Assembly: GCF_000312045.1 (NCBI RefSeq)
Contig: NZ_HE978634.1
Coordinates: forward strand, 2,559,875 to 2,623,874
Reading direction: 5' to 3'
Length of the DNA: 64,000 nucleotides
Source: Noviherbaspirillum massiliense JC206
GTDB lineage: Bacteria > Pseudomonadota > Gammaproteobacteria > Burkholderiales > Burkholderiaceae_D
The first letter of the stretch is position 1, and every line of letters begins with the position of its first letter. The position numbers and the translations under genes were made by a program. Shown here in pieces: positions 1 through 64,000 of the stretch. The notes below the pieces were generated by a model, which did no database searches, was not told where the DNA came from, and saw nothing but the letters and a program-made list of their open reading frames with translations.

Positions 1-245
1 ATAGCCTGATTAAAAAAATAGAAATCATAAGATTGTCTCATGTTGTCGAAACGGCGACAGCGAAACAGGGGATTATGATTTTTCTGGGGGATTAGTCTAT
101 ACCAAGCGCCACAATACTTGGACACCCATATATTTTGACCGTTTAATCTTCGTTATACTTCGCTCGGGAAAATTCATCTAGATAACCTCGCTTGGCAGCA
201 TAGCTCCTTTTAGTGAAGGCATATCTTGGAAATTGACCGCCAAGT

Positions 246-2264
246 ATGCAGTTCTCTCCTATTTACGAAGTAGTCAATATGTCCACAAAATACCCCTCGA
301 TTGCAGCTCGACTTAGCAAAAAACTAGTGTCGATGAATCGATGGTCAAAATTCGTACTTATGCTGGCAACGGACTTTGTTGCCATGCCATTCTGCTTCCT
401 GTTTGCCATGGTGCTCAGGCTCGGTGACTTGAAGCTGGCATTGGACTATGAAGTAACGCCTTATTTAGTCGTTGGGGCACTCACAATTATCGTTTTCGCG
501 GCATCAGGTTTATATAAGGCTGTCATCCGCTTCATTGACCGGCATTTGCTCACGCTTACGGGGATAGGACTTGGATTGGCAGTGGTCGCTGCTTACAGCA
601 TCATGTTTTTGCTTAACGATCAAATACTGCCGCGCAGCGCGCTTGTGATCTATTGGTTTATTGCGTTTTCGTATGTAGTTGGGTCCAGAATCATGGTACG
701 CACCTTCCTGCGAAGCAATGCTGGCGGTCAACGTCAGCAAAAAAATATCATTGCAATCTATGGCGCAGGTGAAGCAGGAGCACAACTTGCACAAGCACTT
801 CGAGCAAGTGAAAAATATCGTGCGGTCTGTTTCTTTGACGACAAGCTTTCATTACAAAACCAGAATGTTGCCGGTTTAAGGGTATTCCATACAAGTCGCC
901 TTGCTGAAATAACTCAGCAACTGGGGATCAGGTTAATTGTGCTTGCCATACCTTCGGCCTCAACAAAGCGTCGCAGGCAAGTCATGCACCAAATTCATGA
1001 AGCAGGGCTGGAAACAAAAACAGTGCAGACCCTTTTCGAACTTGCGGATGACAAGATTTCTGCGCAATCCATACGTGAAATCAAGATCGAGGATTTACTC
1101 GGCCGCACCCCTGTTCCGCCACGCCTCGATTTGTTTGCAAAATGTGTTCGAGGCAAAAGCGTGCTGGTTACCGGCGCAGGGGGTTCGATTGGAAGCGAAT
1201 TGTGCCGCCAGATTATTGCCCAAACTCCAACACATTTGCATTTGCTAGATCATTCCGAGTTTGCGCTATATTCCATCAAGCAAGAATTGCAATCACGCCT
1301 CTCAGCAACATCAATCCATGCTCATCTAGGCTCGGTGTGTGATGCCCGACTTGTCGAGCACATTATGCAGATACATAGAATCGACACTGTTTATCATGCC
1401 GCCGCCTACAAGCATGTACCGCTGGTCGAAGCAAATATGGCTGAAGGAATTCGGAATAACGTGGTCGGCACTCAAACAGTCGCAGCTGCCGCGAAAAAGT
1501 TCGAGGTTCAAACTTGTGTTCTGATTTCCACAGATAAGGCTGTGCGACCTACCAATATCATGGGCGCCAGCAAACGCATTGCAGAACTGATTTTCCAGGC
1601 TGCCGCCAAGTCAGATTCCAAAACCACCTTCTGCATGGTTCGTTTCGGGAATGTATTAGGATCGTCCGGTTCTGTTGTTCCTCTTTTTAAGAGGCAGATC
1701 GAGCTGGGCGGTCCAATTACAATTACTCATCCCGACGTGGTGCGTTACTTCATGCTGATACCGGAAGCTGCGCAACTAGTAATACAAGCAGGTGCCATGG
1801 CAAAAGGCGGAGAGGTTTTTGTTCTTGACATGGGCGAACCGATCAAGATCGTAGACTTGGCGCGCACAATGATTGATATGGCCGGTCTTCAGGAAAAGGA
1901 TGAGCAAACCCCCAACGGTGATATCGAAATTCGATATGTAGGCTTACGTCCTGGGGAAAAATTGTATGAAGAACTGCTCATTGAGGATAAGGCCTCGCCC
2001 AGCGAACATCCTCGAATCATGTGCACGACAGAATACTCGCTTGCGCCTGAAATACTGAATAAACTGATCGAACAGCTATTGCAGGCATGCAACAGCAATG
2101 ACCACGAAGGAATCAAGGCAATTATGCAAAAAATTGTCAGGGAATATTTGCCCAGACAAAGCGACCACACCGAAGACAATGTGTATTCAAGGAGTTCCAA
2201 TCCGCATTCGGTACAGACAAAATTATTCGAACCGGTATCTGCACTGCTCAGTCTCCCAAAGTGA
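246..2264 (+). CDS. wbpM: Membrane-bound nucleoside-diphosphate-sugar 4,6-dehydratase (WbpM/CapD/WreV family)
   Basis: A 672-residue inner-membrane enzyme expected to turn UDP-GlcNAc into UDP-4-keto-6-deoxy-HexNAc, the precursor of QuiNAc, FucNAc or bacillosamine. Four hydrophobic segments lie at about residues 35-58, 70-92, 100-123 and 130-150. A first nucleotide-binding motif (IYGAGEAG, about 171-178) is followed by the catalytic SDR domain with GAGGSIG at 310-316, STDK at 428-431 and MGASK at 439-443. The methionine in place of the usual catalytic Tyr is typical of large WbpM-type enzymes. Full length for the family. A second possible start lies at 279. It runs toward the sugar-transferase/reductase pair on the other strand, and all three genes together would make and transfer UDP-QuiNAc. 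The exact sugar is inferred. Confidence 0.92.
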   Translation: MQFSPIYEVVNMSTKYPSIAARLSKKLVSMNRWSKFVLMLATDFVAMPFCFLFAMVLRLGDLKLALDYEVTPYLVVGALTIIVFAASGLYKAVIRFIDRHLLTLTGIGLGLAVVAAYSIMFLLNDQILPRSALVIYWFIAFSYVVGSRIMVRTFLRSNAGGQRQQKNIIAIYGAGEAGAQLAQALRASEKYRAVCFFDDKLSLQNQNVAGLRVFHTSRLAEITQQLGIRLIVLAIPSASTKRRRQVMHQIHEAGLETKTVQTLFELADDKISAQSIREIKIEDLLGRTPVPPRLDLFAKCVRGKSVLVTGAGGSIGSELCRQIIAQTPTHLHLLDHSEFALYSIKQELQSRLSATSIHAHLGSVCDARLVEHIMQIHRIDTVYHAAAYKHVPLVEANMAEGIRNNVVGTQTVAAAAKKFEVQTCVLISTDKAVRPTNIMGASKRIAELIFQAAAKSDSKTTFCMVRFGNVLGSSGSVVPLFKRQIELGGPITITHPDVVRYFMLIPEAAQLVIQAGAMAKGGEVFVLDMGEPIKIVDLARTMIDMAGLQEKDEQTPNGDIEIRYVGLRPGEKLYEELLIEDKASPSEHPRIMCTTEYSLAPEILNKLIEQLLQACNSNDHEGIKAIMQKIVREYLPRQSDHTEDNVYSRSSNPHSVQTKLFEPVSALLSLPK

Positions 2265-2341
2265 TATTGCAAACACAGTTAGATCATAGATCCGAAATTT
2301 GAGTCCCAACACTGCTGTTACGCTACGCTGGAACGAAGACA

Positions 2342-2902
2342 TCAATGTGATACGCCCTCTCGCCGCAACACCTTAATGAAGGTTAAGAATAAGATCTTGA
2401 TGTCGAGCCAGAAGGATTGACGCTTCAAGTAGTGAGCATCCAGTCTCACTTTCTCTGATATCGGCAGCTCATCCCTTCCGTTGATCTGTGCCCAGCCAGT
2501 CAATCCCGGCACAAGCAAATGAACATTATGGGCTGTTCGCAGTGTTATGAGGTCCTCCTGATTAAACAAGGCAGGACGGGGGCCAATGAAGCTCATGTCT
2601 CCGCGGAGAATGCTCCATAGCTGCGGAAATTCATCCAGACTGGATTTGCGCAAAAAAGAACCAATTGGAGTCAAATATTGAGTCGGGTTCTCCAATAAAT
2701 GGGTGGCCACTGCGGGTGTATCCACTCGCATGGTTCGAAACTTCGGCATGCGGAAAATGTGGTTATTTATTCCTATCCGATCGGACCAATACAAGACAGG
2801 GCCTTTGGAAGTCAATTTAATGCCAAGCGCCACAATCAAAAGCGGCAAGGCAAAAATCAGCAGCAGGATCAAGCTTAAAAAGACGTCAAAAGCACGTTTC
2901 AT
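2342..2902 (-). CDS. Initiating sugar-phosphate transferase (PglC/WcaJ C-terminal type)
   Basis: A small (186-residue) monotopic phosphoglycosyl transferase that should move a sugar-1-phosphate from a UDP-sugar to undecaprenyl phosphate on the inner face of the membrane. It has one N-terminal hydrophobic hairpin (about residues 8-30) and the family motifs KFRTM, DEFPQLW and RGDMSFIGPRP. I chose the ATG at 2902 because it directly starts the conserved MKRAFD segment and sits 8 bases after the upstream stop, with GGGGAG before it. It is the last gene of the leftward operon after the WbpV-like reductase. By analogy with Rhizobium WreQ-WreU it may transfer QuiNAc-1-P. This is the monotopic initiator; a second, polytopic initiator lies at 15687-16781. 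Confidence 0.9.
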   Translation of the reverse strand: MKRAFDVFLSLILLLIFALPLLIVALGIKLTSKGPVLYWSDRIGINNHIFRMPKFRTMRVDTPAVATHLLENPTQYLTPIGSFLRKSSLDEFPQLWSILRGDMSFIGPRPALFNQEDLITLRTAHNVHLLVPGLTGWAQINGRDELPISEKVRLDAHYLKRQSFWLDIKILFLTFIKVLRREGVSH

Positions 2903-2909
2903 AAATCCG

Positions 2910-3848
2910 TTACATCTCCCCAAGAAAATGTGACACTGTCTTTTCAACAGCAGTACTCGTATCGATTAATGGCTTCCAATTCAATGTTTTTTTGGTGTGC
3001 GCAATATCCATCTGTAACGACCCAAGCAACCGATCTGCAATGGCAGATTTCCCTAATACAGCCAAAAATCCCTTGATTAGCCAAACCGGTATCGGTAGCA
3101 GAATTGGTTGCCTTCCCATGGAATTCGCAATCAGTCGGATTAGTTCTGAAATACTGAGATCGTTATCGTCAGATACCAGGAATATTTCTCCTGCAGCTTT
3201 CGGGTGATTTGCACAGACAACAAGCAATTCCACCAGATTTTCCAGTGCCACCATGCTTCTGCGATTTGAAATATCTTTGAAAGGCAGCGGCAATCCAAGC
3301 TTGACCAACTGCATCAGCCAAAGAAAGTTGGCGCGCACTCCCGGGCCGTAAATCAGAGGTGGCCGGACGATTACAAGTTCCATGCCGCTCTGCCTGGACA
3401 AAGCCTGCAATGCACGCTCCGCCTCAAGCTTCGATTGGCCGTAAGGATCAAGAGGTTCGGGCATATCGCATGAAGTAAATGGTTTGCCGGAAGTCGACTC
3501 GCCATTTACCTTGATACTGCTAACAAATACAAAACGCCTGATCCCGTGGCCGATCGCCTGCTTTGCCAGATTGAGTGTCGCATTGACGTTCACTTCACGG
3601 TAAGCGCGAAATGGATCGTTGGCCTTGTCTTTCATCACGTGAACACGAGCCGCAAGGTGTATGACGACGTCGCATCCACTTAAAGCCTGTGACCAATCCG
3701 TTGCACACGTCAAGTCACCGGTTTCATATTGAAACTCCGCCTTGTTCTTACGGACGGCTCCAATGTGTGGTATGCCCCTCTTATGGAGCGTGTCGCATAG
3801 TGCCGAACCGACGAAGCCATTCGCGCCCGTAACGAGTATCTTATTCAT
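2910..3848 (-). CDS. NAD-dependent epimerase/reductase, WbpV/WreQ-like
   Basis: A 312-residue extended short-chain dehydrogenase. It shows the nucleotide-binding motif TGANGFVGS near the N-terminus, a catalytic Ser in VSSIKVNGE and the YGQSK (YxxxK) pair. The family includes WbpV and WreQ, the 4-keto reductases making UDP-QuiNAc, as well as UDP-HexNAc 4-epimerases. Its place between a glycosyltransferase and the initiating transferase, and opposite a WbpM-type dehydratase, favours the reductase role. Its stop lies 8 bases before the chosen start of the next gene, so the two are likely co-transcribed. Substrate is inferred from context only. Confidence 0.85.
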   Translation of the reverse strand: MNKILVTGANGFVGSALCDTLHKRGIPHIGAVRKNKAEFQYETGDLTCATDWSQALSGCDVVIHLAARVHVMKDKANDPFRAYREVNVNATLNLAKQAIGHGIRRFVFVSSIKVNGESTSGKPFTSCDMPEPLDPYGQSKLEAERALQALSRQSGMELVIVRPPLIYGPGVRANFLWLMQLVKLGLPLPFKDISNRRSMVALENLVELLVVCANHPKAAGEIFLVSDDNDLSISELIRLIANSMGRQPILLPIPVWLIKGFLAVLGKSAIADRLLGSLQMDIAHTKKTLNWKPLIDTSTAVEKTVSHFLGEM

Positions 3849-3867
3849 CAGTATTCATCAAACCTCA

Positions 3868-5028
3868 TTACACATGGCAATCAAGAATCGAGGCCATTAT
3901 CTGCTCATTGATCTTGTGTACATCGAATTTTTTTTCTGCCATGTTGCGGCTTGCACGTCCCATCGAGATGATGGATTCCGGTTTACCCACAAACCGAAGC
4001 ATTGCCTGGGCCAGCGCTTCAGGGCTGCGCACAGGTACCATGAAACCATTCACGGCCTCTTCAACTGTTTCTCGGCAGCCCGGGGCATCCGTGGTAATGA
4101 CCGGCCGCCCCATTGCCATTGCTTCCTGCGTGCTTCTCGGTAAACCTTCGCGGTACGAAGGAAGAACAAAGACGCTTGCCTGAGCAAGCCAAGAACGGAC
4201 ATCTGCCACTTGGCCTGGCCATTCGATCAAGCCTTCGTCTACCCAGGCCCTGACTTCTGATTCTGCGAGAGAACCTGGATTCACGTCCACACTGCCCAGC
4301 ATCAGAAAACGCACTTCTGGATAAAGAGCCTTTACCTTGCGGGCAGCCGTCACGTAGTCGTAAATTCCTTTTTCCCGTAGAAGCCTTCCGATCAAAATAA
4401 AGCAGACTGGATGCAGGACCGGATTTGTTACGTGATAATGATTCAAATCCAAACCGATGCCGTTTAACAGACGCACCTTTTCCGCGGCAACCATATGAGC
4501 ACTAACGAATAGGCTTTTGTCATCCTGGTTAAGCATAAATACCCGGTCAGCCTGGCTCAATCCGAGACGGTACAGCCAAGTAGTGGCCGAGCGCAACAAG
4601 CGACGACGTATCGACGGTCTTTCTTCGTCCATGAATACATAACCAGCGCCTTCGATCAATGCATATCGCTTTGGCACATTTGCCAATCGCGCGGCAATGG
4701 TTCCATATATAACAGGCTTGATGAAATAGGCAAAAGAAGCGTTCACCTGCAAAATTCGCAGCTTTCGCACGAGCTGGAACAGGCTGAAGATGTCCTTAAA
4801 CGGACTTATTCCAGCGCGGATCATTGAATAATCTATCGGTTCTGCCCCGAGGGATCTTACTGCTGCCCTGCTCGCATCATCATAATCTGGCGCCAGCGCG
4901 TAGACTTCCATGCCATGACTCACCATCTCGCGCACAAGCGGGCCACGAAAATTGGCAATAGAAAAAGCTTGACTGGAAATGAGCGCTAATCGGAGCGGTG
5001 GCTTGCCACCATCTTTAACTGATTCCAT
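3868..5028 (-). CDS. Glycosyltransferase family 4
   Basis: A 386-residue GT-B retaining glycosyltransferase, probably cytoplasmic and membrane-associated, adding one sugar to the undecaprenyl-linked oligosaccharide. The N-terminal acceptor domain has the SSQAFSIANFRGPLVREM segment. The C-terminal donor domain carries EGLPRSTQEAMAMGRPVI (the E-x7-E signature) and DAPGCRETV, as in PglA/WbpH-type enzymes. Length is normal. The ATG at 5028 is preferred over an upstream TTG at 5034. It lies between the UDP-GlcNAc 4-epimerase and the WbpV-like gene with short gaps, so a HexNAc or HexNAcA donor is plausible but not proven. Confidence 0.87.
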   Translation of the reverse strand: MESVKDGGKPPLRLALISSQAFSIANFRGPLVREMVSHGMEVYALAPDYDDASRAAVRSLGAEPIDYSMIRAGISPFKDIFSLFQLVRKLRILQVNASFAYFIKPVIYGTIAARLANVPKRYALIEGAGYVFMDEERPSIRRRLLRSATTWLYRLGLSQADRVFMLNQDDKSLFVSAHMVAAEKVRLLNGIGLDLNHYHVTNPVLHPVCFILIGRLLREKGIYDYVTAARKVKALYPEVRFLMLGSVDVNPGSLAESEVRAWVDEGLIEWPGQVADVRSWLAQASVFVLPSYREGLPRSTQEAMAMGRPVITTDAPGCRETVEEAVNGFMVPVRSPEALAQAMLRFVGKPESIISMGRASRNMAEKKFDVHKINEQIMASILDCHV

Positions 5029-5046
5029 AAGCAATCATTGTTTGCT

Positions 5047-6084
5047 TTAATCTTTAATGCTTACGGTCGAAAGATAAAATTCTGTCGCTTCGCTTAAGCC
5101 ATCGGCAACGCGATGTGTGGGAACATAACCCAAGTGCAACCGAATTTTTTCAATGTCCGCTTGCGAATGGCGTACATCGCCTTTCCGGAAATCCCGGTAT
5201 AGAGGCTTTGCAGAAGCTACTTGCGGGCGAACTTCTGCAACACGATCGCGTATCAGCATAAATAATTCGTTCAGGGTGGTTCGGTCACCCAATGCAACGT
5301 TGTAGATTTGATTTATCGCGTCAGGATCGGCCACTGTCGCAGCAAGAATATTGGCCTGGACGACGTTGGTCACGAAGCAGAAATCACGGCTTGTCTCCCC
5401 ATCTCCATTGATGTAGACAGGGTCCGAGCGCAGCAACGCTCCATACCATTTCGGAATCACGGCCGCATATGCGCCATTCGGATCCTGTCTTGGCCCAAAA
5501 ACATTGAAGTAGCGCAGGCCAATTGATTCCAGGTGATAGGAGCGTGCAAACACATCCGCATAAAGCTCATTCACATACTTCGTCACTGCATAGGGAGAGA
5601 GTGGTTTTCCTATCCGGTCTTCGACTTTCGGCAAGCCCGGATGGTCGCCATATGTCGAACTCGACGCTGCATAGACAAAGCGCTTTACTTTCGCATCGCG
5701 AGCGGCAACCAGCATATTTAAAAAGCCGGAAATATTTGTCTCGTTAGTAAAGATCGGATTTTCCAGCGAGCGCGGCACGCTTCCCAGCGCGGCCTGATGA
5801 AGTACATAGTCAGCCCCGTCAACTGCTTTACGGCAGTCATCCAATTCGCGGATATCCCCCTCATGAAAACGAAACCTGTCCCACTGTGCCGCCTGCACCA
5901 GTCCACGAACCCGTTCCAGATTGTCCCTGTAGCCGGTTTCAAAATTATCCAAGCCGATGACATGCTGGTCGAGTTTAAGTAACGCTTCCAGCAAATTTGA
6001 ACCGATAAAGCCTGCAACTCCGGTTATCACCCATATCTTTGGATTTTCGCGCAGGGCCACGCGTGCCTTTTCATAGGCGCTCAT
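5047..6084 (-). CDS. wbpP: UDP-N-acetylglucosamine 4-epimerase (WbpP/TviC type)
   Basis: A 345-residue extended SDR enzyme interconverting UDP-GlcNAc and UDP-GalNAc (or the uronic acids). Visible features are [10 protein letters not shown] (NAD-binding), LDNFETG, the catalytic Ser stretch [15 protein letters not shown] and the YAVTK pair. The N-terminal extension before the Rossmann fold is characteristic of WbpP/TviC rather than GalE. It starts 11 bases after the WbpO/TviB-like dehydrogenase, the same pairing seen in Vi antigen and Pseudomonas O6 loci, where the two make UDP-GalNAcA. Confidence 0.92.
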
Positions 6085-6095
6085 GATGCTCCCTT

Positions 6096-7379
6096 TCAGA
6101 GACGCCAGAGCCGGATGCCGGCGGCGCCGAAAGCCACTTGGTCACAAATGCCCTTGACGTCAACTACGACAGGACTCTCTTTCAGGATGCGCAAATAGTC
6201 ATTCACCTTGAATTCCACGAATTCCCTGTGTGCTACAGCGACCACTACAGCTTCCGCCGGCGGCAATTGGTTTATCGCCTTCAACTCGACTCCATATTCT
6301 TCCTTCGCCTCATGCGCGTCTACCTGCGGGTCGCAGACCTGTACTTTGACACCGAAGGACTGGAGTTCCCGAATAACGTCGATGACCCGCGAATTACGCA
6401 GGTCCGGGCAGTTTTCCTTGAAGCTTAAACCCAGTACTGTCACAGTGGATTTGCATACATCATGTCCTGCATGGATCAGCTGCTTGATTGTCTGTTGGCC
6501 GATAAAGCCCCCCATGCCGTCGTTGATGCGGCGACCTGCAAGGATGACCTGTGGGTGATATCCCAGCATTTCCGCCTTGTGTGTAAGGTAGTATGGATCG
6601 ACACCAATACAGTGCCCTCCAACCAGGCCGGGCTTGAATTTCAAGAAATTCCATTTTGTGCCGGCAGCCTCGAGCACACTGTTGGTATCGATCCCCATGC
6701 GATCGAAGATAAGCGACAGTTCATTCATCAGCGCTATGTTCAGGTCACGCTGGGTATTCTCGATCACCTTGGCAGCTTCGGCGACCTTAATGCTTGCCGC
6801 CCTATGAATGCCGGCGGTGACGACTGACCCATACACTGCAGCGACCACATCTAGCGTTGACGCGTCCTGTCCGGATACCACTTTCGTGATCCTGGTAAAA
6901 GTGTGCTCCTTGTCGCCAGGATTGATGCGCTCCGGGCTATACCCTACAGTAAAGTCTGTGCCACATTTTAGGCGCGAGACACGCTCCAGAATGGGTACGC
7001 AAACATCCTCTGTCACGCCGGGATAAACTGTGGATTCATAAACCACGATGTCGCCCTTCTTGAGTGCCTTCCCCACCGTTTCGGAAGCCCGCACAACAGG
7101 AGTCAAATCTGGTTGATGCGCCTCATCTACGGGCGTCGGCACGGCCACGATATGGAAATCGGCCATTGCAAGAATCTTGATATCGGAGGTAAACAATATG
7201 TCCGCGCCCTTCAACTCCGAAGCAGTAACTTCGTTGGTGCGGTCATACCCCTCGCGCAGTTCTGCAAGCCGGCCTTCATTGATATCGAACCCGATGGTGG
7301 TGGCGTGCTTGCCGAAAGCAACCGCAACCGGCAAACCAACGTAACCAAGTCCGATAACGGAAATTTTTCTTTTATGCAT
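6096..7379 (-). CDS. wbpO: UDP-HexNAc 6-dehydrogenase (WbpO/TviB type)
   Basis: A 427-residue NAD-dependent nucleotide-sugar dehydrogenase that oxidises C6 of UDP-HexNAc to the uronic acid in two steps. The N-terminal Rossmann motif is [10 protein letters not shown]. The catalytic cysteine sits in [13 protein letters not shown]-terminal UDP-binding domain contains [14 protein letters not shown]. Length and motifs fit TviB/WbpO rather than UDP-glucose dehydrogenase. It lies between wbpP and a WbpS-like amidotransferase, which predicts UDP-GalNAcA that is then amidated to GalNAcAN. Confidence 0.93.
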
Positions 7380-7406
7380 GACGTTGAAATGACATATTTA
7401 AAATTT

Positions 7407-9368
7407 TTACTGATGTTCGAGCCATGATTGGAACATCAGCACATCCCAAAGGTGATACTGCCAGTTGCGTTGACCTGAAAGATGTTCCTTCCATTTGCGT
7501 CTAACAAGCTTTGGCAGAAAATATCCTTCATTCCGCATTCTCGATTCATCCAGCAGTGATTCGGCCCATTCCCGCAATGGCCCACGCAACCATTCATCGA
7601 TGGGCACACCAAAGCCCATCTTAGGCCGTTCAATCAGCTCTTTGGGTACGTAGCGGTATAAAACCTGCCGTAATGCCCACTTGGTTTCGCCCTCGCGTAG
7701 CTTCATTGATTGCGGCAAACGCCAGGCAAGCTCTATCACGCGGTGATCGAGAAATGGAACCCGCGTTTCCAGCGACACGCCCATTGCCGCACGATCCACC
7801 TTTACCAGAATATCGTCCGGCAGATAAGTGAGCATATCCAGCGCCATCATGCGTTGAACGTCACTGAGGCCCGGTATGGATGGCGCATTGTCAGTCAAGA
7901 AGGTAGCAGGTTCGTATCCATTTATTACCACTGATGCGGGGTCATGCCAATGCGATATCAGGCCAAGATATAGCGGGTCAGGCGACTGGCTCGCCAGTAC
8001 AACACTCCCTTTTTGCATCCTGTGTCCCACGTTGGCGAGCTGGACTGGCTGGGGCAAGTAATCGGCCAGGGCGGTCAGGCCGCCCCATAACTGCGTGGGA
8101 ATGCTGTTCAATCCCTTTGCCGTCAATTTGCGCAGCGGGAGAGGCACTGCCGCCAGCTTGCGCCAGAGATTTGCGCCTCTGGAATAGCGGCTGTAACCGC
8201 AAAACAACTCATCACCGGCATCGCCGGAGAGCGACACCGTAACATGCTGCTTGGCGAGCTTCGACACCAAAAAAGTGGGGATCTGGGAAGAGTCTGAAAA
8301 CGGCTCGTCATACAATGCCGGCAATTGTGGAATGGCCTCCATGGCCTGCTCAGCCGTAACATAAAGCTCTGCATGGTCGGTACCAAGATGCCTCGCCACC
8401 GCCCTGGCATGTCCTGCTTCGTCGTAGGCTCTTTCATGGAATCCGATAGAAAACGTCTTTACCGGGTGCGAAGACTGCGCTTGCATCAACGCCACCACAG
8501 TAGACGAATCAATTCCGCCCGATAGAAATGCTCCAAGAGGCACGTCTGCCATCATCTGCTGACGCACTGCATCCTTGAGCAACGCCTCCAGTTCATCCAC
8601 GATTTGATCTGCATTACCGGACAAAGGATTCGCGACCCCTAGTTCGGCAACTCCCGGGACAGACCAATACGACCACAATCTTGGCTCGCGCTGTTGCAAC
8701 GACACTGTCAGGAGACTGCCTGGGAGCAGTTTGGCAATACCCTCGTATATGGAATATGGCGCAGGGATATAGTTATGGCGCAGTAGCAGGCTTATCGCAC
8801 CACGATTGATTTTATTTTCAAAGGCCGGATGTGCTCGCAACGCCTTCAGTTCGGAGCCGAATAAGAATACGGCATTGTTGCCATGCCCTTGCCAACCGTA
8901 ATACAACGGTTTCTCGCCAATGCGATCCCGACCAAGGGTAAGCATCCTTTCTTTTCTGTCCCACACTGCGAACGCGAACATCCCGACTGTACGTTCTACG
9001 GTGTCTTGGATCCCCCATGCGTCGAATCCGGCAAGCAAAGTCTCGGTGTCTGAATGCCCGCGCCAAGTCGGCGCCTGATTTATGGCCTCCAGTTGTTCGC
9101 GTAGCTGCAGGTGATTGTAAATCTCCCCATTAAAAGCGATCACATATCGGCTGCTGCCGGATTGCATTGGTTGATGACCGGCAGGGGAAAGATCGACAAT
9201 GGAAAGGCGACGATGGCCGAAACCAATCCGATGATCCGGGTCGACCCAAAAACCGGCATCATCAGGGCCGCGATGGATGATCGTATCAGCCATGCGTTTA
9301 AGCGTAACTTCAGCTCCAGCTTGGCCGAATGAGGCAGTTCCGCCAAGGAATCCAACAAAGCCACACAT
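7407..9368 (-). CDS. Glutamine-dependent amidotransferase, asparagine synthase (AsnB/WbpS) family
   Basis: A 653-residue protein with an N-terminal Ntn glutaminase domain (catalytic Cys2 in MCGFVGFLGG) and a C-terminal ATP-pyrophosphatase domain with SGGIDSS. In polysaccharide loci this family (WbpS) amidates uronic acids rather than making asparagine. The neighbouring wbpO/wbpP genes, which would give UDP-GalNAcA, support that reading. Its ATG overlaps the upstream glycosyltransferase stop by one base (TGATG), which points to translational coupling. A housekeeping asparagine synthetase cannot be excluded from sequence alone, but the position argues against it. Confidence 0.88.
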   Translation of the reverse strand: MCGFVGFLGGTASFGQAGAEVTLKRMADTIIHRGPDDAGFWVDPDHRIGFGHRRLSIVDLSPAGHQPMQSGSSRYVIAFNGEIYNHLQLREQLEAINQAPTWRGHSDTETLLAGFDAWGIQDTVERTVGMFAFAVWDRKERMLTLGRDRIGEKPLYYGWQGHGNNAVFLFGSELKALRAHPAFENKINRGAISLLLRHNYIPAPYSIYEGIAKLLPGSLLTVSLQQREPRLWSYWSVPGVAELGVANPLSGNADQIVDELEALLKDAVRQQMMADVPLGAFLSGGIDSSTVVALMQAQSSHPVKTFSIGFHERAYDEAGHARAVARHLGTDHAELYVTAEQAMEAIPQLPALYDEPFSDSSQIPTFLVSKLAKQHVTVSLSGDAGDELFCGYSRYSRGANLWRKLAAVPLPLRKLTAKGLNSIPTQLWGGLTALADYLPQPVQLANVGHRMQKGSVVLASQSPDPLYLGLISHWHDPASVVINGYEPATFLTDNAPSIPGLSDVQRMMALDMLTYLPDDILVKVDRAAMGVSLETRVPFLDHRVIELAWRLPQSMKLREGETKWALRQVLYRYVPKELIERPKMGFGVPIDEWLRGPLREWAESLLDESRMRNEGYFLPKLVRRKWKEHLSGQRNWQYHLWDVLMFQSWLEHQ

Positions 9369-10507
9369 CAGTGCTTACCGTTTCCAGCTAAATGTCCATA
9401 GATTGCCTCAAACCGTTGACGAGCGCGGTCCATGGTGAATTCCTCATATATCCTTGCTTTTGCCTTCTGCCCCAATTTTTGGCGCATGGCCGGGGTCATT
9501 GTCAGCAGATTTTCCAGTCCTTGAGCAAGGGCTGCAGCATTCTCTCTGGGCACGACGACACCGGTATCCTTCACCAACACAGCAGCATCACCGACATCCG
9601 TTACCACACATGGCAGACCCATGGCCATTGCCTCACCAACCGAAAGGGGAAAAGCTTCCGTACGCGAATGGAGGCACAGCATATCCATCGCCGCCAGGCA
9701 TACCGGCACATCAGCACGTTCACCCAAAAGCACAAAACGATGCGGATGGCCTGTCTCCGTAATCCACCTTGCCAGCTCCCTGTTGGCTGGAACCAAATCA
9801 CGACCGACCAGCAAAAAACGAACATGCGGATAACGATTAGCAAGCAGGGTCGCTGCGCGGACAAAATTATGGTGATCTTTGACTGCATGGAAACGTCCCA
9901 GGCTGCCGATCACCACATCCTTTTCGCCAAATCCGCACTCGGTCCGCATGACCGCCCGTTGTTCAGCCGTCGCAACCAGTCGGGAAACGTCAAAACCATT
10001 GGGGATAACTATCATGCGCCTGGCATCGTAGCCTGCTCTTATATGTGCTTTCTTCGCCGCTTCAGCTACACAAACGATAGTGTGAGGCACGAATTCAGAG
10101 ATCCATGCACATAGCTTTTGAACGAGTTGAGTAGTCCACGCCTCACCGGTTTTTAACTCTGTTGAATGCACTCCCCAGATCACGTGCCGATTGCCTGCCA
10201 AACGCGCTGCTATGCCACCCAGAAAATCGGCATGATACATCCAAGTTTGGACGATGTCAGGACGTAACGCACGGATACGCCGCACAAGTTGCCAAAGTGC
10301 GCGTGGAAAGGCCAGCGGTGAATGCATATTCAATGCTTGCACTTCAATTCCAAGTGCCTGCAACTGCTGCCCCACCTTGCCAATGGTGGTAAGCGAAATC
10401 ACCATGTGCCGAAAAGTTTTATTGCCAAGATGTGATTCAATCAGGCGCTTGAGCATGGATTCTGCGCCACCGACATCAAGACCTGTGATGATGTGAATGA
10501 TCAGCAT
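9368..10507 (-). CDS. Glycosyltransferase family 4
   Basis: A 379-residue GT-B enzyme. The N-terminus has ITGLDVGGAESMLKRL, the usual G-rich acceptor-domain opening. The donor site carries EAFPLSVGEAMAMGLPCV (E-x7-E) and VTDVGDAAVLV. Full length for the family and no membrane segments. It is one of three consecutive GT4 genes leading into the amidotransferase and overlaps it by one base. The donor sugar and linkage cannot be read from sequence. Confidence 0.87.
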   Translation of the reverse strand: MLIIHIITGLDVGGAESMLKRLIESHLGNKTFRHMVISLTTIGKVGQQLQALGIEVQALNMHSPLAFPRALWQLVRRIRALRPDIVQTWMYHADFLGGIAARLAGNRHVIWGVHSTELKTGEAWTTQLVQKLCAWISEFVPHTIVCVAEAAKKAHIRAGYDARRMIVIPNGFDVSRLVATAEQRAVMRTECGFGEKDVVIGSLGRFHAVKDHHNFVRAATLLANRYPHVRFLLVGRDLVPANRELARWITETGHPHRFVLLGERADVPVCLAAMDMLCLHSRTEAFPLSVGEAMAMGLPCVVTDVGDAAVLVKDTGVVVPRENAAALAQGLENLLTMTPAMRQKLGQKAKARIYEEFTMDRARQRFEAIYGHLAGNGKH

Positions 10508-10658
10508 GTAAGGTGCAGCTTAAAGATGAAGAGAACCGCTTCCGGAGAAGAAGCCGTTTTCTCGTTGCAAAATCCTGACAAACAATAGAACTCGTGGATA
10601 TTTAACATACATGCTTTCATGCCTTGTGCCTCGACGGCATGTTTGTGGCAGACGAAAC

Positions 10659-11777
10659 TCAAGGCACTGCGTCAGCAAACAACTCCGCTGCATAGCAGTT
10701 CACAATTCCTTCAATCCTGTATGGTTCGATTACAGTTGACGGCACCTGTGCATCGTGAGGCATGCGCTGGATTGCCTGCGCCAACCCCTCCGCTGTCAGA
10801 GACTCGGCCAGGATGCATCCCTCTGCTCGTTCGAGAATCTCCTTCACCCCTCCAGGCGATGGAGCGGCAATCACTGGCGTTCCGCAAGCTAGCGCCTCCA
10901 GCACGACATTCGGAAAGCCTTCGAGCCGAGAACTCATTACAAAGGCATCGGCCTTGGCAAAGAAGGGATACGGATTTTTCTGAAAACCGGCAAACCGCAC
11001 TTGCTGGGCCACGCCACTATCCCTGGCCAAACGCTCCAGATCAGTCCTCAACGGGCCTTCACCCAGGATAGTGAGCCGAAGACGAGGATTACCACAGAGC
11101 GCCAATGCAGTGATCAGAAGATCGAAACCCTTCTCATGGGACAATCGACCCGCGGCGAGAAGGTGAACGGGGATTTCATTGCCGCCCCCACCTCCCCTTT
11201 CGAACCCCGTAATCAACGCCTCCTCAGCCAATTGATGGATACGTTCCACATCTACCGGATTGTGGATGACTACGGCCCTGTCTTTCGGAAAGGCAAAGCT
11301 CTCCACGAGATCGTCGCGCATGTAATACGACTGGCAAACGACTTTGTCAAAGCGACCATAAAAGTGACGATAGGCCCACCTCCACAACTCGGGTCGTCGA
11401 TAACGACGAATGATTTCAGAGACGATGCTGGTCTCCCGCGCTAAATAACGCACTCCGTCCGGCAGAAGCGGCCGAATAATGGCCAGCGCCAGATTGAGGT
11501 GTCCCAAGGTGGAAAAGACAACGTCCGGTCGTCGTTGCCAAATGAGTTGTACAATTTTCGGCAGCGCGTATCGCACACGTTCACACTTCAGATCAATGAA
11601 TTCCACATCCTCGGGTATGGCATCCCGGTGGACAGCTTTACGTGTGTCGATGACCGCCAGCGTCAACTGGAACTTTGAACGATCCAGATAGCGCAGCAGG
11701 GTGGCGATCACCCGTTCCGCTCCGCCGCCACCGAGGCTCGGGATAACAAATAAAATGCGACGGCGAGATTCAGCCAT
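10659..11777 (-). CDS. Glycosyltransferase family 4
   Basis: A 372-residue GT-B enzyme with FVIPSLGGGGAERVIATLL at the N-terminus and EGFPNVVLEALACGTPVIA in the donor-binding domain. The phosphate-binding segment AGRLSHEKGFDLLI is also seen. It resembles GalNAc/Gal-transferring GT4 proteins of O-antigen loci. It is separated from the next gene by 151 bases in which no gene was recognised. Donor unknown. Confidence 0.87.
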   Translation of the reverse strand: MAESRRRILFVIPSLGGGGAERVIATLLRYLDRSKFQLTLAVIDTRKAVHRDAIPEDVEFIDLKCERVRYALPKIVQLIWQRRPDVVFSTLGHLNLALAIIRPLLPDGVRYLARETSIVSEIIRRYRRPELWRWAYRHFYGRFDKVVCQSYYMRDDLVESFAFPKDRAVVIHNPVDVERIHQLAEEALITGFERGGGGGNEIPVHLLAAGRLSHEKGFDLLITALALCGNPRLRLTILGEGPLRTDLERLARDSGVAQQVRFAGFQKNPYPFFAKADAFVMSSRLEGFPNVVLEALACGTPVIAAPSPGGVKEILERAEGCILAESLTAEGLAQAIQRMPHDAQVPSTVIEPYRIEGIVNCYAAELFADAVP

Positions 11778-11980
11778 AAGCCAGCTGCCTCCTTACACAT
11801 AGAAACGAAAAAGGCCACACAGCCACTCGGTCATGCTTGGGCACTCTGCTCATTTCGAAGACGGGCAAACGGGATCAGTGACATGGTCCTTACCTGGTTC
11901 ATTCACAAAACCTCAAACGCTCACTTGGCAGCAGCTCACCCCATGGTACCGACTCAACATTGTCGAACACGGCATTCATG

Positions 11981-13096
11981 TCATCGAGCGCTCGCTTTAA
12001 ATAACTCTTCCCACATACCGGCAATCCGCTCCATGGAGAAGCGATCCCGAGCCTCCACTGCACGCGCAGCCAGGCTCTGACGCATCTCATCATCGCCCAT
12101 CACTCGATCCAGCACAGCGGTCAGACCGGCCACATCTTCCGGGGGCACCAGCAGGCCATCCACCTCGTGGCGAATGATTTCTCGCGGTCCGGTATCACAG
12201 TCAAAGCTCACCGCTGGCACACCGTAGGTCAATGCTTCCGCCAGGGTATTGCCAAAACCTTCGAAGCGCGAGCTCATTACGTAGAGATCGGCTCGTTCGT
12301 ACCACTCGCCTACATTACCTGCTCGACCGGGGAGAAAAATGCGCTCTTCTAATTCTGCTGCCCGTAATTGCGCTTGCAGTGCGTGGCTTTGGGGGCCGTC
12401 GCCAAGAATCACCAAGTCCCAGCTGGGGTGTTTATGCGCGAGATTAGCGAACGCTTCTATCAACCAATCAAAACCCTTGTACTCGACTAACCGTCCGGCA
12501 GCCAGCATCAGTTTTCGCCCAGGCCGGCAGACCGCATCAGGACTCAACCTGGGCTCTTGTACTGGCAATGGCCAAGGGGCCGCGTTGGGTATGACGGGCA
12601 CTCGCCGAGCGCTCGTATGGACCTTGAGCCAATGGGCGCTTTCGCTGGTCAGCGCCGTTACGGCATCGAGCCATCTATAGGCAAGGCGACGCAACCGTTC
12701 CCATAAAGCGCTCAAAGGATATTGCGGAGGATGGGTATGCTCTGAGCCTATGACTCGAACGTTCAGGCCGAAAGCTGCCATGGCAAGCAGCACATTGGCA
12801 GTGGTCATCATAGCCAAGGCAATGCGCGGCCTAATCTCGCGCAGCACTCGGCGAAGCGCGAGCACCCGATGCAGATTCTGCAGCAATCCTGCCAATACGT
12901 TCCCACTATCTCCGTCAGAATTTAGCGCGACGCGCTTGACCGACGGATGCAACTCGTAGAAGTCAAGGCTCCGGGGTGCAAGGGTGACGATGGTGATCTC
13001 CCATCCTTTAGCCGCCCAATAATTTGCCATGTTGGCCGTTACCCGTTCCGCGCCACCACTCCCCATGGAATGAATAAAAATGACCAAGTCATTCAT
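11981..13096 (-). CDS. Glycosyltransferase family 4
   Basis: A 371-residue GT-B enzyme related in layout to the preceding one: IHSMGSGGAERVTANMA near the N-terminus, AGRLVEYKGFDWLIEAF, and EGFGNTLAEALTYGVPAVS with the E-x7-E pair. The ATG at 13096 is chosen over a TTG at 13105. It follows the FkbM methyltransferase by about 11 bases. About 200 bases without a recognisable gene lie between it and the next GT4 gene. Confidence 0.86.
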   Translation of the reverse strand: MNDLVIFIHSMGSGGAERVTANMANYWAAKGWEITIVTLAPRSLDFYELHPSVKRVALNSDGDSGNVLAGLLQNLHRVLALRRVLREIRPRIALAMMTTANVLLAMAAFGLNVRVIGSEHTHPPQYPLSALWERLRRLAYRWLDAVTALTSESAHWLKVHTSARRVPVIPNAAPWPLPVQEPRLSPDAVCRPGRKLMLAAGRLVEYKGFDWLIEAFANLAHKHPSWDLVILGDGPQSHALQAQLRAAELEERIFLPGRAGNVGEWYERADLYVMSSRFEGFGNTLAEALTYGVPAVSFDCDTGPREIIRHEVDGLLVPPEDVAGLTAVLDRVMGDDEMRQSLAARAVEARDRFSMERIAGMWEELFKASAR

Positions 13097-13107
13097 TTGC
13101 ACCAACG

Positions 13108-13980
13108 TCAGGTGGGGTAAGCAATAACGTTTTGAAAGTCTTCCAGTGATGCATCCCGGATTGGCTGCGTCTTTCCGCCTGTGACGATTTTTTCGATTCG
13201 ATAGCCCGCGCCCTCAAGCCAATTCACCAATGCCTCCGGCTCATAACCGGCAGCCCGGCAGGTATCCCTCCCGATTTCGAGGATTAATATTGGTCGACAA
13301 GTTGCCAAAGTATTCACTGCGCCACGCAAGGCAATCCATTCCGCCCCCTCAATGTCCAGCTTAATGAGGTTCACTCGAGGGACCTCCAGGTCGCGGAGTA
13401 CATCATCCAGCCGCCTAACCGGTACCACTTCGCGAGCATGATGACGAGATTCAGAGGCAAAGAGTGTCGGCAAACCTTCATTTCTTGTTCCGTCGAAGAA
13501 CAACTTCGGCTCGTCGTAAATTGGCAAATTTCCTTCTTGCTCACCTAAGGCAACCGGAACGACCTGGACATTTCTATAATTGTTCAGCTTTACATTTTCG
13601 AGCAAGCGCTGTCTATATTCCGAAACCGGCTCAAAGGCAATTACTCTGCCCTTCGGAACAGTCTTGGCGATGGCAATAGAGAATTCACCCTGATTAGCTC
13701 CAATATCAAGAAACACGCTGTCTGCATCCAGCAATTTTTCGATTATCGTTAACTGGTCTCCGGAATAGCTGCCGCGGAAGAATATCTGTCCGCCCATGTG
13801 CTCCCTTAAAAAGCAGTTAAATTTGGCATTCCCACGGAAGTCATTAATTACCAAAGGTGAATGCGGCGCATGTCTTGCAGCCCAACGGCGAACAAATTCA
13901 CAAAGTCGCCCTAATCCAATTCCTCTAATTCGATAAGCAGGACGAGTGAAGCGACGTAGAGTGTAATAAACATTCGTCAT
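13108..13980 (-). CDS. FkbM-family methyltransferase
   Basis: A 290-residue SAM-dependent methyltransferase of the FkbM type, which usually O-methylates sugars. Motif I is FLDIGANQGEFSIAIAK. The later motif LIKLDIEGAEWIALRGA is the family hallmark. Its ATG overlaps the upstream flippase stop by four bases (13977-13980), so the two are translationally coupled. A role in methylating a residue of the exported glycan is inferred from context. Confidence 0.88.
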   Translation of the reverse strand: MTNVYYTLRRFTRPAYRIRGIGLGRLCEFVRRWAARHAPHSPLVINDFRGNAKFNCFLREHMGGQIFFRGSYSGDQLTIIEKLLDADSVFLDIGANQGEFSIAIAKTVPKGRVIAFEPVSEYRQRLLENVKLNNYRNVQVVPVALGEQEGNLPIYDEPKLFFDGTRNEGLPTLFASESRHHAREVVPVRRLDDVLRDLEVPRVNLIKLDIEGAEWIALRGAVNTLATCRPILILEIGRDTCRAAGYEPEALVNWLEGAGYRIEKIVTGGKTQPIRDASLEDFQNVIAYPT

Positions 13981-15308
13981 TTTTTTGCCTTTCTCCCAAC
14001 GAACCCAAGCAGCAAAAGTGTTATTGCATACATCAGAGACGTCGCAAGAACAATCCCTTTTAATTTCAAAATTGGAACAAGAATTATCATGGCAAGCAGT
14101 TTTATCAATAGATTGGCTCCTGCTACAGCCGCAATTGCCCTATGCTTTCCCTGACTGGCCAGCAGCGAAACCAGAACGATGCTCGGAAAATAAAACGGCA
14201 ACTGAGCCATTCCATAACGCAGGACTTCTGTTACAGCCTCAGTTTGCTGAGCTGAGAATGCTCCGCGTTCAAAGAGCAATTTCACACCCCAAGGCGCCAT
14301 CCACCAACCAACAATCATGGCGGCCATGCCGAGCGCGAACAGGATGCGTACCCACCGCACCGCAACATGATGCGTTTGCCCTCCTCCCAAGGCTTGAGCG
14401 CGAGAGAAAACCGGCAGCGTGGCGCGGGATACCGCTGTGGCGCCCAATGCAAGAATCAGGGCGAGAACGCGGTTTGCGTAGCTAAGCGTGGCGATGGCTC
14501 CCGAGCCTATGCGGGCAGCAAAAAACTGATCGATGATTCCTGTGAAGCTCATCAATGCCTGCCCTGCCAGCATTACACCGAAGCCCTGCCAAAAAAAATT
14601 CCATTGAGGAGATTGGTGGGTAAAGAGTGGCGCCTCGATTTCCCTGCTCCTGGCTAATGGGAAGGCCAAACCCGCCGAATGAAGGACAAAGCCGGCAAGA
14701 GTTCCCCATACCAGAGGCTCCGCGTGATCACCTGGCAAAATTAATAAGGCCGCCAAAATAGCTAGCGCCGGCACACTTTCCAGCAGCGTGTTGGCGTGGC
14801 GTCCATTGGCGAGCATCCAGGCTGAAAAAAGGCTGATGAGAATACCCAGAGGACCCAGCAGAGCCAGGCGCGGCACCATGTCAACTGCTGCGGCTGTGGC
14901 TGTGGATGAGAGGCCTGCCAATGGTGAGCGAATCAGCAATGGCAAACCGAACCATGCCAGCAAGGCCAGTACCAGACCAAGCAGGAGGGCCAACCCCAAC
15001 AGTTCTGCCCGAAAGCGCGGCAGTTCCGACGACGCTTCCTGCCGGATGCGGGCAACCAAGGGCAGGAGCACAATCGTCAGGACACTAAACCATACAGCCA
15101 CCGGCCAGTTGATCAAATTGAAGATGAATAAATAAGCATCAACCTCGTCGCTGACTCCATAACGCCAGGCGATCGCCATTTCCTTTGCCGCTCCGGCCAA
15201 CTTGCCAAGGAAGACGAAAAATGCCACCCAGGCCATACCGCGGGCGATCGCGTGATGATCAGGGTGCGCAGTATGGATACGCGCCCTTATCGCACTAAAT
15301 ACCTTCAT
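13977..15308 (-). CDS. MurJ/MviN-like lipid-linked oligosaccharide flippase
   Basis: A 443-residue polytopic membrane protein of the MOP superfamily with about 12 hydrophobic segments. The N-terminal stretch GKLAGAAKEMAIAWRYGVSDEVD resembles MurJ, where the Arg-rich loops bind the lipid-linked pyrophosphate. It is shorter than housekeeping MurJ (usually just over 500 residues, 14 helices), so it is more likely a dedicated O-unit flippase that replaces Wzx here. It heads the operon that continues into FkbM and the GT4 genes. No Wzy polymerase was found in the window. Confidence 0.8.
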   Translation of the reverse strand: MKVFSAIRARIHTAHPDHHAIARGMAWVAFFVFLGKLAGAAKEMAIAWRYGVSDEVDAYLFIFNLINWPVAVWFSVLTIVLLPLVARIRQEASSELPRFRAELLGLALLLGLVLALLAWFGLPLLIRSPLAGLSSTATAAAVDMVPRLALLGPLGILISLFSAWMLANGRHANTLLESVPALAILAALLILPGDHAEPLVWGTLAGFVLHSAGLAFPLARSREIEAPLFTHQSPQWNFFWQGFGVMLAGQALMSFTGIIDQFFAARIGSGAIATLSYANRVLALILALGATAVSRATLPVFSRAQALGGGQTHHVAVRWVRILFALGMAAMIVGWWMAPWGVKLLFERGAFSAQQTEAVTEVLRYGMAQLPFYFPSIVLVSLLASQGKHRAIAAVAGANLLIKLLAMIILVPILKLKGIVLATSLMYAITLLLLGFVGRKAKK

Positions 15309-15686
15309 AGGGGAAGATCGGGTTTCGAATGGCGCTTCTGCAATCCAGCCATGTCGGAGCAGACCTGCAGGTGTTGAATCGACAAAATCCGGTGCCGCAA
15401 AAATATACAGACTGCCTGTCCTTCATGCAGCTTTGCAGTTGCATGAAACGCGGATCGAGGGCACAAGTTTTGCCAAGGCTCTTTGCGAGGGAAGAGATGG
15501 AAATCGCATAAAATTACCGATCGCGCATTTGGTTGACACATTTTACGTGGCGCAATGGTAGCACGCGATGCTACGATAAATACTCTCCGTCGTGATTATC
15601 TGCCGTGATCATGCAAAATAATCGATGCCGGAATGTCTGTTCGATCCGACATGGCGCGTCAGGCGACCTGCCAGGCTAACGGCACA
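15309..15686. other. Intergenic stretch, 378 bases, no gene
   Basis: No convincing coding sequence lies between the flippase start and the WecA-like gene end. A short perfect inverted repeat (GTAGCA, five-base loop, TGCTAC) is at 15558-15574. The stretch probably holds the promoter for the leftward flippase operon, but no clear -35/-10 pair could be assigned. Confidence 0.5.
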
Positions 15687-16781
15687 TCATCTTCTCTTCC
15701 CCAAAATCATCCAGCGCGGCGACCTGAACCGAACGATCCGGGCATAGAGCCAGATATAGCTCACGATGAACAGCAGACTGAATACCATCAACACCCAAGT
15801 ATGCTGCCAGAACAGGGTTGCCGGCGCCACGGCCATCAGTGAGAGCAGCCACAGATAAGGAGAAGTTATGGCATTTTGCCGGGTCAGCGCCTGTGCGTCG
15901 CGGTCGCCTACTGCCCAGACTGCTATCCGGCGGAAAATCAGGCTGTGCAGGTGAATGCCGTCCGGGGCCCCGGGAGATTGCCCCCGCAAGAAAAAGCGCC
16001 GGTATACGGAGAAAAGCGTCTCAAATACCGGATAAATCAGCAAAAGCAATGCATACCAGGTTGACACTTCCGGATTGCGCATGACTAGCAGTATCGACAG
16101 TTCTCCCAGCATGAAACCCAGGAAGTAGGCGCCGCCATCGCCGAGGAAGATCAAGCCTGCCGGATAATTCCATATCAGAAAACCGGCAGTCGCCCCGGCA
16201 ACGATAAAAGCGGCAACCAATATGAACATATCGTTCACCTGCCACGCTACATAGCCAAGTGAGAAGAGCATGCAAATGGTAACGACGCTCGCCAAACCGT
16301 TGAACCCGTCGATAATATTGATTGCATTGGCGATCCCTGCTACAGCCAGCACCGTCAGGGGCAAGGCGATCCAGGCATATTTCAGCCACCAGACCGAAAA
16401 AAACCAGTCGATCCGCTCGATTCGAGCATCGAGAAAAAAATAGCCGACGGCAGCCGCAGCCATCGTCAGGATCAAGCGACGGCGAGGGCTTACCCGCTTG
16501 GTGAAATCCTCCACGATGCCGCCCAAGAATGCCACTCCGGAGCATGCCAGCAGCAGCAGAATTCCTTGGCCGATCAAAGGAGCACGCCATGTCGCAAACA
16601 GACTGGTCAATATGACGGAGGCGAAAATTCCTATTCCGCCAATTCGAGGCACGGCCGAGGAATGGACTTTCTGTACGCCTGACAGATCCGAATCCAGCGC
16701 AGCCTGATGCAACTTGGACTGCTTGATCAGGAGCAGTGTCAAAAGTGCGGATGCGATGAAGCTAATCAGAAAAGAAGACAT
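15687..16781 (-). CDS. Polyprenyl-phosphate HexNAc-1-phosphate transferase (WecA/WbpL family)
   Basis: A 364-residue polytopic enzyme that transfers a HexNAc-1-phosphate to undecaprenyl phosphate to start a glycan. Family features are VPRIGGIGIF, the NIIDGFNGLAS motif with the metal-binding Asp, GDGGAYFLGFMLGE, and the loop HLHSLIFRRI. About ten or eleven transmembrane segments are visible. The ATG at 16781 is chosen because hydrophobicity begins there, and an upstream in-frame start would add a polar 15-residue tail. It is the second initiating transferase of the locus, beside the PglC-like one at 2342-2902. Confidence 0.9.
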   Translation of the reverse strand: MSSFLISFIASALLTLLLIKQSKLHQAALDSDLSGVQKVHSSAVPRIGGIGIFASVILTSLFATWRAPLIGQGILLLLACSGVAFLGGIVEDFTKRVSPRRRLILTMAAAAVGYFFLDARIERIDWFFSVWWLKYAWIALPLTVLAVAGIANAINIIDGFNGLASVVTICMLFSLGYVAWQVNDMFILVAAFIVAGATAGFLIWNYPAGLIFLGDGGAYFLGFMLGELSILLVMRNPEVSTWYALLLLIYPVFETLFSVYRRFFLRGQSPGAPDGIHLHSLIFRRIAVWAVGDRDAQALTRQNAITSPYLWLLSLMAVAPATLFWQHTWVLMVFSLLFIVSYIWLYARIVRFRSPRWMILGKRR

Positions 16782-16952
16782 TGCTTTTACATGTTTGCAT
16801 CCAACCGTCAATCTTCCGGTATCCAATGCCAGCGTCGGCTGCTCTAAACAGGCGGCAAAATGGCTGATAGTTTAAACCAATGCAATACAATTAAGTTGCA
16901 AAACTTGCATCTCCGGCCTCGAAGCAACGAAGGAGTCGCTAGCGACTATTGC

Positions 16953-17792
16953 TTACCAGGCGTGTATGGACTGAAATTGCTCCAAAGCCGCTTGGTTAAC
17001 CGCGCTTCTCTCTTTGTCCAAGAACCAGCCCCATTTATTGAAGTAGAGAACTGCTGATCGAATATGGTGAAAGAGCAGCTTTCTATTTTTATAGGAACCC
17101 TTCACATACTCATGGGTGATTGACACAAGCGGGAAATACACCGTCCTGGCAACGCGTCCGATCCGCCTGGACAAGTCGACGTCCTCCAAATACATGAAGA
17201 AGCGCTCGTCGAATCCACCAACCTCGCCCAATACCGAGGTCCGAATAAACATGAAACAGCCAGACAGCGCCGGCACATCCATGATTTTTTCGTAGCCGCT
17301 CATGCGCAGTTCATAACGGTCAATCCAGCCAAAAGATTTATAGAGCCCCGGCGCGAAGCGGCGCATTAACAAGTCCAATGGTGTTGGCAACAGCTTGCAC
17401 AAATGCTGCCGACTTCCGTCGGGATAACGTATGTCCGGCATGATCATTCCGACGTCGGTATGTTCTTGCATGAACTCGGTAAGAGCCGGAATAACGTCAC
17501 TATTAAAGTATGTGTCCGGATTGAGCACCAAGTGATACGCGGCTCCCCTTTCAATGGCACTTTGAATCGCGACGTTGTGGCCTGCACCGAATCCTGGATT
17601 TTCGGGCAAATGAATATAAGCCACACCAAAGTTTCGGGCCACCGCGGCTAGTCCGTCGTCCGGCGAATTATCAACCAAGGTCACCCACAACTCTGGAGAA
17701 TCTGAGTGTGGACAGGAAGCAAGGCTATTTAATACCCGGGCGATTTGTTCCGGCGCATTCTGATAGCAAACCACTGAACAGCTAATGAGCAT
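16953..17792 (-). CDS. Glycosyltransferase family 2 (rhamnosyltransferase-like)
   Basis: A 279-residue GT-A inverting enzyme. It opens with LISCSVVCYQNAPEQIARVL. It has the metal-binding motif VLNPDTYFN and the GGFDERFFMYLEDVDLSRRI acceptor-side motif shared by bacterial rhamnosyltransferases. Length is typical. It lies upstream of the WecA-like gene on the same strand with a gap of about 170 bases. L-rhamnose as donor is plausible because rfbBDAC is in the window, but this is inference. Confidence 0.86.
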   Translation of the reverse strand: MLISCSVVCYQNAPEQIARVLNSLASCPHSDSPELWVTLVDNSPDDGLAAVARNFGVAYIHLPENPGFGAGHNVAIQSAIERGAAYHLVLNPDTYFNSDVIPALTEFMQEHTDVGMIMPDIRYPDGSRQHLCKLLPTPLDLLMRRFAPGLYKSFGWIDRYELRMSGYEKIMDVPALSGCFMFIRTSVLGEVGGFDERFFMYLEDVDLSRRIGRVARTVYFPLVSITHEYVKGSYKNRKLLFHHIRSAVLYFNKWGWFLDKERSAVNQAALEQFQSIHAW

Positions 17793-17894
17793 TAATCCAC
17801 CTTGTTAAGGACTCGGAACATAGTTCAAGTGCCAATGCTTTAAAAGCGGAATCAACCCAGATTACTCAAAACACCCTTTCTATCCGGAGTGTTT

Positions 17895-18311
17895 TTATCG
17901 GAATACTGTATTTACAGAAGAAGCAACGGCAATGCCGACCAAAACTCCAGCCGCAATCTCGATTCGACTGTGCCCGATCCGCTCTCGCAAGCACTCCGTC
18001 AAGCCTTCTGATGAAAACAATCTATTAATAGCAGCAGCTTGCCTTCCTACTTGCTTACGCAAGCTATTTGCATCAAGCATGACGATAAACGCAATGGTTA
18101 CCGCGACACCAAAGGCGGGATGAGAGATTCCTTCTTTGAGCGCGATAAGCGTGGCCGTACTACTTACGATAGCACTATGATTGCTCGGCAGCCCCCCGTA
18201 ACCAATCAATCCGAATGCAAATGTTTTTGAACGTACGCTGTTAATTATGAATTTCAGTGTGCCAGCAACCAGCCATGCCGCAAATGGCGTAATCACATAT
18301 GAAATACTCAC
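17895..18311 (-). CDS. Divergent PAP2 / DUF212 family phosphatase
   Basis: A 138-residue membrane protein with the divergent-PAP2 signature GYGGLPSNHSA at about 37-47 and a following IVMLDANSLRKQVGRQA helix. In mycobacteria the analogous phosphatase removes the 5-phosphate from decaprenyl-phosphoryl-5-phosphoribose. It starts with GTG directly after the UbiA-type stop, using AAAGGA as ribosome-binding site, so the two are almost certainly one operon. One substitution stands out: PSNHSA where PSSHSA is more common. The pairing with a phosphoribosyl transferase is the strongest functional clue. Confidence 0.82.
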   Translation of the reverse strand: MSISYVITPFAAWLVAGTLKFIINSVRSKTFAFGLIGYGGLPSNHSAIVSSTATLIALKEGISHPAFGVAVTIAFIVMLDANSLRKQVGRQAAAINRLFSSEGLTECLRERIGHSRIEIAAGVLVGIAVASSVNTVFR

Positions 18312-18314
18312 GGA

Positions 18315-19199
18315 TTATCCTTTCACAGGCCAGAGAGCCCATCCACAGGCTCCGACCCAAAGCATTACTGTAACGAGCAACTGCCAGTCCGCGAGCAAGG
18401 CATCCGTTGGTGATTCACCTCCATCAAGCTCTTCTACGACAAACCAGTAACGAAACATCCCAAATAGAACCAGAGGCACTGTAATGATCATGTTGGGTTT
18501 GGCGGACATTACGAACAGAGCATAGAAAATCAAAGCTCCCGTTGCGGACATTTCCGCATAGCGGTCTACTAGTGAGACAGAATATTTTTCAAGTACTTTT
18601 CTACCTTCAATACCACTTTGACTAAGCTCCTGTCTTCGCTTAACAGCTGCAAGATATAGCGCCAGGCAAAGCGTCGTAATAAACATCCAGCCAGATAATG
18701 GAACTGTCAGCGCCACTGCACCGGCATATACGCGAAGCACGAAACCAATGGCGATCGTGAAGATATCGATAACTGGCTGATGTTTGAGGGCAAAGGTATA
18801 GGCTACGTTTAGCAACAAATAGCCGGCGATTACCGATACGACGGCCGGCGCTATTTTCCAGGCGATGACCAATACCCCATATAAGCAAAGGAGCAAGGCT
18901 ATTGCCGTATTTTTTGCAATCACGCCTGCGGCCAAGGGACGTGACTTGGATTTCTTTGGATGGCGGCGATCACCTTCAATGTCACGTATGTCATTAACGA
19001 TATAGACTGCCGACGAACCCAGACAGAAAAGGAATGCAGCGAACAACGAGAGCCCGATCGCCTCCGGCTTCAAAAACTCACCTGCAAATACAAGTGGCGC
19101 GAGCACAAAGCCGTTCTTAACCCACTGTTTAGGACGCATAAGCGCGACTAGTCCACGCAGTTTTTCTATAGGCGAGCGCCTTATTACGTTATCATGCAT
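18315..19199 (-). CDS. UbiA-family decaprenyl-phosphate phosphoribosyltransferase-like protein
   Basis: A 294-residue polytopic prenyltransferase-fold protein resembling mycobacterial Rv3806c (DPPR synthase), which moves 5-phosphoribose from PRPP to polyprenyl phosphate. The first Asp-rich motif NDIRDIEGDRRHPKKSKSRP starts at residue 69. The second region KHQPVIDIFTIAIGFVLR is characteristic of this subgroup rather than quinone-forming UbiA enzymes. MRPKQWVKN near the N-terminus is also typical. About eight membrane segments are visible. It is followed immediately by the PAP2 gene. A broken DprE2-like gene and a GT-C transferase lie divergently. Confidence 0.87.
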   Translation of the reverse strand: MHDNVIRRSPIEKLRGLVALMRPKQWVKNGFVLAPLVFAGEFLKPEAIGLSLFAAFLFCLGSSAVYIVNDIRDIEGDRRHPKKSKSRPLAAGVIAKNTAIALLLCLYGVLVIAWKIAPAVVSVIAGYLLLNVAYTFALKHQPVIDIFTIAIGFVLRVYAGAVALTVPLSGWMFITTLCLALYLAAVKRRQELSQSGIEGRKVLEKYSVSLVDRYAEMSATGALIFYALFVMSAKPNMIITVPLVLFGMFRYWFVVEELDGGESPTDALLADWQLLVTVMLWVGACGWALWPVKG

Positions 19200-19564
19200 G
19201 CGCTTTTAATTAGGCAGCGTTAATAGAGCAGTCTGCGACGAAAAAAATTACAAAGAGCGTAATTCTCGCATTAATTGGTGCCACGGAAAATAATAGCGAA
19301 CCAAATGTGCGATCCGGGTATATGGCGGCATAATCAGGTCAATTTCCTCTGCTGGCGGCTCCGGCACCATTGCTAAAATTGCAAAAACCCCGGCAATATA
19401 TGCGCTTTTTCGCCAAGGCTTACAGATCATGAAAGCGCTAACTCCTTTACAAAAGGAAGACGAATATTCAGAAAGAATCCCCAATCGAGTATCCCTATCG
19501 GATCTATTCCATATAGCTTGGGATTGACGTCAAACGAAAGATAAGTCGCTTCTCTCCGAATATT
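19200..19564. other. Divergent intergenic stretch between the UbiA-type gene and the broken reductase
   Basis: About 365 AT-rich bases between leftward and rightward genes. Apart from a possible 60-codon leftward gene (19248-19430) no coding sequence is convincing. I looked for a DprE1 flavoprotein remnant here and found nothing that could be defended. Promoters for the divergent genes should lie here but cannot be assigned with confidence. Confidence 0.45.
19248..19430 (-). CDS. Possible small membrane protein, unknown function
   Basis: A 60-residue open frame starting with ATG at 19430 and preceded by a good ribosome-binding site (AAAGGAG, about 11 bases upstream). It has one hydrophobic segment (SAYIAGVFAILAMV) and an aromatic, basic tail ending LMRELRSL. 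It reads toward the UbiA-type gene and could be cotranscribed with it. I do not recognise a family. It may equally be chance in an AT-rich spacer. Confidence 0.3.
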   Translation of the reverse strand: MICKPWRKSAYIAGVFAILAMVPEPPAEEIDLIMPPYTRIAHLVRYYFPWHQLMRELRSL

Positions 19565-20319
19565 TTGAGGAAAACTGGACTAACGCAGAAAATACTTCTT
19601 ATTGGCGCGAACTCCGCAGTCGCCGAAGCAACTGCACGTCGATTTGCAAAAAGAGGAGCGGCGCTCTATCTGTTGGCTAGGTCTAAGGAGCCGCTTAAAG
19701 ATTTAGCTCACGAGTTGAAAATTGAAGGTGCAGCATCAGCGGACTATTCATCGTTTGAAGCCAATGAGTTTAATACTCACGAAGCGTTGCTTTCCAAAGT
19801 GATCAATTTAATGGGCGAGATCGACATAGTGCTAATCGCTCACGGAACATTGAGTGATGAAGAGGAATGCAGGCGGAGTTTTGAGAAGACTCTGTAAGAG
19901 TTGAATACAAATGTCATTAGCATAATTTCGCTGCTTACTTACTTGGCGAACTATTTTGAGCAGCGGGGGCATGGCACGATTGCGGTCGTCGGCTCGGTGG
20001 CCGGCGACCGAGGGCGTCAGTCCAACTATATCTACGGAACAGCAAAAGGCGCAGCGGCAATTTTTCTTCAAGGATTACGGAATCGTCTTCATAAATCCGG
20101 TGTGAATGTTTTAACGATCAAATCTAGCTTCGTCGACACTCCAATGACAAGTGCGTTTAGAAAAGGGGCACTTTGGACTAGCCCGAACATTATCGAAAAA
20201 GGGGTGGAACGATCGATCTTAAAAGGCGAGATATTGCCTATTTACCAGGATAGTGGCATTTAATTATGCTGATTATAAAAGCCTTGCCAGAACGACTCTT
20301 CAAGAGAATGAGTTTATAA
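19565..20319 (+). pseudogene. Broken short-chain dehydrogenase, DprE2-like
   Basis: Remnant of an SDR like decaprenyl-phospho-2-keto-ribose reductase (DprE2). The N-terminal half shows KILLIGANSAVAEATARR and IDIVLIAHGTLSD. The second half has the catalytic GSVAGDRGRQ and YIYGTAK, then TIKSSFVDTPMTS. The gene carries several lesions. There is no ATG at the expected start; ACG at 19583 lies where family proteins begin. An in-frame TAA is at 19895-19897 within KTL-stop-ELNTN. A one-base frame change occurs at about 20222-20230. A TAG follows at 20251-20253 inside the tail DIAYLPG-stop-WHLIML. The last residues in the shifted frame, PERLFKRMSL, complete the family's usual C-terminus at 20319. Two of the stops fit single transitions (CAA to TAA, TGG to TAG). 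Confidence 0.85.
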
Positions 20320-20482
20320 ATTCCAGAAACTTAAGCAGCTAGCGAAAAAAAGAAGTTCTTGTCGCCTAGCTTCCAAAACAAAGGCGGGTTTTAACGTATT
20401 AATAGTTCCCATCGCACCATATCTTGAGTAAGTCTTTTAGTAGATTTTCTTACACGATTGCACGCCATATAGAAGCTCGCAA

Positions 20483-22348
20483 ATGAATTCGACTAATACA
20501 CGTTTTACGACTACACAGATACTAATTCTGTTTTGCAGCAGTGTACTAGTGTTGCTTTTATCAATGTATTACCGCCTTGGACCAGAACTGGTTGATGACG
20601 GCGCATTTTTTTTGCGCTACGCAGAAAATATGCTTAAAGGAGAGTTTTGGGTTTGGAATATTGGGGAGGCCCCTGTGTGGGGAGCCTCTGCCCCTCTCTA
20701 CCCACTATTAATCACCCTTCCAATGGCATTAGGAATTGGTCCGGAGGCGGCCGTTATTGGTATGGGATTCACTTTAGCTTCTATTAGCTTGGCTGCGACC
20801 GCCTTCATGCTCGGTCATCGATTCGGTATATGGACAGGAATTGCCTTCCTTGCCTTTGCGACGCTAGATTCTTACATGATGTGGTTTTTGGGTTCAGGAT
20901 TGGAAACTCCATTGACCATTGCGTTGCTGACTTTTGCAGCATGGACACTCTTGTACAGACCTTCCGCATGGATAGTTGGGCTAGCCGCCGGCCTGCTTAT
21001 GGTAAATAAGCTTGACCTTGTTCCGGCAGGAGGGTTACTTCTATTTGCCCATTGGATTCAAGAGAAAAAGTTCCCCAAAATTGCTTGTATTCTTGCGGCT
21101 GCCATTGGCTTGGCATGGTATGGTTTTGCCTGGTTTCATTTCGGTGCACCAGTGCCAAATTCATTTCTTACGAAATCTTTGCACCAAAACGATTATCCAA
21201 AAAGCATTGATTGGACTTGGTTTGGGCAATTTATATTTGGGGTTGGCATCCATAAATGGATGACTGGATTAACCATATTCGCTTTATTACGTGTTGCAGG
21301 CGTAAAGATAGCATTTGCATTTTTCCTCGTCGGCATGGTGCTTGTTCATCTAGTGGCCTACACATTGAAGTATCCGTTTGAACCCTATAACTGGTACGCG
21401 ATGCCCGCAGTATATTCAATGCTAATTTGGGGAGCGATCGGTGCAAATTTGCTTGCACAATTAATCAACCTACCGCTTAAAAGTGGCGTGTGGCTCGGCC
21501 GTGCGACTGCATTTTTAGTTATTACAGTAATCTCTGCCAATGCCATCAATTCTGAGAAGCTCAATACATCTCAGATTAATACATATACCTCATATTTTGA
21601 GGCTGACCGTGCAGAAGCTGGTCGATGGGTTGAAGAAAATACGCCCAAAAATTTTGTTGTCTATTCACGCTGGGGACATCCTGCCTACTACTCACATCGC
21701 AAAGTATTAGATGGCTCATTCCTTAATCGACGATATGAAGCAGGAGACTTAATCGAGCGATATCGTCCAGAGATTCTCATTCTGCAAGGTGATTCAGGTA
21801 CGACTCCAATGAATCCTAAATTTAGTGGAGTCAACACCGAACACTATCGTGTAGTCAAAGTTTTTGACAAAACCTATTCGTTGGGAAAGGACTATTTTTT
21901 TGGTGTACTTGCTCGTAAAGATGCAATTGCGCAGATCTCTAATATCGCGCCTCCGCAGGACCTCATGTCCTTTGTGAAGGACTTTGAACTCGGCGACCAG
22001 TTCGGTACATTAAGATCACTCGGAGTGGATACACTGTTTGTACACCCCGGCAAGAATACGCCGACCAAATTTAGCTTTAGTGTCGCCGAATATTTGAATA
22101 ATAATGATCATGGAAGATTGCGCTTTTACGGTCGTATCGCAAATATTCCTAAAGAGGCAATCCGGCGAGGGGCTGGCAACGTACTAATACGTATTTCACA
22201 AAATGAGAAGCAACTTATGGAGGCTGTTGTCAAAGTTAACGAACCTTTTCGAGGTGATATCGCTGTGACTAAGCAACAGCCGTTAAATATTACTGTTGAA
22301 AACAATGGTAACGCGGATACCGACTGGCTATTGCTATCAATTCATTGA
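20483..22348 (+). CDS. GT-C membrane glycosyltransferase, AftB/TfpW-like
   Basis: A 621-residue polytopic protein with about ten hydrophobic segments in its first two thirds and a soluble C-terminal part. After the first helix comes Asp38-Asp39 in ELVDDGAFFLRYAEN, the GT-C metal/phosphate-coordinating motif. VWNIGEAPVWGASAPLYPLL, GLETPL, VPNSFLTKSL and PYNWYAMPAVYS match the layout of polyprenyl-phospho-arabinose-using enzymes such as mycobacterial AftB. It would act on the periplasmic face with a polyprenyl-phosphate sugar donor. It is intact and lies 163 bases after the broken DprE2-like gene on the same strand. Donor identity is inferred. Confidence 0.75.
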   Translation: MNSTNTRFTTTQILILFCSSVLVLLLSMYYRLGPELVDDGAFFLRYAENMLKGEFWVWNIGEAPVWGASAPLYPLLITLPMALGIGPEAAVIGMGFTLASISLAATAFMLGHRFGIWTGIAFLAFATLDSYMMWFLGSGLETPLTIALLTFAAWTLLYRPSAWIVGLAAGLLMVNKLDLVPAGGLLLFAHWIQEKKFPKIACILAAAIGLAWYGFAWFHFGAPVPNSFLTKSLHQNDYPKSIDWTWFGQFIFGVGIHKWMTGLTIFALLRVAGVKIAFAFFLVGMVLVHLVAYTLKYPFEPYNWYAMPAVYSMLIWGAIGANLLAQLINLPLKSGVWLGRATAFLVITVISANAINSEKLNTSQINTYTSYFEADRAEAGRWVEENTPKNFVVYSRWGHPAYYSHRKVLDGSFLNRRYEAGDLIERYRPEILILQGDSGTTPMNPKFSGVNTEHYRVVKVFDKTYSLGKDYFFGVLARKDAIAQISNIAPPQDLMSFVKDFELGDQFGTLRSLGVDTLFVHPGKNTPTKFSFSVAEYLNNNDHGRLRFYGRIANIPKEAIRRGAGNVLIRISQNEKQLMEAVVKVNEPFRGDIAVTKQQPLNITVENNGNADTDWLLLSIH

Positions 22349-22470
22349 AGCTTAAATCAGATGCGACAAATATAGTCAGATAGACATATCACGCAAATCC
22401 GAAATTGAGGCCATTACATGACATATATACCTCTTATCTTGTTCTGTTTAAGAGATTGAGTAGATGTTTG

Positions 22471-23421
22471 TTACCATGGAATTAGTCTTTTATCTAAGGC
22501 GGACCATATTTCACATATTTTCGCGACACGCGTCCGCTGAACATGCCTTCTTTTTGCCCATACTTCAGGTAAACCTCGAATCGCATGCAATTTTGCGCGC
22601 AAAATCAATCTGCCTTGGCCCCGAAGCATAAATCGGAAAATCGAAATTAAATTCAGTAGTAGGTGTAGCGGTAGCAGCAATATAAATAACACGTTTGGCA
22701 TATTTTTTATAAATGTCCACACTAAGTTTCGGTGGCCGTGATATACAGAAAAATCACTATGCCGCCCTCCAGTGCTAGCCGATCCAACATGATGCACCAC
22801 AGCATTAGGGACATATAGCGCTTTATAGCCGGCCAATCGCAATCGAAAACCCACATCAACATCTTCGACATAGCAAAAGTAGTCTTCGTCGAAACCGCCA
22901 ATAGCCAACAGCGCTGTACGGCGGTACAAGGCTGCGGCTGCACAAGGAGAAAATATTTCTCGGCTGACCAAATCTTGAGGTTTAGCGAGCATGCCATAGC
23001 CTTCCCGACGAACACGGCCGCTCATGTTATAACTGTCACCGGTTCCGTCCAAAACCTCGGGCCGCTCGTAGCACAGTTGACGTGAGCCAAAAGCTGCTGC
23101 GTTTTGATGAGTGGCGGCAGCCTCTAGTAAATGCTCCAACCAATCAGGCTTAGGGAAAGCATCCGGATTTAATAGGGCAACGTACTCGGTGTTGCAAAGT
23201 CTCAACCCTACGTTATTGGCCCCAGCGAAACCTAAATTCGACTTCATTCGAATGACAGTCACGTCAGGAAACTTCTTTGCGAGTTCACTAGGATCCTCAC
23301 GACTTGCGTTATCTATCACCAATATTTGTTTTGGTTTTATAGTCTGGTTAGCAAGATGAAATAGACAGGTACTTAGAAGATCTGCGCTATTCCAATTAAC
23401 AATAATAACCGTCACTGACAT
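22471..23421 (-). CDS. Glycosyltransferase family 2 (rhamnosyltransferase-like)
   Basis: A 316-residue GT-A enzyme starting SVTVIIVNWNSADLLSTCL, with VIDNAS, SNLGFAGANNVG, the metal-binding NPDAF and GGFDEDYFCYVEDVDVGFRL. A hydrophobic stretch (about 240-265) and a basic tail suggest membrane association. It belongs to the WcaA/RfbN-like group often using dTDP-L-rhamnose, which fits the rfbBDAC genes in the same direction. It is the last gene of the long leftward module; its start is 3 bases from the preceding gene's stop. Confidence 0.87.
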   Translation of the reverse strand: MSVTVIIVNWNSADLLSTCLFHLANQTIKPKQILVIDNASREDPSELAKKFPDVTVIRMKSNLGFAGANNVGLRLCNTEYVALLNPDAFPKPDWLEHLLEAAATHQNAAAFGSRQLCYERPEVLDGTGDSYNMSGRVRREGYGMLAKPQDLVSREIFSPCAAAALYRRTALLAIGGFDEDYFCYVEDVDVGFRLRLAGYKALYVPNAVVHHVGSASTGGRHSDFSVYHGHRNLVWTFIKNMPNVLFILLLPLHLLLNLISIFRFMLRGQGRLILRAKLHAIRGLPEVWAKRRHVQRTRVAKICEIWSALDKRLIPW

Positions 23422-23424
23422 GAA

Positions 23425-24762
23425 TTATGTCTCTCCCCATACGGCCAGTAATTCATTGACATAATTAGCAGTAGATTTGGGCTTTCTCGCTCGACAACTT
23501 AAACGGTTGAATAGTCCCGGTTCTTCAACCAGGCGCAAAAGCTGCTTTGCAAGTTCGATTCGATTTCCTGGAGAGAAAAGCAATCCGTTCTCATCATTGC
23601 AAATAACTTCGGAGATGCCAGGGAAATTAGAGGCCACTACAACGCATTTTGCTGCTTGAGCCGAATACACGACCAAAGGAGTATTTTCGTACCATAAAGA
23701 TGGCACAACAAGCACATCCAAATCCTCCAAGACCGCGGAAATTTTTGAGTTAGGAAAGACCCCACAAAACTCGATATTTCTGTCGCACCCAGCTAATCGC
23801 TTTAATTCCATCGAATAATCTGGAAAGTCGGCCGGATTACCAAAAATCTTGAGGGTCGCGAGGTCAGGAGGCAACTCCTTAAATGCATCAATTAAAATGT
23901 GACAGCCCTTATGTTTAGCAAGCGTACCTATAAAGCCAATTCGAATTGGCTGGCGAGGCGCTAAGCGTGGCAATTTCTCCAAACCAACGTTAATTCCATA
24001 TGCAGACTCAATTATTCGATCCGCAGATACCCCATATCGTATTAAGAGTCCGGTCATGAACTGATTAGGAGCAACAATTTTGTTTAACTGATTAAGCCTT
24101 GCAACGTTGATATGAATGCGAGAGCTAACTGCTTTAATTTCTTCTCTTTGCGGATACGCAGGCAGGGCTCCCAATTGCGTCAGGTGAGCGATTGCATCGA
24201 CCCAGCTGACTGGTATCCATTCGGCGACCTTAGCGACCAGTCCAGATTGAGTTTGTTGTGCCAAATGTTTTACACAATTCCCTGAATATGCGCTTGGGCC
24301 TTTACATACTTGGCCATCACACAACACAAGCTGACTAGAATTGCAAATGGCCCAGAAATCGGTGGGCGTCATGAAGGCAGGAATCCGCGCTTCCACAGCA
24401 CATTCGATGAGTCCCGTGCCTAACCGGTTTAGATGGAAAAAGTGGACTATTTCAGGTTTAAACGATTTAAGGATTTGTCTGAAATAACTCGCCGCGAGCT
24501 TATTATCGTAACTAAGTTCGATAAGGGAATTCTGACCCGCCATAGGAGTATAGGAATGATGAAACCGGTAGACAGCGATGCCATCAAAGTCATACTCGTC
24601 AAATCGGTGTACCTCTAATAACTCATCGGCCGCGGGATATCCGGTCAAGATCCGAACGTCATGACCACGGGCGATTAGCTCTTTAGCTACCGAGTAGGTT
24701 AAGACTTCTGTTCCAGATGCATATTGCGGAAAAAATTGATGAACAGTTAGCAGAATTCTCAT
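23425..24762 (-). CDS. Glycosyltransferase family 4, cysteine-motif type
   Basis: A 445-residue GT-B enzyme with HQFFPQYASGTEVLTYSVA at the N-terminus and SLWYENTPLVVYSAQAAKCV in the donor domain. An unusual insert contains VCKGPSAYSGNCVKH (paired Cys). A second gene at 25926-27260 has the same length, the same N-terminal pattern and a matching CRGPSSTRVNCV segment, so the two are diverged paralogues. Membership of the GT4 family is clear; the donor is unknown. Confidence 0.86.
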   Translation of the reverse strand: MRILLTVHQFFPQYASGTEVLTYSVAKELIARGHDVRILTGYPAADELLEVHRFDEYDFDGIAVYRFHHSYTPMAGQNSLIELSYDNKLAASYFRQILKSFKPEIVHFFHLNRLGTGLIECAVEARIPAFMTPTDFWAICNSSQLVLCDGQVCKGPSAYSGNCVKHLAQQTQSGLVAKVAEWIPVSWVDAIAHLTQLGALPAYPQREEIKAVSSRIHINVARLNQLNKIVAPNQFMTGLLIRYGVSADRIIESAYGINVGLEKLPRLAPRQPIRIGFIGTLAKHKGCHILIDAFKELPPDLATLKIFGNPADFPDYSMELKRLAGCDRNIEFCGVFPNSKISAVLEDLDVLVVPSLWYENTPLVVYSAQAAKCVVVASNFPGISEVICNDENGLLFSPGNRIELAKQLLRLVEEPGLFNRLSCRARKPKSTANYVNELLAVWGET

Positions 24763-24789
24763 GGAGGATAATGAAATTGATAAAGTAGC

Positions 24790-25722
24790 TCACCTAGCCA
24801 GCTCTGCTCTCATCCACGCCGCAGTACGTCTTATACCTTCCCGCAAAGAAGTCGCCGGGGCCCAATTCAATTCCGTCCGAGCCAAATCGTTGCTTAATAC
24901 ACTAACAGGAACATCAAATGGGCGACCGGGCAAATAGTGTCGTTCAATAGGTTTTTCAAGCACATCCTCGAGCAACAAAATTAGATCATTTAAAGTAGTG
25001 CCCGATCCCGAACTGATATTGAAGACACTTTCGTTCCCTTGATATTGAACTGCTTGGCAAAACGCTTCAGCCACGTCACTGATGTGAAGATAATCGCGCA
25101 TGACCGTTCCATCGCCCCAGATTTCGATCGGCATTCCTGAGATAGCACGATGGAGGAAAACACCGACAGCTCCTTGTGCGGTTTCAATGCGTTGGCGCTC
25201 GCCGTAAGGATTAGCAACTCGAAGTGTAATTGCCTTAATGCCGTGCATATGCTCATACAACTTTAGGTATTTCTCAATTGCGAGTTTTGTGATTCCATAG
25301 GAAACAAGAGGGTTCGTAGGGTGTTTCTCGTCAACTGGAATGTATGACGGCGCGCCATAGATTGTCCCACCGGAGGAAATGAAAACAATCTTGGGAACCT
25401 TATGCGCCACCATAGCGTTAAGCATCTGGAGCGATGCCACAAGATTAGTCTGCACATCGTAAATTGGATCGTCATTAGAACTTTTCGGCAGCGTGGTAGA
25501 AACAAGATGTAAGACTACATCCGCACCACTCACAGCGTCGCTGACGTCATGAGTGCTTTGCAAATCGCCAGTGATCCATTCCACATCTTCTTTCGTATCA
25601 AACTTGCGATAAGGCTCAACTCTTGGACGTTCAAATATCCTTAGTCGGTGTCCGTCTTTCAAAAGACGATCTGCTATGGTTGAGCCGATGAAACCGCCGC
25701 CACCAAAAATAACACACTTCAT
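24790..25722 (-). CDS. NAD-dependent nucleotide-sugar epimerase/dehydratase
   Basis: A 310-residue extended SDR with GGGGFIGSTIADRLL (NAD-binding), FISSGGTIYG and YGITKLAIEKY (YxxxK). DGTVMRDYLHISDVA resembles UDP-glucose 4-epimerase-like proteins in glycan loci. It may make UDP-galactose or another epimer for this module. A keto-reductase acting on the Gmd product is an alternative that the sequence does not decide. It sits between the two paralogous GT4 genes. Confidence 0.83.
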   Translation of the reverse strand: MKCVIFGGGGFIGSTIADRLLKDGHRLRIFERPRVEPYRKFDTKEDVEWITGDLQSTHDVSDAVSGADVVLHLVSTTLPKSSNDDPIYDVQTNLVASLQMLNAMVAHKVPKIVFISSGGTIYGAPSYIPVDEKHPTNPLVSYGITKLAIEKYLKLYEHMHGIKAITLRVANPYGERQRIETAQGAVGVFLHRAISGMPIEIWGDGTVMRDYLHISDVAEAFCQAVQYQGNESVFNISSGSGTTLNDLILLLEDVLEKPIERHYLPGRPFDVPVSVLSNDLARTELNWAPATSLREGIRRTAAWMRAELAR

Positions 25723-25925
25723 TTTTTGGATATCCTTTTAAAGAATGTCAAGAGACATTCACCATATGCGCTACCGATGGAGACCAACTGACTCGAATAG
25801 CTGCGCCACGCCTAGCAGCAGCCCTAGTTCAAATTGCGAAGACACTGACGCAATGAAATTGCGCCTATAAAGACGAACGACCTATGTGTACTGCCTGTAT
25901 GGGCGTGCGTCAGCTGAAGATGAGA

Positions 25926-27260
25926 TCACGCCACGTCATAAATTTGAAATGTCTCACGGGCCATACGTTCGGGCGTTCGCTCAAAATGCGTCGTCGTTGA
26001 TAACTCGAACAAGGACTCAGGTTCACTTACCAATTTCACCAAAACGCGCTCAAGATCGTCTACGTTGCCTCTTTCAAAAGCAAATCCGTTGCGCCCATTT
26101 TCTAAAAACTCTGTCATGCCCGCAACGTCCGATACGACAACCGGTGTATGTGTTGCAAGCGCGCTTAAGAGTACTAAAGGGCTGTTTTCATACCACCGCG
26201 AAGGAATAACTAAGAGATCCAGGCATTCCAGGACATCGTGCATGCGCTCCTTCGGAAAGGTGCCTAGAAAAGATATGTCGTCGGTAGCCATATTTCTTAG
26301 CTCGCTCATGTACGCTTGATCTTGATTGAAAGGCCCGTAGACACGCAGCTCACCCGCTCCCTTTGGCAAGCGCTTAAAAGCCTCGATAAGGAGATCTGGT
26401 CCCTTGTGTTGCGCGATCTGGCCGATAAAACCGATTATCGGGCGATGCCCCCTCAAGCGCTTGGGTTTAGGCTTACGTTCAATATCAACACCAAACCAGA
26501 TATTGTGCATTGGAACGCGAATGCCGTTATTTTCGTACGCGCTCCTAAGAAACGACGTTGGCGCAACCGCGGCTCTGTAAGCAGTGTTATATAGTTCCGC
26601 AAGGACTGTCGGGCGGCACACAATGTCATCAACGACGCAATCTATACGGCTGCCACGGAGGCCGGGTAGACGGCGTATAGCATTTATCCCGGATGCGAGC
26701 CACATTGCATTGCGGGGAGTACCCGCGTAGCGCAAAAAAGGATCAATTGATGAACTATTTGCGGCCGCTTTAAAGTGACAAGCAACGCAATTGACCCGTG
26801 TTGATGATGGGCCTCGGCATAGTTCGCCATCAGCCGCTTCAAGTTTATTATTTAAGCAAAAACCAAAAAAATCAGTGAACGTAGCGTAAGTTCTAATATT
26901 TAGATGCTTCGCAACTTCCAATAGAGCAGCCGTATGGTTAATTAAGTGCGTGACATGTACGACGTCGGGCTGCAGCTTCCTGAGAACACTTTCCAGCACT
27001 GGCCGCATGTCCACTTGATAATATGTTTCGCTCACTCTTGAATGCGGGATACGGTTCTTGTCGATAGATATGACCGGGATACCTGCATATTTGTAATGAG
27101 TAATCAAGTCAGAGCTTGGTTGTTCGCCTTGAAAAATGGCTGATACGACTGTTACGTCGTGCCCCCAAGATTGATAGCATCGAGCAAGTTCAAGCGTATA
27201 TGTTTCCGTGCCATAGAAATGGGAAGGAAAGAAGCAGTGAACAAAGAAAACGATCTTCAT
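25926..27260 (-). CDS. Glycosyltransferase family 4, cysteine-motif type
   Basis: A 444-residue GT-B enzyme with HCFFPSHFYGTETYTLELA at the N-terminus, the Cys insert LCRGPSSTRVNCVACH, GFIGQIAQHKGPDLLIEAF and SRWYENSPLVLLSALATHTP in the donor domain. It is a paralogue of the 23425-24762 gene. Its ATG overlaps the stop of the methyltransferase-GT4 fusion by four bases (27257-27260), so translation is coupled. A gap of about 200 bases without a gene follows before the epimerase. Confidence 0.86.
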   Translation of the reverse strand: MKIVFFVHCFFPSHFYGTETYTLELARCYQSWGHDVTVVSAIFQGEQPSSDLITHYKYAGIPVISIDKNRIPHSRVSETYYQVDMRPVLESVLRKLQPDVVHVTHLINHTAALLEVAKHLNIRTYATFTDFFGFCLNNKLEAADGELCRGPSSTRVNCVACHFKAAANSSSIDPFLRYAGTPRNAMWLASGINAIRRLPGLRGSRIDCVVDDIVCRPTVLAELYNTAYRAAVAPTSFLRSAYENNGIRVPMHNIWFGVDIERKPKPKRLRGHRPIIGFIGQIAQHKGPDLLIEAFKRLPKGAGELRVYGPFNQDQAYMSELRNMATDDISFLGTFPKERMHDVLECLDLLVIPSRWYENSPLVLLSALATHTPVVVSDVAGMTEFLENGRNGFAFERGNVDDLERVLVKLVSEPESLFELSTTTHFERTPERMARETFQIYDVA

Positions 27261-29566
27261 GAACTCACTTGCTCAGCCAGCACTTCTTGATAAACGCTTT
27301 GGTAAGCGCTAACCATTGCTTCAACAGAAAAGTGACTCCGAACGCGTTGACGCTGAAGGTCACCAATTTTTTCTCGATCCTCGGGAGAATCAAGCAAGTC
27401 AACAATGATGTCCGATAACGCTTCTGCGTCTTCGGGCTGCGCCAAAAGATCACGATTCATTACGATTTCACTTAGGGCCCCTACGTCATATCCCACGACG
27501 GGTATTCGCATGTTCATCGCAAATGAACTAACCTGGCCAAAGCTCTCCTTCCAGACAGGGGCCACAAACAAGGACATTCGGCGGTAATATTTAGGCAACT
27601 CTTCGTAGCTGACATATCCGGTGAATTCAAAGTTATCACTGACCCCGGCCTCTGCAACCGTACGGCGGAAAGGTTCTAATAGACTCCCGCCTCCCACGAT
27701 TAATACTCGGGTCTGCGGACGCTTTTGAACCACCCTGATAAAAGGAATAATGGCGCGCTCATTTAGTTTATCCCGCTCCAGTCGATAAACCATTCCGACG
27801 CAATCGTTGGGAATCGATTCGTCAATTGTTCGTTCAAAATGCGAAAAATCCGAGCCTGGATATATAGTCATGTGAGAAGGATGGTCCTTACCAAAAACGT
27901 CTCGAACATAATCACTAACGTAAACATATTTACGAATAGAGTCAGACGTAAAAGGCGCTACTGGAGTATTCACATTCTCGATCACCGGAATACCTAAACG
28001 CTCTGCTGCCTCTATTGCTTTGGCATACCAGGATTCATCAGTGTCGCCCCAGTAGTGGACATGAATCAGGTCGGGTTTAAGGCGCAAAAAATGCCTAAGA
28101 AATGGCCGTTCCCCGTCGGGAAATCTGAACTCGGTAATATCTAGTCCAACATATGCTGGCGGACTTGGAATAAAACTCGTTACGATGCTCTGCTCATAAT
28201 CACAACCAAGACTTTCGATCAAATCTATAACTAGACGCGAAGAGCCTCCCAACATGAAATTTGCAATGACATGAATTACACGCGGCCGGTTGAATGAGAT
28301 GGAAGTCGGCTGCCGCACCACATAAGGATTATTTTCGCTACTGGCTGATCGAGGTAAATAGCGAAATTTGGTCCAGCACGATCTGACGTAACCAACTAAT
28401 GGAGAGAGCGCCGCACGGACAAAAGAAGGAGCGATCATTGATACGAACAAATAGGTGATACCTGCCAATTTCCTCAAGCCCCACGGTTGATGAATGACCG
28501 CGTCTCGCAATCTGAACCACTTAGTTCGTTTTATTGCGTCAAGCTCATTTTCTACACGCAAATATTCCGCCTTTATGTTCTTAAGAATATCTTTGGCATG
28601 CTTTAACTTCTCAAGGGACTCTAAATTTTCCCTTAGCTCGCTTCGAAGTTTGTGAACCTGCGAAACTGCCAAATCCGATTCATTGCGCCATATGCCCTTT
28701 GGTGTAATTTGCTGCTTCATGCAGTTGGCCGAAGCCAATGCCAACAAGCCTGCATGTTCTCGGATATCTAGTTTTATGCCTGAATCTACTCTAGATGCAT
28801 ATACCCCTGAAATTTTCACGTCGTTAAACTGCGCCTTCTCGAGAAGATATTGGAGCGAATAAGTAGAGTAATAAACAACGTGGGCTGGAGGGTGTCGATA
28901 AATCCAATTAGACGGATTTTTTACTGCATCAACAGATCTTGCATTCGGTGTAGTAATAGCTAAAGTAGTTTTCCTCCCAATCAATCCTTTACTGAAAAGA
29001 TCTTCAAACAACTTGTATGGGTTGGGCAAATGCTCAAGGACATCCAGCATTACGATGAGATCGAATTCATGCCCATCAGGCAAGTCATTTACCTCTTTAA
29101 CAATTGTTGCGTTTGCACCAAGCCGGCGCGTCGCAGTATTTCTCGCGTGTTCAGATATTTCAACACCAAAACATTTCCAACCTCGATTTGCAGCTATGCT
29201 AAGTTGCGTTCCGTAGGCGCATCCGACGTCCAGAACAGACATATTTTTGTTATTCGGAAAGCGTTCAAGTAGATTGCTAAATAATTCCAGTACGCCTGCC
29301 GTTTGCAGATCGTAATTATCGTATCCCCCTTGAATACCCCCTTCGAAATATTGTGAACCGTCATAATAATTTCGAAGCTCTGCTTCTGTCGGCATTGGAA
29401 AAACGAAATCAACGTCACAAAAATCACAAACGACGACCTCATAATTACCTACCTTGCATAGTTTCCTTTTTGCATTTCTAAGCCTGCAAACCGGGCAAGT
29501 TACTTCCTCAAGCGTCTTGTTAATAATGGCGCGAGACTCTTCTTCGCTCAAACTTCCGTAATCCAT
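27257..29566 (-). CDS. Methyltransferase-glycosyltransferase (GT4) fusion protein
   Basis: A 769-residue two-enzyme protein. Residues about 20-60 form a zinc-ribbon-like start (CPVC...CDFCDVDF). The methyltransferase domain with SVLDVGCAYGTQLSIAANRG and VMLDVLEHLPNPYKLFEDL extends to about 290. Residues about 300-345 are charged and likely coiled coil (LRENLESLEKLKHAKDILKN), followed by a basic/hydrophobic linker. From about 430 a GT4 domain begins with HVIANFMLGGSSRLVIDLIE and ends with the donor motif KESFGQVSSFAMNMRIPVVG. The ATG at 29566 is chosen because it lies two bases after the upstream stop with GGAAAG before it. It may add and methylate a terminal sugar on the exported chain. Confidence 0.85.
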   Translation of the reverse strand: MDYGSLSEEESRAIINKTLEEVTCPVCRLRNAKRKLCKVGNYEVVVCDFCDVDFVFPMPTEAELRNYYDGSQYFEGGIQGGYDNYDLQTAGVLELFSNLLERFPNNKNMSVLDVGCAYGTQLSIAANRGWKCFGVEISEHARNTATRRLGANATIVKEVNDLPDGHEFDLIVMLDVLEHLPNPYKLFEDLFSKGLIGRKTTLAITTPNARSVDAVKNPSNWIYRHPPAHVVYYSTYSLQYLLEKAQFNDVKISGVYASRVDSGIKLDIREHAGLLALASANCMKQQITPKGIWRNESDLAVSQVHKLRSELRENLESLEKLKHAKDILKNIKAEYLRVENELDAIKRTKWFRLRDAVIHQPWGLRKLAGITYLFVSMIAPSFVRAALSPLVGYVRSCWTKFRYLPRSASSENNPYVVRQPTSISFNRPRVIHVIANFMLGGSSRLVIDLIESLGCDYEQSIVTSFIPSPPAYVGLDITEFRFPDGERPFLRHFLRLKPDLIHVHYWGDTDESWYAKAIEAAERLGIPVIENVNTPVAPFTSDSIRKYVYVSDYVRDVFGKDHPSHMTIYPGSDFSHFERTIDESIPNDCVGMVYRLERDKLNERAIIPFIRVVQKRPQTRVLIVGGGSLLEPFRRTVAEAGVSDNFEFTGYVSYEELPKYYRRMSLFVAPVWKESFGQVSSFAMNMRIPVVGYDVGALSEIVMNRDLLAQPEDAEALSDIIVDLLDSPEDREKIGDLQRQRVRSHFSVEAMVSAYQSVYQEVLAEQVSS

Positions 29567-29568
29567 AA

Positions 29569-30261
29569 TTAGACTTTCCGAGCAATACACATCCAAGTCT
29601 GTGTATTATTGGCATCAGGTATGCGCTTATCTAACCAAAGAGCTAAGCGATTAATGATTCTATTGATACTTGGCTTATATATTTGACGTTCAGAGAGGTG
29701 ATCGAGAAATATTTGCGCGATCAGTATGTAAACGCCACCTGCAGATTCAACATCTTCAATTTTGAATCCAATATCCTCTAACTTTCTACTGATTCCAAAT
29801 TTTGTAAATCGCCAATAATCATGAGGCACTTCATGATGTCTCCACTCCATAGGGACAGAAATTATTAAACATCCTGAATTCGCTAAAAGCCTATAGCAAT
29901 CTCGCAAATAAAAATCGAAGTCATATACATGCTCCAATGTTTGCGTAGAAAGAATGGTATTTACAGATTCATTTGGCAGCGGCACGGGAGATCCTGGCTC
30001 CAGCTCAATATCTAGTTCAACCCCGGCAGCCGCAGCCACATCTGCACCAATATAACGTCGAATATTTTTTTGCAGTATTTGCCTGTATGGTTGCCCCCCA
30101 CACCCATAGTCCAAAAGAACACCTTTAGCTGCTGGAAGTCCCTTACGAAACATCCAATCATGCAAAAAACTTAACGCCAAATAATGATGATGACTTAGGT
30201 CGATATTCACACTTGAGATTCGTTTTAAGCCCTCTAGATCTTCTTTTAATGTGGAAGACAT
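29569..30261 (-). CDS. Class I SAM-dependent methyltransferase
   Basis: A 230-residue methyltransferase with motif I VLLDYGCGGQPYRQIL and the post-motif STQTLEHVYDFDFYLRDCYRLL typical of the Methyltransf_11 fold. The ATG at 30261 overlaps the upstream wzt stop by about 16 bases. Placed directly between wzt and the methyltransferase-GT fusion, it likely modifies the exported polysaccharide, perhaps giving the terminal mark that the Wzt tail reads. Substrate unknown. Confidence 0.84.
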   Translation of the reverse strand: MSSTLKEDLEGLKRISSVNIDLSHHHYLALSFLHDWMFRKGLPAAKGVLLDYGCGGQPYRQILQKNIRRYIGADVAAAAGVELDIELEPGSPVPLPNESVNTILSTQTLEHVYDFDFYLRDCYRLLANSGCLIISVPMEWRHHEVPHDYWRFTKFGISRKLEDIGFKIEDVESAGGVYILIAQIFLDHLSERQIYKPSINRIINRLALWLDKRIPDANNTQTWMCIARKV

Positions 30262-31541
30262 TTGCCGCCTCCCACTATCCATTCACATGGATGTATAAAC
30301 TTTCCCCAAGTTGGAAAAGATGATCTCACTGAAAAATAAACCGTTAAATCTGTCACGGCGTAGCAAATAGAGTGATCTTTTGAATATGCCCCTAACGCCA
30401 CCATATAATCTCCTGGTGCAAAACAAATCGGCGTAAAGACTAGCTCACCCCGAACTACATCGCCGCCTCTAACGGCTGGCCAAAAAACACCACATTCCCG
30501 GCTTGTTTGACCAATTAACCAATCCCCGTCATTCCGATAAACACTTATCGCGAAAATGACTTCATCTAAATTTTGCAATGCCTCTAGTGCAAAATTAAAT
30601 TTCATCTTTTCTCCCACGGTGTAAATTGCTGACTCACCATTCGAGGGGCGAGCCAAAGCACATTCCGTGAACCTGGCCATCTCTGTATTTTGTTGCTTAA
30701 TAATGTCGCTCTTATTGTTCTGCTCTGATTCACTTCCTATCATCGAAATGTAAAACTCGGAACAAACATGAATAGGGTGCCCCATAGCTTTCACTTTTCC
30801 AGCGTTGAGCCAAATTACATAATCACAGATCATTTGAAGCGTGCTTAAATCATGCGACACAAATAAAAGGGTTGTACCTCTTTCGCGAAGCTCTTTGATC
30901 TTCAATATGCACTTATTGCGAAATGCGATATCACCGACACTGAGAGCTTCGTCGACAACCAATATATCAGGCTCAATATGGACGGCTATAGCAAACGCCA
31001 GCCTGACAAACATCCCGCTGGAGTAGGTTTTTACAGGCTGCTCAAGAAAATTGCCGATGTCTGCAAAAGCGACGATATCGTCGAAGCGTGCCTCTATTTC
31101 TTTCTGACTTAGCCCCAATACGCTAGCATTCATAAATACATTTTCACGCCCTGTGAACTCTGGGTTAAAACCTGCCCCGAGCTCCAACAGTGCCGCGATC
31201 CTTCCATTGACTTCCACTGTGCCGCTTGTCGGAGTCAACGTACCGCATAGAATTTGGAGAAGAGTTGATTTTCCTGCTCCATTGCGTCCAAGTATTCCTA
31301 ATGCCTGCCCTCTCTTGATTTCGAATGACACTTCTTTCAGCGCCCAGAATTCACGGTAGTATTGCTTAGGCGTTCCTCCAATAAGACGTTGCAAGCGTGG
31401 AGCGACAAACTGCTTAAGCCGATCACGTGGAGTGTCATAGATTTGGTAACGTTTACTGAGATTACTGACGCGAATTGCAAAGTCGACTTCCACCATATCC
31501 TTCTCTAGCGTGCTTTGGATTGCCTGGTCATTAAAGGACAT
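30246..31541 (-). CDS. wzt: Polysaccharide ABC transporter ATPase with carbohydrate-binding tail
   Basis: A 431-residue ATP-binding subunit of an O-antigen/capsule exporter. Walker A is GRNGAGKST. The signature is TYSSGMFVRLAFAIA and Walker B is DILVVDEALSVGD. The N-terminal extension and PKQYYREFWALKEVSF are typical of Wzt. Residues about 285-431 form a Wzt_C-type domain, known in other Wzt proteins to recognise the modified non-reducing end of the glycan. Start at 31541 is preferred (MSFNDQ), overlapping the wzm stop by about 10 bases. Works with Wzm at 31531-32361. Confidence 0.92.
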   Translation of the reverse strand: MSFNDQAIQSTLEKDMVEVDFAIRVSNLSKRYQIYDTPRDRLKQFVAPRLQRLIGGTPKQYYREFWALKEVSFEIKRGQALGILGRNGAGKSTLLQILCGTLTPTSGTVEVNGRIAALLELGAGFNPEFTGRENVFMNASVLGLSQKEIEARFDDIVAFADIGNFLEQPVKTYSSGMFVRLAFAIAVHIEPDILVVDEALSVGDIAFRNKCILKIKELRERGTTLLFVSHDLSTLQMICDYVIWLNAGKVKAMGHPIHVCSEFYISMIGSESEQNNKSDIIKQQNTEMARFTECALARPSNGESAIYTVGEKMKFNFALEALQNLDEVIFAISVYRNDGDWLIGQTSRECGVFWPAVRGGDVVRGELVFTPICFAPGDYMVALGAYSKDHSICYAVTDLTVYFSVRSSFPTWGKFIHPCEWIVGGGKCLPH

Positions 31542-32361
31542 CTGCAAACCCTCTCCTGGTTTTTTGGAACCAGGCGTAACCAATCCAAGCCACAACAACT
31601 GAAACCAGTGTATAAATAGCTAGCCCTACCCAATTAGGCGTATGGCCCCAAACGATCACTTCGCGCAATTGCTCGATAATGAAAGTAAGCGGATTGACCA
31701 TGAGCCAAGGTCGAAGTTGTTCGGGCAACGCATTCACCGGATAAAAAACCGGGGATAGAAACATCATTACTGAGGTGATGATCCCGATTGTTTGTGCGAC
31801 ATCTCGTAAAAATACGCCAAGAGACGATAATATCCAAGCTACTCCCATGGTAACTACGACTAGAGGTAGGAGGATGAATGGGGCAAAAACGACTGTCCAA
31901 TGCAGATACTGGTTCAAAAATACAAATGCAGTCAGCAAAACACCTAGACTAATAAAAGTGTGAAATAACGCTGCACCCATTGCAATTACCGGCAGTATCT
32001 CGATTGGAAATACAACCTTCTTTACGTAGTTAACGTTTGAAAGAATTAAGCTGGGTGCTCGATTGAGCACTTCAGAAAAAAGAGTATGAACAATCATTCC
32101 AGCGAAGAGCAGAACAGCAAACTGAGCCTTACCCGAATCGCCATCGATCCCCCAGCGTGCTTTAAACACGGTCGAAAACACGAAGGTATATACGACAAGC
32201 ATAAATACCGGATTAAAAAACGACCATGCCAAACCCATTACTGATCCGCGATATCGGCCTACGACTTCGCGCCGAATCATCCGCTTTATGAGTTGTCGAT
32301 TACTCCAGAGGCTGTGAGCTAACTCGAAGAGCGAAGTAGAATGGGGAGCTTGCGGGTTCAT
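31531..32361 (-). CDS. wzm: Polysaccharide ABC transporter permease
   Basis: A 276-residue inner-membrane protein with six hydrophobic segments and the ABC-2 layout: REVVGRYRGSVMGLAWSFFNP near the N-terminus and FLSPVFYPVNALPEQLRPW before the last helices. It forms the channel that exports a completed lipid-linked polysaccharide with Wzt. Its ATG overlaps the rfbC stop by four bases, so rfbBDAC-wzm-wzt is one coupled operon. Confidence 0.93.
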   Translation of the reverse strand: MNPQAPHSTSLFELAHSLWSNRQLIKRMIRREVVGRYRGSVMGLAWSFFNPVFMLVVYTFVFSTVFKARWGIDGDSGKAQFAVLLFAGMIVHTLFSEVLNRAPSLILSNVNYVKKVVFPIEILPVIAMGAALFHTFISLGVLLTAFVFLNQYLHWTVVFAPFILLPLVVVTMGVAWILSSLGVFLRDVAQTIGIITSVMMFLSPVFYPVNALPEQLRPWLMVNPLTFIIEQLREVIVWGHTPNWVGLAIYTLVSVVVAWIGYAWFQKTRRGFADVL

Positions 32362-32903
32362 GCGAATACTTCTGCTTCTACAAAGCGCAACCCGGCTTTA
32401 TCTTTGCTGGACAATTGCGGTTCTAAATTAATTGGCCACTCAATGCTTATTGAAGGATCACTCCATAGAATGGCGCGCTCGAATTCAGGAGCATAATAGT
32501 TTGTAGTCTTGTACAGGAATTCTGCTGTTTCGGAGAGTACAGCAAAGCCATGAGCAAAACCTTCAGGGATCCAAAGCTGTCTCTTATTTTCAGCGCTAAG
32601 AATTTCACCAACCCATTTCCCGAATGTAGGAGAAGATTTGCGGATATCGACGGCAACGTCAAACACCTCTCCTGACACTACGCGAACAAGCTTTCCTTGG
32701 GGCTGCTTGATCTGATAGTGAAGTCCGCGCAGCACGTTCTTCGCCGATCGCGAATGGTTATCCTGTACAAACTTTACTTCCCGCCCGATTGCTTGATTGA
32801 ACTGCCGCTGATTGAAGCTCTCGAAGAAGAAGCCGCGATCGTCGCCGAATACGCGGGGTTCAAGCAGTACAACGTCGGGGATAGCGAGAGGCGTGGCTTT
32901 CAT
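32358..32903 (-). CDS. rfbC: dTDP-4-dehydrorhamnose 3,5-epimerase
   Basis: A 181-residue cupin-fold epimerase, third step of dTDP-L-rhamnose synthesis. Visible motifs are FFESFNQRQF, NHSRSAKNVLRGLHYQ (catalytic His within), VDIRKSSPTFGKW and WIPEGFAHGFAVLSE. Standard length. It overlaps rfbA by one base (TGATG) and wzm by four. Confidence 0.95.
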   Translation of the reverse strand: MKATPLAIPDVVLLEPRVFGDDRGFFFESFNQRQFNQAIGREVKFVQDNHSRSAKNVLRGLHYQIKQPQGKLVRVVSGEVFDVAVDIRKSSPTFGKWVGEILSAENKRQLWIPEGFAHGFAVLSETAEFLYKTTNYYAPEFERAILWSDPSISIEWPINLEPQLSSKDKAGLRFVEAEVFA

Positions 32904-33784
32904 CAGAATACCGTTTCCTTTAACAGCCGCTGCAGATAGCGGCCATACCCATTTTTACCAAGCGGCTGCGCCAGTTTTTCCAGCTGAGCCGCATCAATCC
33001 ATTTCTGGCGAAAGGCGATCTCTTCCAGGCAAGCGACCTTTAGTCCCTGCCTCGCTTCCAGCGTCGCAATGAAGTGGCTTGCATCGAGCATCGATTCATG
33101 AGTGCCGGTATCCAGCCAGGCGTAGCCGCGGCCCATGATTTCTACTGAAAGGCTTCCCTGCTGCAGGTACAACCGGTTCAGGTCCGTAATTTCCAGTTCG
33201 CCCCGCACCGATGGTTTGAGGCTTTTGGCGAAATTGACGACCTGCCTATCATAGAAGTAGAGACCGGTTACGGCATAACTGGATTTGGGTTGGACTGGTT
33301 TTTCTTCAATGCTGATTGCCTTGCCTGTCGTATCGAATTCGACGACGCCATAACGCTCCGGGTCATGCACATGATATGCGAACACGCTCGCGCCTTCCTC
33401 GCGTCCCATGGCATTGACAAGCAAGTGGTGAAAGTCATGCCCGTGGAAGATGTTGTCGCCAAGGACTAGCGCCGAGAGATCGTTCCCGATAAACGATTCC
33501 CCGATCAGGAAGGCTTGTGCCAATCCGTCCGGCGACGGCTGGACTGCATACGAGAGATCCATCCCCCATTGCTCGCCGCTGCCGAGAAGCTGTTCGAAGC
33601 GCGGCGTGTCTTGCGGTGTCGAGATGATGAGTACATCCCGGATGCCGGCCAGCATGAGTGTGCTGAGCGGGTAATAAATCATCGGCTTGTCGAAGACTGG
33701 CAGCAGCTGCTTGGAGACCGCAAGCGTTGCCGGATAAAGCCGGGTACCGGATCCACCGGCCAGGATAATACCCTTGCGTTTCAT
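32903..33784 (-). CDS. rfbA: Glucose-1-phosphate thymidylyltransferase
   Basis: A 293-residue nucleotidyltransferase that makes dTDP-glucose from glucose-1-phosphate and dTTP. The signature [20 protein letters not shown] is at the N-terminus, followed by [13 protein letters not shown] and [11 protein letters not shown]. Length is standard. It overlaps rfbD by four bases (33781-33784). It is more GC-rich than the glycosyltransferase genes to its left. Confidence 0.96.
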
Positions 33785-34680
33785 ATTGCTCCTTGGGCGC
33801 TCAATTCATCGATCAGGCGCCGGACGTGGTATTGCCACTCCGGCAGTTGAAGATCGAAAGTTTGAGTCAGCTTGGTTGTATCCAGACGCGAATTCTTCGG
33901 CCGTACTGCGGGAAGCGGGTATGCTTCGGAGGGAATCGGCTGCACTGCATCGCCTTTCGCCTTGAGTATGGCGCCGCTCGACTCGGCCCGTTGGAGGACA
34001 TACTGTGCGTATGCGTGCCAAGTGGTGTGCCCGCCTGCAGTCAAATGATAGGCGCCGGCAAATTCAGGTTTCGCTTGCTGGCCAATACGGTGCAGGACAA
34101 GAGCGGTGACATCCGCGATCAGTTCGGCGCTGGTGGGTGCTCCGTATTGATCGGCAATGACCTTCAACTGATTGCGCTCCTTTGCCAGACGCAGCATGGT
34201 CTTGGCAAAGTTGCCTCCCCGCGCGGCATATACCCAGCTGGTACGGAAGATCAGATGCTTTGCGTGATGATCGCGGATCAGCCGTTCGCCTTCAAGCTTG
34301 GTCTGACCGTATACCGATATTGGATTGGTCAGATCGTCTTCCTCATAAGGAGAGGATTTCTTTCCGTCAAAAACATAGTCCGTTGAATAATGCACCAGCC
34401 ATGCATTCAGCCGGTCGGCTTCTTCCGCCAGTACGCCCGGAGCCTGGGCATTAATCTGGCGCGCCTTCTCCGGATCGGACTCGGCCTTGTCCACTGCGGT
34501 GTAGGCCGCAGCGTTCACAATCACCGCAGGCTGAATGCCGCGAATTAATTGGCGCAGGCTTTCTGGTTTTTCGAGGTCGGCTTCGTTTCTGCCGAACGCA
34601 TGAAGCTCGCCCAGCGGGGAAAGAGAACGCTGCAATTCCCAGCCGACCTGGCCATCTTTACCGAGCAACAGGATTTTCAT
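33781..34680 (-). CDS. rfbD: dTDP-4-dehydrorhamnose reductase
   Basis: A 299-residue SDR, last step of dTDP-L-rhamnose synthesis. It starts [20 protein letters not shown], with [16 protein letters not shown], the YGQTKLEGE catalytic Tyr/Lys pair and FRTSWVY. The ATG at 34680 overlaps the rfbB stop in an ATGA arrangement; a longer upstream start would add a non-conserved 23-residue tail. Confidence 0.95.
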
Positions 34681-35744
34681 GGTGCTCGCCGACCGTAATT
34701 CTTTTCGACCCATTCCCGATAAGCACCAGATTGCACGTTGCGTACCCAATCCTGGTTATCGAGATACCACTGCACGGTTTTGCGGATACCGGTATCAAAG
34801 GTCTCCGCTGGCTTCCAGCCCAGTTCCTGCTCGATTTTGCGGGCATCGATGGCGTAGCGCCGGTCGTGGCCCGGACGGTCTGCCACGAAGGTGATCTGTT
34901 CGCAATAAGACCTGCCGTCGTCCCGGGGGCGCAGCTGATCCATCAGCTTGCAGATGGTGTGAACGATATCGATGTTGGCTTTCTCGTTCCAGCCACCGAC
35001 ATTGTAGGTTTCGCCTGGCGTGCCTGCTTCCAGCACACGGCGGATGGCACTGCAATGATCCTTCACATAGAGCCAGTCGCGGATTTGCTGCCCGTCGCCG
35101 TACACCGGCAGGTTCTTGCCCGCCAGCGCATTCACAATCATCAGCGGGATCAGCTTTTCCGGAAAGTGGTAAGGCCCGTAGTTGTTGGAACAATTCGTGG
35201 TCAGAACCGGCAGCCCGTAGGTGTGGTGATAAGCGCGCACAAGGTGGTCGCTTGCCGCCTTGCTGGCAGAGTACGGGCTGTTCGGCTCGTAGCGATTGGT
35301 TTCGCGGAAGGCCGAGTCATCTTTCGCGAGAGAGCCGTAGACCTCGTCGGTTGAGACATGCAGGAAGCGGAAATCCGTTTTGTCGTCGCCGGACAGCTCG
35401 CCCCAGTACGCCTTTGCTGCTTCCAGCAGTCGGAAAGTGCCGACGACGTTGGTCTCGATGAAGGCTTCCGGTCCGTGGATGGAACGGTCGACGTGGGACT
35501 CGGCTGCAAAGTTGACAATGGCGCGCGGCTTGTGCTGAGCCAGTAGTGACGACACCAGGGCTGAATCGCCGATGTCGCCCTGTACGAAGATGTGGCGGCA
35601 ATCGCCCTGCAGGGAAGCCAGGGTTTCCAGGTTGCCTGCGTAAGTAAGCTTGTCGAGATTGATGACTGGCTCATCCTTCTGGGCCAACCAGTCCAGCACA
35701 AAATTAGCTCCGATGAATCCAGCGCCGCCTGTCACTAAAATCAT
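34677..35744 (-). CDS. rfbB: dTDP-glucose 4,6-dehydratase
   Basis: A 355-residue extended SDR and the second enzyme of dTDP-rhamnose synthesis, although its gene comes first in the operon. It has [16 protein letters not shown], the catalytic STDEVYG with Asp-Glu next to Thr, and [10 protein letters not shown] (YxxxK). The ATG at 35744 with AGGA eight bases upstream is chosen over a TTG at 35765. The order rfbB-rfbD-rfbA-rfbC is the usual one. Confidence 0.95.
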
Positions 35745-36082
35745 TCTGTCATCCTGAGTATTCAACTACATTTACGGGTCACCCACTAGCCTTTTCCAGC
35801 AAGGCCACCAGGGGCGAATTTGGCAATTACTCCTTCTGATATATAACCGTCCGCCTCCATGCTACTTAGCGAAAGCTTGCCGAATTTCATAGAAATCTGA
35901 ACAATTCCTGAAAATTCCCGGCACGTAGCCGACTTTTTTGCGGTCCGTAATTTTACTCTGGCGCAGCGGCTATACCAAATTCAAATAGATATTTTTACAA
36001 TAAATCAACGTTGAATCTTTGAAGACCTTGCCATATCAGGAAAGAAAGTGAAGGAATTACCTCAAATTCTACGAATGCTCAT
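35745..36082. other. Intergenic stretch, 338 bases, upstream of rfbB
   Basis: No gene is visible. This AT-rich stretch separates the leftward methyltransferase gene (36083-36805) from rfbB and probably carries the main promoter of the rhamnose/ABC-exporter operon. Several weak TTG...TATA-like pairs exist near 35960-36010 on the minus strand but none is convincing. No JUMPstart element was recognised. Confidence 0.45.
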
Positions 36083-36805
36083 TCATCGATATTTTTTTTG
36101 TGTAACGAAATAGATTTCGGGGTTTAGCCAGCGGCCCAACACTGGAAAAGGGCTGCACAGCACAAACAGCAGTTCGAACTGTTTGCGAAGATGATTTTTT
36201 AGGCGACGATAGTCAAAGCCGGTATGGTGAAAGTGAAACTGAAAACCTGGAGCAATTTCGGCCGTAGGACGATTCAGAAGAGGAATACCGATCAATGAGT
36301 ACAAAACATTCTTTGGATTAGCGTCATACTCCCCAAAGCGCCGAAGCATTCGGAAACATCCTTTATAGAGTGCCGGCAAACCAATTTCAATCGGCACACC
36401 GAATACGGCTAAACCACGATCTTTCAAGCAATCGTCAATCTGTTGCAAAGCATCTTCAGTTTCTTTCAAAGGAAGGTGTTCGAAGACTTCAAGACAAAAC
36501 AGAATATCAACGGACATCCTTTGAATGGACCCGAGATTGGCATGAAACTCAACATTTGGTATTGAAGATAGGTTCTCCTTTGCCTGGAGTAGCAAATCAT
36601 TTACAGGCTCATAGCAAATTATTCTGGCATTCGGATATTTCCTCGAAAGAAGCTTACATAGTTCTCCGTTGCCCGCACCAAAATCGCAAACAACAGCCGG
36701 GGCTTTGAAACGTGATACTGCCTGGACTGCGGAGACTAGCCTTCTTCGTTGCAGCCACCGCTTGACCGGATTTTTGTCTTTGAAGGTGATTTCAGCATAT
36801 GACAT
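36083..36805 (-). CDS. Class I SAM-dependent methyltransferase
   Basis: A 240-residue methyltransferase-fold protein: motif I VVCDFGAGNGELCKLLSRKY, then IICYEPVNDLLLQAKENL, and LFCLEVFEHLPLKETEDALQ as the post-motif. The ATG at 36805 is preferred over a TTG at 36814. AT-rich, isolated on both sides by spacers of more than 300 bases, so probably its own transcription unit. A role in glycan or lipid modification is inferred from location only. Confidence 0.78.
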   Translation of the reverse strand: MSYAEITFKDKNPVKRWLQRRRLVSAVQAVSRFKAPAVVCDFGAGNGELCKLLSRKYPNARIICYEPVNDLLLQAKENLSSIPNVEFHANLGSIQRMSVDILFCLEVFEHLPLKETEDALQQIDDCLKDRGLAVFGVPIEIGLPALYKGCFRMLRRFGEYDANPKNVLYSLIGIPLLNRPTAEIAPGFQFHFHHTGFDYRRLKNHLRKQFELLFVLCSPFPVLGRWLNPEIYFVTQKKYR

Positions 36806-37138
36806 ACTCAGCAACTTTCATTAGGTACCATGGTTAGATTCGGCTATCTCTTAGATGAATAGCAAATGCTTAACTTCGAAGGAAATTTCTCAATTGTATT
36901 CTTCAGCCATCTGACAAGAAAATTTTCCTGTTTGATGTATAAAGTGAAGCGATAGAGAGCGTGCAAAGAGCAGGGAAAATACAGTACCAATAGAAACCTA
37001 TGCCTTAAAGTGGCGCATCAGAAAAAAATCCGGTGCAAGACACGTTCACGATGCGTATAAGACCTCCCAAAAAAGAAAGAGCGCCTTATTCTGGCGCTCT
37101 TTCTTAGTTCCCTTTTTAAAAGCTGGGTCGAATATTTT
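36806..37138. other. Intergenic stretch, 333 bases, containing a terminator
   Basis: No coding sequence is seen between the methyltransferase gene and gmd. The right end carries a strong hairpin terminator for the manC-gmd unit (37069-37105). The rest is AT-rich and presumably contains the promoter of the methyltransferase gene. Base composition changes sharply here, from AT-rich cluster to GC-rich gmd. Confidence 0.55.
37069..37105 (-). terminator. Rho-independent terminator of manC-gmd
   Basis: A perfect 13-base-pair stem (37073-37085 with 37093-37105, arms AAGAAAGAGCGCC and GGCGCTCTTTCTT) closes a 7-base loop. On the minus strand it is followed by six T residues at 37074-37069, partly within the stem base. 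It lies 34 bases after the gmd stop. Confidence 0.9.
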
Positions 37139-38242
37139 CTATTCGTGATAATTGAATACACTATATCCACTGTTCTTCACCAGCTCATCCCTCTCCGCTG
37201 ACTTGAGGTCTTCGCGCACCATTTCCGCCACCAGTTCGTCGAACGTGGTCTTGGGCGTCCAGCCGAGCTTGATCTTGGCCTTGGACGGATCGCCCAGCAG
37301 GGTTTCCACTTCCGTGGGGCGGAAGTAGCGCGGGTCGACGGCGACGATGCATTTGCCGTGGGCGTTGTAGCCCTTTTCCTCCACGCCTGCGCCTTGCCAG
37401 GTGATGGCGATGCCGAGTTCCCTGGCCGCGGCATTGACGAAGTCGCGCACGCTGTATTGCACGCCGGTGGCAATGACGAAGTCTTCCGGCTGGTCCTGCT
37501 GCAGCATCAGCCATTGCATTTCGACATAGTCGCGCGCATGGCCCCAGTCGCGCTTGGCATCGAGGTTGCCCAGGTACAGGCAATCCTGCAAGCCGAGCTT
37601 GATGCGGGCGAGCGCCCGGGTGATCTTGCGGGTGACGAAGGTTTCGCCGCGGATCGGGCTTTCATGGTTGAACAGGATGCCGTTGCAGGCATAGATGCCA
37701 TAGGCTTCGCGGTAATTGACGGTGATCCAGTAGGCGTACAGCTTGGCCACCGCATACGGGCTGCGCGGGTAGAACGGGGTGGTTTCCTTTTGCGGGACTT
37801 CCTGCACCAGGCCGTACAGTTCCGAGGTCGAAGCCTGGTAAAAGCGGGTTTTCTTTTCCAGCCCGAGGATGCGGATCGCTTCCAGGATGCGCAGGGCGCC
37901 GAGCGCGTCGGAGTTGGCCGTGTATTCCGGCTCTTCGAACGACACGGCGACATGGCTTTGGGCAGCGAGGTTGTAGATTTCATCCGGCTGCACCGCCTGG
38001 ATGATGCGGATCAGGCTGGTGGAATCGGTCAGGTCGCCATGGTGCAGCTTGAAGCGCACATCCGGCTCATGCGGGTCCTGGTACAGGTGGTCGATGCGGT
38101 CGGTGTTGAACAGCGACGAGCGGCGCTTGATGCCGTGCACTTCGTATCCCTTGGACAGCAGCAACTCGGCCAGATACGCGCCGTCCTGGCCAGTGACGCC
38201 AGTGATGAGGGCGACCTTGTTGGCTTTTGATTTCATGAGCAT
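37139..38242 (-). CDS. gmd: GDP-mannose 4,6-dehydratase
   Basis: A 367-residue extended SDR converting GDP-D-mannose to GDP-4-keto-6-deoxy-mannose. Motifs are [24 protein letters not shown] and [10 protein letters not shown]. It also has [17 protein letters not shown], the segment typical of Gmd. The ATG at 38242 has AAGGAAG six bases upstream. It follows manC on the same strand with a 65-base gap. GC-rich compared with the cluster to the left. No Rmd or Fcl-type reductase was recognised next to it, so the final sugar (D-rhamnose, L-fucose, 6-deoxytalose or perosamine) is open. Confidence 0.95.
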
Positions 38243-38307
38243 TCTGAACTTCCTTGTTTCTGTGGTGTGATTCTTGAAAGGCGCTCGGGCAGCCGGCGGC
38301 GGCTGGC

Positions 38308-39714
38308 TTACACTCGCCCATAGCTGTCCGAAAACCGGACGATGTCGTCTTCACCCAGGTAGCTGCCGCACTGCACTTCGATCAGCACGAGATCGGTGAT
38401 GCCGGGGTTTTCCAGGCGATGCCTGGCACCGATCGGAATGTAGGTCGACTGGTTCTGCGTCATCAGGGTGGTCTTGTCGTCAATGGTGATATTGGCGGTG
38501 CCGAAGACCACGACCCAGTGCTCGCTGCGATGATGGTGCATCTGCAGCGACAGGGATTGCCCCGGCTTGACCACGACCCGCTTGATCTTGAAGCCCTGCC
38601 CTTCGCCCAGCACCGTATAGGTTCCCCAGGGGCGCACGGCAGTGCGGTGGATCTTGTGGGCTTCATGCCCGCTGGCCTTGAGCTGGTTGACGACCTGCTT
38701 GACTTCCTGGCTCCTGGACTTGTCGGCAACGAGCAAGGCGTCCGGCGTGTCGACGATCAGAATGTTCTCGAGGCCGATGGCGGCAACGATCCGGTCCTTG
38801 GAATCGATGTAGGTGTTATGGCTGTCGATCAGGATGGGTTCGCAATTGTTGGCCTTGTTGCCATCCGCGTCGGCCGGCAGCACATCGGCTACCGCGCTCC
38901 ATGCGCCCATGTCGCTCCAGCCGAAGTCGCCCGGAACGACGGCGATGTTCTTCGCCTTTTCCATCACCGCGTAGTCGATGGAAATGTTTTCGAGCTTGGC
39001 GAAGGCGGCCGGCAATTCGGTCTTGTCGCCCTGGGTCTGGGCCGCTTCCCAGACTGCACGGGCGGATTCGAGCAGCGCCGGGTTGTAGGTGGCCAGCGCA
39101 TCCAGGATGCTGCCTGCCTTGAAGCAGAATATGCCGCTGTTCCAGACATAATTGCCCTGTGCCAGATACCTGGCGGCGGTGGCGGCATCCGGCTTTTCGA
39201 CGAAACGCTGTACTGCATTCGCCTGCTGGCTGACTTGGGCGCCCATTTCGATATAGCCGTAGCCGGTCTCGGGTGCTGTCGGGCGGATGCCGAACAGCAC
39301 CAGGAAGCCGTCCTTGGCCAGGGTTTCCGCGTGCTGCGCGGCCTTCTGGAATGCCGCCACATCCGTAATCAGATGGTCTGCGGGCATTACCAGCAGGCAG
39401 GCATTGCTGTCCTGCTGCGCTGCCCAGAGCGCAGCCAGGGTGATCGCCGGCGCGGTATTGCGTCCGCTTGGCTCGAGCAGGTAATGCGGCTTGACTTCCT
39501 GCCGGGCCAGTTCGTCACGCGAGCGGAGATAATAGTCATGGTTGGTGACGATCAGGGGCATGCCTTGCGGGGATACCGACTGAGCGCGTTCATAGGTCTG
39601 GGTCAGCAGGCTTTTGCCGCCGCCGATGCGCATGAAAGGCTTGGGATGCGCCTCGCGCGATACCGGCCACAGGCGCGTGCCTGCACCGCCGGAAAGAATG
39701 ATTGGAATTAACAT
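38308..39714 (-). CDS. manC: Mannose-1-phosphate guanylyltransferase / mannose-6-phosphate isomerase
   Basis: A 468-residue bifunctional protein. The N-terminal nucleotidyltransferase domain has [20 protein letters not shown] and [10 protein letters not shown]. The C-terminal cupin (type II PMI) domain has [28 protein letters not shown] and [10 protein letters not shown]. It provides GDP-mannose to Gmd. It is divergent from apaH with a spacer of about 125 bases that must hold both promoters. Confidence 0.95.
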
Positions 39715-39840
39715 GATATAAGTGCGTGTCCTTGGCGCTTTGGCTGTCCGAATGACATCCCCACTTTATAGGCCAGGGCATCGCGCTCCTTATTGCGTTG
39801 TGACAAAGGGCGCGCTTCTTACTTCTCAAAAGATTTACGC

Positions 39841-40662
39841 ATGACAACTTTTGCCATCGGCGACGTACAGGGCTGCCGGGACAGCCTGAATGAATTGCTG
39901 CATGAAATCGATAAGGCTTCGCCTAATGCCAAGCTGATCTTCGTCGGCGACCTGGTGAACCGCGGGCCGCACTCGCTGGCCACGCTGCGTCAGATCCGCG
40001 ACCTCGGCGGCCGCGCGCGAGTCGTGCTCGGCAATCACGACCTGCATCTGCTGGCAGTCGCGCACGGCATCCGCAAGCCCCACCGTACCGATACGCTGGA
40101 CGACATTCTGCAGGCGCCGGACCGCGATGAACTGCTCGACTGGCTGCGCCGCCAGCCGCTGGCGATCTTCGAACAGGGATATCTGCTGGTGCATGCCGGC
40201 GTCGTGCCGCAATGGACGGCGCAGCAGACGCTTGAGCTCGCGCAGGAAGTCGAAACCGCGTTGCGCGGCCCGGACTGGGTGGAATTCCTGAGAAAAATGT
40301 ATGGCAATACGCCGGCCAGATGGGAGGACAATCTGCAGGGCCCGGACCGCTTGCGCTGCATCGTGAATGCCCTGACGCGCATCCGCTTCTGCAGTGACGA
40401 CGGCACGATGGACATGGCGTCGAAAGGCGCGGAAACGGAGCTGCCGGGCTATATGCCGTGGTTCGATGTCCCGGGACGCCGCACCGAAGATGTGACGGTC
40501 GTCATCGGCCACTGGTCGACGCTGGGCCTGGTGATGCGCCCGGACCTGATCGCGCTGGACACCGGCTGCCTGTGGGGTGGCAAGCTGAGCGCGGTCTGCC
40601 TGGAGGATCGCAGGGTCATGCAGGTGGAGTGCCCGCAGTACCAGCAGCCGTTCTCGATGTAG
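39841..40662 (+). CDS. apaH: Symmetrical bis(5'-nucleosyl)-tetraphosphatase
   Basis: A 273-residue metallophosphoesterase hydrolysing Ap4A to two ADP. It starts [15 protein letters not shown] with the DxH-equivalent metal motif, then [17 protein letters not shown] and [23 protein letters not shown] near the C-terminus completes the metal site. The ATG at 39841 is chosen because the conserved fold begins there. Core-genome composition; it marks the right-hand edge of the polysaccharide locus. Confidence 0.95.
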
Positions 40663-40720
40663 GGCTCAGCCGACTGCGCCCGGGATCCTGCGAAAGCGAG
40701 GAGGATGTATAGGTGCCTGG

Positions 40721-41491
40721 TCAGCGCGTTCCGGATTCTGACGCTATGCCCTGATATTCCTCGTACCCCAGAGCTTCCGTAATCGATTTTCTGGCGGCTT
40801 CCGCCAGATCCCGGCGGTGTGGAGCTCCCTCGGTGTCGATCGGCGGCAGTGGCATCAATTGTGCCTGCATCCCCGATGACTTGAGAATCATCAGCATGCT
40901 CTGCACGAAAGTCATCGCCCCGACGAAATCGGCCGCGGGATGAAACTTTCCCTCGTCATCGACATAACGCAGCGCATAGGGCTGGATCGGCACCTGCGCT
41001 TCGATCGCCGCTTCAAACAGGTTGGCATGGAAAGGCAAAATCGTTCCCTGTGCCGCCGTGGTGCCTTCGGGGAAAAAGGCGACATGTTCGCCCGCATGCA
41101 GGCTGGTGACTAGCCCCTGGTAGATTTTGCGCACATCCCGCAGCTTGCCGCGGGAGATGAAGATGGTGCCGACCTTCTCGCACAGCCAGCCGATCAGCGG
41201 CCAGTCGCGGATATCCGACTTCGCGACGAAGCGGCACGGGTTCAGGGAATTGATGACGAAAATGTCGAGCCAGGAGATATGGTTGGCCACCGTCAGCGCC
41301 CGCGGCGCGATCTGCACGCCCTCGGTCTCGACCAGTTCGACCCGCACCCCGCAAAGCTTGAGCAGCTGAATCGACCAGCGCCGGATATGCGCCTGCCGAC
41401 CTGCCTGATCCGTCCACGGAAAGACCAGCGCGCAGATGCCCAGTCCGACGAAGAGATGGAGCACTACGCGCGCCAGTCGATAGGCCGTCAT
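40721..41491 (-). CDS. plsC: 1-acyl-sn-glycerol-3-phosphate acyltransferase
   Basis: A 256-residue membrane-associated acyltransferase making phosphatidic acid from lysophosphatidic acid. The catalytic H-x4-D is NHISWLDIF. The glycerophosphate-binding motif is FFPEGTTAAQG. An N-terminal hydrophobic segment anchors it. Its start overlaps the pyrC' stop by four bases, so it is the last gene of the algH-ruvX-pyrR-pyrB-pyrC' operon. Confidence 0.9.
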   Translation of the reverse strand: MTAYRLARVVLHLFVGLGICALVFPWTDQAGRQAHIRRWSIQLLKLCGVRVELVETEGVQIAPRALTVANHISWLDIFVINSLNPCRFVAKSDIRDWPLIGWLCEKVGTIFISRGKLRDVRKIYQGLVTSLHAGEHVAFFPEGTTAAQGTILPFHANLFEAAIEAQVPIQPYALRYVDDEGKFHPAADFVGAMTFVQSMLMILKSSGMQAQLMPLPPIDTEGAPHRRDLAEAARKSITEALGYEEYQGIASESGTR

Positions 41492-42783
41492 GCGTTCTTG
41501 CGCTCGAAGGCGACATGGCCGGCAACAAGCGTTGCCCTGACCTGCCCTGGCAACTCGTAACCGAGGAAAGGCGTGTGCTTGCCTTGGCTGGCGAGCGCGG
41601 CGGCGCTAACCGTCCAGCGTGTTCCGGGATCGAACAGGCAAATATCGGCAATGCTGCCTACGCTCAGCTGACCTGCATCCAGACCTACCACGCGGGCGGC
41701 ATCAGCGGTGATCTTGGCAATTGCCCTCGAGAGCGGCCGCTCAGACTTGTCGAGCGATTCGTCCGCCCATTTGAGCGCCAGCGACAGCAGCAGTTCGAGG
41801 CCGGTCGCGCCCGGCGATGCCTCGCCAAAGGGCAGCAGTTTTTCATCATCGTCGACCGGCGTATGGTCGGAACAGATCACGTCAATTGTCCCATCAAGCA
41901 GCCCCTGCCGGATCGCATCGCGGTCGCGCTGTGCGCGGAATGGCGGGTTGACGCGTGCGTTGGAATCGAAGAAGCCGATGTCTGTATCGGTCAGGTGGAC
42001 GTGATGGGCGCCGACGTCGCAGCTGACCGGCAAGCCTTCCTTCTTGGCAGCACGCACCAGTTCTATGCCGGCGGCGGAGGAAATGCGGCACAAATGAACA
42101 CGTGCGCCGGTGGTGCGCATCAATTCGAAGATGGTATGCAGTGCGATCGTCTCGGCCATCACCGGCACGCCGGGCAGGCCGAGGCGCGAAGCGACTGCGC
42201 CGCTGTGAGCGATGCCGCTGCGTCCCAGATGCGGATCCTGCGGGCGCAGCCAGACGGTATAGCCGAAAGTCTTTGCGTACTGCATCGCACGCAGCAGCAC
42301 CGTGGTATCGAGAATGGGGCAATCGGCCTGGGAAAAACCGACGCAGCCGGCTTCGGTCAATTCTGCCATCTCGGTGAGGGCCTGGCCCTTCAAGCCGACG
42401 GTCAGTGCCCCGAGCGGATAGACATGGGCCTGATTCAGGCCGCGTGCACGGTACTTCAGCATTTCCACCAGGCCCGGCTCGTCCAGCACCGGATCCGTGT
42501 CCGGCGGGCAGACGAGGCTGGTGACGCCGCCTTGCATCGCTGCCTGCATTTCCGATTCCAGCGTGGCCTTGTACTCATAGCCGGGCTCGCGCAGGCGCAC
42601 GCTCAGATCCACTAGTCCGGGCGCGACCACCAAGCCGCTCGCGTCGATCGTCCTGTCGGCGGCAAACCCGGCCGGCGCCTCCCCCACGCCGACCACCTTG
42701 CCGTCGGCCACATACAAATCCTTTTGCCCATCGATGCCATTGGCCGGATCGATCAGATGGCCATTCCTGATATAAAGTCTCAT
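41488..42783 (-). CDS. pyrX: Non-catalytic dihydroorotase homologue (PyrC'/PyrX)
   Basis: A 431-residue amidohydrolase-fold protein of the dihydroorotase class I family, directly after pyrB as in Pseudomonas, where PyrC' is needed to assemble aspartate transcarbamoylase but lacks dihydroorotase activity. The zinc-binding HxH that active enzymes carry just before LREPG is replaced here by Ser61-Val-Arg63 (LSVRLREPG). The usual carboxylated-Lys/His region is also altered (WLRPQDPHLG). AHHVHLTD and the catalytic-Asp region CSDHTPV remain. A working dihydroorotase must therefore be encoded elsewhere. The structural role is inferred from the family. Confidence 0.85.
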   Translation of the reverse strand: MRLYIRNGHLIDPANGIDGQKDLYVADGKVVGVGEAPAGFAADRTIDASGLVVAPGLVDLSVRLREPGYEYKATLESEMQAAMQGGVTSLVCPPDTDPVLDEPGLVEMLKYRARGLNQAHVYPLGALTVGLKGQALTEMAELTEAGCVGFSQADCPILDTTVLLRAMQYAKTFGYTVWLRPQDPHLGRSGIAHSGAVASRLGLPGVPVMAETIALHTIFELMRTTGARVHLCRISSAAGIELVRAAKKEGLPVSCDVGAHHVHLTDTDIGFFDSNARVNPPFRAQRDRDAIRQGLLDGTIDVICSDHTPVDDDEKLLPFGEASPGATGLELLLSLALKWADESLDKSERPLSRAIAKITADAARVVGLDAGQLSVGSIADICLFDPGTRWTVSAAALASQGKHTPFLGYELPGQVRATLVAGHVAFERKNA

Positions 42784-42787
42784 TGTG

Positions 42788-43747
42788 TCAATTTCCCGCC
42801 AAAATGCTCATCACTGCCATGCGCACCGCGATGCCGAAGGTGACCTGCGGCAGGATCACTGCCTGCGACCCGTCGGCGACTGCCGAGTCGATCTCGACGC
42901 CCCGGTTCATCGGTCCGGGGTGCATCACGATGGCATCCGGCTTGGCGAGAGCCAGTCGTTCAGGCGTCAAACCATAGCTCTTGAAGAATTCCTGCGCGGA
43001 CGGCAGGAGCGCGCCGCTCATGCGCTCGTTCTGCAGGCGCAGCATGATGATTACGTCGACGCCTTTCAGGCCTTCATTCATGTCGGTGAAGACGCGCACG
43101 CCCATCTGCTCCAGCCCGCCCGGCAGCAGGGTGCGCGGCCCGATCGCGCGCACTTCCGGCACGCCCAGCGTGGTCAGGGCGTGGATGTCGGAGCGGGCCA
43201 CGCGGCTGTGCAGGATGTCGCCCACGATGGCAACCGTCAGGTTCGTGAAATCCTTCTTGTAGTGCCGGATCGTGTACATGTCCAGCAAGCCCTGGGTCGG
43301 ATGCGCATGGCGTCCGTCACCGGCATTCACCACGTGCACATGACTCTGTTTCGTATCGATCAGGTGCTTGGCGATCAGGTAAGGCGCGCCGGATTGCGAA
43401 TGCCGCACCACAAACATGTCCGCATGCATGGCGGCGAGGTTGTCGATGGTGTCGAGCAGCGACTCGCCCTTGCTGGTGCTCGAGGCGGAAATGTTCAGGT
43501 TGATCACATCCGCTGACAGGCGCTTGGACGCGATCTCGAAAGTCGTGCGGGTGCGCGTCGAGTTTTCAAAGAACAGGTTGAACACACTCTTGCCACGCAT
43601 CAGCGGCACTTTCTTCACTTCGCGGTCGCCGATGCTGACGAAGGAGGAAGCAGTGTCCAGAATATGGTTGATGATCGCCTTCGGCAGGCCTTCGATGGTG
43701 AGCAGGTGCTGCAGCTCGCCGTTCTTGTTCAGTTGCGGGTTAAGCAT
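42788..43747 (-). CDS. pyrB: Aspartate carbamoyltransferase catalytic subunit
   Basis: A 319-residue cytosolic enzyme joining carbamoyl phosphate and aspartate in pyrimidine synthesis. The carbamoyl-phosphate motif is [24 protein letters not shown] and [11 protein letters not shown] are the other signatures. It starts inside the end of pyrR (8-base overlap) and stops 4 bases before pyrC'. No pyrI regulatory gene is present, as expected for the PyrB-PyrC' dodecamer type. Confidence 0.95.
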
Positions 43748-44246
43748 TGGTTACAGTCAGGGAGAATCGGCCATCTTCGGCGCGTTGCAATACGAGTTGC
43801 TGGTTGTCGGAAAGCGTGGTGGACTCGGCAACGAAACTGGCGGCGATTGGCAGTTCGCGCCCGCCGCGGTCGACCAGCGCTGCCAGCAGGATCTTCGCTG
43901 GGCGGCCGTAGTCGAAGAGCTCGTTGATCGCCGCGCGGGTGGTGCGCCCGGTGTACAAAACATCATCTACCAGCAGGATGGTGGCGCCTTCTACTTCGAA
44001 CGGGATCTGGGTCGGCTTGACTTCCGCATGCAAGCCCTTTTCCGCGTAGTCATCGCGGTAGAAGGACACATCGATGAAGCCGAGCCGGTCGGTGAGTTGC
44101 AATTCAGCCGCCAGCCTTTCGGCAAGCCATGCACCGCCGGAGTAAATGCCAACGATAGCCACATTCTCGTCATGGGCAAGACCAGACTTCACTTGCTCCG
44201 CCAGCGACTGGTAGAGTGTCTCCGCATCGAATTTAGGATTTGCCAT
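43740..44246 (-). CDS. pyrR: PyrR-family uracil phosphoribosyltransferase / pyr regulator
   Basis: A 168-residue type I phosphoribosyltransferase with the PRPP-binding loop [20 protein letters not shown]. In Gram-positive bacteria PyrR binds pyr mRNA; in proteobacterial pyrR-pyrB-pyrC' operons its regulatory role is less settled. The ATG at 44246 is chosen, overlapping the ruvX stop. No obvious PyrR-binding hairpin was found ahead of pyrB, which is translationally coupled. Confidence 0.9.
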
Positions 44247-44622
44247 ATTCGTTGAAGTATTGTTGCAAAATGATTGCAGCGGCTTCGGCATCGATCAATT
44301 CGCCGCGCCGCTGCGCGATGACCGCCGATGAATACCGCTCGTCCACAAGGACGGTATCGACACCGTAACGTCCGTGCAATTGATTGGCGAAACGCCGGCA
44401 GCGCACCGTCATTTCATGTTCTGCGCCGTCCGGATGAAGCGGCAATCCGACCACGCAGCGTGCTGGTTGCCATTCCCGCATCAGTGCGGCGATCTCGGAA
44501 AATTTTGCGTCATTGGTCGCGGCCGTGATGACGGTAAGCGGTTGCGCCTGCCGCAGCAGGGTATTGCCGATTGCGACGCCGATGCGCTTCAGGCCAAAGT
44601 CGAATCCCAGCACGGTTTCCAC
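44233..44622 (-). CDS. ruvX: YqgF/RuvX putative Holliday-junction resolvase
   Basis: A 129-residue RNase H-fold nuclease with LGFDFGLKRIGVAIG (first catalytic Asp), VVGLPLHPDG and DERYSSAVI (last catalytic acidic residues). The family acts in 16S pre-rRNA end processing and may resolve junctions. It starts with GTG. It lies between algH and pyrR, the usual order in these bacteria. Confidence 0.92.
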   Translation of the reverse strand: METVLGFDFGLKRIGVAIGNTLLRQAQPLTVITAATNDAKFSEIAALMREWQPARCVVGLPLHPDGAEHEMTVRCRRFANQLHGRYGVDTVLVDERYSSAVIAQRRGELIDAEAAAIILQQYFNEYGKS

Positions 44623-44647
44623 TAGTCAGGCTGCCTTTTCCTCGCCA

Positions 44648-45235
44648 TCAAGCGCGTCCGACCTGGCCGGACAAGGCCCAGGGATTGATGCCGAGCAGAT
44701 TCATGGCAGCGGCAAAACGTTCCTGCGCGGGCAAATCGAAAATGATGGCGGGATCGGCGGGCACAGTCAGCCAGCCATTCCGGGCAATCTCATCTTCCAG
44801 CTGCCCTGCCCCCCAGCCTGAGCAGCCGAGACTGACCAGCATGCGGCGGGGGCCATCACCGTGCGCCACCGCTTCCAGCACATCCTTGGACGTGGTCAGT
44901 GCGATGTCATCGGTCACCTTCATCATGGAGGAATACGGGCCGTGGGGGCTGTGCAGGACAAAGCCGCGCTCGACCTGCACCGGACCGCCGAACATCACCG
45001 GATGCGTCGTCGAAAGGAGTTGGCTGGGTGAAATTTCAAGCTTCAGGTCGACGCGCTCAAACAATTCATCCATGCTCATGTCTGTTGGTTTGTTGATGAT
45101 CACGCCGAGCGCACCATCTGCATTGTGCTCACACAAATAGATCACTGTGCCGCCAAATACCGGATCCAGCATGGATGGCATTGCGATCAGAAAATGGTTG
45201 GCAAGCTTGAGTTCGGAGGCCACGACCTTGGACAT
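44648..45235 (-). CDS. algH: YqgE/AlgH family protein
   Basis: A 195-residue protein of the UPF0301/AlgH family, whose molecular role is not firmly known. ANHFLIAMPSMLDPVFGGTV, YLCEHNADGALGVIINKP and GGPVQVERGFVLH are diagnostic. The ATG at 45235 is chosen since the conserved part begins within ten residues. It is the first gene of the leftward operon ending in plsC, and a terminator for chpA lies just upstream. Confidence 0.92.
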   Translation of the reverse strand: MSKVVASELKLANHFLIAMPSMLDPVFGGTVIYLCEHNADGALGVIINKPTDMSMDELFERVDLKLEISPSQLLSTTHPVMFGGPVQVERGFVLHSPHGPYSSMMKVTDDIALTTSKDVLEAVAHGDGPRRMLVSLGCSGWGAGQLEDEIARNGWLTVPADPAIIFDLPAQERFAAAMNLLGINPWALSGQVGRA

Positions 45236-45430
45236 TGCGGAAAAATAGGATATTTCCTGGGAGAGTGCGGATTCAGGCGGGAAACAACTGCAAATGACCC
45301 GAACCGGAATTGTTTGTCGTAATGCGGATTTTAGCATTTTTGCCGGGTCGCCCGGTTCGTTTCATGCCCGTCCATCGATGCCTTCGGCTGCGAGTGGGCT
45401 TCGCAAGCGTCACGGAGCGGGACAGGCCGC

Positions 45431-45470
45431 CCACAAAAAAACCCGCATGATTGATGCGGGTTTTTTGTGG
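45431..45470 (-). terminator. Rho-independent terminator of the pil-chp operon
   Basis: Arms CCACAAAAAAACCCGCAT (45431-45448) and ATGCGGGTTTTTTGTGG (45454-45470) pair around a 5-base loop, with T-runs on either strand, so the hairpin could terminate in both directions. It lies 16 bases after the chpA stop codon and separates that operon from algH. Confidence 0.9.
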
Positions 45471-45485
45471 GGCGGTAGACGCAAT

Positions 45486-48400
45486 TCAAATAGCCTGTGC
45501 TTCCCTGTTGACGAATTCGCTGATGAATTTCAGCAGTTCGTCTTCCCGGTATGGCTTGCCCAGATACTCGTTCACACCCAGCTCCATCGCGTAATTGCGG
45601 TGCTTTTCCGCAGTACGCGATGTGATCATGATGATCGGAATATGCCGCGTGCGCTCGTCACTGCGTACGTTGCGCGTCAAGTCGAAGCCATCCATGCGCG
45701 GCATTTCGATATCGACCAGCATTACGCCTGGCGTTACGGATTGCAGCTGTTCAAGGGCATCCACACCGTCCTTGGCCAGTACCACCTGGTAGCCTTCGCG
45801 CGACAGGAGACGCTGGGTTACGCGACGCACCGTCAGCGAGTCATCCACCACCATGACGATGTTTTGGGTGCGCAAGCCCTGCACTGGTTCCGATACCGGC
45901 GTGGAAGGCGAAGAGACAGACATTTGCGCAACTGCACCCATGTTCGCCGGGGCATCGGATGGAATGAGGCGCGGTGCACGCACATTGTCCTGGGCAGCAC
46001 GCTGAGCGAGTGGCACCGGATTCAGAATCAGCACGATGTCGCCCGAGCCAAGCACCGTAGCGCCGGCAATGCCAATCATCCGCGCCAGTTGCGGCCCGAT
46101 GTTCTTGACTACAACTTCCCGGTTGCCGATGATTTCGTCCACATGGAGCGCGACCCGTTCGCTGCCGCTTCTTAGAATCATCAAGGGCGAATACATCTGC
46201 GACATGGGGGAAGCCGCAGTATCTCCGAGGAGTGCTGCCAGGTAATGCATCGGCACGCGCTGCCCCTGGAATACGACGACGCCGTCGTTGTAGGCAGCAG
46301 TCAGCGCATTCACCTTCAGCTGCTGCACCTGCTCGACCAGCACCGACGGTACCGCATAAGTCTTGCCTCCGGAGGACAGCAATACGACCTGGGTCACGGC
46401 GAGCGTCAGGGGCAGCGTGATCGTGAATTGTGCACCCTTGCCCGGCTCCGAGCGGGCCACCACGCGACCGCCAAGCGCGATTGCTTCCGAACGAACAACG
46501 TCCATGCCGACACCGCGTCCTGCCAGCTCGGTAACCTGCTCCGCCGTCGAGAAGCCCGGATGGAAGATCAGGTCCTTCACATCTTCGTCGCTCATGTCGC
46601 CGTCATTCGTCAGCAGGCCGACACGCTTGGCCTTGTCGCGAATACGCGCGATGTTCAGGCCCTGGCCGTCGTCGGAGAACTGGATGACGACTTCATTGCC
46701 CTCCTGGCGGATTTCGACCAGCAATTCGCCGACTTCGCTCTTGCCTGCTGCACGTCGCGCTTCGCGCGATTCGATGCCGTGCACGATCGCATTGCGCAGC
46801 AGATGCTCGAACGGGCCCGTCATCTTTTCCAGCACGCCGCGGTCGATTTCAACCGAGTTGCCGCGAATGTCCAGGTTCACCCGCTTGTCGACTTCTTTTG
46901 CAGCCTGCCGCGCCACACGGAACAGACGCTCCGACACGCTGGCAAACTGCACCATGCGCACCCGCATCAGGTCCTGCTGCAATTCACGGGTCAGCCGCGC
47001 CTGGGAAGACAGGCCTCCGGCCGCACCGTCGAGGGTACGGCTGAGGTTCTGCTGAACCGAGTTCACGTCGTTGACGCTCTCGGCCATCATCCGGGTCAGT
47101 TCCTGCAGGCGCGTGAACCGGTCGAACTCCAGCGGGTCGAATTCGCGGTCGGATGTCTGCGTCATGCGCGAGGTAATCTGCGTTTCCGCCTGCATCTCGA
47201 TCTCGCGGAGCTGGCCGCGCAACCGGTTGACGTTTTCGGTCAGCTCCAGCAGCGACTGCCGCAGCGATCCGACATCGGTTTCGAGCCGGGATCGGGAAAT
47301 CGAGACTTCACCAGCCTGGTTCACCAGACGGTCGAGGATGTCGGCGCGAACACGAATGAGCGGCGCATTGGCCGCGGTTACAACCGCAGACGCTGCCGGA
47401 CGGGCCGGTACGGTGGCCGCCGGATTCACAGCCAGTGACTGGGAGGCCGCCAGTGACGGCTCCTGCACCGTGATGACCTCTCTGGTCTCCGGCACTTCTT
47501 GCGCGTCCATGGGCAATGCCTGCTCAACGGGGCTCGCCTTTGGCGTTTCCCGGCTGGCATGCGGATTTTGCAGCAGCTCGTACAGATACAATGCGTGGTC
47601 GTAACGCGCGACGAGATCTTCGACTGCCTGAGCGGAGGGCGTGCCAAGGCGCATCAGGCTCTCGATACGCGTTTCCATCTCGTGCAGATGCTGCCCCAGG
47701 GTCATCGCGCCGGCCATGCGGGCGCTGCCTTTCAGGGTGTGAAGCGTACGCAGCAGCGATTGCGGTGCAGCCGCATCGCCGAGTTGCCCCTGCCATGCCC
47801 GCAGCACCTGCCCCATCTCGGGCAGCATGTCCCGGCCCTCCTCGAGAAATACCGGGAGCAAGTCGGCATCCAGTTCATCCTTGAGCACGACTGCCGGCTC
47901 GGTTCGGGTGGCATTTTCGCCCATGACAGCATCGGCGGATGCCGGGCTTACCAATTGAGTTGAGGCTCCCGTTTCGGACTTCGGTTCAACTGCCAGGTGC
48001 GGCTTGGGTTCTGCGGGGCGGCGAGTTTCCATGACCGGCTTCAAGGTAACCGGCAGGTCTTTGCTTGGGGAGGATGCCTGGCGCATCGATCGCGCGTCCA
48101 GGTCTTGCAACACCCGAACCAGATGCAGTGCATGCTCCGGCTGATGCTCCGGCATTTCGCCTGAGGCGAACTCCTGCAGCATCAGTTTCAGGCGTTCCGC
48201 GCTCTGATCCAGCAAGTCGAACTCATGCGCGGTCAGGAGTACGGGTTTGCGCGCCAGGAATTGGAGGACCATTTCAAGCGCATGTGCCAGTTCGTGCAGG
48301 ATCTTGAAACCGACGGTGGCGGAGCTTCCCGCCAGCGAATGTGCTGCATGGACTGCCTGGATGTTGACATGGCGTTCCGGTTCGTGGCGCCATTCAGCAA

Positions 48401-49703
48401 TATCACGCGCAAGCAAGCGCACGAGTTCGTCGGTCTCGGACAGGAAGATATTGTAAAGCGGGAGGCTGATCTCCAGGTCGCCGATCCGCCTTACATTGTC
48501 GTTCGACTTGGTCTCAGGCATGACCATGGTCGGAAACTCGATGACTTCCGCCACGAGGGGAGCTGTTGGCCTTGCAGCTTCGACCGGCGCGACAGGCTGG
48601 GGCTCTGTATCGCTAGCTGGCGTATCGCTGCCGGCCTGATTGAACATGGCCATATCGGCATCGGACAACGAGACTTCCTCCGCCTCCGGGAGAGCGAGGG
48701 GAAGTTCGGCTTCCGCTTCGGAGATCGTCTCCGGCGCAAAAGTCAGGTCAGCCTCTTGCATGAACTGCTGTGCTGCCTCGGGTTTTGGCGCGTCGGTATC
48801 TGTTACTAGTGCGATCTCGGAGAAAGCCGGCGCCGCTGATTCGTCGACAGTATCCTGCGCATCTTCCATCGAAAGACCGAGTTCTGCAGACACTTCGTCG
48901 AACACGAACGGCTCACCTGCCTTCACCCGTTCAGCGGCGCGCACAAGCGCATCCGGAGTACGGTCGGACCTGCCCTGGGTTTTCAAGTCCGCCACCCATG
49001 CGCTCAGCAATTCGGCCGCTTTCTCCAGCAGGGCATAAAGATGGGAATCACCAGGACGGGCATCGGCCAGCCTGACATTCAAGACCTGCTCGATGCCCCA
49101 TGCCGCTTCGCCAAAAGCCACGAGGCCAACCATCCGCCCACTTCCCTTGAGCGTATGGAATGAGCGTCGCAGAGTGGTCAGATGTTCCTGGTTGTGTGGC
49201 TGGCTACGGGATTCGGGCAAAGTCTTGTCGACGCAATCGAGCACTTCTTCCGCTTCAGACAGGAAAATCTCGAGCAGTTCGGCATCAATCGCATCATCGC
49301 TTTCAGGGGTGGCCGAAGGCGAGGCCTGAGCCGGCGCAGGCTGAGCTGGCATGCTTGCGCTGATGATAGGGGCAAGGGTGTCCTGGGAAGGAGTGAAACC
49401 GGCACTCTCGAGGATGTCGATCCCGGCCTGGGCACGGGCCTTGACCTCGGCGTCGTCAACCAGGGCGGCATCCAGCCGAACCTTGTGCAGTGACTCCTTG
49501 AGCTGCTCCTGCAACTGCGGATTATCCGGTTCCGCTGTCAGGGAAATCGCGAGGTCGGCGGACTGTTTCTGAAAATATGCGAGCTCGTCTTCGACCGTTC
49601 CAAGCTGAGGAAGTCCGGCGCCAACTGCGCCGGAACTGGCGCTTGCAGGCGCTGTCGGCGCTTGTCTAGATTGCAGCTGTTCCGCTTCTAGCGGATTTTT
49701 TTT
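45486..49703 (-). CDS. chpA: ChpA/PilL hybrid chemotaxis kinase, C-terminal part (frame-broken from its N-terminal part)
   Basis: About 1,400 residues open in this frame. It holds three histidine-phosphotransfer domains (SFHTLKGSGR, AHSLAGSSA and LHTLKGSARMAG). A CheA dimerisation and ATPase region follows (HLLRNAIVHGIESREARRA, then DDGQGLN and GRGVGMDVVRSEA), then a CheW-like domain and a C-terminal receiver (MVVDDSLTVRR, LVDIEMPRMDG, TSRTAEKH). It is the kinase that signals type IV pilus twitching. The frame has no ATG near its beginning; it stays open up to the A9 run at 49704-49696, where it joins the upstream frame by a -1 shift. Joined, the protein would be about 1,983 residues, normal for ChpA. 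Confidence 0.9.
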   Translation of the reverse strand, partial: KKNPLEAEQLQSRQAPTAPASASSGAVGAGLPQLGTVEDELAYFQKQSADLAISLTAEPDNPQLQEQLKESLHKVRLDAALVDDAEVKARAQAGIDILESAGFTPSQDTLAPIISASMPAQPAPAQASPSATPESDDAIDAELLEIFLSEAEEVLDCVDKTLPESRSQPHNQEHLTTLRRSFHTLKGSGRMVGLVAFGEAAWGIEQVLNVRLADARPGDSHLYALLEKAAELLSAWVADLKTQGRSDRTPDALVRAAERVKAGEPFVFDEVSAELGLSMEDAQDTVDESAAPAFSEIALVTDTDAPKPEAAQQFMQEADLTFAPETISEAEAELPLALPEAEEVSLSDADMAMFNQAGSDTPASDTEPQPVAPVEAARPTAPLVAEVIEFPTMVMPETKSNDNVRRIGDLEISLPLYNIFLSETDELVRLLARDIAEWRHEPERHVNIQAVHAAHSLAGSSATVGFKILHELAHALEMVLQFLARKPVLLTAHEFDLLDQSAERLKLMLQEFASGEMPEHQPEHALHLVRVLQDLDARSMRQASSPSKDLPVTLKPVMETRRPAEPKPHLAVEPKSETGASTQLVSPASADAVMGENATRTEPAVVLKDELDADLLPVFLEEGRDMLPEMGQVLRAWQGQLGDAAAPQSLLRTLHTLKGSARMAGAMTLGQHLHEMETRIESLMRLGTPSAQAVEDLVARYDHALYLYELLQNPHASRETPKASPVEQALPMDAQEVPETREVITVQEPSLAASQSLAVNPAATVPARPAASAVVTAANAPLIRVRADILDRLVNQAGEVSISRSRLETDVGSLRQSLLELTENVNRLRGQLREIEMQAETQITSRMTQTSDREFDPLEFDRFTRLQELTRMMAESVNDVNSVQQNLSRTLDGAAGGLSSQARLTRELQQDLMRVRMVQFASVSERLFRVARQAAKEVDKRVNLDIRGNSVEIDRGVLEKMTGPFEHLLRNAIVHGIESREARRAAGKSEVGELLVEIRQEGNEVVIQFSDDGQGLNIARIRDKAKRVGLLTNDGDMSDEDVKDLIFHPGFSTAEQVTELAGRGVGMDVVRSEAIALGGRVVARSEPGKGAQFTITLPLTLAVTQVVLLSSGGKTYAVPSVLVEQVQQLKVNALTAAYNDGVVVFQGQRVPMHYLAALLGDTAASPMSQMYSPLMILRSGSERVALHVDEIIGNREVVVKNIGPQLARMIGIAGATVLGSGDIVLILNPVPLAQRAAQDNVRAPRLIPSDAPANMGAVAQMSVSSPSTPVSEPVQGLRTQNIVMVVDDSLTVRRVTQRLLSREGYQVVLAKDGVDALEQLQSVTPGVMLVDIEMPRMDGFDLTRNVRSDERTRHIPIIMITSRTAEKHRNYAMELGVNEYLGKPYREDELLKFISEFVNREAQAI

Positions 49704-49704
49704 T
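49681..49704 (-). other. Frame-shift site in chpA: A9 run followed by a hairpin
   Basis: On the coding strand nine A residues (49704-49696) are followed at once by a perfect 5-bp hairpin, TCCGC-TAGAA-GCGGA (49695-49681), whose loop contains the TAG that ends the upstream frame. Reading -1 on the run gives LEKKNPLEAEQL and continues the second frame with no stop. The options are a homopolymer sequencing error, a true indel or phase-variable switch, or programmed ribosomal/transcriptional slippage. Confidence 0.8.
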
Positions 49705-51436
49705 CCAGGAGGTTGGCGCGGAACAGGCCTTCTTTGGCATCGAAGGAGAAGCGATGCTTTGCTCCTTCCGGATGGAATTGCAGCGTTTCAAGGAAAAAAC
49801 TCAAGGCGCCGACGTTCTGCGCTACCTTCTGGAATGCCTCCTGATCCGGAGTGACTTCATTTGCTTCAGCAAAGCCGTGGACAGCGGCACGCGTATGCTG
49901 GACCGTACGCCTGGCATCTTCCTGGTCCAGGATGGCGAGCGCCCCCTCGACTTGGCGCAGTACATCGTCAAGATGCGACAGGGGTTCCCGCTGAGAGGGA
50001 TCCCTGAAATATTCGTCGAGCATTTTTTCAACCTGGCGCAGATTGGACTGCATTTCGCCTGCCAGCGCCGCCATGGTCTGCCGCTCCTGAGCGGCACGCG
50101 ACATATCATCAAGCCATGGCGCCGATTCTGCCGGCTGCTGGCCTGCAACGACGGACAGCAGACGCGCCGTCATCGCGTCAGCACGCTCTGCGAAATCCTC
50201 GGACAAACGGCTGATATCGTTCAGAGAATTTTCGATGAACAAAAGGCCCGTGGCCATCTCGAGGCTGAGTGCATCGCCAGGCTGAGCATGGGCTGCATGC
50301 CGGGCAATGCCGTTGATTTCGCGCAGGAGCTTTGCCAGGGGCTGCGATCCGAGCCTGGATCCAGCCTCGGTCAGGCCATGCATTTCATGCTGAAACGATC
50401 CCGCAGCGCTGGCATCTCCACCTGCAATCCGGTTCCACAAGTTCTTCGCCTGCGACAGCCGTTCCTTGGCGATGGCAAGCGCGTCAACATCGATCTGGCC
50501 ATAGCGCTTCTTTTCGTAGTCAGCCGGTACGGCACCATCGAGTTCATACGCCATGCGGATTTGCCCGGCACGCTCGGAAGGGTTCTTGGCACGTGCAATA
50601 AAGAAAAGCGCGTCACGCAAGAGACGTTCGGCAATGCTGCTGGAGCCCTGGCTCAAGCGCCTGATCTGAAGATTAATGCGGGCAAACAGCTGCTTGACGT
50701 AAACCTCGTTGTGGATCTGCCCTTCTGCCACGACATCGGCAAAACCATGCATCACCCACCAGAAGCCGCGCGCCTGAGGATTTTGCTGTGAATTCTCGAT
50801 TTGCCCGACGATATCCCGCATGACGGCGGCACTGGCCAGCTCGGCCTTGCGGTCAGTGCTTTTCAAGAATGGCAGGAGTGCCCTCTCGAAACGCTGCCGC
50901 AAAGCAGTCAAGTCGCTCGATTGAAGCGGAGCGCCAGCGTCCTGGGAAGAAGTCGGTGTGCGAATCGTAAGATTCGGGAAAAACAGATCCGCAGGATGAA
51001 TGCGTTCAGCGCCTCGCGCTTCCAGCAAGGCACGATAATAGGGGAACAGGCGTACTGGCTGGTGCGGCATACCGGACAACAGCTCTTCCAGATACTCAAC
51101 CAGAGCCTGACATCCCGCGCCAATGGTCTGCACCAGATCCTGGGTGAGCTCGACTTGGCTGGCATCCACCCGGTCCAGCAAATCCTCAACAGTCTCGGTA
51201 ATAATGGCAACGCCGTCGATATCGACGACTTGCAAGGCCCCGTGGGCTTGGTGCAAATAATTCTTGGCGTGACGCAACGCGGTCACTCGCGTCTCGGCGT
51301 CCTGTGCAAGAGCTTCATTCAGAGCATTTTTCGAAAGGTTCAGTGCCTCTCGGACTTCGCCCATCACCCAGGACAGCGGTCCGGCGTCGAAATTATCCCG
51401 AACACCTTGCGGAAAGGTGGAAGAAGGGGTGGTCAT
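49688..51436 (-). CDS. chpA: ChpA/PilL hybrid chemotaxis kinase, N-terminal part
   Basis: A 582-residue open frame with degenerate phosphotransfer-like helical domains (for example LRHAKNYLHQAHGALQVVDI, where the HQAHGAL segment sits at an HPt-like His) and long amphipathic helices, matching the N-terminal part of ChpA/PilL. It ends LLEKKIR-stop in the A9 tract, and the sequence after the stop is open in the -1 frame into the kinase half. It follows pilJ by 101 bases. If no shift occurs, this fragment would be made alone without kinase activity. Confidence 0.85.
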   Translation of the reverse strand: MTTPSSTFPQGVRDNFDAGPLSWVMGEVREALNLSKNALNEALAQDAETRVTALRHAKNYLHQAHGALQVVDIDGVAIITETVEDLLDRVDASQVELTQDLVQTIGAGCQALVEYLEELLSGMPHQPVRLFPYYRALLEARGAERIHPADLFFPNLTIRTPTSSQDAGAPLQSSDLTALRQRFERALLPFLKSTDRKAELASAAVMRDIVGQIENSQQNPQARGFWWVMHGFADVVAEGQIHNEVYVKQLFARINLQIRRLSQGSSSIAERLLRDALFFIARAKNPSERAGQIRMAYELDGAVPADYEKKRYGQIDVDALAIAKERLSQAKNLWNRIAGGDASAAGSFQHEMHGLTEAGSRLGSQPLAKLLREINGIARHAAHAQPGDALSLEMATGLLFIENSLNDISRLSEDFAERADAMTARLLSVVAGQQPAESAPWLDDMSRAAQERQTMAALAGEMQSNLRQVEKMLDEYFRDPSQREPLSHLDDVLRQVEGALAILDQEDARRTVQHTRAAVHGFAEANEVTPDQEAFQKVAQNVGALSFFLETLQFHPEGAKHRFSFDAKEGLFRANLLEKKIR

Positions 51437-51537
51437 GGCTGCCTCGCGGGTTCAAAGGGAGGCGAACCGGAACAAAGGTCCGCCATCACGCATCACTAAG
51501 GGGCTGCACTGCCTATGCATGCCAGCAGTTTGTCGTA

Positions 51538-53799
51538 TCAAGCAACGCGGAAACGGGATACCGAGTTCTTGAGCTCTTCAGCCAATTTCGACAGTTCGCG
51601 AATCGAGTGCGCCGTTTGTTGAGTACCTTCTTGCGTCTGCTCGGTCACCGTCAGAATGCTTTGGATATTTTTCGCTACGCCGTTGGCTGACGTCGCCTGT
51701 TGTTCCGTAGCGGACGAAATGCTTTGGATCAGCTCTGCAAGACGATTAGACACTCGCTGGATCTCGGACAGTGCTGCACCGGCCGCATCAGACAGCTTGG
51801 CACCTTCCACCACACCCTGGGTAGATTTTTCCATCGCCGCGACGGCGTCGTGCGTATCGGTCTGAATCGTACGCACCAGTGCACCGATCTGCTTGGTTGC
51901 CTCGGCGGAGCGTTCCGCCAGTCGCTGCACCTCTTCTGCAACCACCGAGAATCCGCGGCCTGCTTCCCCGGCGGAAGCTGCCTGAATGGCCGCATTCAAT
52001 GCCAGCACGTTGGTCTGCTCGGTAATGTCAGAAATCAGTTCGGTGATTTCGCCAATCTCCTGGGAAGATTCACCGAGGCGCTTGATTCGCTTCGAGGTTT
52101 CCTGGATGTGCTCGCGAATCTCGTTCATGCCCTTGATCGCGTCTTCCACAGCCTTGTAACCCTGCTCCGCTGCACTCACCGACTGACGTGCAACCTCGGC
52201 CGATTCACTTGCAGACCGGGAGACGTCAGTAATCTGGGTGGCCATTTGCAGTACCGCCTGGCCAGTTTCCTGAATTTCGCGCGACTGCTTCTGGGACGCG
52301 ACCAGCAGTTCCGTTGCGATGTTTTGGGCTTGGTTGGATGCGGACGTAACTTGTTCTGCAGTGCTGGTAACGCGACCGACCAGGCCACGCAATTCTTCGA
52401 TGGTGTAGTTCACCGAGTCGGCGATCGCGCCCGTGATGTCTTCCGAAACCGTAGCTTCAACGGTCAAGTCGCCGTCCGCGACTTCCTGCAATTCGTTCAT
52501 CAGGCGCAGAATTGCGGCCTGGTTCTGGTCGTTCGCGCGCTTCGCCTCTTCCTCTTTCTGAATAGCGAGGAGACGCTGCTCGTCAGCCTGCTGGCGCCGC
52601 AAGTCCGCTTCCCGGGTGCGGTTGCGGCTGTCCTGCAGCAGCACCAGCGCAATGCCAACCGCCGTGATCAACGCGACCAGAGCGCAAGCCCACATCAGGT
52701 AAAAGGACCAGTGCAGCGAGTCTTCCTGCGAACGATATGCCTGCTGCAACGAAGTCAGATGCTGTTTCAGCGCTTCATTTTCCGCAAAGATCAGTTGTTC
52801 GGATTGTTTCGCAGCGATGAAGTTTTGCAGGTTGCCAAGAATCGAGCCGACGTGCTTCTGATAGTCCGCAAACACTTTATGCAGCTCAGTCAGCCTTTCA
52901 CGGGTGTCTGCATCGGTGGTCGCCGTCAAGCGCAGCACTTCACTGCCGTTCAGGAAGCCCTCGACGATGTCACGGAAGGTGTTGGTGTCTTTACCCAGCA
53001 AGAACGCCGTTTCGGGGTTCACGCCTTCGGTGGTCAGAAACTCGTTTGCACTGCGACCAAGACGCTGGGTCAGCATCACGAGCTGACCTGCAGCCGACAA
53101 TTCGCGTGCGGATGCGCCGCTCTGCATCTTCAGCGTTGAAATCTGCTCAGTCAGCTCAAGCAGAATGGGAGACAGCGCATTCAGGTTCTGCAGCGTCGTG
53201 CCAAAACCCGTCAATTCCTTTTTCAGCTTGAGGATGGTGTCGGCTGCCTTGTCGGAGTTCGCCCACACCTTCTGGGTATCCTTCAGCATTGCTGCCATTT
53301 GAGGCGTTGGCGGAGCAATGTCACGGCCCTGATATTGACCGCCTTTCGTAAGAACGTTCAAGGCGAAATTGAAGTCCTTGCGGCTTTCTTCCAGCTGCTT
53401 GAATGCCTCGGGGTTACCCTGAATCGCGTTCGGCGCTGCTTTACCGATACGCTGGGAGTGCATCAGCGCATTACCGGCGATCTGTGTTTGGGTGGAAGAC
53501 AGCGTGGAATGGTTAGAGTTAAGCCACACCGCACCTGCCGCAAGCAACAGGGAACCTGCCATCACGGTCAGCAGGAGGCGCACCTGCTTCTGCAATGACA
53601 AACGACCGATCAATGGCAAGCGGATATCGCCCGTTTTTTCCAGCGCACCGCCGATGAAGGTTGCGTTCAGGCTGTTATCCGGCTCACCCGAGGAAGCCAC
53701 GCCGGAAGCTGTGTCGGGCACGACATCAGGCGCAAGACCCGCTTCTCCGGCAAGCCCCCCCTTATTGCCCTTGGCAAAGAACGGTAGTTTGAACGCCAT
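51538..53799 (-). CDS. pilJ: Type IV pilus methyl-accepting chemotaxis protein
   Basis: A 753-residue transducer. TM1 is at about 72-94 ([20 protein letters not shown]). A periplasmic PilJ-type region of about 280 residues follows, then TM2 near 370-390 ([19 protein letters not shown]), a HAMP-like linker and the signalling hairpin with tip [19 protein letters not shown]. It senses surface contact or ligands and controls the ChpA kinase. The long cytosolic N-terminal lead of about 70 residues is common in betaproteobacterial PilJ. Part of pilG-pilH-pilI-pilJ-chpA. Confidence 0.94.
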
Positions 53800-53856
53800 T
53801 ACTGAATCTCCTAATTCTAATTACTGTTGTTTGACCGGCTCATGCGTCCTGGCGGC

Positions 53857-54420
53857 TCATAAACCAACGTGCAAAAATTGCGGGTCTTGCACAATCAAAG
53901 AAAGATTAAGTTCCGTCCAGACCTGAGAATCTCGATCAAGATATCGCCGAGGGGACCAGGACGAGGCAGGCTCACTTCCGAGATCCTGAAGCTGCATCTC
54001 GCTGATATTCCGCAGCCCCATTACTCGAGTGACCAACAAAGCACTGTTGAAAGACAAGGCGGGGGAGAAGGCGATGATCCGGCTTTCCTTATCCACCGGA
54101 GTAGGTGCCAGGCCTTGAAACCGGGCGAAATCGATCACACTGATCAAGTTCCCGCGGATATTGGTAAGCCCGAGAAACCAGTCTTTTGTCAAAGGCACCT
54201 TGGTTATGGCGCCAACGGAGATGATTTCGCCCGCCTCCTGAAGATTCAGCAGCCAGCGTGCTTGGCCGATCATTACACCGAGCTGGCTGACATGGTCCTG
54301 CGAACCGGCGCGGACGGCCTGCATGCGCTCGACCAGTTGCGCCTGAAATTCGCGCAAGCGAGTGCGGCGCCCGCTCCCGTCAGGCGCTCTTAAGCCGATA
54401 TCCGATTCAAGCTGGCTCAT
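53857..54420 (-). CDS. pilI: CheW-like adaptor of the Pil-Chp system
   Basis: A 187-residue CheW-domain protein linking PilJ to ChpA. The visible core is WFLGLTNIRGNLISVIDFARF, the usual beta-strand signature. An N-terminal helix (REFQAQLVERMQAV) precedes it. It lies 9 bases from pilH and 57 bases before pilJ in the leftward operon. Confidence 0.92.
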   Translation of the reverse strand: MSQLESDIGLRAPDGSGRRTRLREFQAQLVERMQAVRAGSQDHVSQLGVMIGQARWLLNLQEAGEIISVGAITKVPLTKDWFLGLTNIRGNLISVIDFARFQGLAPTPVDKESRIIAFSPALSFNSALLVTRVMGLRNISEMQLQDLGSEPASSWSPRRYLDRDSQVWTELNLSLIVQDPQFLHVGL

Positions 54421-54429
54421 GACCAGACT

Positions 54430-54795
54430 TTATCCGAGCGCAGCGATTTTCGACAGCAACTCCTGGGGATCAACTGGCTTCACGATATAGTCGCGAGCGC
54501 CTTGACGCATTCCCCAGATACGGTCGGTTTCCTGGCCCTTGCTGGTGCAAATAATAATCGGCACATCCTGGGTTTCCGGATCGCGGGAAATAGCCCGCGT
54601 AATCTGGAACCCATTCTGACCCGGCATCACCACATCCATCAATATGAGTTGTGGCTTGTCCGCCTTCACCTTGACCAGTGCCTCTTCGCCGTTTTCAGCT
54701 GTGGACACGGAGAATCCATTCTTGACAAGAATGTCAGTCAGGAAGTAACGCTCGGTTGGAGAATCATCCACTACCAGAATTTTTTGTATTGCCAT
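54430..54795 (-). CDS. pilH: Twitching-motility response regulator
   Basis: A 121-residue single-domain receiver. The acidic pocket is VVDDSPTERYFL, the phospho-acceptor Asp is in LILMDVVMPGQNGF, the Thr/Ser switch in IICTSKGQETD and the Lys in DYIVKPVDP. In Pseudomonas PilH opposes PilG and controls PilT-driven retraction; the same role is inferred. It has its own short gap of 21 bases after pilG. Confidence 0.94.
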   Translation of the reverse strand: MAIQKILVVDDSPTERYFLTDILVKNGFSVSTAENGEEALVKVKADKPQLILMDVVMPGQNGFQITRAISRDPETQDVPIIICTSKGQETDRIWGMRQGARDYIVKPVDPQELLSKIAALG

Positions 54796-54816
54796 GGCAA
54801 ACCTTTACATCAAAAA

Positions 54817-55218
54817 TTATTTGGAAAGTACTTGAGCGGTATGCTCACGCACGGTCTTGAGCAGACTATCCTTGGTGAATGGCTTGGTGAGATATGCATC
54901 GGAACCAACCATTGCGCCGCGCGCCCTGTCGAACAGGCCGTCCTTCGAGGAAAGCATGATGACGGGCGTCGAATGAAATTTCGCGCTCTTTTTAATAAGC
55001 GCGCAGGTCTGATAACCATCGAGGCGCGGCATCAGGATGTCGCAAAAAATCAGCGCTGGATTATGGTCATTCATCTTGGCAAGAGCATCAAATCCATCAT
55101 CTGCAAGGACGATCTGATACCCAGCCTGACCCAGAAAAATTTCTGCGGATCGACGAATCGTGCTGCTGTCGTCAATCACCATGATCTTGATACCAGCGTT
55201 TTCTGGTGATGTTGTCAT
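54817..55218 (-). CDS. pilG: Twitching-motility response regulator
   Basis: A 133-residue receiver protein with IMVIDDSSTIRRSAEIFL, the phospho-acceptor Asp in ALIFCDILMPRLDGYQ, MLSSKDG and TKPFTKDSL. In Pseudomonas PilG promotes pilus extension through PilB and cAMP. The ATG at 55218 is chosen. It heads the leftward pil-chp operon, with a plausible sigma-70 promoter about 25-55 bases upstream. Confidence 0.93.
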   Translation of the reverse strand: MTTSPENAGIKIMVIDDSSTIRRSAEIFLGQAGYQIVLADDGFDALAKMNDHNPALIFCDILMPRLDGYQTCALIKKSAKFHSTPVIMLSSKDGLFDRARGAMVGSDAYLTKPFTKDSLLKTVREHTAQVLSK

Positions 55219-55244
55219 AACGTATTCTCGCTGAGCTTCCAAGC

Positions 55245-55274
55245 AATATACGGTTGAACTGTAACAAAAAGCAA
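55245..55274 (-). promoter_or_regulatory. Possible sigma-70 promoter of the pil-chp operon
   Basis: On the minus strand TTGCTT (55274-55269) and TATATT (55250-55245) are separated by 18 bases, placing the start about 20 bases before the pilG ATG. The -10 box matches at five of six positions; the -35 box is weaker. Assigned by eye only. Confidence 0.35.
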
Positions 55275-55366
55275 GATGCTTTAGAACAACCCTTTACTGG
55301 AAGCCGGCGATTATCGTGGTTTTTATGCGAAATTAACGGAATTGCAACCAACGAGATCGCGACAGT

Positions 55367-55561
55367 TCAGATCGCCACCATTTCGAAATCTTCCTTGCGT
55401 GCGCCGCATTCAGGGCAAGTCCAATTCATCGGCACATCGGCCCAGCGCGTCCCCGGCGCGATGCCTTCTTCGGGCAACCCAGCCGCTTCATCGTAGACCC
55501 ATCCACAAATCAGGCACATCCAGGTCTTAAACTCTTCCTTTGGTGTTTCGTTGTTACTCAC
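55367..55561 (-). CDS. Rubredoxin
   Basis: A 64-residue one-iron electron carrier. The iron is bound by two CxxC pairs: MCLICGWVYDEAAG and WTCPECGARKEDFE. It starts with GTG. It lies next to and divergent from thiD by 57 bases, and upstream of pilG on the same strand with about 150 bases between. In these bacteria a rubredoxin gene commonly stands beside thiD-hemL, so its link to pilG is probably only positional. Confidence 0.95.
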   Translation of the reverse strand: MSNNETPKEEFKTWMCLICGWVYDEAAGLPEEGIAPGTRWADVPMNWTCPECGARKEDFEMVAI

Positions 55562-55618
55562 AGTCGCCTACCCTTCGATAAAGTAAAATGCAAAGTTGGA
55601 TATCTTAATCTACCGATC

Positions 55619-56452
55619 GTGCAAAACCAAAATTCCCCGCTCATCATGACCTTCGGTGCAGCCGATCCGATTGCTGCGACCGGCATTCAAGGCGATCTTG
55701 CATCGTTCGCGGCGATGGGTTGTCATGGTTTGTCTGTTATCACCTCCATCCTCATTGGCGACACCACCCGCATCGAAGATGTCCAGGTGATCGATGCTGA
55801 CTGGGTCGCCGATCAGGCACGGGTAGTACTGGAGGACATGCCGGTTGCCGCCTTCAAGGTGGGCGCAATCGGCAGTATCGAAAATGTGTCGGTGATAGCC
55901 GAGATCATTTCCGACTATCCGGACGCTCCCCTCATTCTTGACCCCTTTCTGTCCGCCATGCCGGACCAAGGGCCGGAGGGAGAAGACATGCTGATAGCAA
56001 TACGGGAATTGCTGATTCCACAAACAACCCTTTTCGTCACCTCTGCAGTGGAAATGACGCGATTTGCCGAGACTTGGCGCGAGCCGTCGACAGGAGATCT
56101 GATTGCAACCGACGCAATGCGTCTGGTCGATATGGATTGTGAATATGTTCTCGTCACCGGCACGCCGGGCGATGCCCATGAAGTCGGCAACATACTGTTT
56201 GACGAGTCCGGCCCCATCCGGCAGGATACCTGGCAGCGCCTCCCAGGCTCCTTCAGTGGCGCGGGCAGCACACTCTCGGCAGCAATCGCGGCCATGCTTG
56301 CCAGCGGCGTAGATGTGCCTACAGCCGTTTACGAGGCACAGGAGTTTACGCATGCGGCCTTGGCAAACGCGCACCGTATCGGCATGGGCAAACTTACACC
56401 GAATCGCTACTTCTGGGCAGACGGTCCAGAGGCCGGCCCTGCCAACAATTAA
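55619..56452 (+). CDS. thiD: Hydroxymethylpyrimidine/phosphomethylpyrimidine kinase-like protein
   Basis: A 277-residue ribokinase-fold protein of the ThiD family, which phosphorylates the pyrimidine moiety in thiamine synthesis. [19 protein letters not shown] aligns with the N-terminal substrate motif and ILDPFLS with the usual DPV region. It is a divergent member: the GTGC anion-hole Cys of classical ThiD is Ser217 here ([13 protein letters not shown]), and the usual TPN.PE segment reads VTSAVEM. GTG start at 55619, with an alternative ATG at 55646. It is followed closely by hemL. Annotation as ThiD is by fold and neighbourhood; activity is less certain. Confidence 0.8.
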
Positions 56453-56469
56453 TCTTGACTGCATTCCAT

Positions 56470-57753
<1,284 letters not shown>

Positions 57754-57759
57754 TTGACC

Positions 57760-57794
57760 CGGCCTTCCTGTTGATGAGTATTGGAGGAAGGCCG
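57760..57794. terminator. Hairpin between convergent hemL and corA
   Basis: A perfect 10-bp inverted repeat, CGGCCTTCCT (57760-57769) and AGGAAGGCCG (57785-57794), with a 15-base loop. It stands between two convergent genes and probably works as a bidirectional terminator, though a T-run is missing on both sides. Confidence 0.65.
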
Positions 57795-57801
57795 CACTCT
57801 C

Positions 57802-58767
57802 CTACTTGAGCCAGCCGCGCCGGCGGAAATACCAAAATGGCGCGATCGCGCTGCCCAGCATGAGCGCTAATGCGAAGGGGTAACCCAGGTCCCACTGCAA
57901 CTCCGGAAGGATCCTGAAGTTCATCCCATAGATGCTGGCAATCAGGGTCGGCGGCAGGAAAGCGACGCTGGCGACCGAGAAAATCTTGATGATCTTGTTC
58001 TGGTTGATGTTGATGAAACCAACCGTCGCGTCCATCAGGAAGTTGATTTTGTCGAACAGGAATGCGGTGTGCCCATCCAGGGATTCGATATCGCGCAAGA
58101 TTTGCCGGGCTTCCTCGAACTGATCTGAATTCAGCAGGCGCCCACGCATCAGGAAGCTCACCGCGCGGCGCGTATCCATCATGTTGCGGCGGATGCGACC
58201 GTTCAAGTCTTCTTCCTGAGCGATCGCATTCAAGGCCTGTGCCGCATCCTGGTCTGTCAGTTCCTTCTGCAGTACGCTGCGACTGACGTCTTCGAGGCTT
58301 TGATAAATGCCCTCCAGTGCATCTGCAGAATATTCGGCATCGGTGGCGTACAGGTCGAGCAGCACATCCTTGTAATCCTCAATGGACCCGGGACGGGAAC
58401 GTGCACGCATGCGCACCAGACGGAAGATGGGCAGATCATGCGCGTGCACCGAAAACAGCATGTTCCGGGCAAGGATGAAGGCAACGGTGACTGTGCGAGA
58501 TGGCCCATCTGCTTCGTCCAGCAGGAAATCGGTGCGCAAGTGCAAATCGCCGTTTTCAGCTTCGTAATAACGGGCCGACGCTTCAATGTCCTTTACCTCA
58601 TCCTCCCCCGGCAAGGTCACGCCATAAATGCTCTTCACCCATGCGCGCTCGTCATCGTTCGGATCAGTCAGATCCACCCATATCGGCGCAAGCTTTTCGA
58701 GGTCGTTTCGGCTTTCTATATTGACTTGATTCAGACGTCCGTTTTGCAAGACGAAAACATTAATCAT
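57802..58767 (-). CDS. corA: CorA-family magnesium/cobalt transporter
   Basis: A 321-residue channel protein. The long N-terminal cytosolic domain ends in two C-terminal membrane helices (IFSVASVAFLPPTLIASIYGMN and FALALMLGSAIAPFWYF). The selectivity loop YGMNFRILPE holds the GMN motif. The ATG at 58767 is chosen, as the family fold starts with INVFVLQNG. Convergent with hemL. Confidence 0.93.
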   Translation of the reverse strand: MINVFVLQNGRLNQVNIESRNDLEKLAPIWVDLTDPNDDERAWVKSIYGVTLPGEDEVKDIEASARYYEAENGDLHLRTDFLLDEADGPSRTVTVAFILARNMLFSVHAHDLPIFRLVRMRARSRPGSIEDYKDVLLDLYATDAEYSADALEGIYQSLEDVSRSVLQKELTDQDAAQALNAIAQEEDLNGRIRRNMMDTRRAVSFLMRGRLLNSDQFEEARQILRDIESLDGHTAFLFDKINFLMDATVGFININQNKIIKIFSVASVAFLPPTLIASIYGMNFRILPELQWDLGYPFALALMLGSAIAPFWYFRRRGWLK

Positions 58768-59209
58768 GTGTTCTCCCGGCCCTGCGCCTTCCGTCAAGCA
58801 CAGGACATCCTGCAGTCTCATACTGCAAGTTAAATCAATCTTTCAAGGGAACGCGACCATGAACATGGTCAGAACGCGCCCACCCACCAGTATGGCGAGA
58901 GGCGCCTTGCAAGGACGTGCCGAGAAGCGCTATCTCGCCAGAATGCCATCTTTCGACGGCGTATCAGTTGTAAAGGGACTCCCCAACTCCGGGTCTCCAC
59001 GAACGAAAACAGCGCAAGTGTACTGACATCAATCAGGGCAGGCAAGCGCAGGGCGACAATCATCGTTGCCATTCGAATGTCTTGCTTTATGTTTGCTCAA
59101 TCAGGCAAGCTTTCCGCGGCATTCGACGCGTGGCAGTCTGCACCTTATTGCCATTAATGCAATGGCCGGCAAGCCAAAGTCGCGCTGCAACCTGTAGAGC
59201 AGGCGCTCT
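58768..59209. other. Intergenic stretch, 442 bases, between mtgA and corA
   Basis: No convincing gene in any frame. It should carry the end of the rnb-tonB-aroE-mtgA transcript and the corA promoter. No strong hairpin with a T-run was found after mtgA. Nothing resembling a riboswitch could be assigned by eye, although a magnesium-related leader is conceivable for corA. Confidence 0.45.
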
Positions 59210-59905
59210 TCAGGGCAGCTCCGCGCCGCTCATGCGCCGCAGGATCAAATCAGTACGCCGTGACAGGTAGGCGGAACCGCGATGCTTGTCATAAAAGCGC
59301 GGTCTGGGCAGCATGACCGCCAGGCGGGCCGCCTGGACCGAATTCAGATTGGCCGCGGAAATGCCGAAGTAATGCTGGGCTGCGGCTTCGGCGCCGAACA
59401 CGCCGTTCCCCCACTCCACGACATTGAGATAGATTTCGAAGATCCGCTCCTTGTCCATCCAGTACTCGAGCATGTAGGTGATGACCACCTCCTGCGCCTT
59501 GCGCACGTAGCTGCGCTCGCCGGACAGGAACAGATTTTTGGCCAGCTGCTGCGTGATAGTGGAACCGCCGGCGACCACCTTGCCCTTCTTTGCATTCTTT
59601 TCATACGCCTTTTGCAGCGCTTCCCAGTCGACGCCTTCATGCTCGGAAAAATTCGCGTCTTCCGATGCAATGATTGCGCGCTTGAGATTTTTCGATATCC
59701 GGTTGTAGGGAATCCACTTATGCTTGAGCTGAGCCTTGGGATTCCTTTCGCGCAGCACATCCAACTGGTGGCGCATGAAACTTGTGGAAGTCGGATTGTG
59801 GTCGACCCACCACCAGATCTGCACGAAGAAATACAGCTGAATCGCCAGCACGACGGCAATCGGCGCGAGAATCAGCCACAGGATCAGCTTGCGCAGCAAC
59901 TTCAT
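59210..59905 (-). CDS. mtgA: Monofunctional biosynthetic peptidoglycan transglycosylase
   Basis: A 231-residue GT51 enzyme polymerising lipid II glycan chains on the outer face of the inner membrane. One N-terminal anchor helix ([20 protein letters not shown]) is followed by the catalytic region [14 protein letters not shown] with the active Glu. [16 protein letters not shown] and [21 protein letters not shown] complete the fold. It follows aroE by 5 bases in the same operon. Confidence 0.95.
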
Positions 59906-59910
59906 GATCG

Positions 59911-60723
59911 TTACAACTGACTGCGCAATTTTTCAAAGACGGGAGCAGTCGCCGGGCGCACGTCGCGCCAGACGTGAAAGGCTTCCGCCGCCTGCTCGAC
60001 CAGCATGCCCAGGCCGTCACGCACAATGGCGCCATGTTGTGCGGCAAAGCGCATGAATGCCGTCGGTCCCTTCCCATACATCATGTCGTAGGCCAGCGCC
60101 TTTACAGAAAATACGCCAGGCGCAACGGGAGGAACCTCATCAGCAAGGCTGGACGAGGTGGCATTGATGACGATATCGAACGTGCCGCGCAAGGAGGCAA
60201 AATCGCATGATCGAAGATTGCCAGTGCCGGCAAACTGCTGCACAAGCACTTCGGCCTTGGCCGGCGTACGATTGGCAACCACCAGCTCATCCGGCTGCTC
60301 CTGCAGCAAGGGCAGAATCGCGCCGCGTGCCGCGCCACCGGCGCCGAGCAGAAGCACGCGCCTGCCCTTGATCGCCACTTCGGCATTGTACGTAATGTCA
60401 GTCACGAGACCGACGCCGTCGGTGTTGTCACCGAGGATGGCGGAACCGTCGAATTTGAGTGTGTTGACTGCGCCGGCAGCCCGCGCCCGCTCGGTTAGTT
60501 CGGTCACCAATGCAAAGGCTTCGAGCTTGAAAGGCACGGTGACATTCGCGCCCTTGCCGCCTTGCGCAATGAAGTCCCGGACGGTGGCGGCAAAGCCATC
60601 CAGCGGTGCCAGCATGCGCCCGTACGACATGGCTTGACGAGTCTGGGCGGCAAAGCACGCATGGATTTCCGGTGATTTGCTATGCGCGATCGGGTTACCG
60701 ATCACCACGTAACGGTCAAGCAT
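59911..60723 (-). CDS. aroE: Shikimate dehydrogenase
   Basis: A 270-residue NADP enzyme reducing 3-dehydroshikimate. Substrate motifs are [12 protein letters not shown] and [12 protein letters not shown] with the catalytic Lys. Asp is in DNTDGVGL, and [10 protein letters not shown] begins the NADP domain. The ATG at 60723 is chosen, 6 bases before the tonB-like stop. Standard length. Confidence 0.95.
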
Positions 60724-60728
60724 TTCAG

Positions 60729-61622
60729 TCAATTCTGGTTTCCGCGCAGCTCGGCTTGCAAGCCTTCTTCTCGGGTGAACTTGAAGCGGGTGATGACTTC
60801 CCACACGTCATCCTTGCCCCTGGTGCGCATGTTTTCGGGGAAACGTCCGAAGGGTGCTGCCCGTCGCACGATGCGCAGGGCGGCCTCATCCAGCGCAGGG
60901 TTGCCCGACTTCCGCTCGACCCGCGCACCGCCTTCCTTTTCGTAGATTGAGCCGTCCTGATAGATTGGAATGTATACCACCAGCTCGCCATACAGTTTCT
61001 TGCCATCCTTCTGCGGGAAGTTCAGCGTACCGATATTCTCGATCCGGGTTTGCAGGTTCTTGTAGTACATCGCGTACTCGACTTGCTGCGTGCTGGGCGT
61101 GATCTGCGTCTTCTTGGGGCGCTTGTTGTAGTCCTCGATGTTCTTTGAAATTTCCGCTATCCGACGTGCAATTGCCTTGTCATGCTCGTTGAGGTCGGCG
61201 CCGTCCGGATTCGGCATTGCATCCTTGGGATTATTGGCATCTGCCTTGACCGAAGTGGCAAAAGGCGTCTTCTTGACCATCTGCGCCAGCATCCGCTGCT
61301 TCTTTTCCAGCTCCTCGACGCGACGCCTGGTCTCCTTAAGGCTGGTGCCATCTTCACTCTTGCGCATGTCCGGCAAAGGCGACTTGGCACGCCCGGCATC
61401 GGCGTCGCCGCCGCCATCCAGGTTGGCCTGCGCCAAAGCGTCAGCCTTAAGCGGCTTCTTGTCATGCTTCGCATTGACGAGAATGACTTCCAGTCCGGGA
61501 TCAGCCGGTTTCAAATGAAAGGCATCGGGGGCAACGAAGCGCACAGCCAGCAATGCGCCATGGACCAGCAAGGAAAGTGCAACCGCGATGGTCAGGGTAG
61601 GATTTTGAGCAAGCAGCTTCAC
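60729..61622 (-). CDS. TonB-family energy transducer
   Basis: A 297-residue protein with one N-terminal membrane anchor ([19 protein letters not shown]), a charged helical middle (residues about 90-120, [20 protein letters not shown]) and a C-terminal TonB domain ([16 protein letters not shown], then [21 protein letters not shown]). The middle lacks the long Pro-rich spacer of classical TonB. It starts with GTG. No exbB or exbD lies beside it, which is usual for this rnb-tonB-aroE neighbourhood in Burkholderiales but leaves its partner unknown. Confidence 0.87.
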
Positions 61623-61706
61623 GCGTAGAGTGGCAGGCGAATGCAGAAGTCTTGAATTTTACGATAAAGGTCGCCGGTTTTAAGAGAACTGTTCCATTCC
61701 GTCACA

Positions 61707-63692
61707 TTACTCTTGTACCGATTCCGCATCGATTTCGGTTTCGTTCGTAGCAATTTCGCCATCGATGACAGCCACAGCTTCCTCTTCCGCCGCCGCTGTC
61801 GTCATTTCCAGCAAGCGTGCCTCGACCGCCAGATCGACTTCATCCCAGCGGATCAGCTCCAGCCTGACCTGAGTGCCGCGCGCTGCCGCCGGCATGCCCG
61901 GCAACCTGATCACCAAAGGAATATCTGTCAGGCGCAGCAACTCCTCCTTCAATACCACGGCTTCGACATGCCGCGCATTTTCCTGTGCCAGCCAGCGCAA
62001 ACACCAGTAGCGCTCCATGTTCGACTGGAAATCGGCATAAGCGGCATAGGCGGCATCAAACGCGGAGACTATCGCGAACAGGTCCGCATCCTTCGGCTTG
62101 AACGGCGCTGCCAGAGGTGCAGTCACGCCATGCTCGACGCAAGCGAGGATCTGCCACTGGTTTACCAGGTCGGGATAGCGACGCAGGGGCGACGTGCTCC
62201 AGGCGTACTGGTCAACTCCTAAACCTTGGTGGGGTGCTGCATGCGTCAGCATGCGCACCTGCATCTTTGCCGCCCAGCCGCCGCCCCCTCCCCCCTGGCT
62301 GCGATAAATTCCCGGCACGCCATGGTCGTGCAAGAGCTTGCCCCAGGTGCTGTTGGCGAAAATCATCAACTCCGCCACGATCTTGTCGAGAGGCGCACCA
62401 CGCTTGCGACGCGTGATGGTCACCACGTCGTCTTCGACATAAAAATTGAAGTCCACCCGATTGGTCTGTTCCGGCCTCAGGCCAAAGCCCTCGCGTTTGA
62501 CCATGCGCGCCTTCTCCAACACTTGCGCCCATTTCCACAACAGGGCGATGTCGTCCTTGTGTGCATAATCACCGGTGCCTGCGTTCAGACTTTCTGCGGT
62601 AATGAGGTCATCCAGATCGTTGTGGCGCAGGTTGACTGCAATCGGCACGGCCTCCGCCCTGGTCTCGGTCGAAATCACCGACCAGTCGCTGGGGTCCAGG
62701 TTCGCATACAGCGATACCGCGGGACATGTCCTGCCTTCCGCCAGCGTGAAGGCATCCACCAGTGCATCGGGCAACATGGTGATCTTGTCACCCGGCATAT
62801 AGACTGTGGACAAGCGCTGGCGCGCGATAGCATCAATAGCGTCGCCGTGCCGGATGCCGAGCGCCGGCGCCGCGATGTGGATGCCGACGCGGATGGTGCC
62901 GTCGGCTTGCTTCACGACGGAAAAGGCATCATCGATTTCCGTGGTAGTCACGTCGTCGATGGAGAATGCCTGAACATCCGCAACGGGCAGCGTTGAAATG
63001 ACGGGAACATCCACGGCGGGAAAGCCGGTGCCTTTCGGGAAGTGCTCGAACAGGAATTTCGACAGATGCAATTCCTTGGCCGACGCAATCCCGCCTACCG
63101 ACAGCATCAGACGTTGCGGCGAAGTTTGCAGCTCGTTGCACGCGGCATCGAATGCCTTGTATTCGATGCTGTTCTTGTCGGGCTTGAACAGCAGCTGCAA
63201 GGCCAGCGGCTGCATCGTTGCCGGCAGGCGCCCTGCCTTCAATTCGTCCACATACTGCGCCTGGATCAGTGCCTGCTGCTTTTTCTTTTCAATGCCGGCG
63301 AGCGCGGCCTTCAAGGACGCCTCGGGAGCTGCCTTGTAGCGGCCCTTGCCCTTCCTGTAAAAATAGATCGGTGCGCTGTGCAGCTTCAATAACAGTCCTG
63401 CCGCCTCATGCGGCCTGGGCTCATGACCGAAATATTCGGCGCCCAATTCGGCATAGCCGAACTCTTCCAGGCCTGCGACTTCCCAGAGGAAGTCGAGATC
63501 GATCTCGTCAGAAACCGACTGCGCCTGCGTCATCAACTCCGCCGGCGCCGGCGCTGCGAATTGCAGCAGCACATCCTTCGCCCTTACCTTTACCCGTTTT
63601 CCGGTTTGCGTCTCGACCTGATAGGCTTCGCCCTGCTGCGACAGGATAGCGCCGGCCTTGAAGTCGCCGGATTCTTCGAAGAATAAATTCAT
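61707..63692 (-). CDS. RNase II/R-family exoribonuclease (RNB domain)
   Basis: A 661-residue 3'-5' exoribonuclease-like protein. The RNB catalytic cluster is AFSIDDVTTTEIDDAFSVV with the metal-binding Asp residues, followed by GIHIAAPALGIRHGDAID and YMPGDKITMLP. The later segment PLRRYPDLVNQWQ is the conserved RNA-channel motif. It is shorter than RNase R, and no basic C-terminal tail or clear S1 domain is seen, so it fits the RNase II-like group often labelled only 'RNB domain'. It is the first gene of the rnb-tonB-aroE-mtgA run. Confidence 0.9.
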   Translation of the reverse strand: MNLFFEESGDFKAGAILSQQGEAYQVETQTGKRVKVRAKDVLLQFAAPAPAELMTQAQSVSDEIDLDFLWEVAGLEEFGYAELGAEYFGHEPRPHEAAGLLLKLHSAPIYFYRKGKGRYKAAPEASLKAALAGIEKKKQQALIQAQYVDELKAGRLPATMQPLALQLLFKPDKNSIEYKAFDAACNELQTSPQRLMLSVGGIASAKELHLSKFLFEHFPKGTGFPAVDVPVISTLPVADVQAFSIDDVTTTEIDDAFSVVKQADGTIRVGIHIAAPALGIRHGDAIDAIARQRLSTVYMPGDKITMLPDALVDAFTLAEGRTCPAVSLYANLDPSDWSVISTETRAEAVPIAVNLRHNDLDDLITAESLNAGTGDYAHKDDIALLWKWAQVLEKARMVKREGFGLRPEQTNRVDFNFYVEDDVVTITRRKRGAPLDKIVAELMIFANSTWGKLLHDHGVPGIYRSQGGGGGGWAAKMQVRMLTHAAPHQGLGVDQYAWSTSPLRRYPDLVNQWQILACVEHGVTAPLAAPFKPKDADLFAIVSAFDAAYAAYADFQSNMERYWCLRWLAQENARHVEAVVLKEELLRLTDIPLVIRLPGMPAAARGTQVRLELIRWDEVDLAVEARLLEMTTAAAEEEAVAVIDGEIATNETEIDAESVQE

Positions 63693-63853
63693 TGCGTGTT
63701 TTGCTGACTAGTGGATCGAACAGAACCGATCGTTTGTTTGCTGGGACCTGATTGTTGCCGCGTACCGGTAGCCGTCCTCATGCCAGGTCGACATCCCGAG
63801 ATGCAGACCAGGCTTTCCGGGAGTAAAATCTACTGCCGCGAGGAGGATGATTG

Positions 63854-64000
63854 CTATGCTTCTTCCGGGTAGCCGCAGAAAGCCAGGACTTGTCCGGCAT
63901 ATCGGGCGAAATCGGACAAGCCATGATCGCCGCCTTCGATCACATATTGCCGGGCGCCGGGATAGTGCGCAACCATTTCCCTCCAGTCGAGCACCTCGTC
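63854..64000 (-). CDS. YqiA/UPF0227-like esterase, C-terminal end (cut by window edge)
   Basis: The last 48 codons of a leftward gene. The fragment reads DWREMVAHYPGARQYVIEGG, then DHGLSDFARYAGQVLAFCG, with the catalytic-His region of small alpha/beta-hydrolases of the YqiA family. The stop is at 63854-63856. The beginning lies outside the window, so length and start cannot be judged. Confidence 0.7.
   Translation of the reverse strand, partial: DEVLDWREMVAHYPGARQYVIEGGDHGLSDFARYAGQVLAFCGYPEEA

Follow-up and report, generated by a model that had tools for sequence, protein, structure and literature searches.

A chpA gene in two reading frames that meet at a run of nine adenines in Noviherbaspirillum massiliense JC206: a possible slippage gene

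In N. massiliense JC206 the gene chpA is divided between two long reading frames that meet at a run of nine adenines (A9). We tentatively propose, at a little short of an even chance, that slippage on this run lets the divided gene yield two proteins, a FimL-like short product and some full-length ChpA, with the default frame swapped in favour of the short one. The frame change is real in the present assembly, which comprises 4.19 Mb in three contigs. In the 64,000-nucleotide stretch analysed here (the window), chpA lies on the minus strand. ORF1 (49688..51436) encodes the ChpA N-terminal domain, starts with an ATG at 51436 and comprises 582 residues. The second open frame, carrying the rest of ChpA, extends over 45486..49787 (1,433 codons, or 1,404 residues if counted from codon 49700). 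The A9 run (49696..49704) has the codon phase NAA AAA AAA ANN; the minus-strand sequence across it reads CTG GAA AAA AAA ATC CGC TAG, and the TAG (49690-49688) ends ORF1 two codons past the run. The third frame meets a stop after 9 codons. An earlier note on this DNA had described frames of 582 and about 1,400 residues meeting at A9, and this is confirmed, with coding potential on both sides of the break (codon-model segments 45489-49629 and 49691-51395). The note also describes ChpA as usually one piece of about 2,000 residues; frames of at least 1,700 codons are present in 132 of the 150 matches listed for family genomes. The window chpA lacks such a single frame of about 2,000 codons (587-codon frame). 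What it has is the mark of a slippage gene: the frame changes at no fewer than nine A residues, whose phase would allow a slip to connect the two frames.

The neighbourhood is that of a chpA cluster, with the chemoreceptor gene pilJ (51538..53799, PilJ and MCPsignal domains) and a pilI-type CheW-domain gene (53857..54420, by domain match) upstream, both on the minus strand, and an AlgH-like gene downstream, all with full domain matches. In the second frame, domain searches located three Hpt stretches (the best-scoring one at 48999..49280), a HATPase_c domain (46404..46808), a CheW-like domain (45999..46391) and a response-regulator receiver domain (45522..45857), all on the minus strand, as well as dimerisation helices. 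The ChpA domain set beside pilJ is complete only when both frames are counted together. No second chpA was seen in the genome: the ORF1 query (P0001) matches once, and the next-best matches of the second-frame query (P0002) are frames of CheA size (710 and 604 codons).

Pfam gave nothing over any cut-off on ORF1. An AlphaFold2 model, run on 48 N-terminal ChpA sequences, is helical (mean pLDDT 84.5, pTM 0.64) and ordered up to residue 576; from residue 577, where the run starts, pLDDT is below 50. In the model, the cut coincides with the end of the predicted compact helical fold and the start of a disordered linker, so that the short product would be a whole domain. The PDB sequence search with ORF1 returned four matches, all at chance level, and none of the 222 matches of the PDB fold search with the model reached E <=0.001; the local fold matches include CheA P1/Hpt bundles. 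P. aeruginosa has in FimL a stand-alone protein homologous to the N-terminal domain of ChpA, as described in the accessible part of PMC3535393. A search for free FimL-like proteins in the wider class matched 52 of 140 genomes, mainly within long frames.

Judged from the sequences compared, no other genome examined shares the break at A9. The ORF1 query matched 249 of 294 family genomes, and the frame counts rest on the 150 matches listed. Among these, the window frame alone closes at the A9 site, and 147 frames are long enough to cross it. The 18 shorter frames comprise that of the window, two whose matches end before the site (G113, G241) and 15 others of 702 to 1,413 codons, enough to cross it. 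Five short-frame loci were examined, of which two reach a contig end (G075, G118) and three stop further along (G006, G095, G230). Both chpA parts lie in one frame in 17 of 17 loci of relatives matched by both (L003-L019, with L020, L021 and L029 left out of the count as chance DNA matches without the gene), and no stop occurs within about 290 codons on either side. One frame likewise holds both parts in all 80 loci kept in the named collection (115 confirmed). Furthermore, all 14 other members of the genus match chpA at DNA level and read through the site.

The three discontinuous relatives differ in where chpA is interrupted. In the congener G006 (L220), the N-terminal part and the kinase part lie about 1.1 Mb apart, P0002 matching at G006:C1:191431-193284 and 1328749-1330560; the kinase part corresponds to P0002 residues 795-1401 (83% identical). 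This chpA is cut by rearrangement or misassembly. In G095 (L221) and G230 (L222) the frame changes later, past the phosphotransfer domains and ahead of the kinase part, and no run of at least seven is present at the break.

An internal comparison is provided by dnaX. The genome holds 16 distinct A or T runs of at least nine, and besides chpA only the dnaX run was found well within an identified gene; a further one lies in L036, a short segment without Pfam match. The dnaX A9 (L033, 2997-3005) has the length and codon phase of the chpA run. The site reads CAA AAA AAA ACT GAG, and an additional A or a -1 slip meets TGA at once. Two of the 15 dnaX genes of the genus, our own included (the others are found among L225-L236 and L238), end at contig ends before the site; in all 13 readable genes, again including our own, both the A9 in phase and the instant stop in the -1 frame are kept, with flanking codons that differ among the 13. 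A fold downstream of the run is inconsistent (z <=-2.5 in 3 of 13, mononucleotide shuffles). Of 97 family genomes, 30 contain the 14-mer CAAAAAAAAACTGA and 2 its reversed control, at places mostly unconfirmed as dnaX. The dnaX A9 of the genus is likely a gamma/tau slippage site, and its conservation together with the immediate stop after a slip suggests that members of the genus make use of A9 as a slippery sequence. It resembles the slippage site (A9) of Thermus dnaX as given in the available portions of PMC1088944 and PMC5009743. In chpA, the same slip direction leads into the second frame.

In the mechanism we propose for chpA, ribosomes in the DNA frame would stop two codons past the run and release a self-contained helical protein of 582 residues, which resembles free FimL in extent. 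Slippage of RNA polymerase on the run would shift a fraction of the messages into the second frame, ribosomal slippage on A_AAA_AAA perhaps contributing too, and the shifted messages or ribosomes would yield full-length ChpA. The arrangement would be a reversed form of dnaX recoding, akin to that of Citrobacter tssM1. Slippage on the run, the reading we consider most likely, is the simplest route to full-length ChpA, and the second frame, intact over its 1,404 residues and coding-like in codon usage, supports it; that chpA slips, that it gives two products and that the shorter of them has a role are what we infer. Among the five options the earlier note had raised, transcriptional slippage comes out as the best supported, as suggested by the conserved dnaX A9 and by the recurrence of A-runs at the same chpA codon. 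For E. coli RNA polymerase, the part of PMC6260861 at hand reports that A-runs slip less than T-runs and that nothing was seen below 8 A's; this T-run preference and the singleton status of the break weigh against slippage at chpA. Bypass of a frame change increases with repeat length (PMC3812077, in excerpt).

As to the recurrence, 86 distinct relatives showed A10 in one case (L054), A9 in two (L065 and L074, belonging to other genera of the family, with sequences equal to those of G046 and G114), A7 in seven and runs below seven in 76, the gene being in frame in every case; the large share of short runs counts against slippage at chpA. Four A or T runs of at least nine occur in the 811,528 bases of the 80 named loci, and the three of these that sit in frames of at least 900 nt are all at the chpA site. 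Where the protein permits A9 or longer, such a run is used in 3 of 3 cases at the site, compared with 1 of 44 at other places (P 0.00025 by Fisher test, a value that is too small since the rows are related). Stops within eight codons in both shifted frames accompany all three of the long runs (L054, L065, L074) and 4 of the 76 runs below seven; the share of same-gene codon positions with stops equally near is 0.076, 0.013 and 0.018 for the A9-A10 rows, and in the seven A7 rows it ranges from 0.015 to 0.837. E-K codons are A-rich in 12 of 19 cases at the site versus 140 of 331 elsewhere, which is not significant (P 0.096), so the recurring run may merely reflect a conserved E-K-K/N peptide. The recurrence is suggestive, this peptide accounting for part of it. 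The three loci with A9 or A10 are candidates for slippage yielding a short product from an in-frame chpA. A wider reading, which we consider unlikely, would be that in several lineages of Oxalobacteraceae and their close kin a poly-A tract in the chpA linker acts as a splitter dividing the output between a FimL-like scaffold and the kinase, run length setting only the ratio as stops are near in both other frames; in N. massiliense the default frame would be reversed and full-length ChpA would be the slippage product.

That chpA has instead been switched off here by an indel arising from replication slippage, be it a phase-variable state that can revert or a null allele of recent origin, with full-length protein too scarce to matter, is unlikely but a possibility to be taken seriously. 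Homopolymers within genes mutate at very high rates, this genome alone among the 150 matches listed has the frame change, and the second frame is without decay, as expected of a recent change. Other chpA genes of the family (G006, G095, G230) are discontinuous too, at other places. However, the conserved dnaX A9 suggests that nine A's in this codon phase are slippery in the genus, in which case expression would be leaky rather than off.

A single sequencing or assembly error within the run is unlikely but a live rival: a singleton change at a homopolymer is what such an error would look like, and singleton frame changes of this class are expected to include many errors (PMC3711429, as far as the accessible text goes). 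We applied the codon model to 390,438 bases of the genome, picked around long runs, with the window included and a small part masked. It listed 51 frame changes between segments on one strand less than 40 nt apart, a limit that makes the scan weak and would miss chpA itself (gap 61 nt). In 49 of them a start codon lay no more than about 45 nt away, which is a weak criterion, and the remaining two were ordinary gene boundaries. The 78 distinct runs examined, a sample of those of at least eight with a few second-contig sites and three G-runs left out, were non-coding in 52 cases, coding with the frame kept in 11 (some of these segments being short or doubtful as genes), at edges in 7 and between segments of different frames in 8. 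The last group consists of chpA, four gene boundaries with a start codon and three runs in a non-coding gap, so that chpA was the only broken gene found around the 78 runs. Counts of A-runs against synonymous shuffles were set aside, the sample having been selected for runs. The genome has one 16S gene, and the contig ends are uninformative on the sequencing technology. Given these results of the codon model and the 78 runs, and a dnaX A9 that has its conserved length in this assembly, a general weakness at runs is unlikely. The homopolymer error suggested in the earlier note is thus rejected as a general fault, though not for the one run in chpA.

The earlier note had pointed out, directly after the run, a 5-bp stem whose loop holds the TAG (49688-49690), and this small inverted repeat can indeed form at 49681..49695 (minus strand), at chance level: for a 46-nt sense stretch 5 of 200 shuffles fold equally well (z -2.03), and the minimum-energy fold of a 101-nt stretch uses other pairs. 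Being downstream of the run, the hairpin would still be untranscribed while the polymerase sits on the run. On the plus strand, 49681-49704 (an inverted repeat followed by T9) resembles a tiny intrinsic terminator inside chpA, again at chance level, and one terminator-like site was found compared with a mean of 2.2 in shuffles. As frameshift stimulator or terminator the hairpin was dropped, being no better than chance, and it is probably incidental. Rfam and tRNA scans of the 64-kb window gave no matches.

Hairpin-stimulated programmed -1 ribosomal frameshifting at A_AAA_AAA, another of the options raised earlier, is most improbable. The heptamer sits in the correct phase and the hairpin follows it, but the stem begins 1 nt past the heptamer, which departs from the usual spacing of -1 frameshift stimulators; there is no Shine-Dalgarno-like stretch upstream of the heptamer, where the sequence is CCTCC, and the arrangement is absent from the relatives examined. 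With a hairpin at chance level and badly placed to help, this reading is unsupported. Equally improbable is a gene fission in which the second frame initiates on its own as a ChpA without N-terminal domain: the cut at a predicted domain boundary and the separate FimL of P. aeruginosa (PMC3535393, seen in part) are in line with it, but the second frame offers no start-type codon before TTG 49514, 174 nt past the stop codon, its first ATG lies at 49352, and the sequence upstream of either agrees with AGGAGG at no more than 3 of 6 positions, so that independent initiation is disfavoured for want of a good start.

If the slippage reading of chpA is true, one signalling gene gives a scaffold-like protein and its parent kinase, slippage determining their ratio, and split genes of this kind are not to be dismissed as pseudogenes. 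In dnaX the genome contains its own calibrator, an A9 that equals the chpA run in length and phase but has the other product as default, and the pair would make slippage readable in two genes within one cell. The literature listings on ChpA, on phase variation of type IV pili and on slippage in chemotaxis kinases showed no report of a split or slipping chpA, and none was listed on dnaX in Herbaspirillum.

The window gene shares with ChpA of the Pil-Chp system the order of N-terminal domain, Hpt domains, kinase, CheW and receiver as well as the adjoining pilJ and pilI-type genes, and differs in lying in two frames. ORF1 is set beside FimL by published homology (available part of PMC3535393), not by sequence. 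As in homopolymer phase variation, a long single-base run lies inside the coding sequence of a surface-motility regulator, although here each species is represented by one genome. In Citrobacter rodentium tssM1, an A11 run allows poly-A transcriptional frameshifting at 20-25% (PMC4256274, in excerpt). There, too, the gene is broken just past the poly-A run, the DNA frame gives the short product and the full-length protein needs extra A's in the message. In contrast to the A9 of chpA, the tssM1 run is A11 and belongs to another pathway, type VI secretion, and its slippage was proved by protein and RNA work whereas that of chpA is deduced. A parallel in the same cell would be dnaX, where one gene with an A9 in the same phase would give short and long products sharing their N-terminal part. 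The split arrangement of chpA, unlike that of dnaX, is unconserved among the relatives examined, and the DNA frame leads to the long product in dnaX but to the short one in chpA; the roles of short and long dnaX products can themselves be reversed, and reversed forms are described in the accessible sections of PMC5009743 and PMC3711429.
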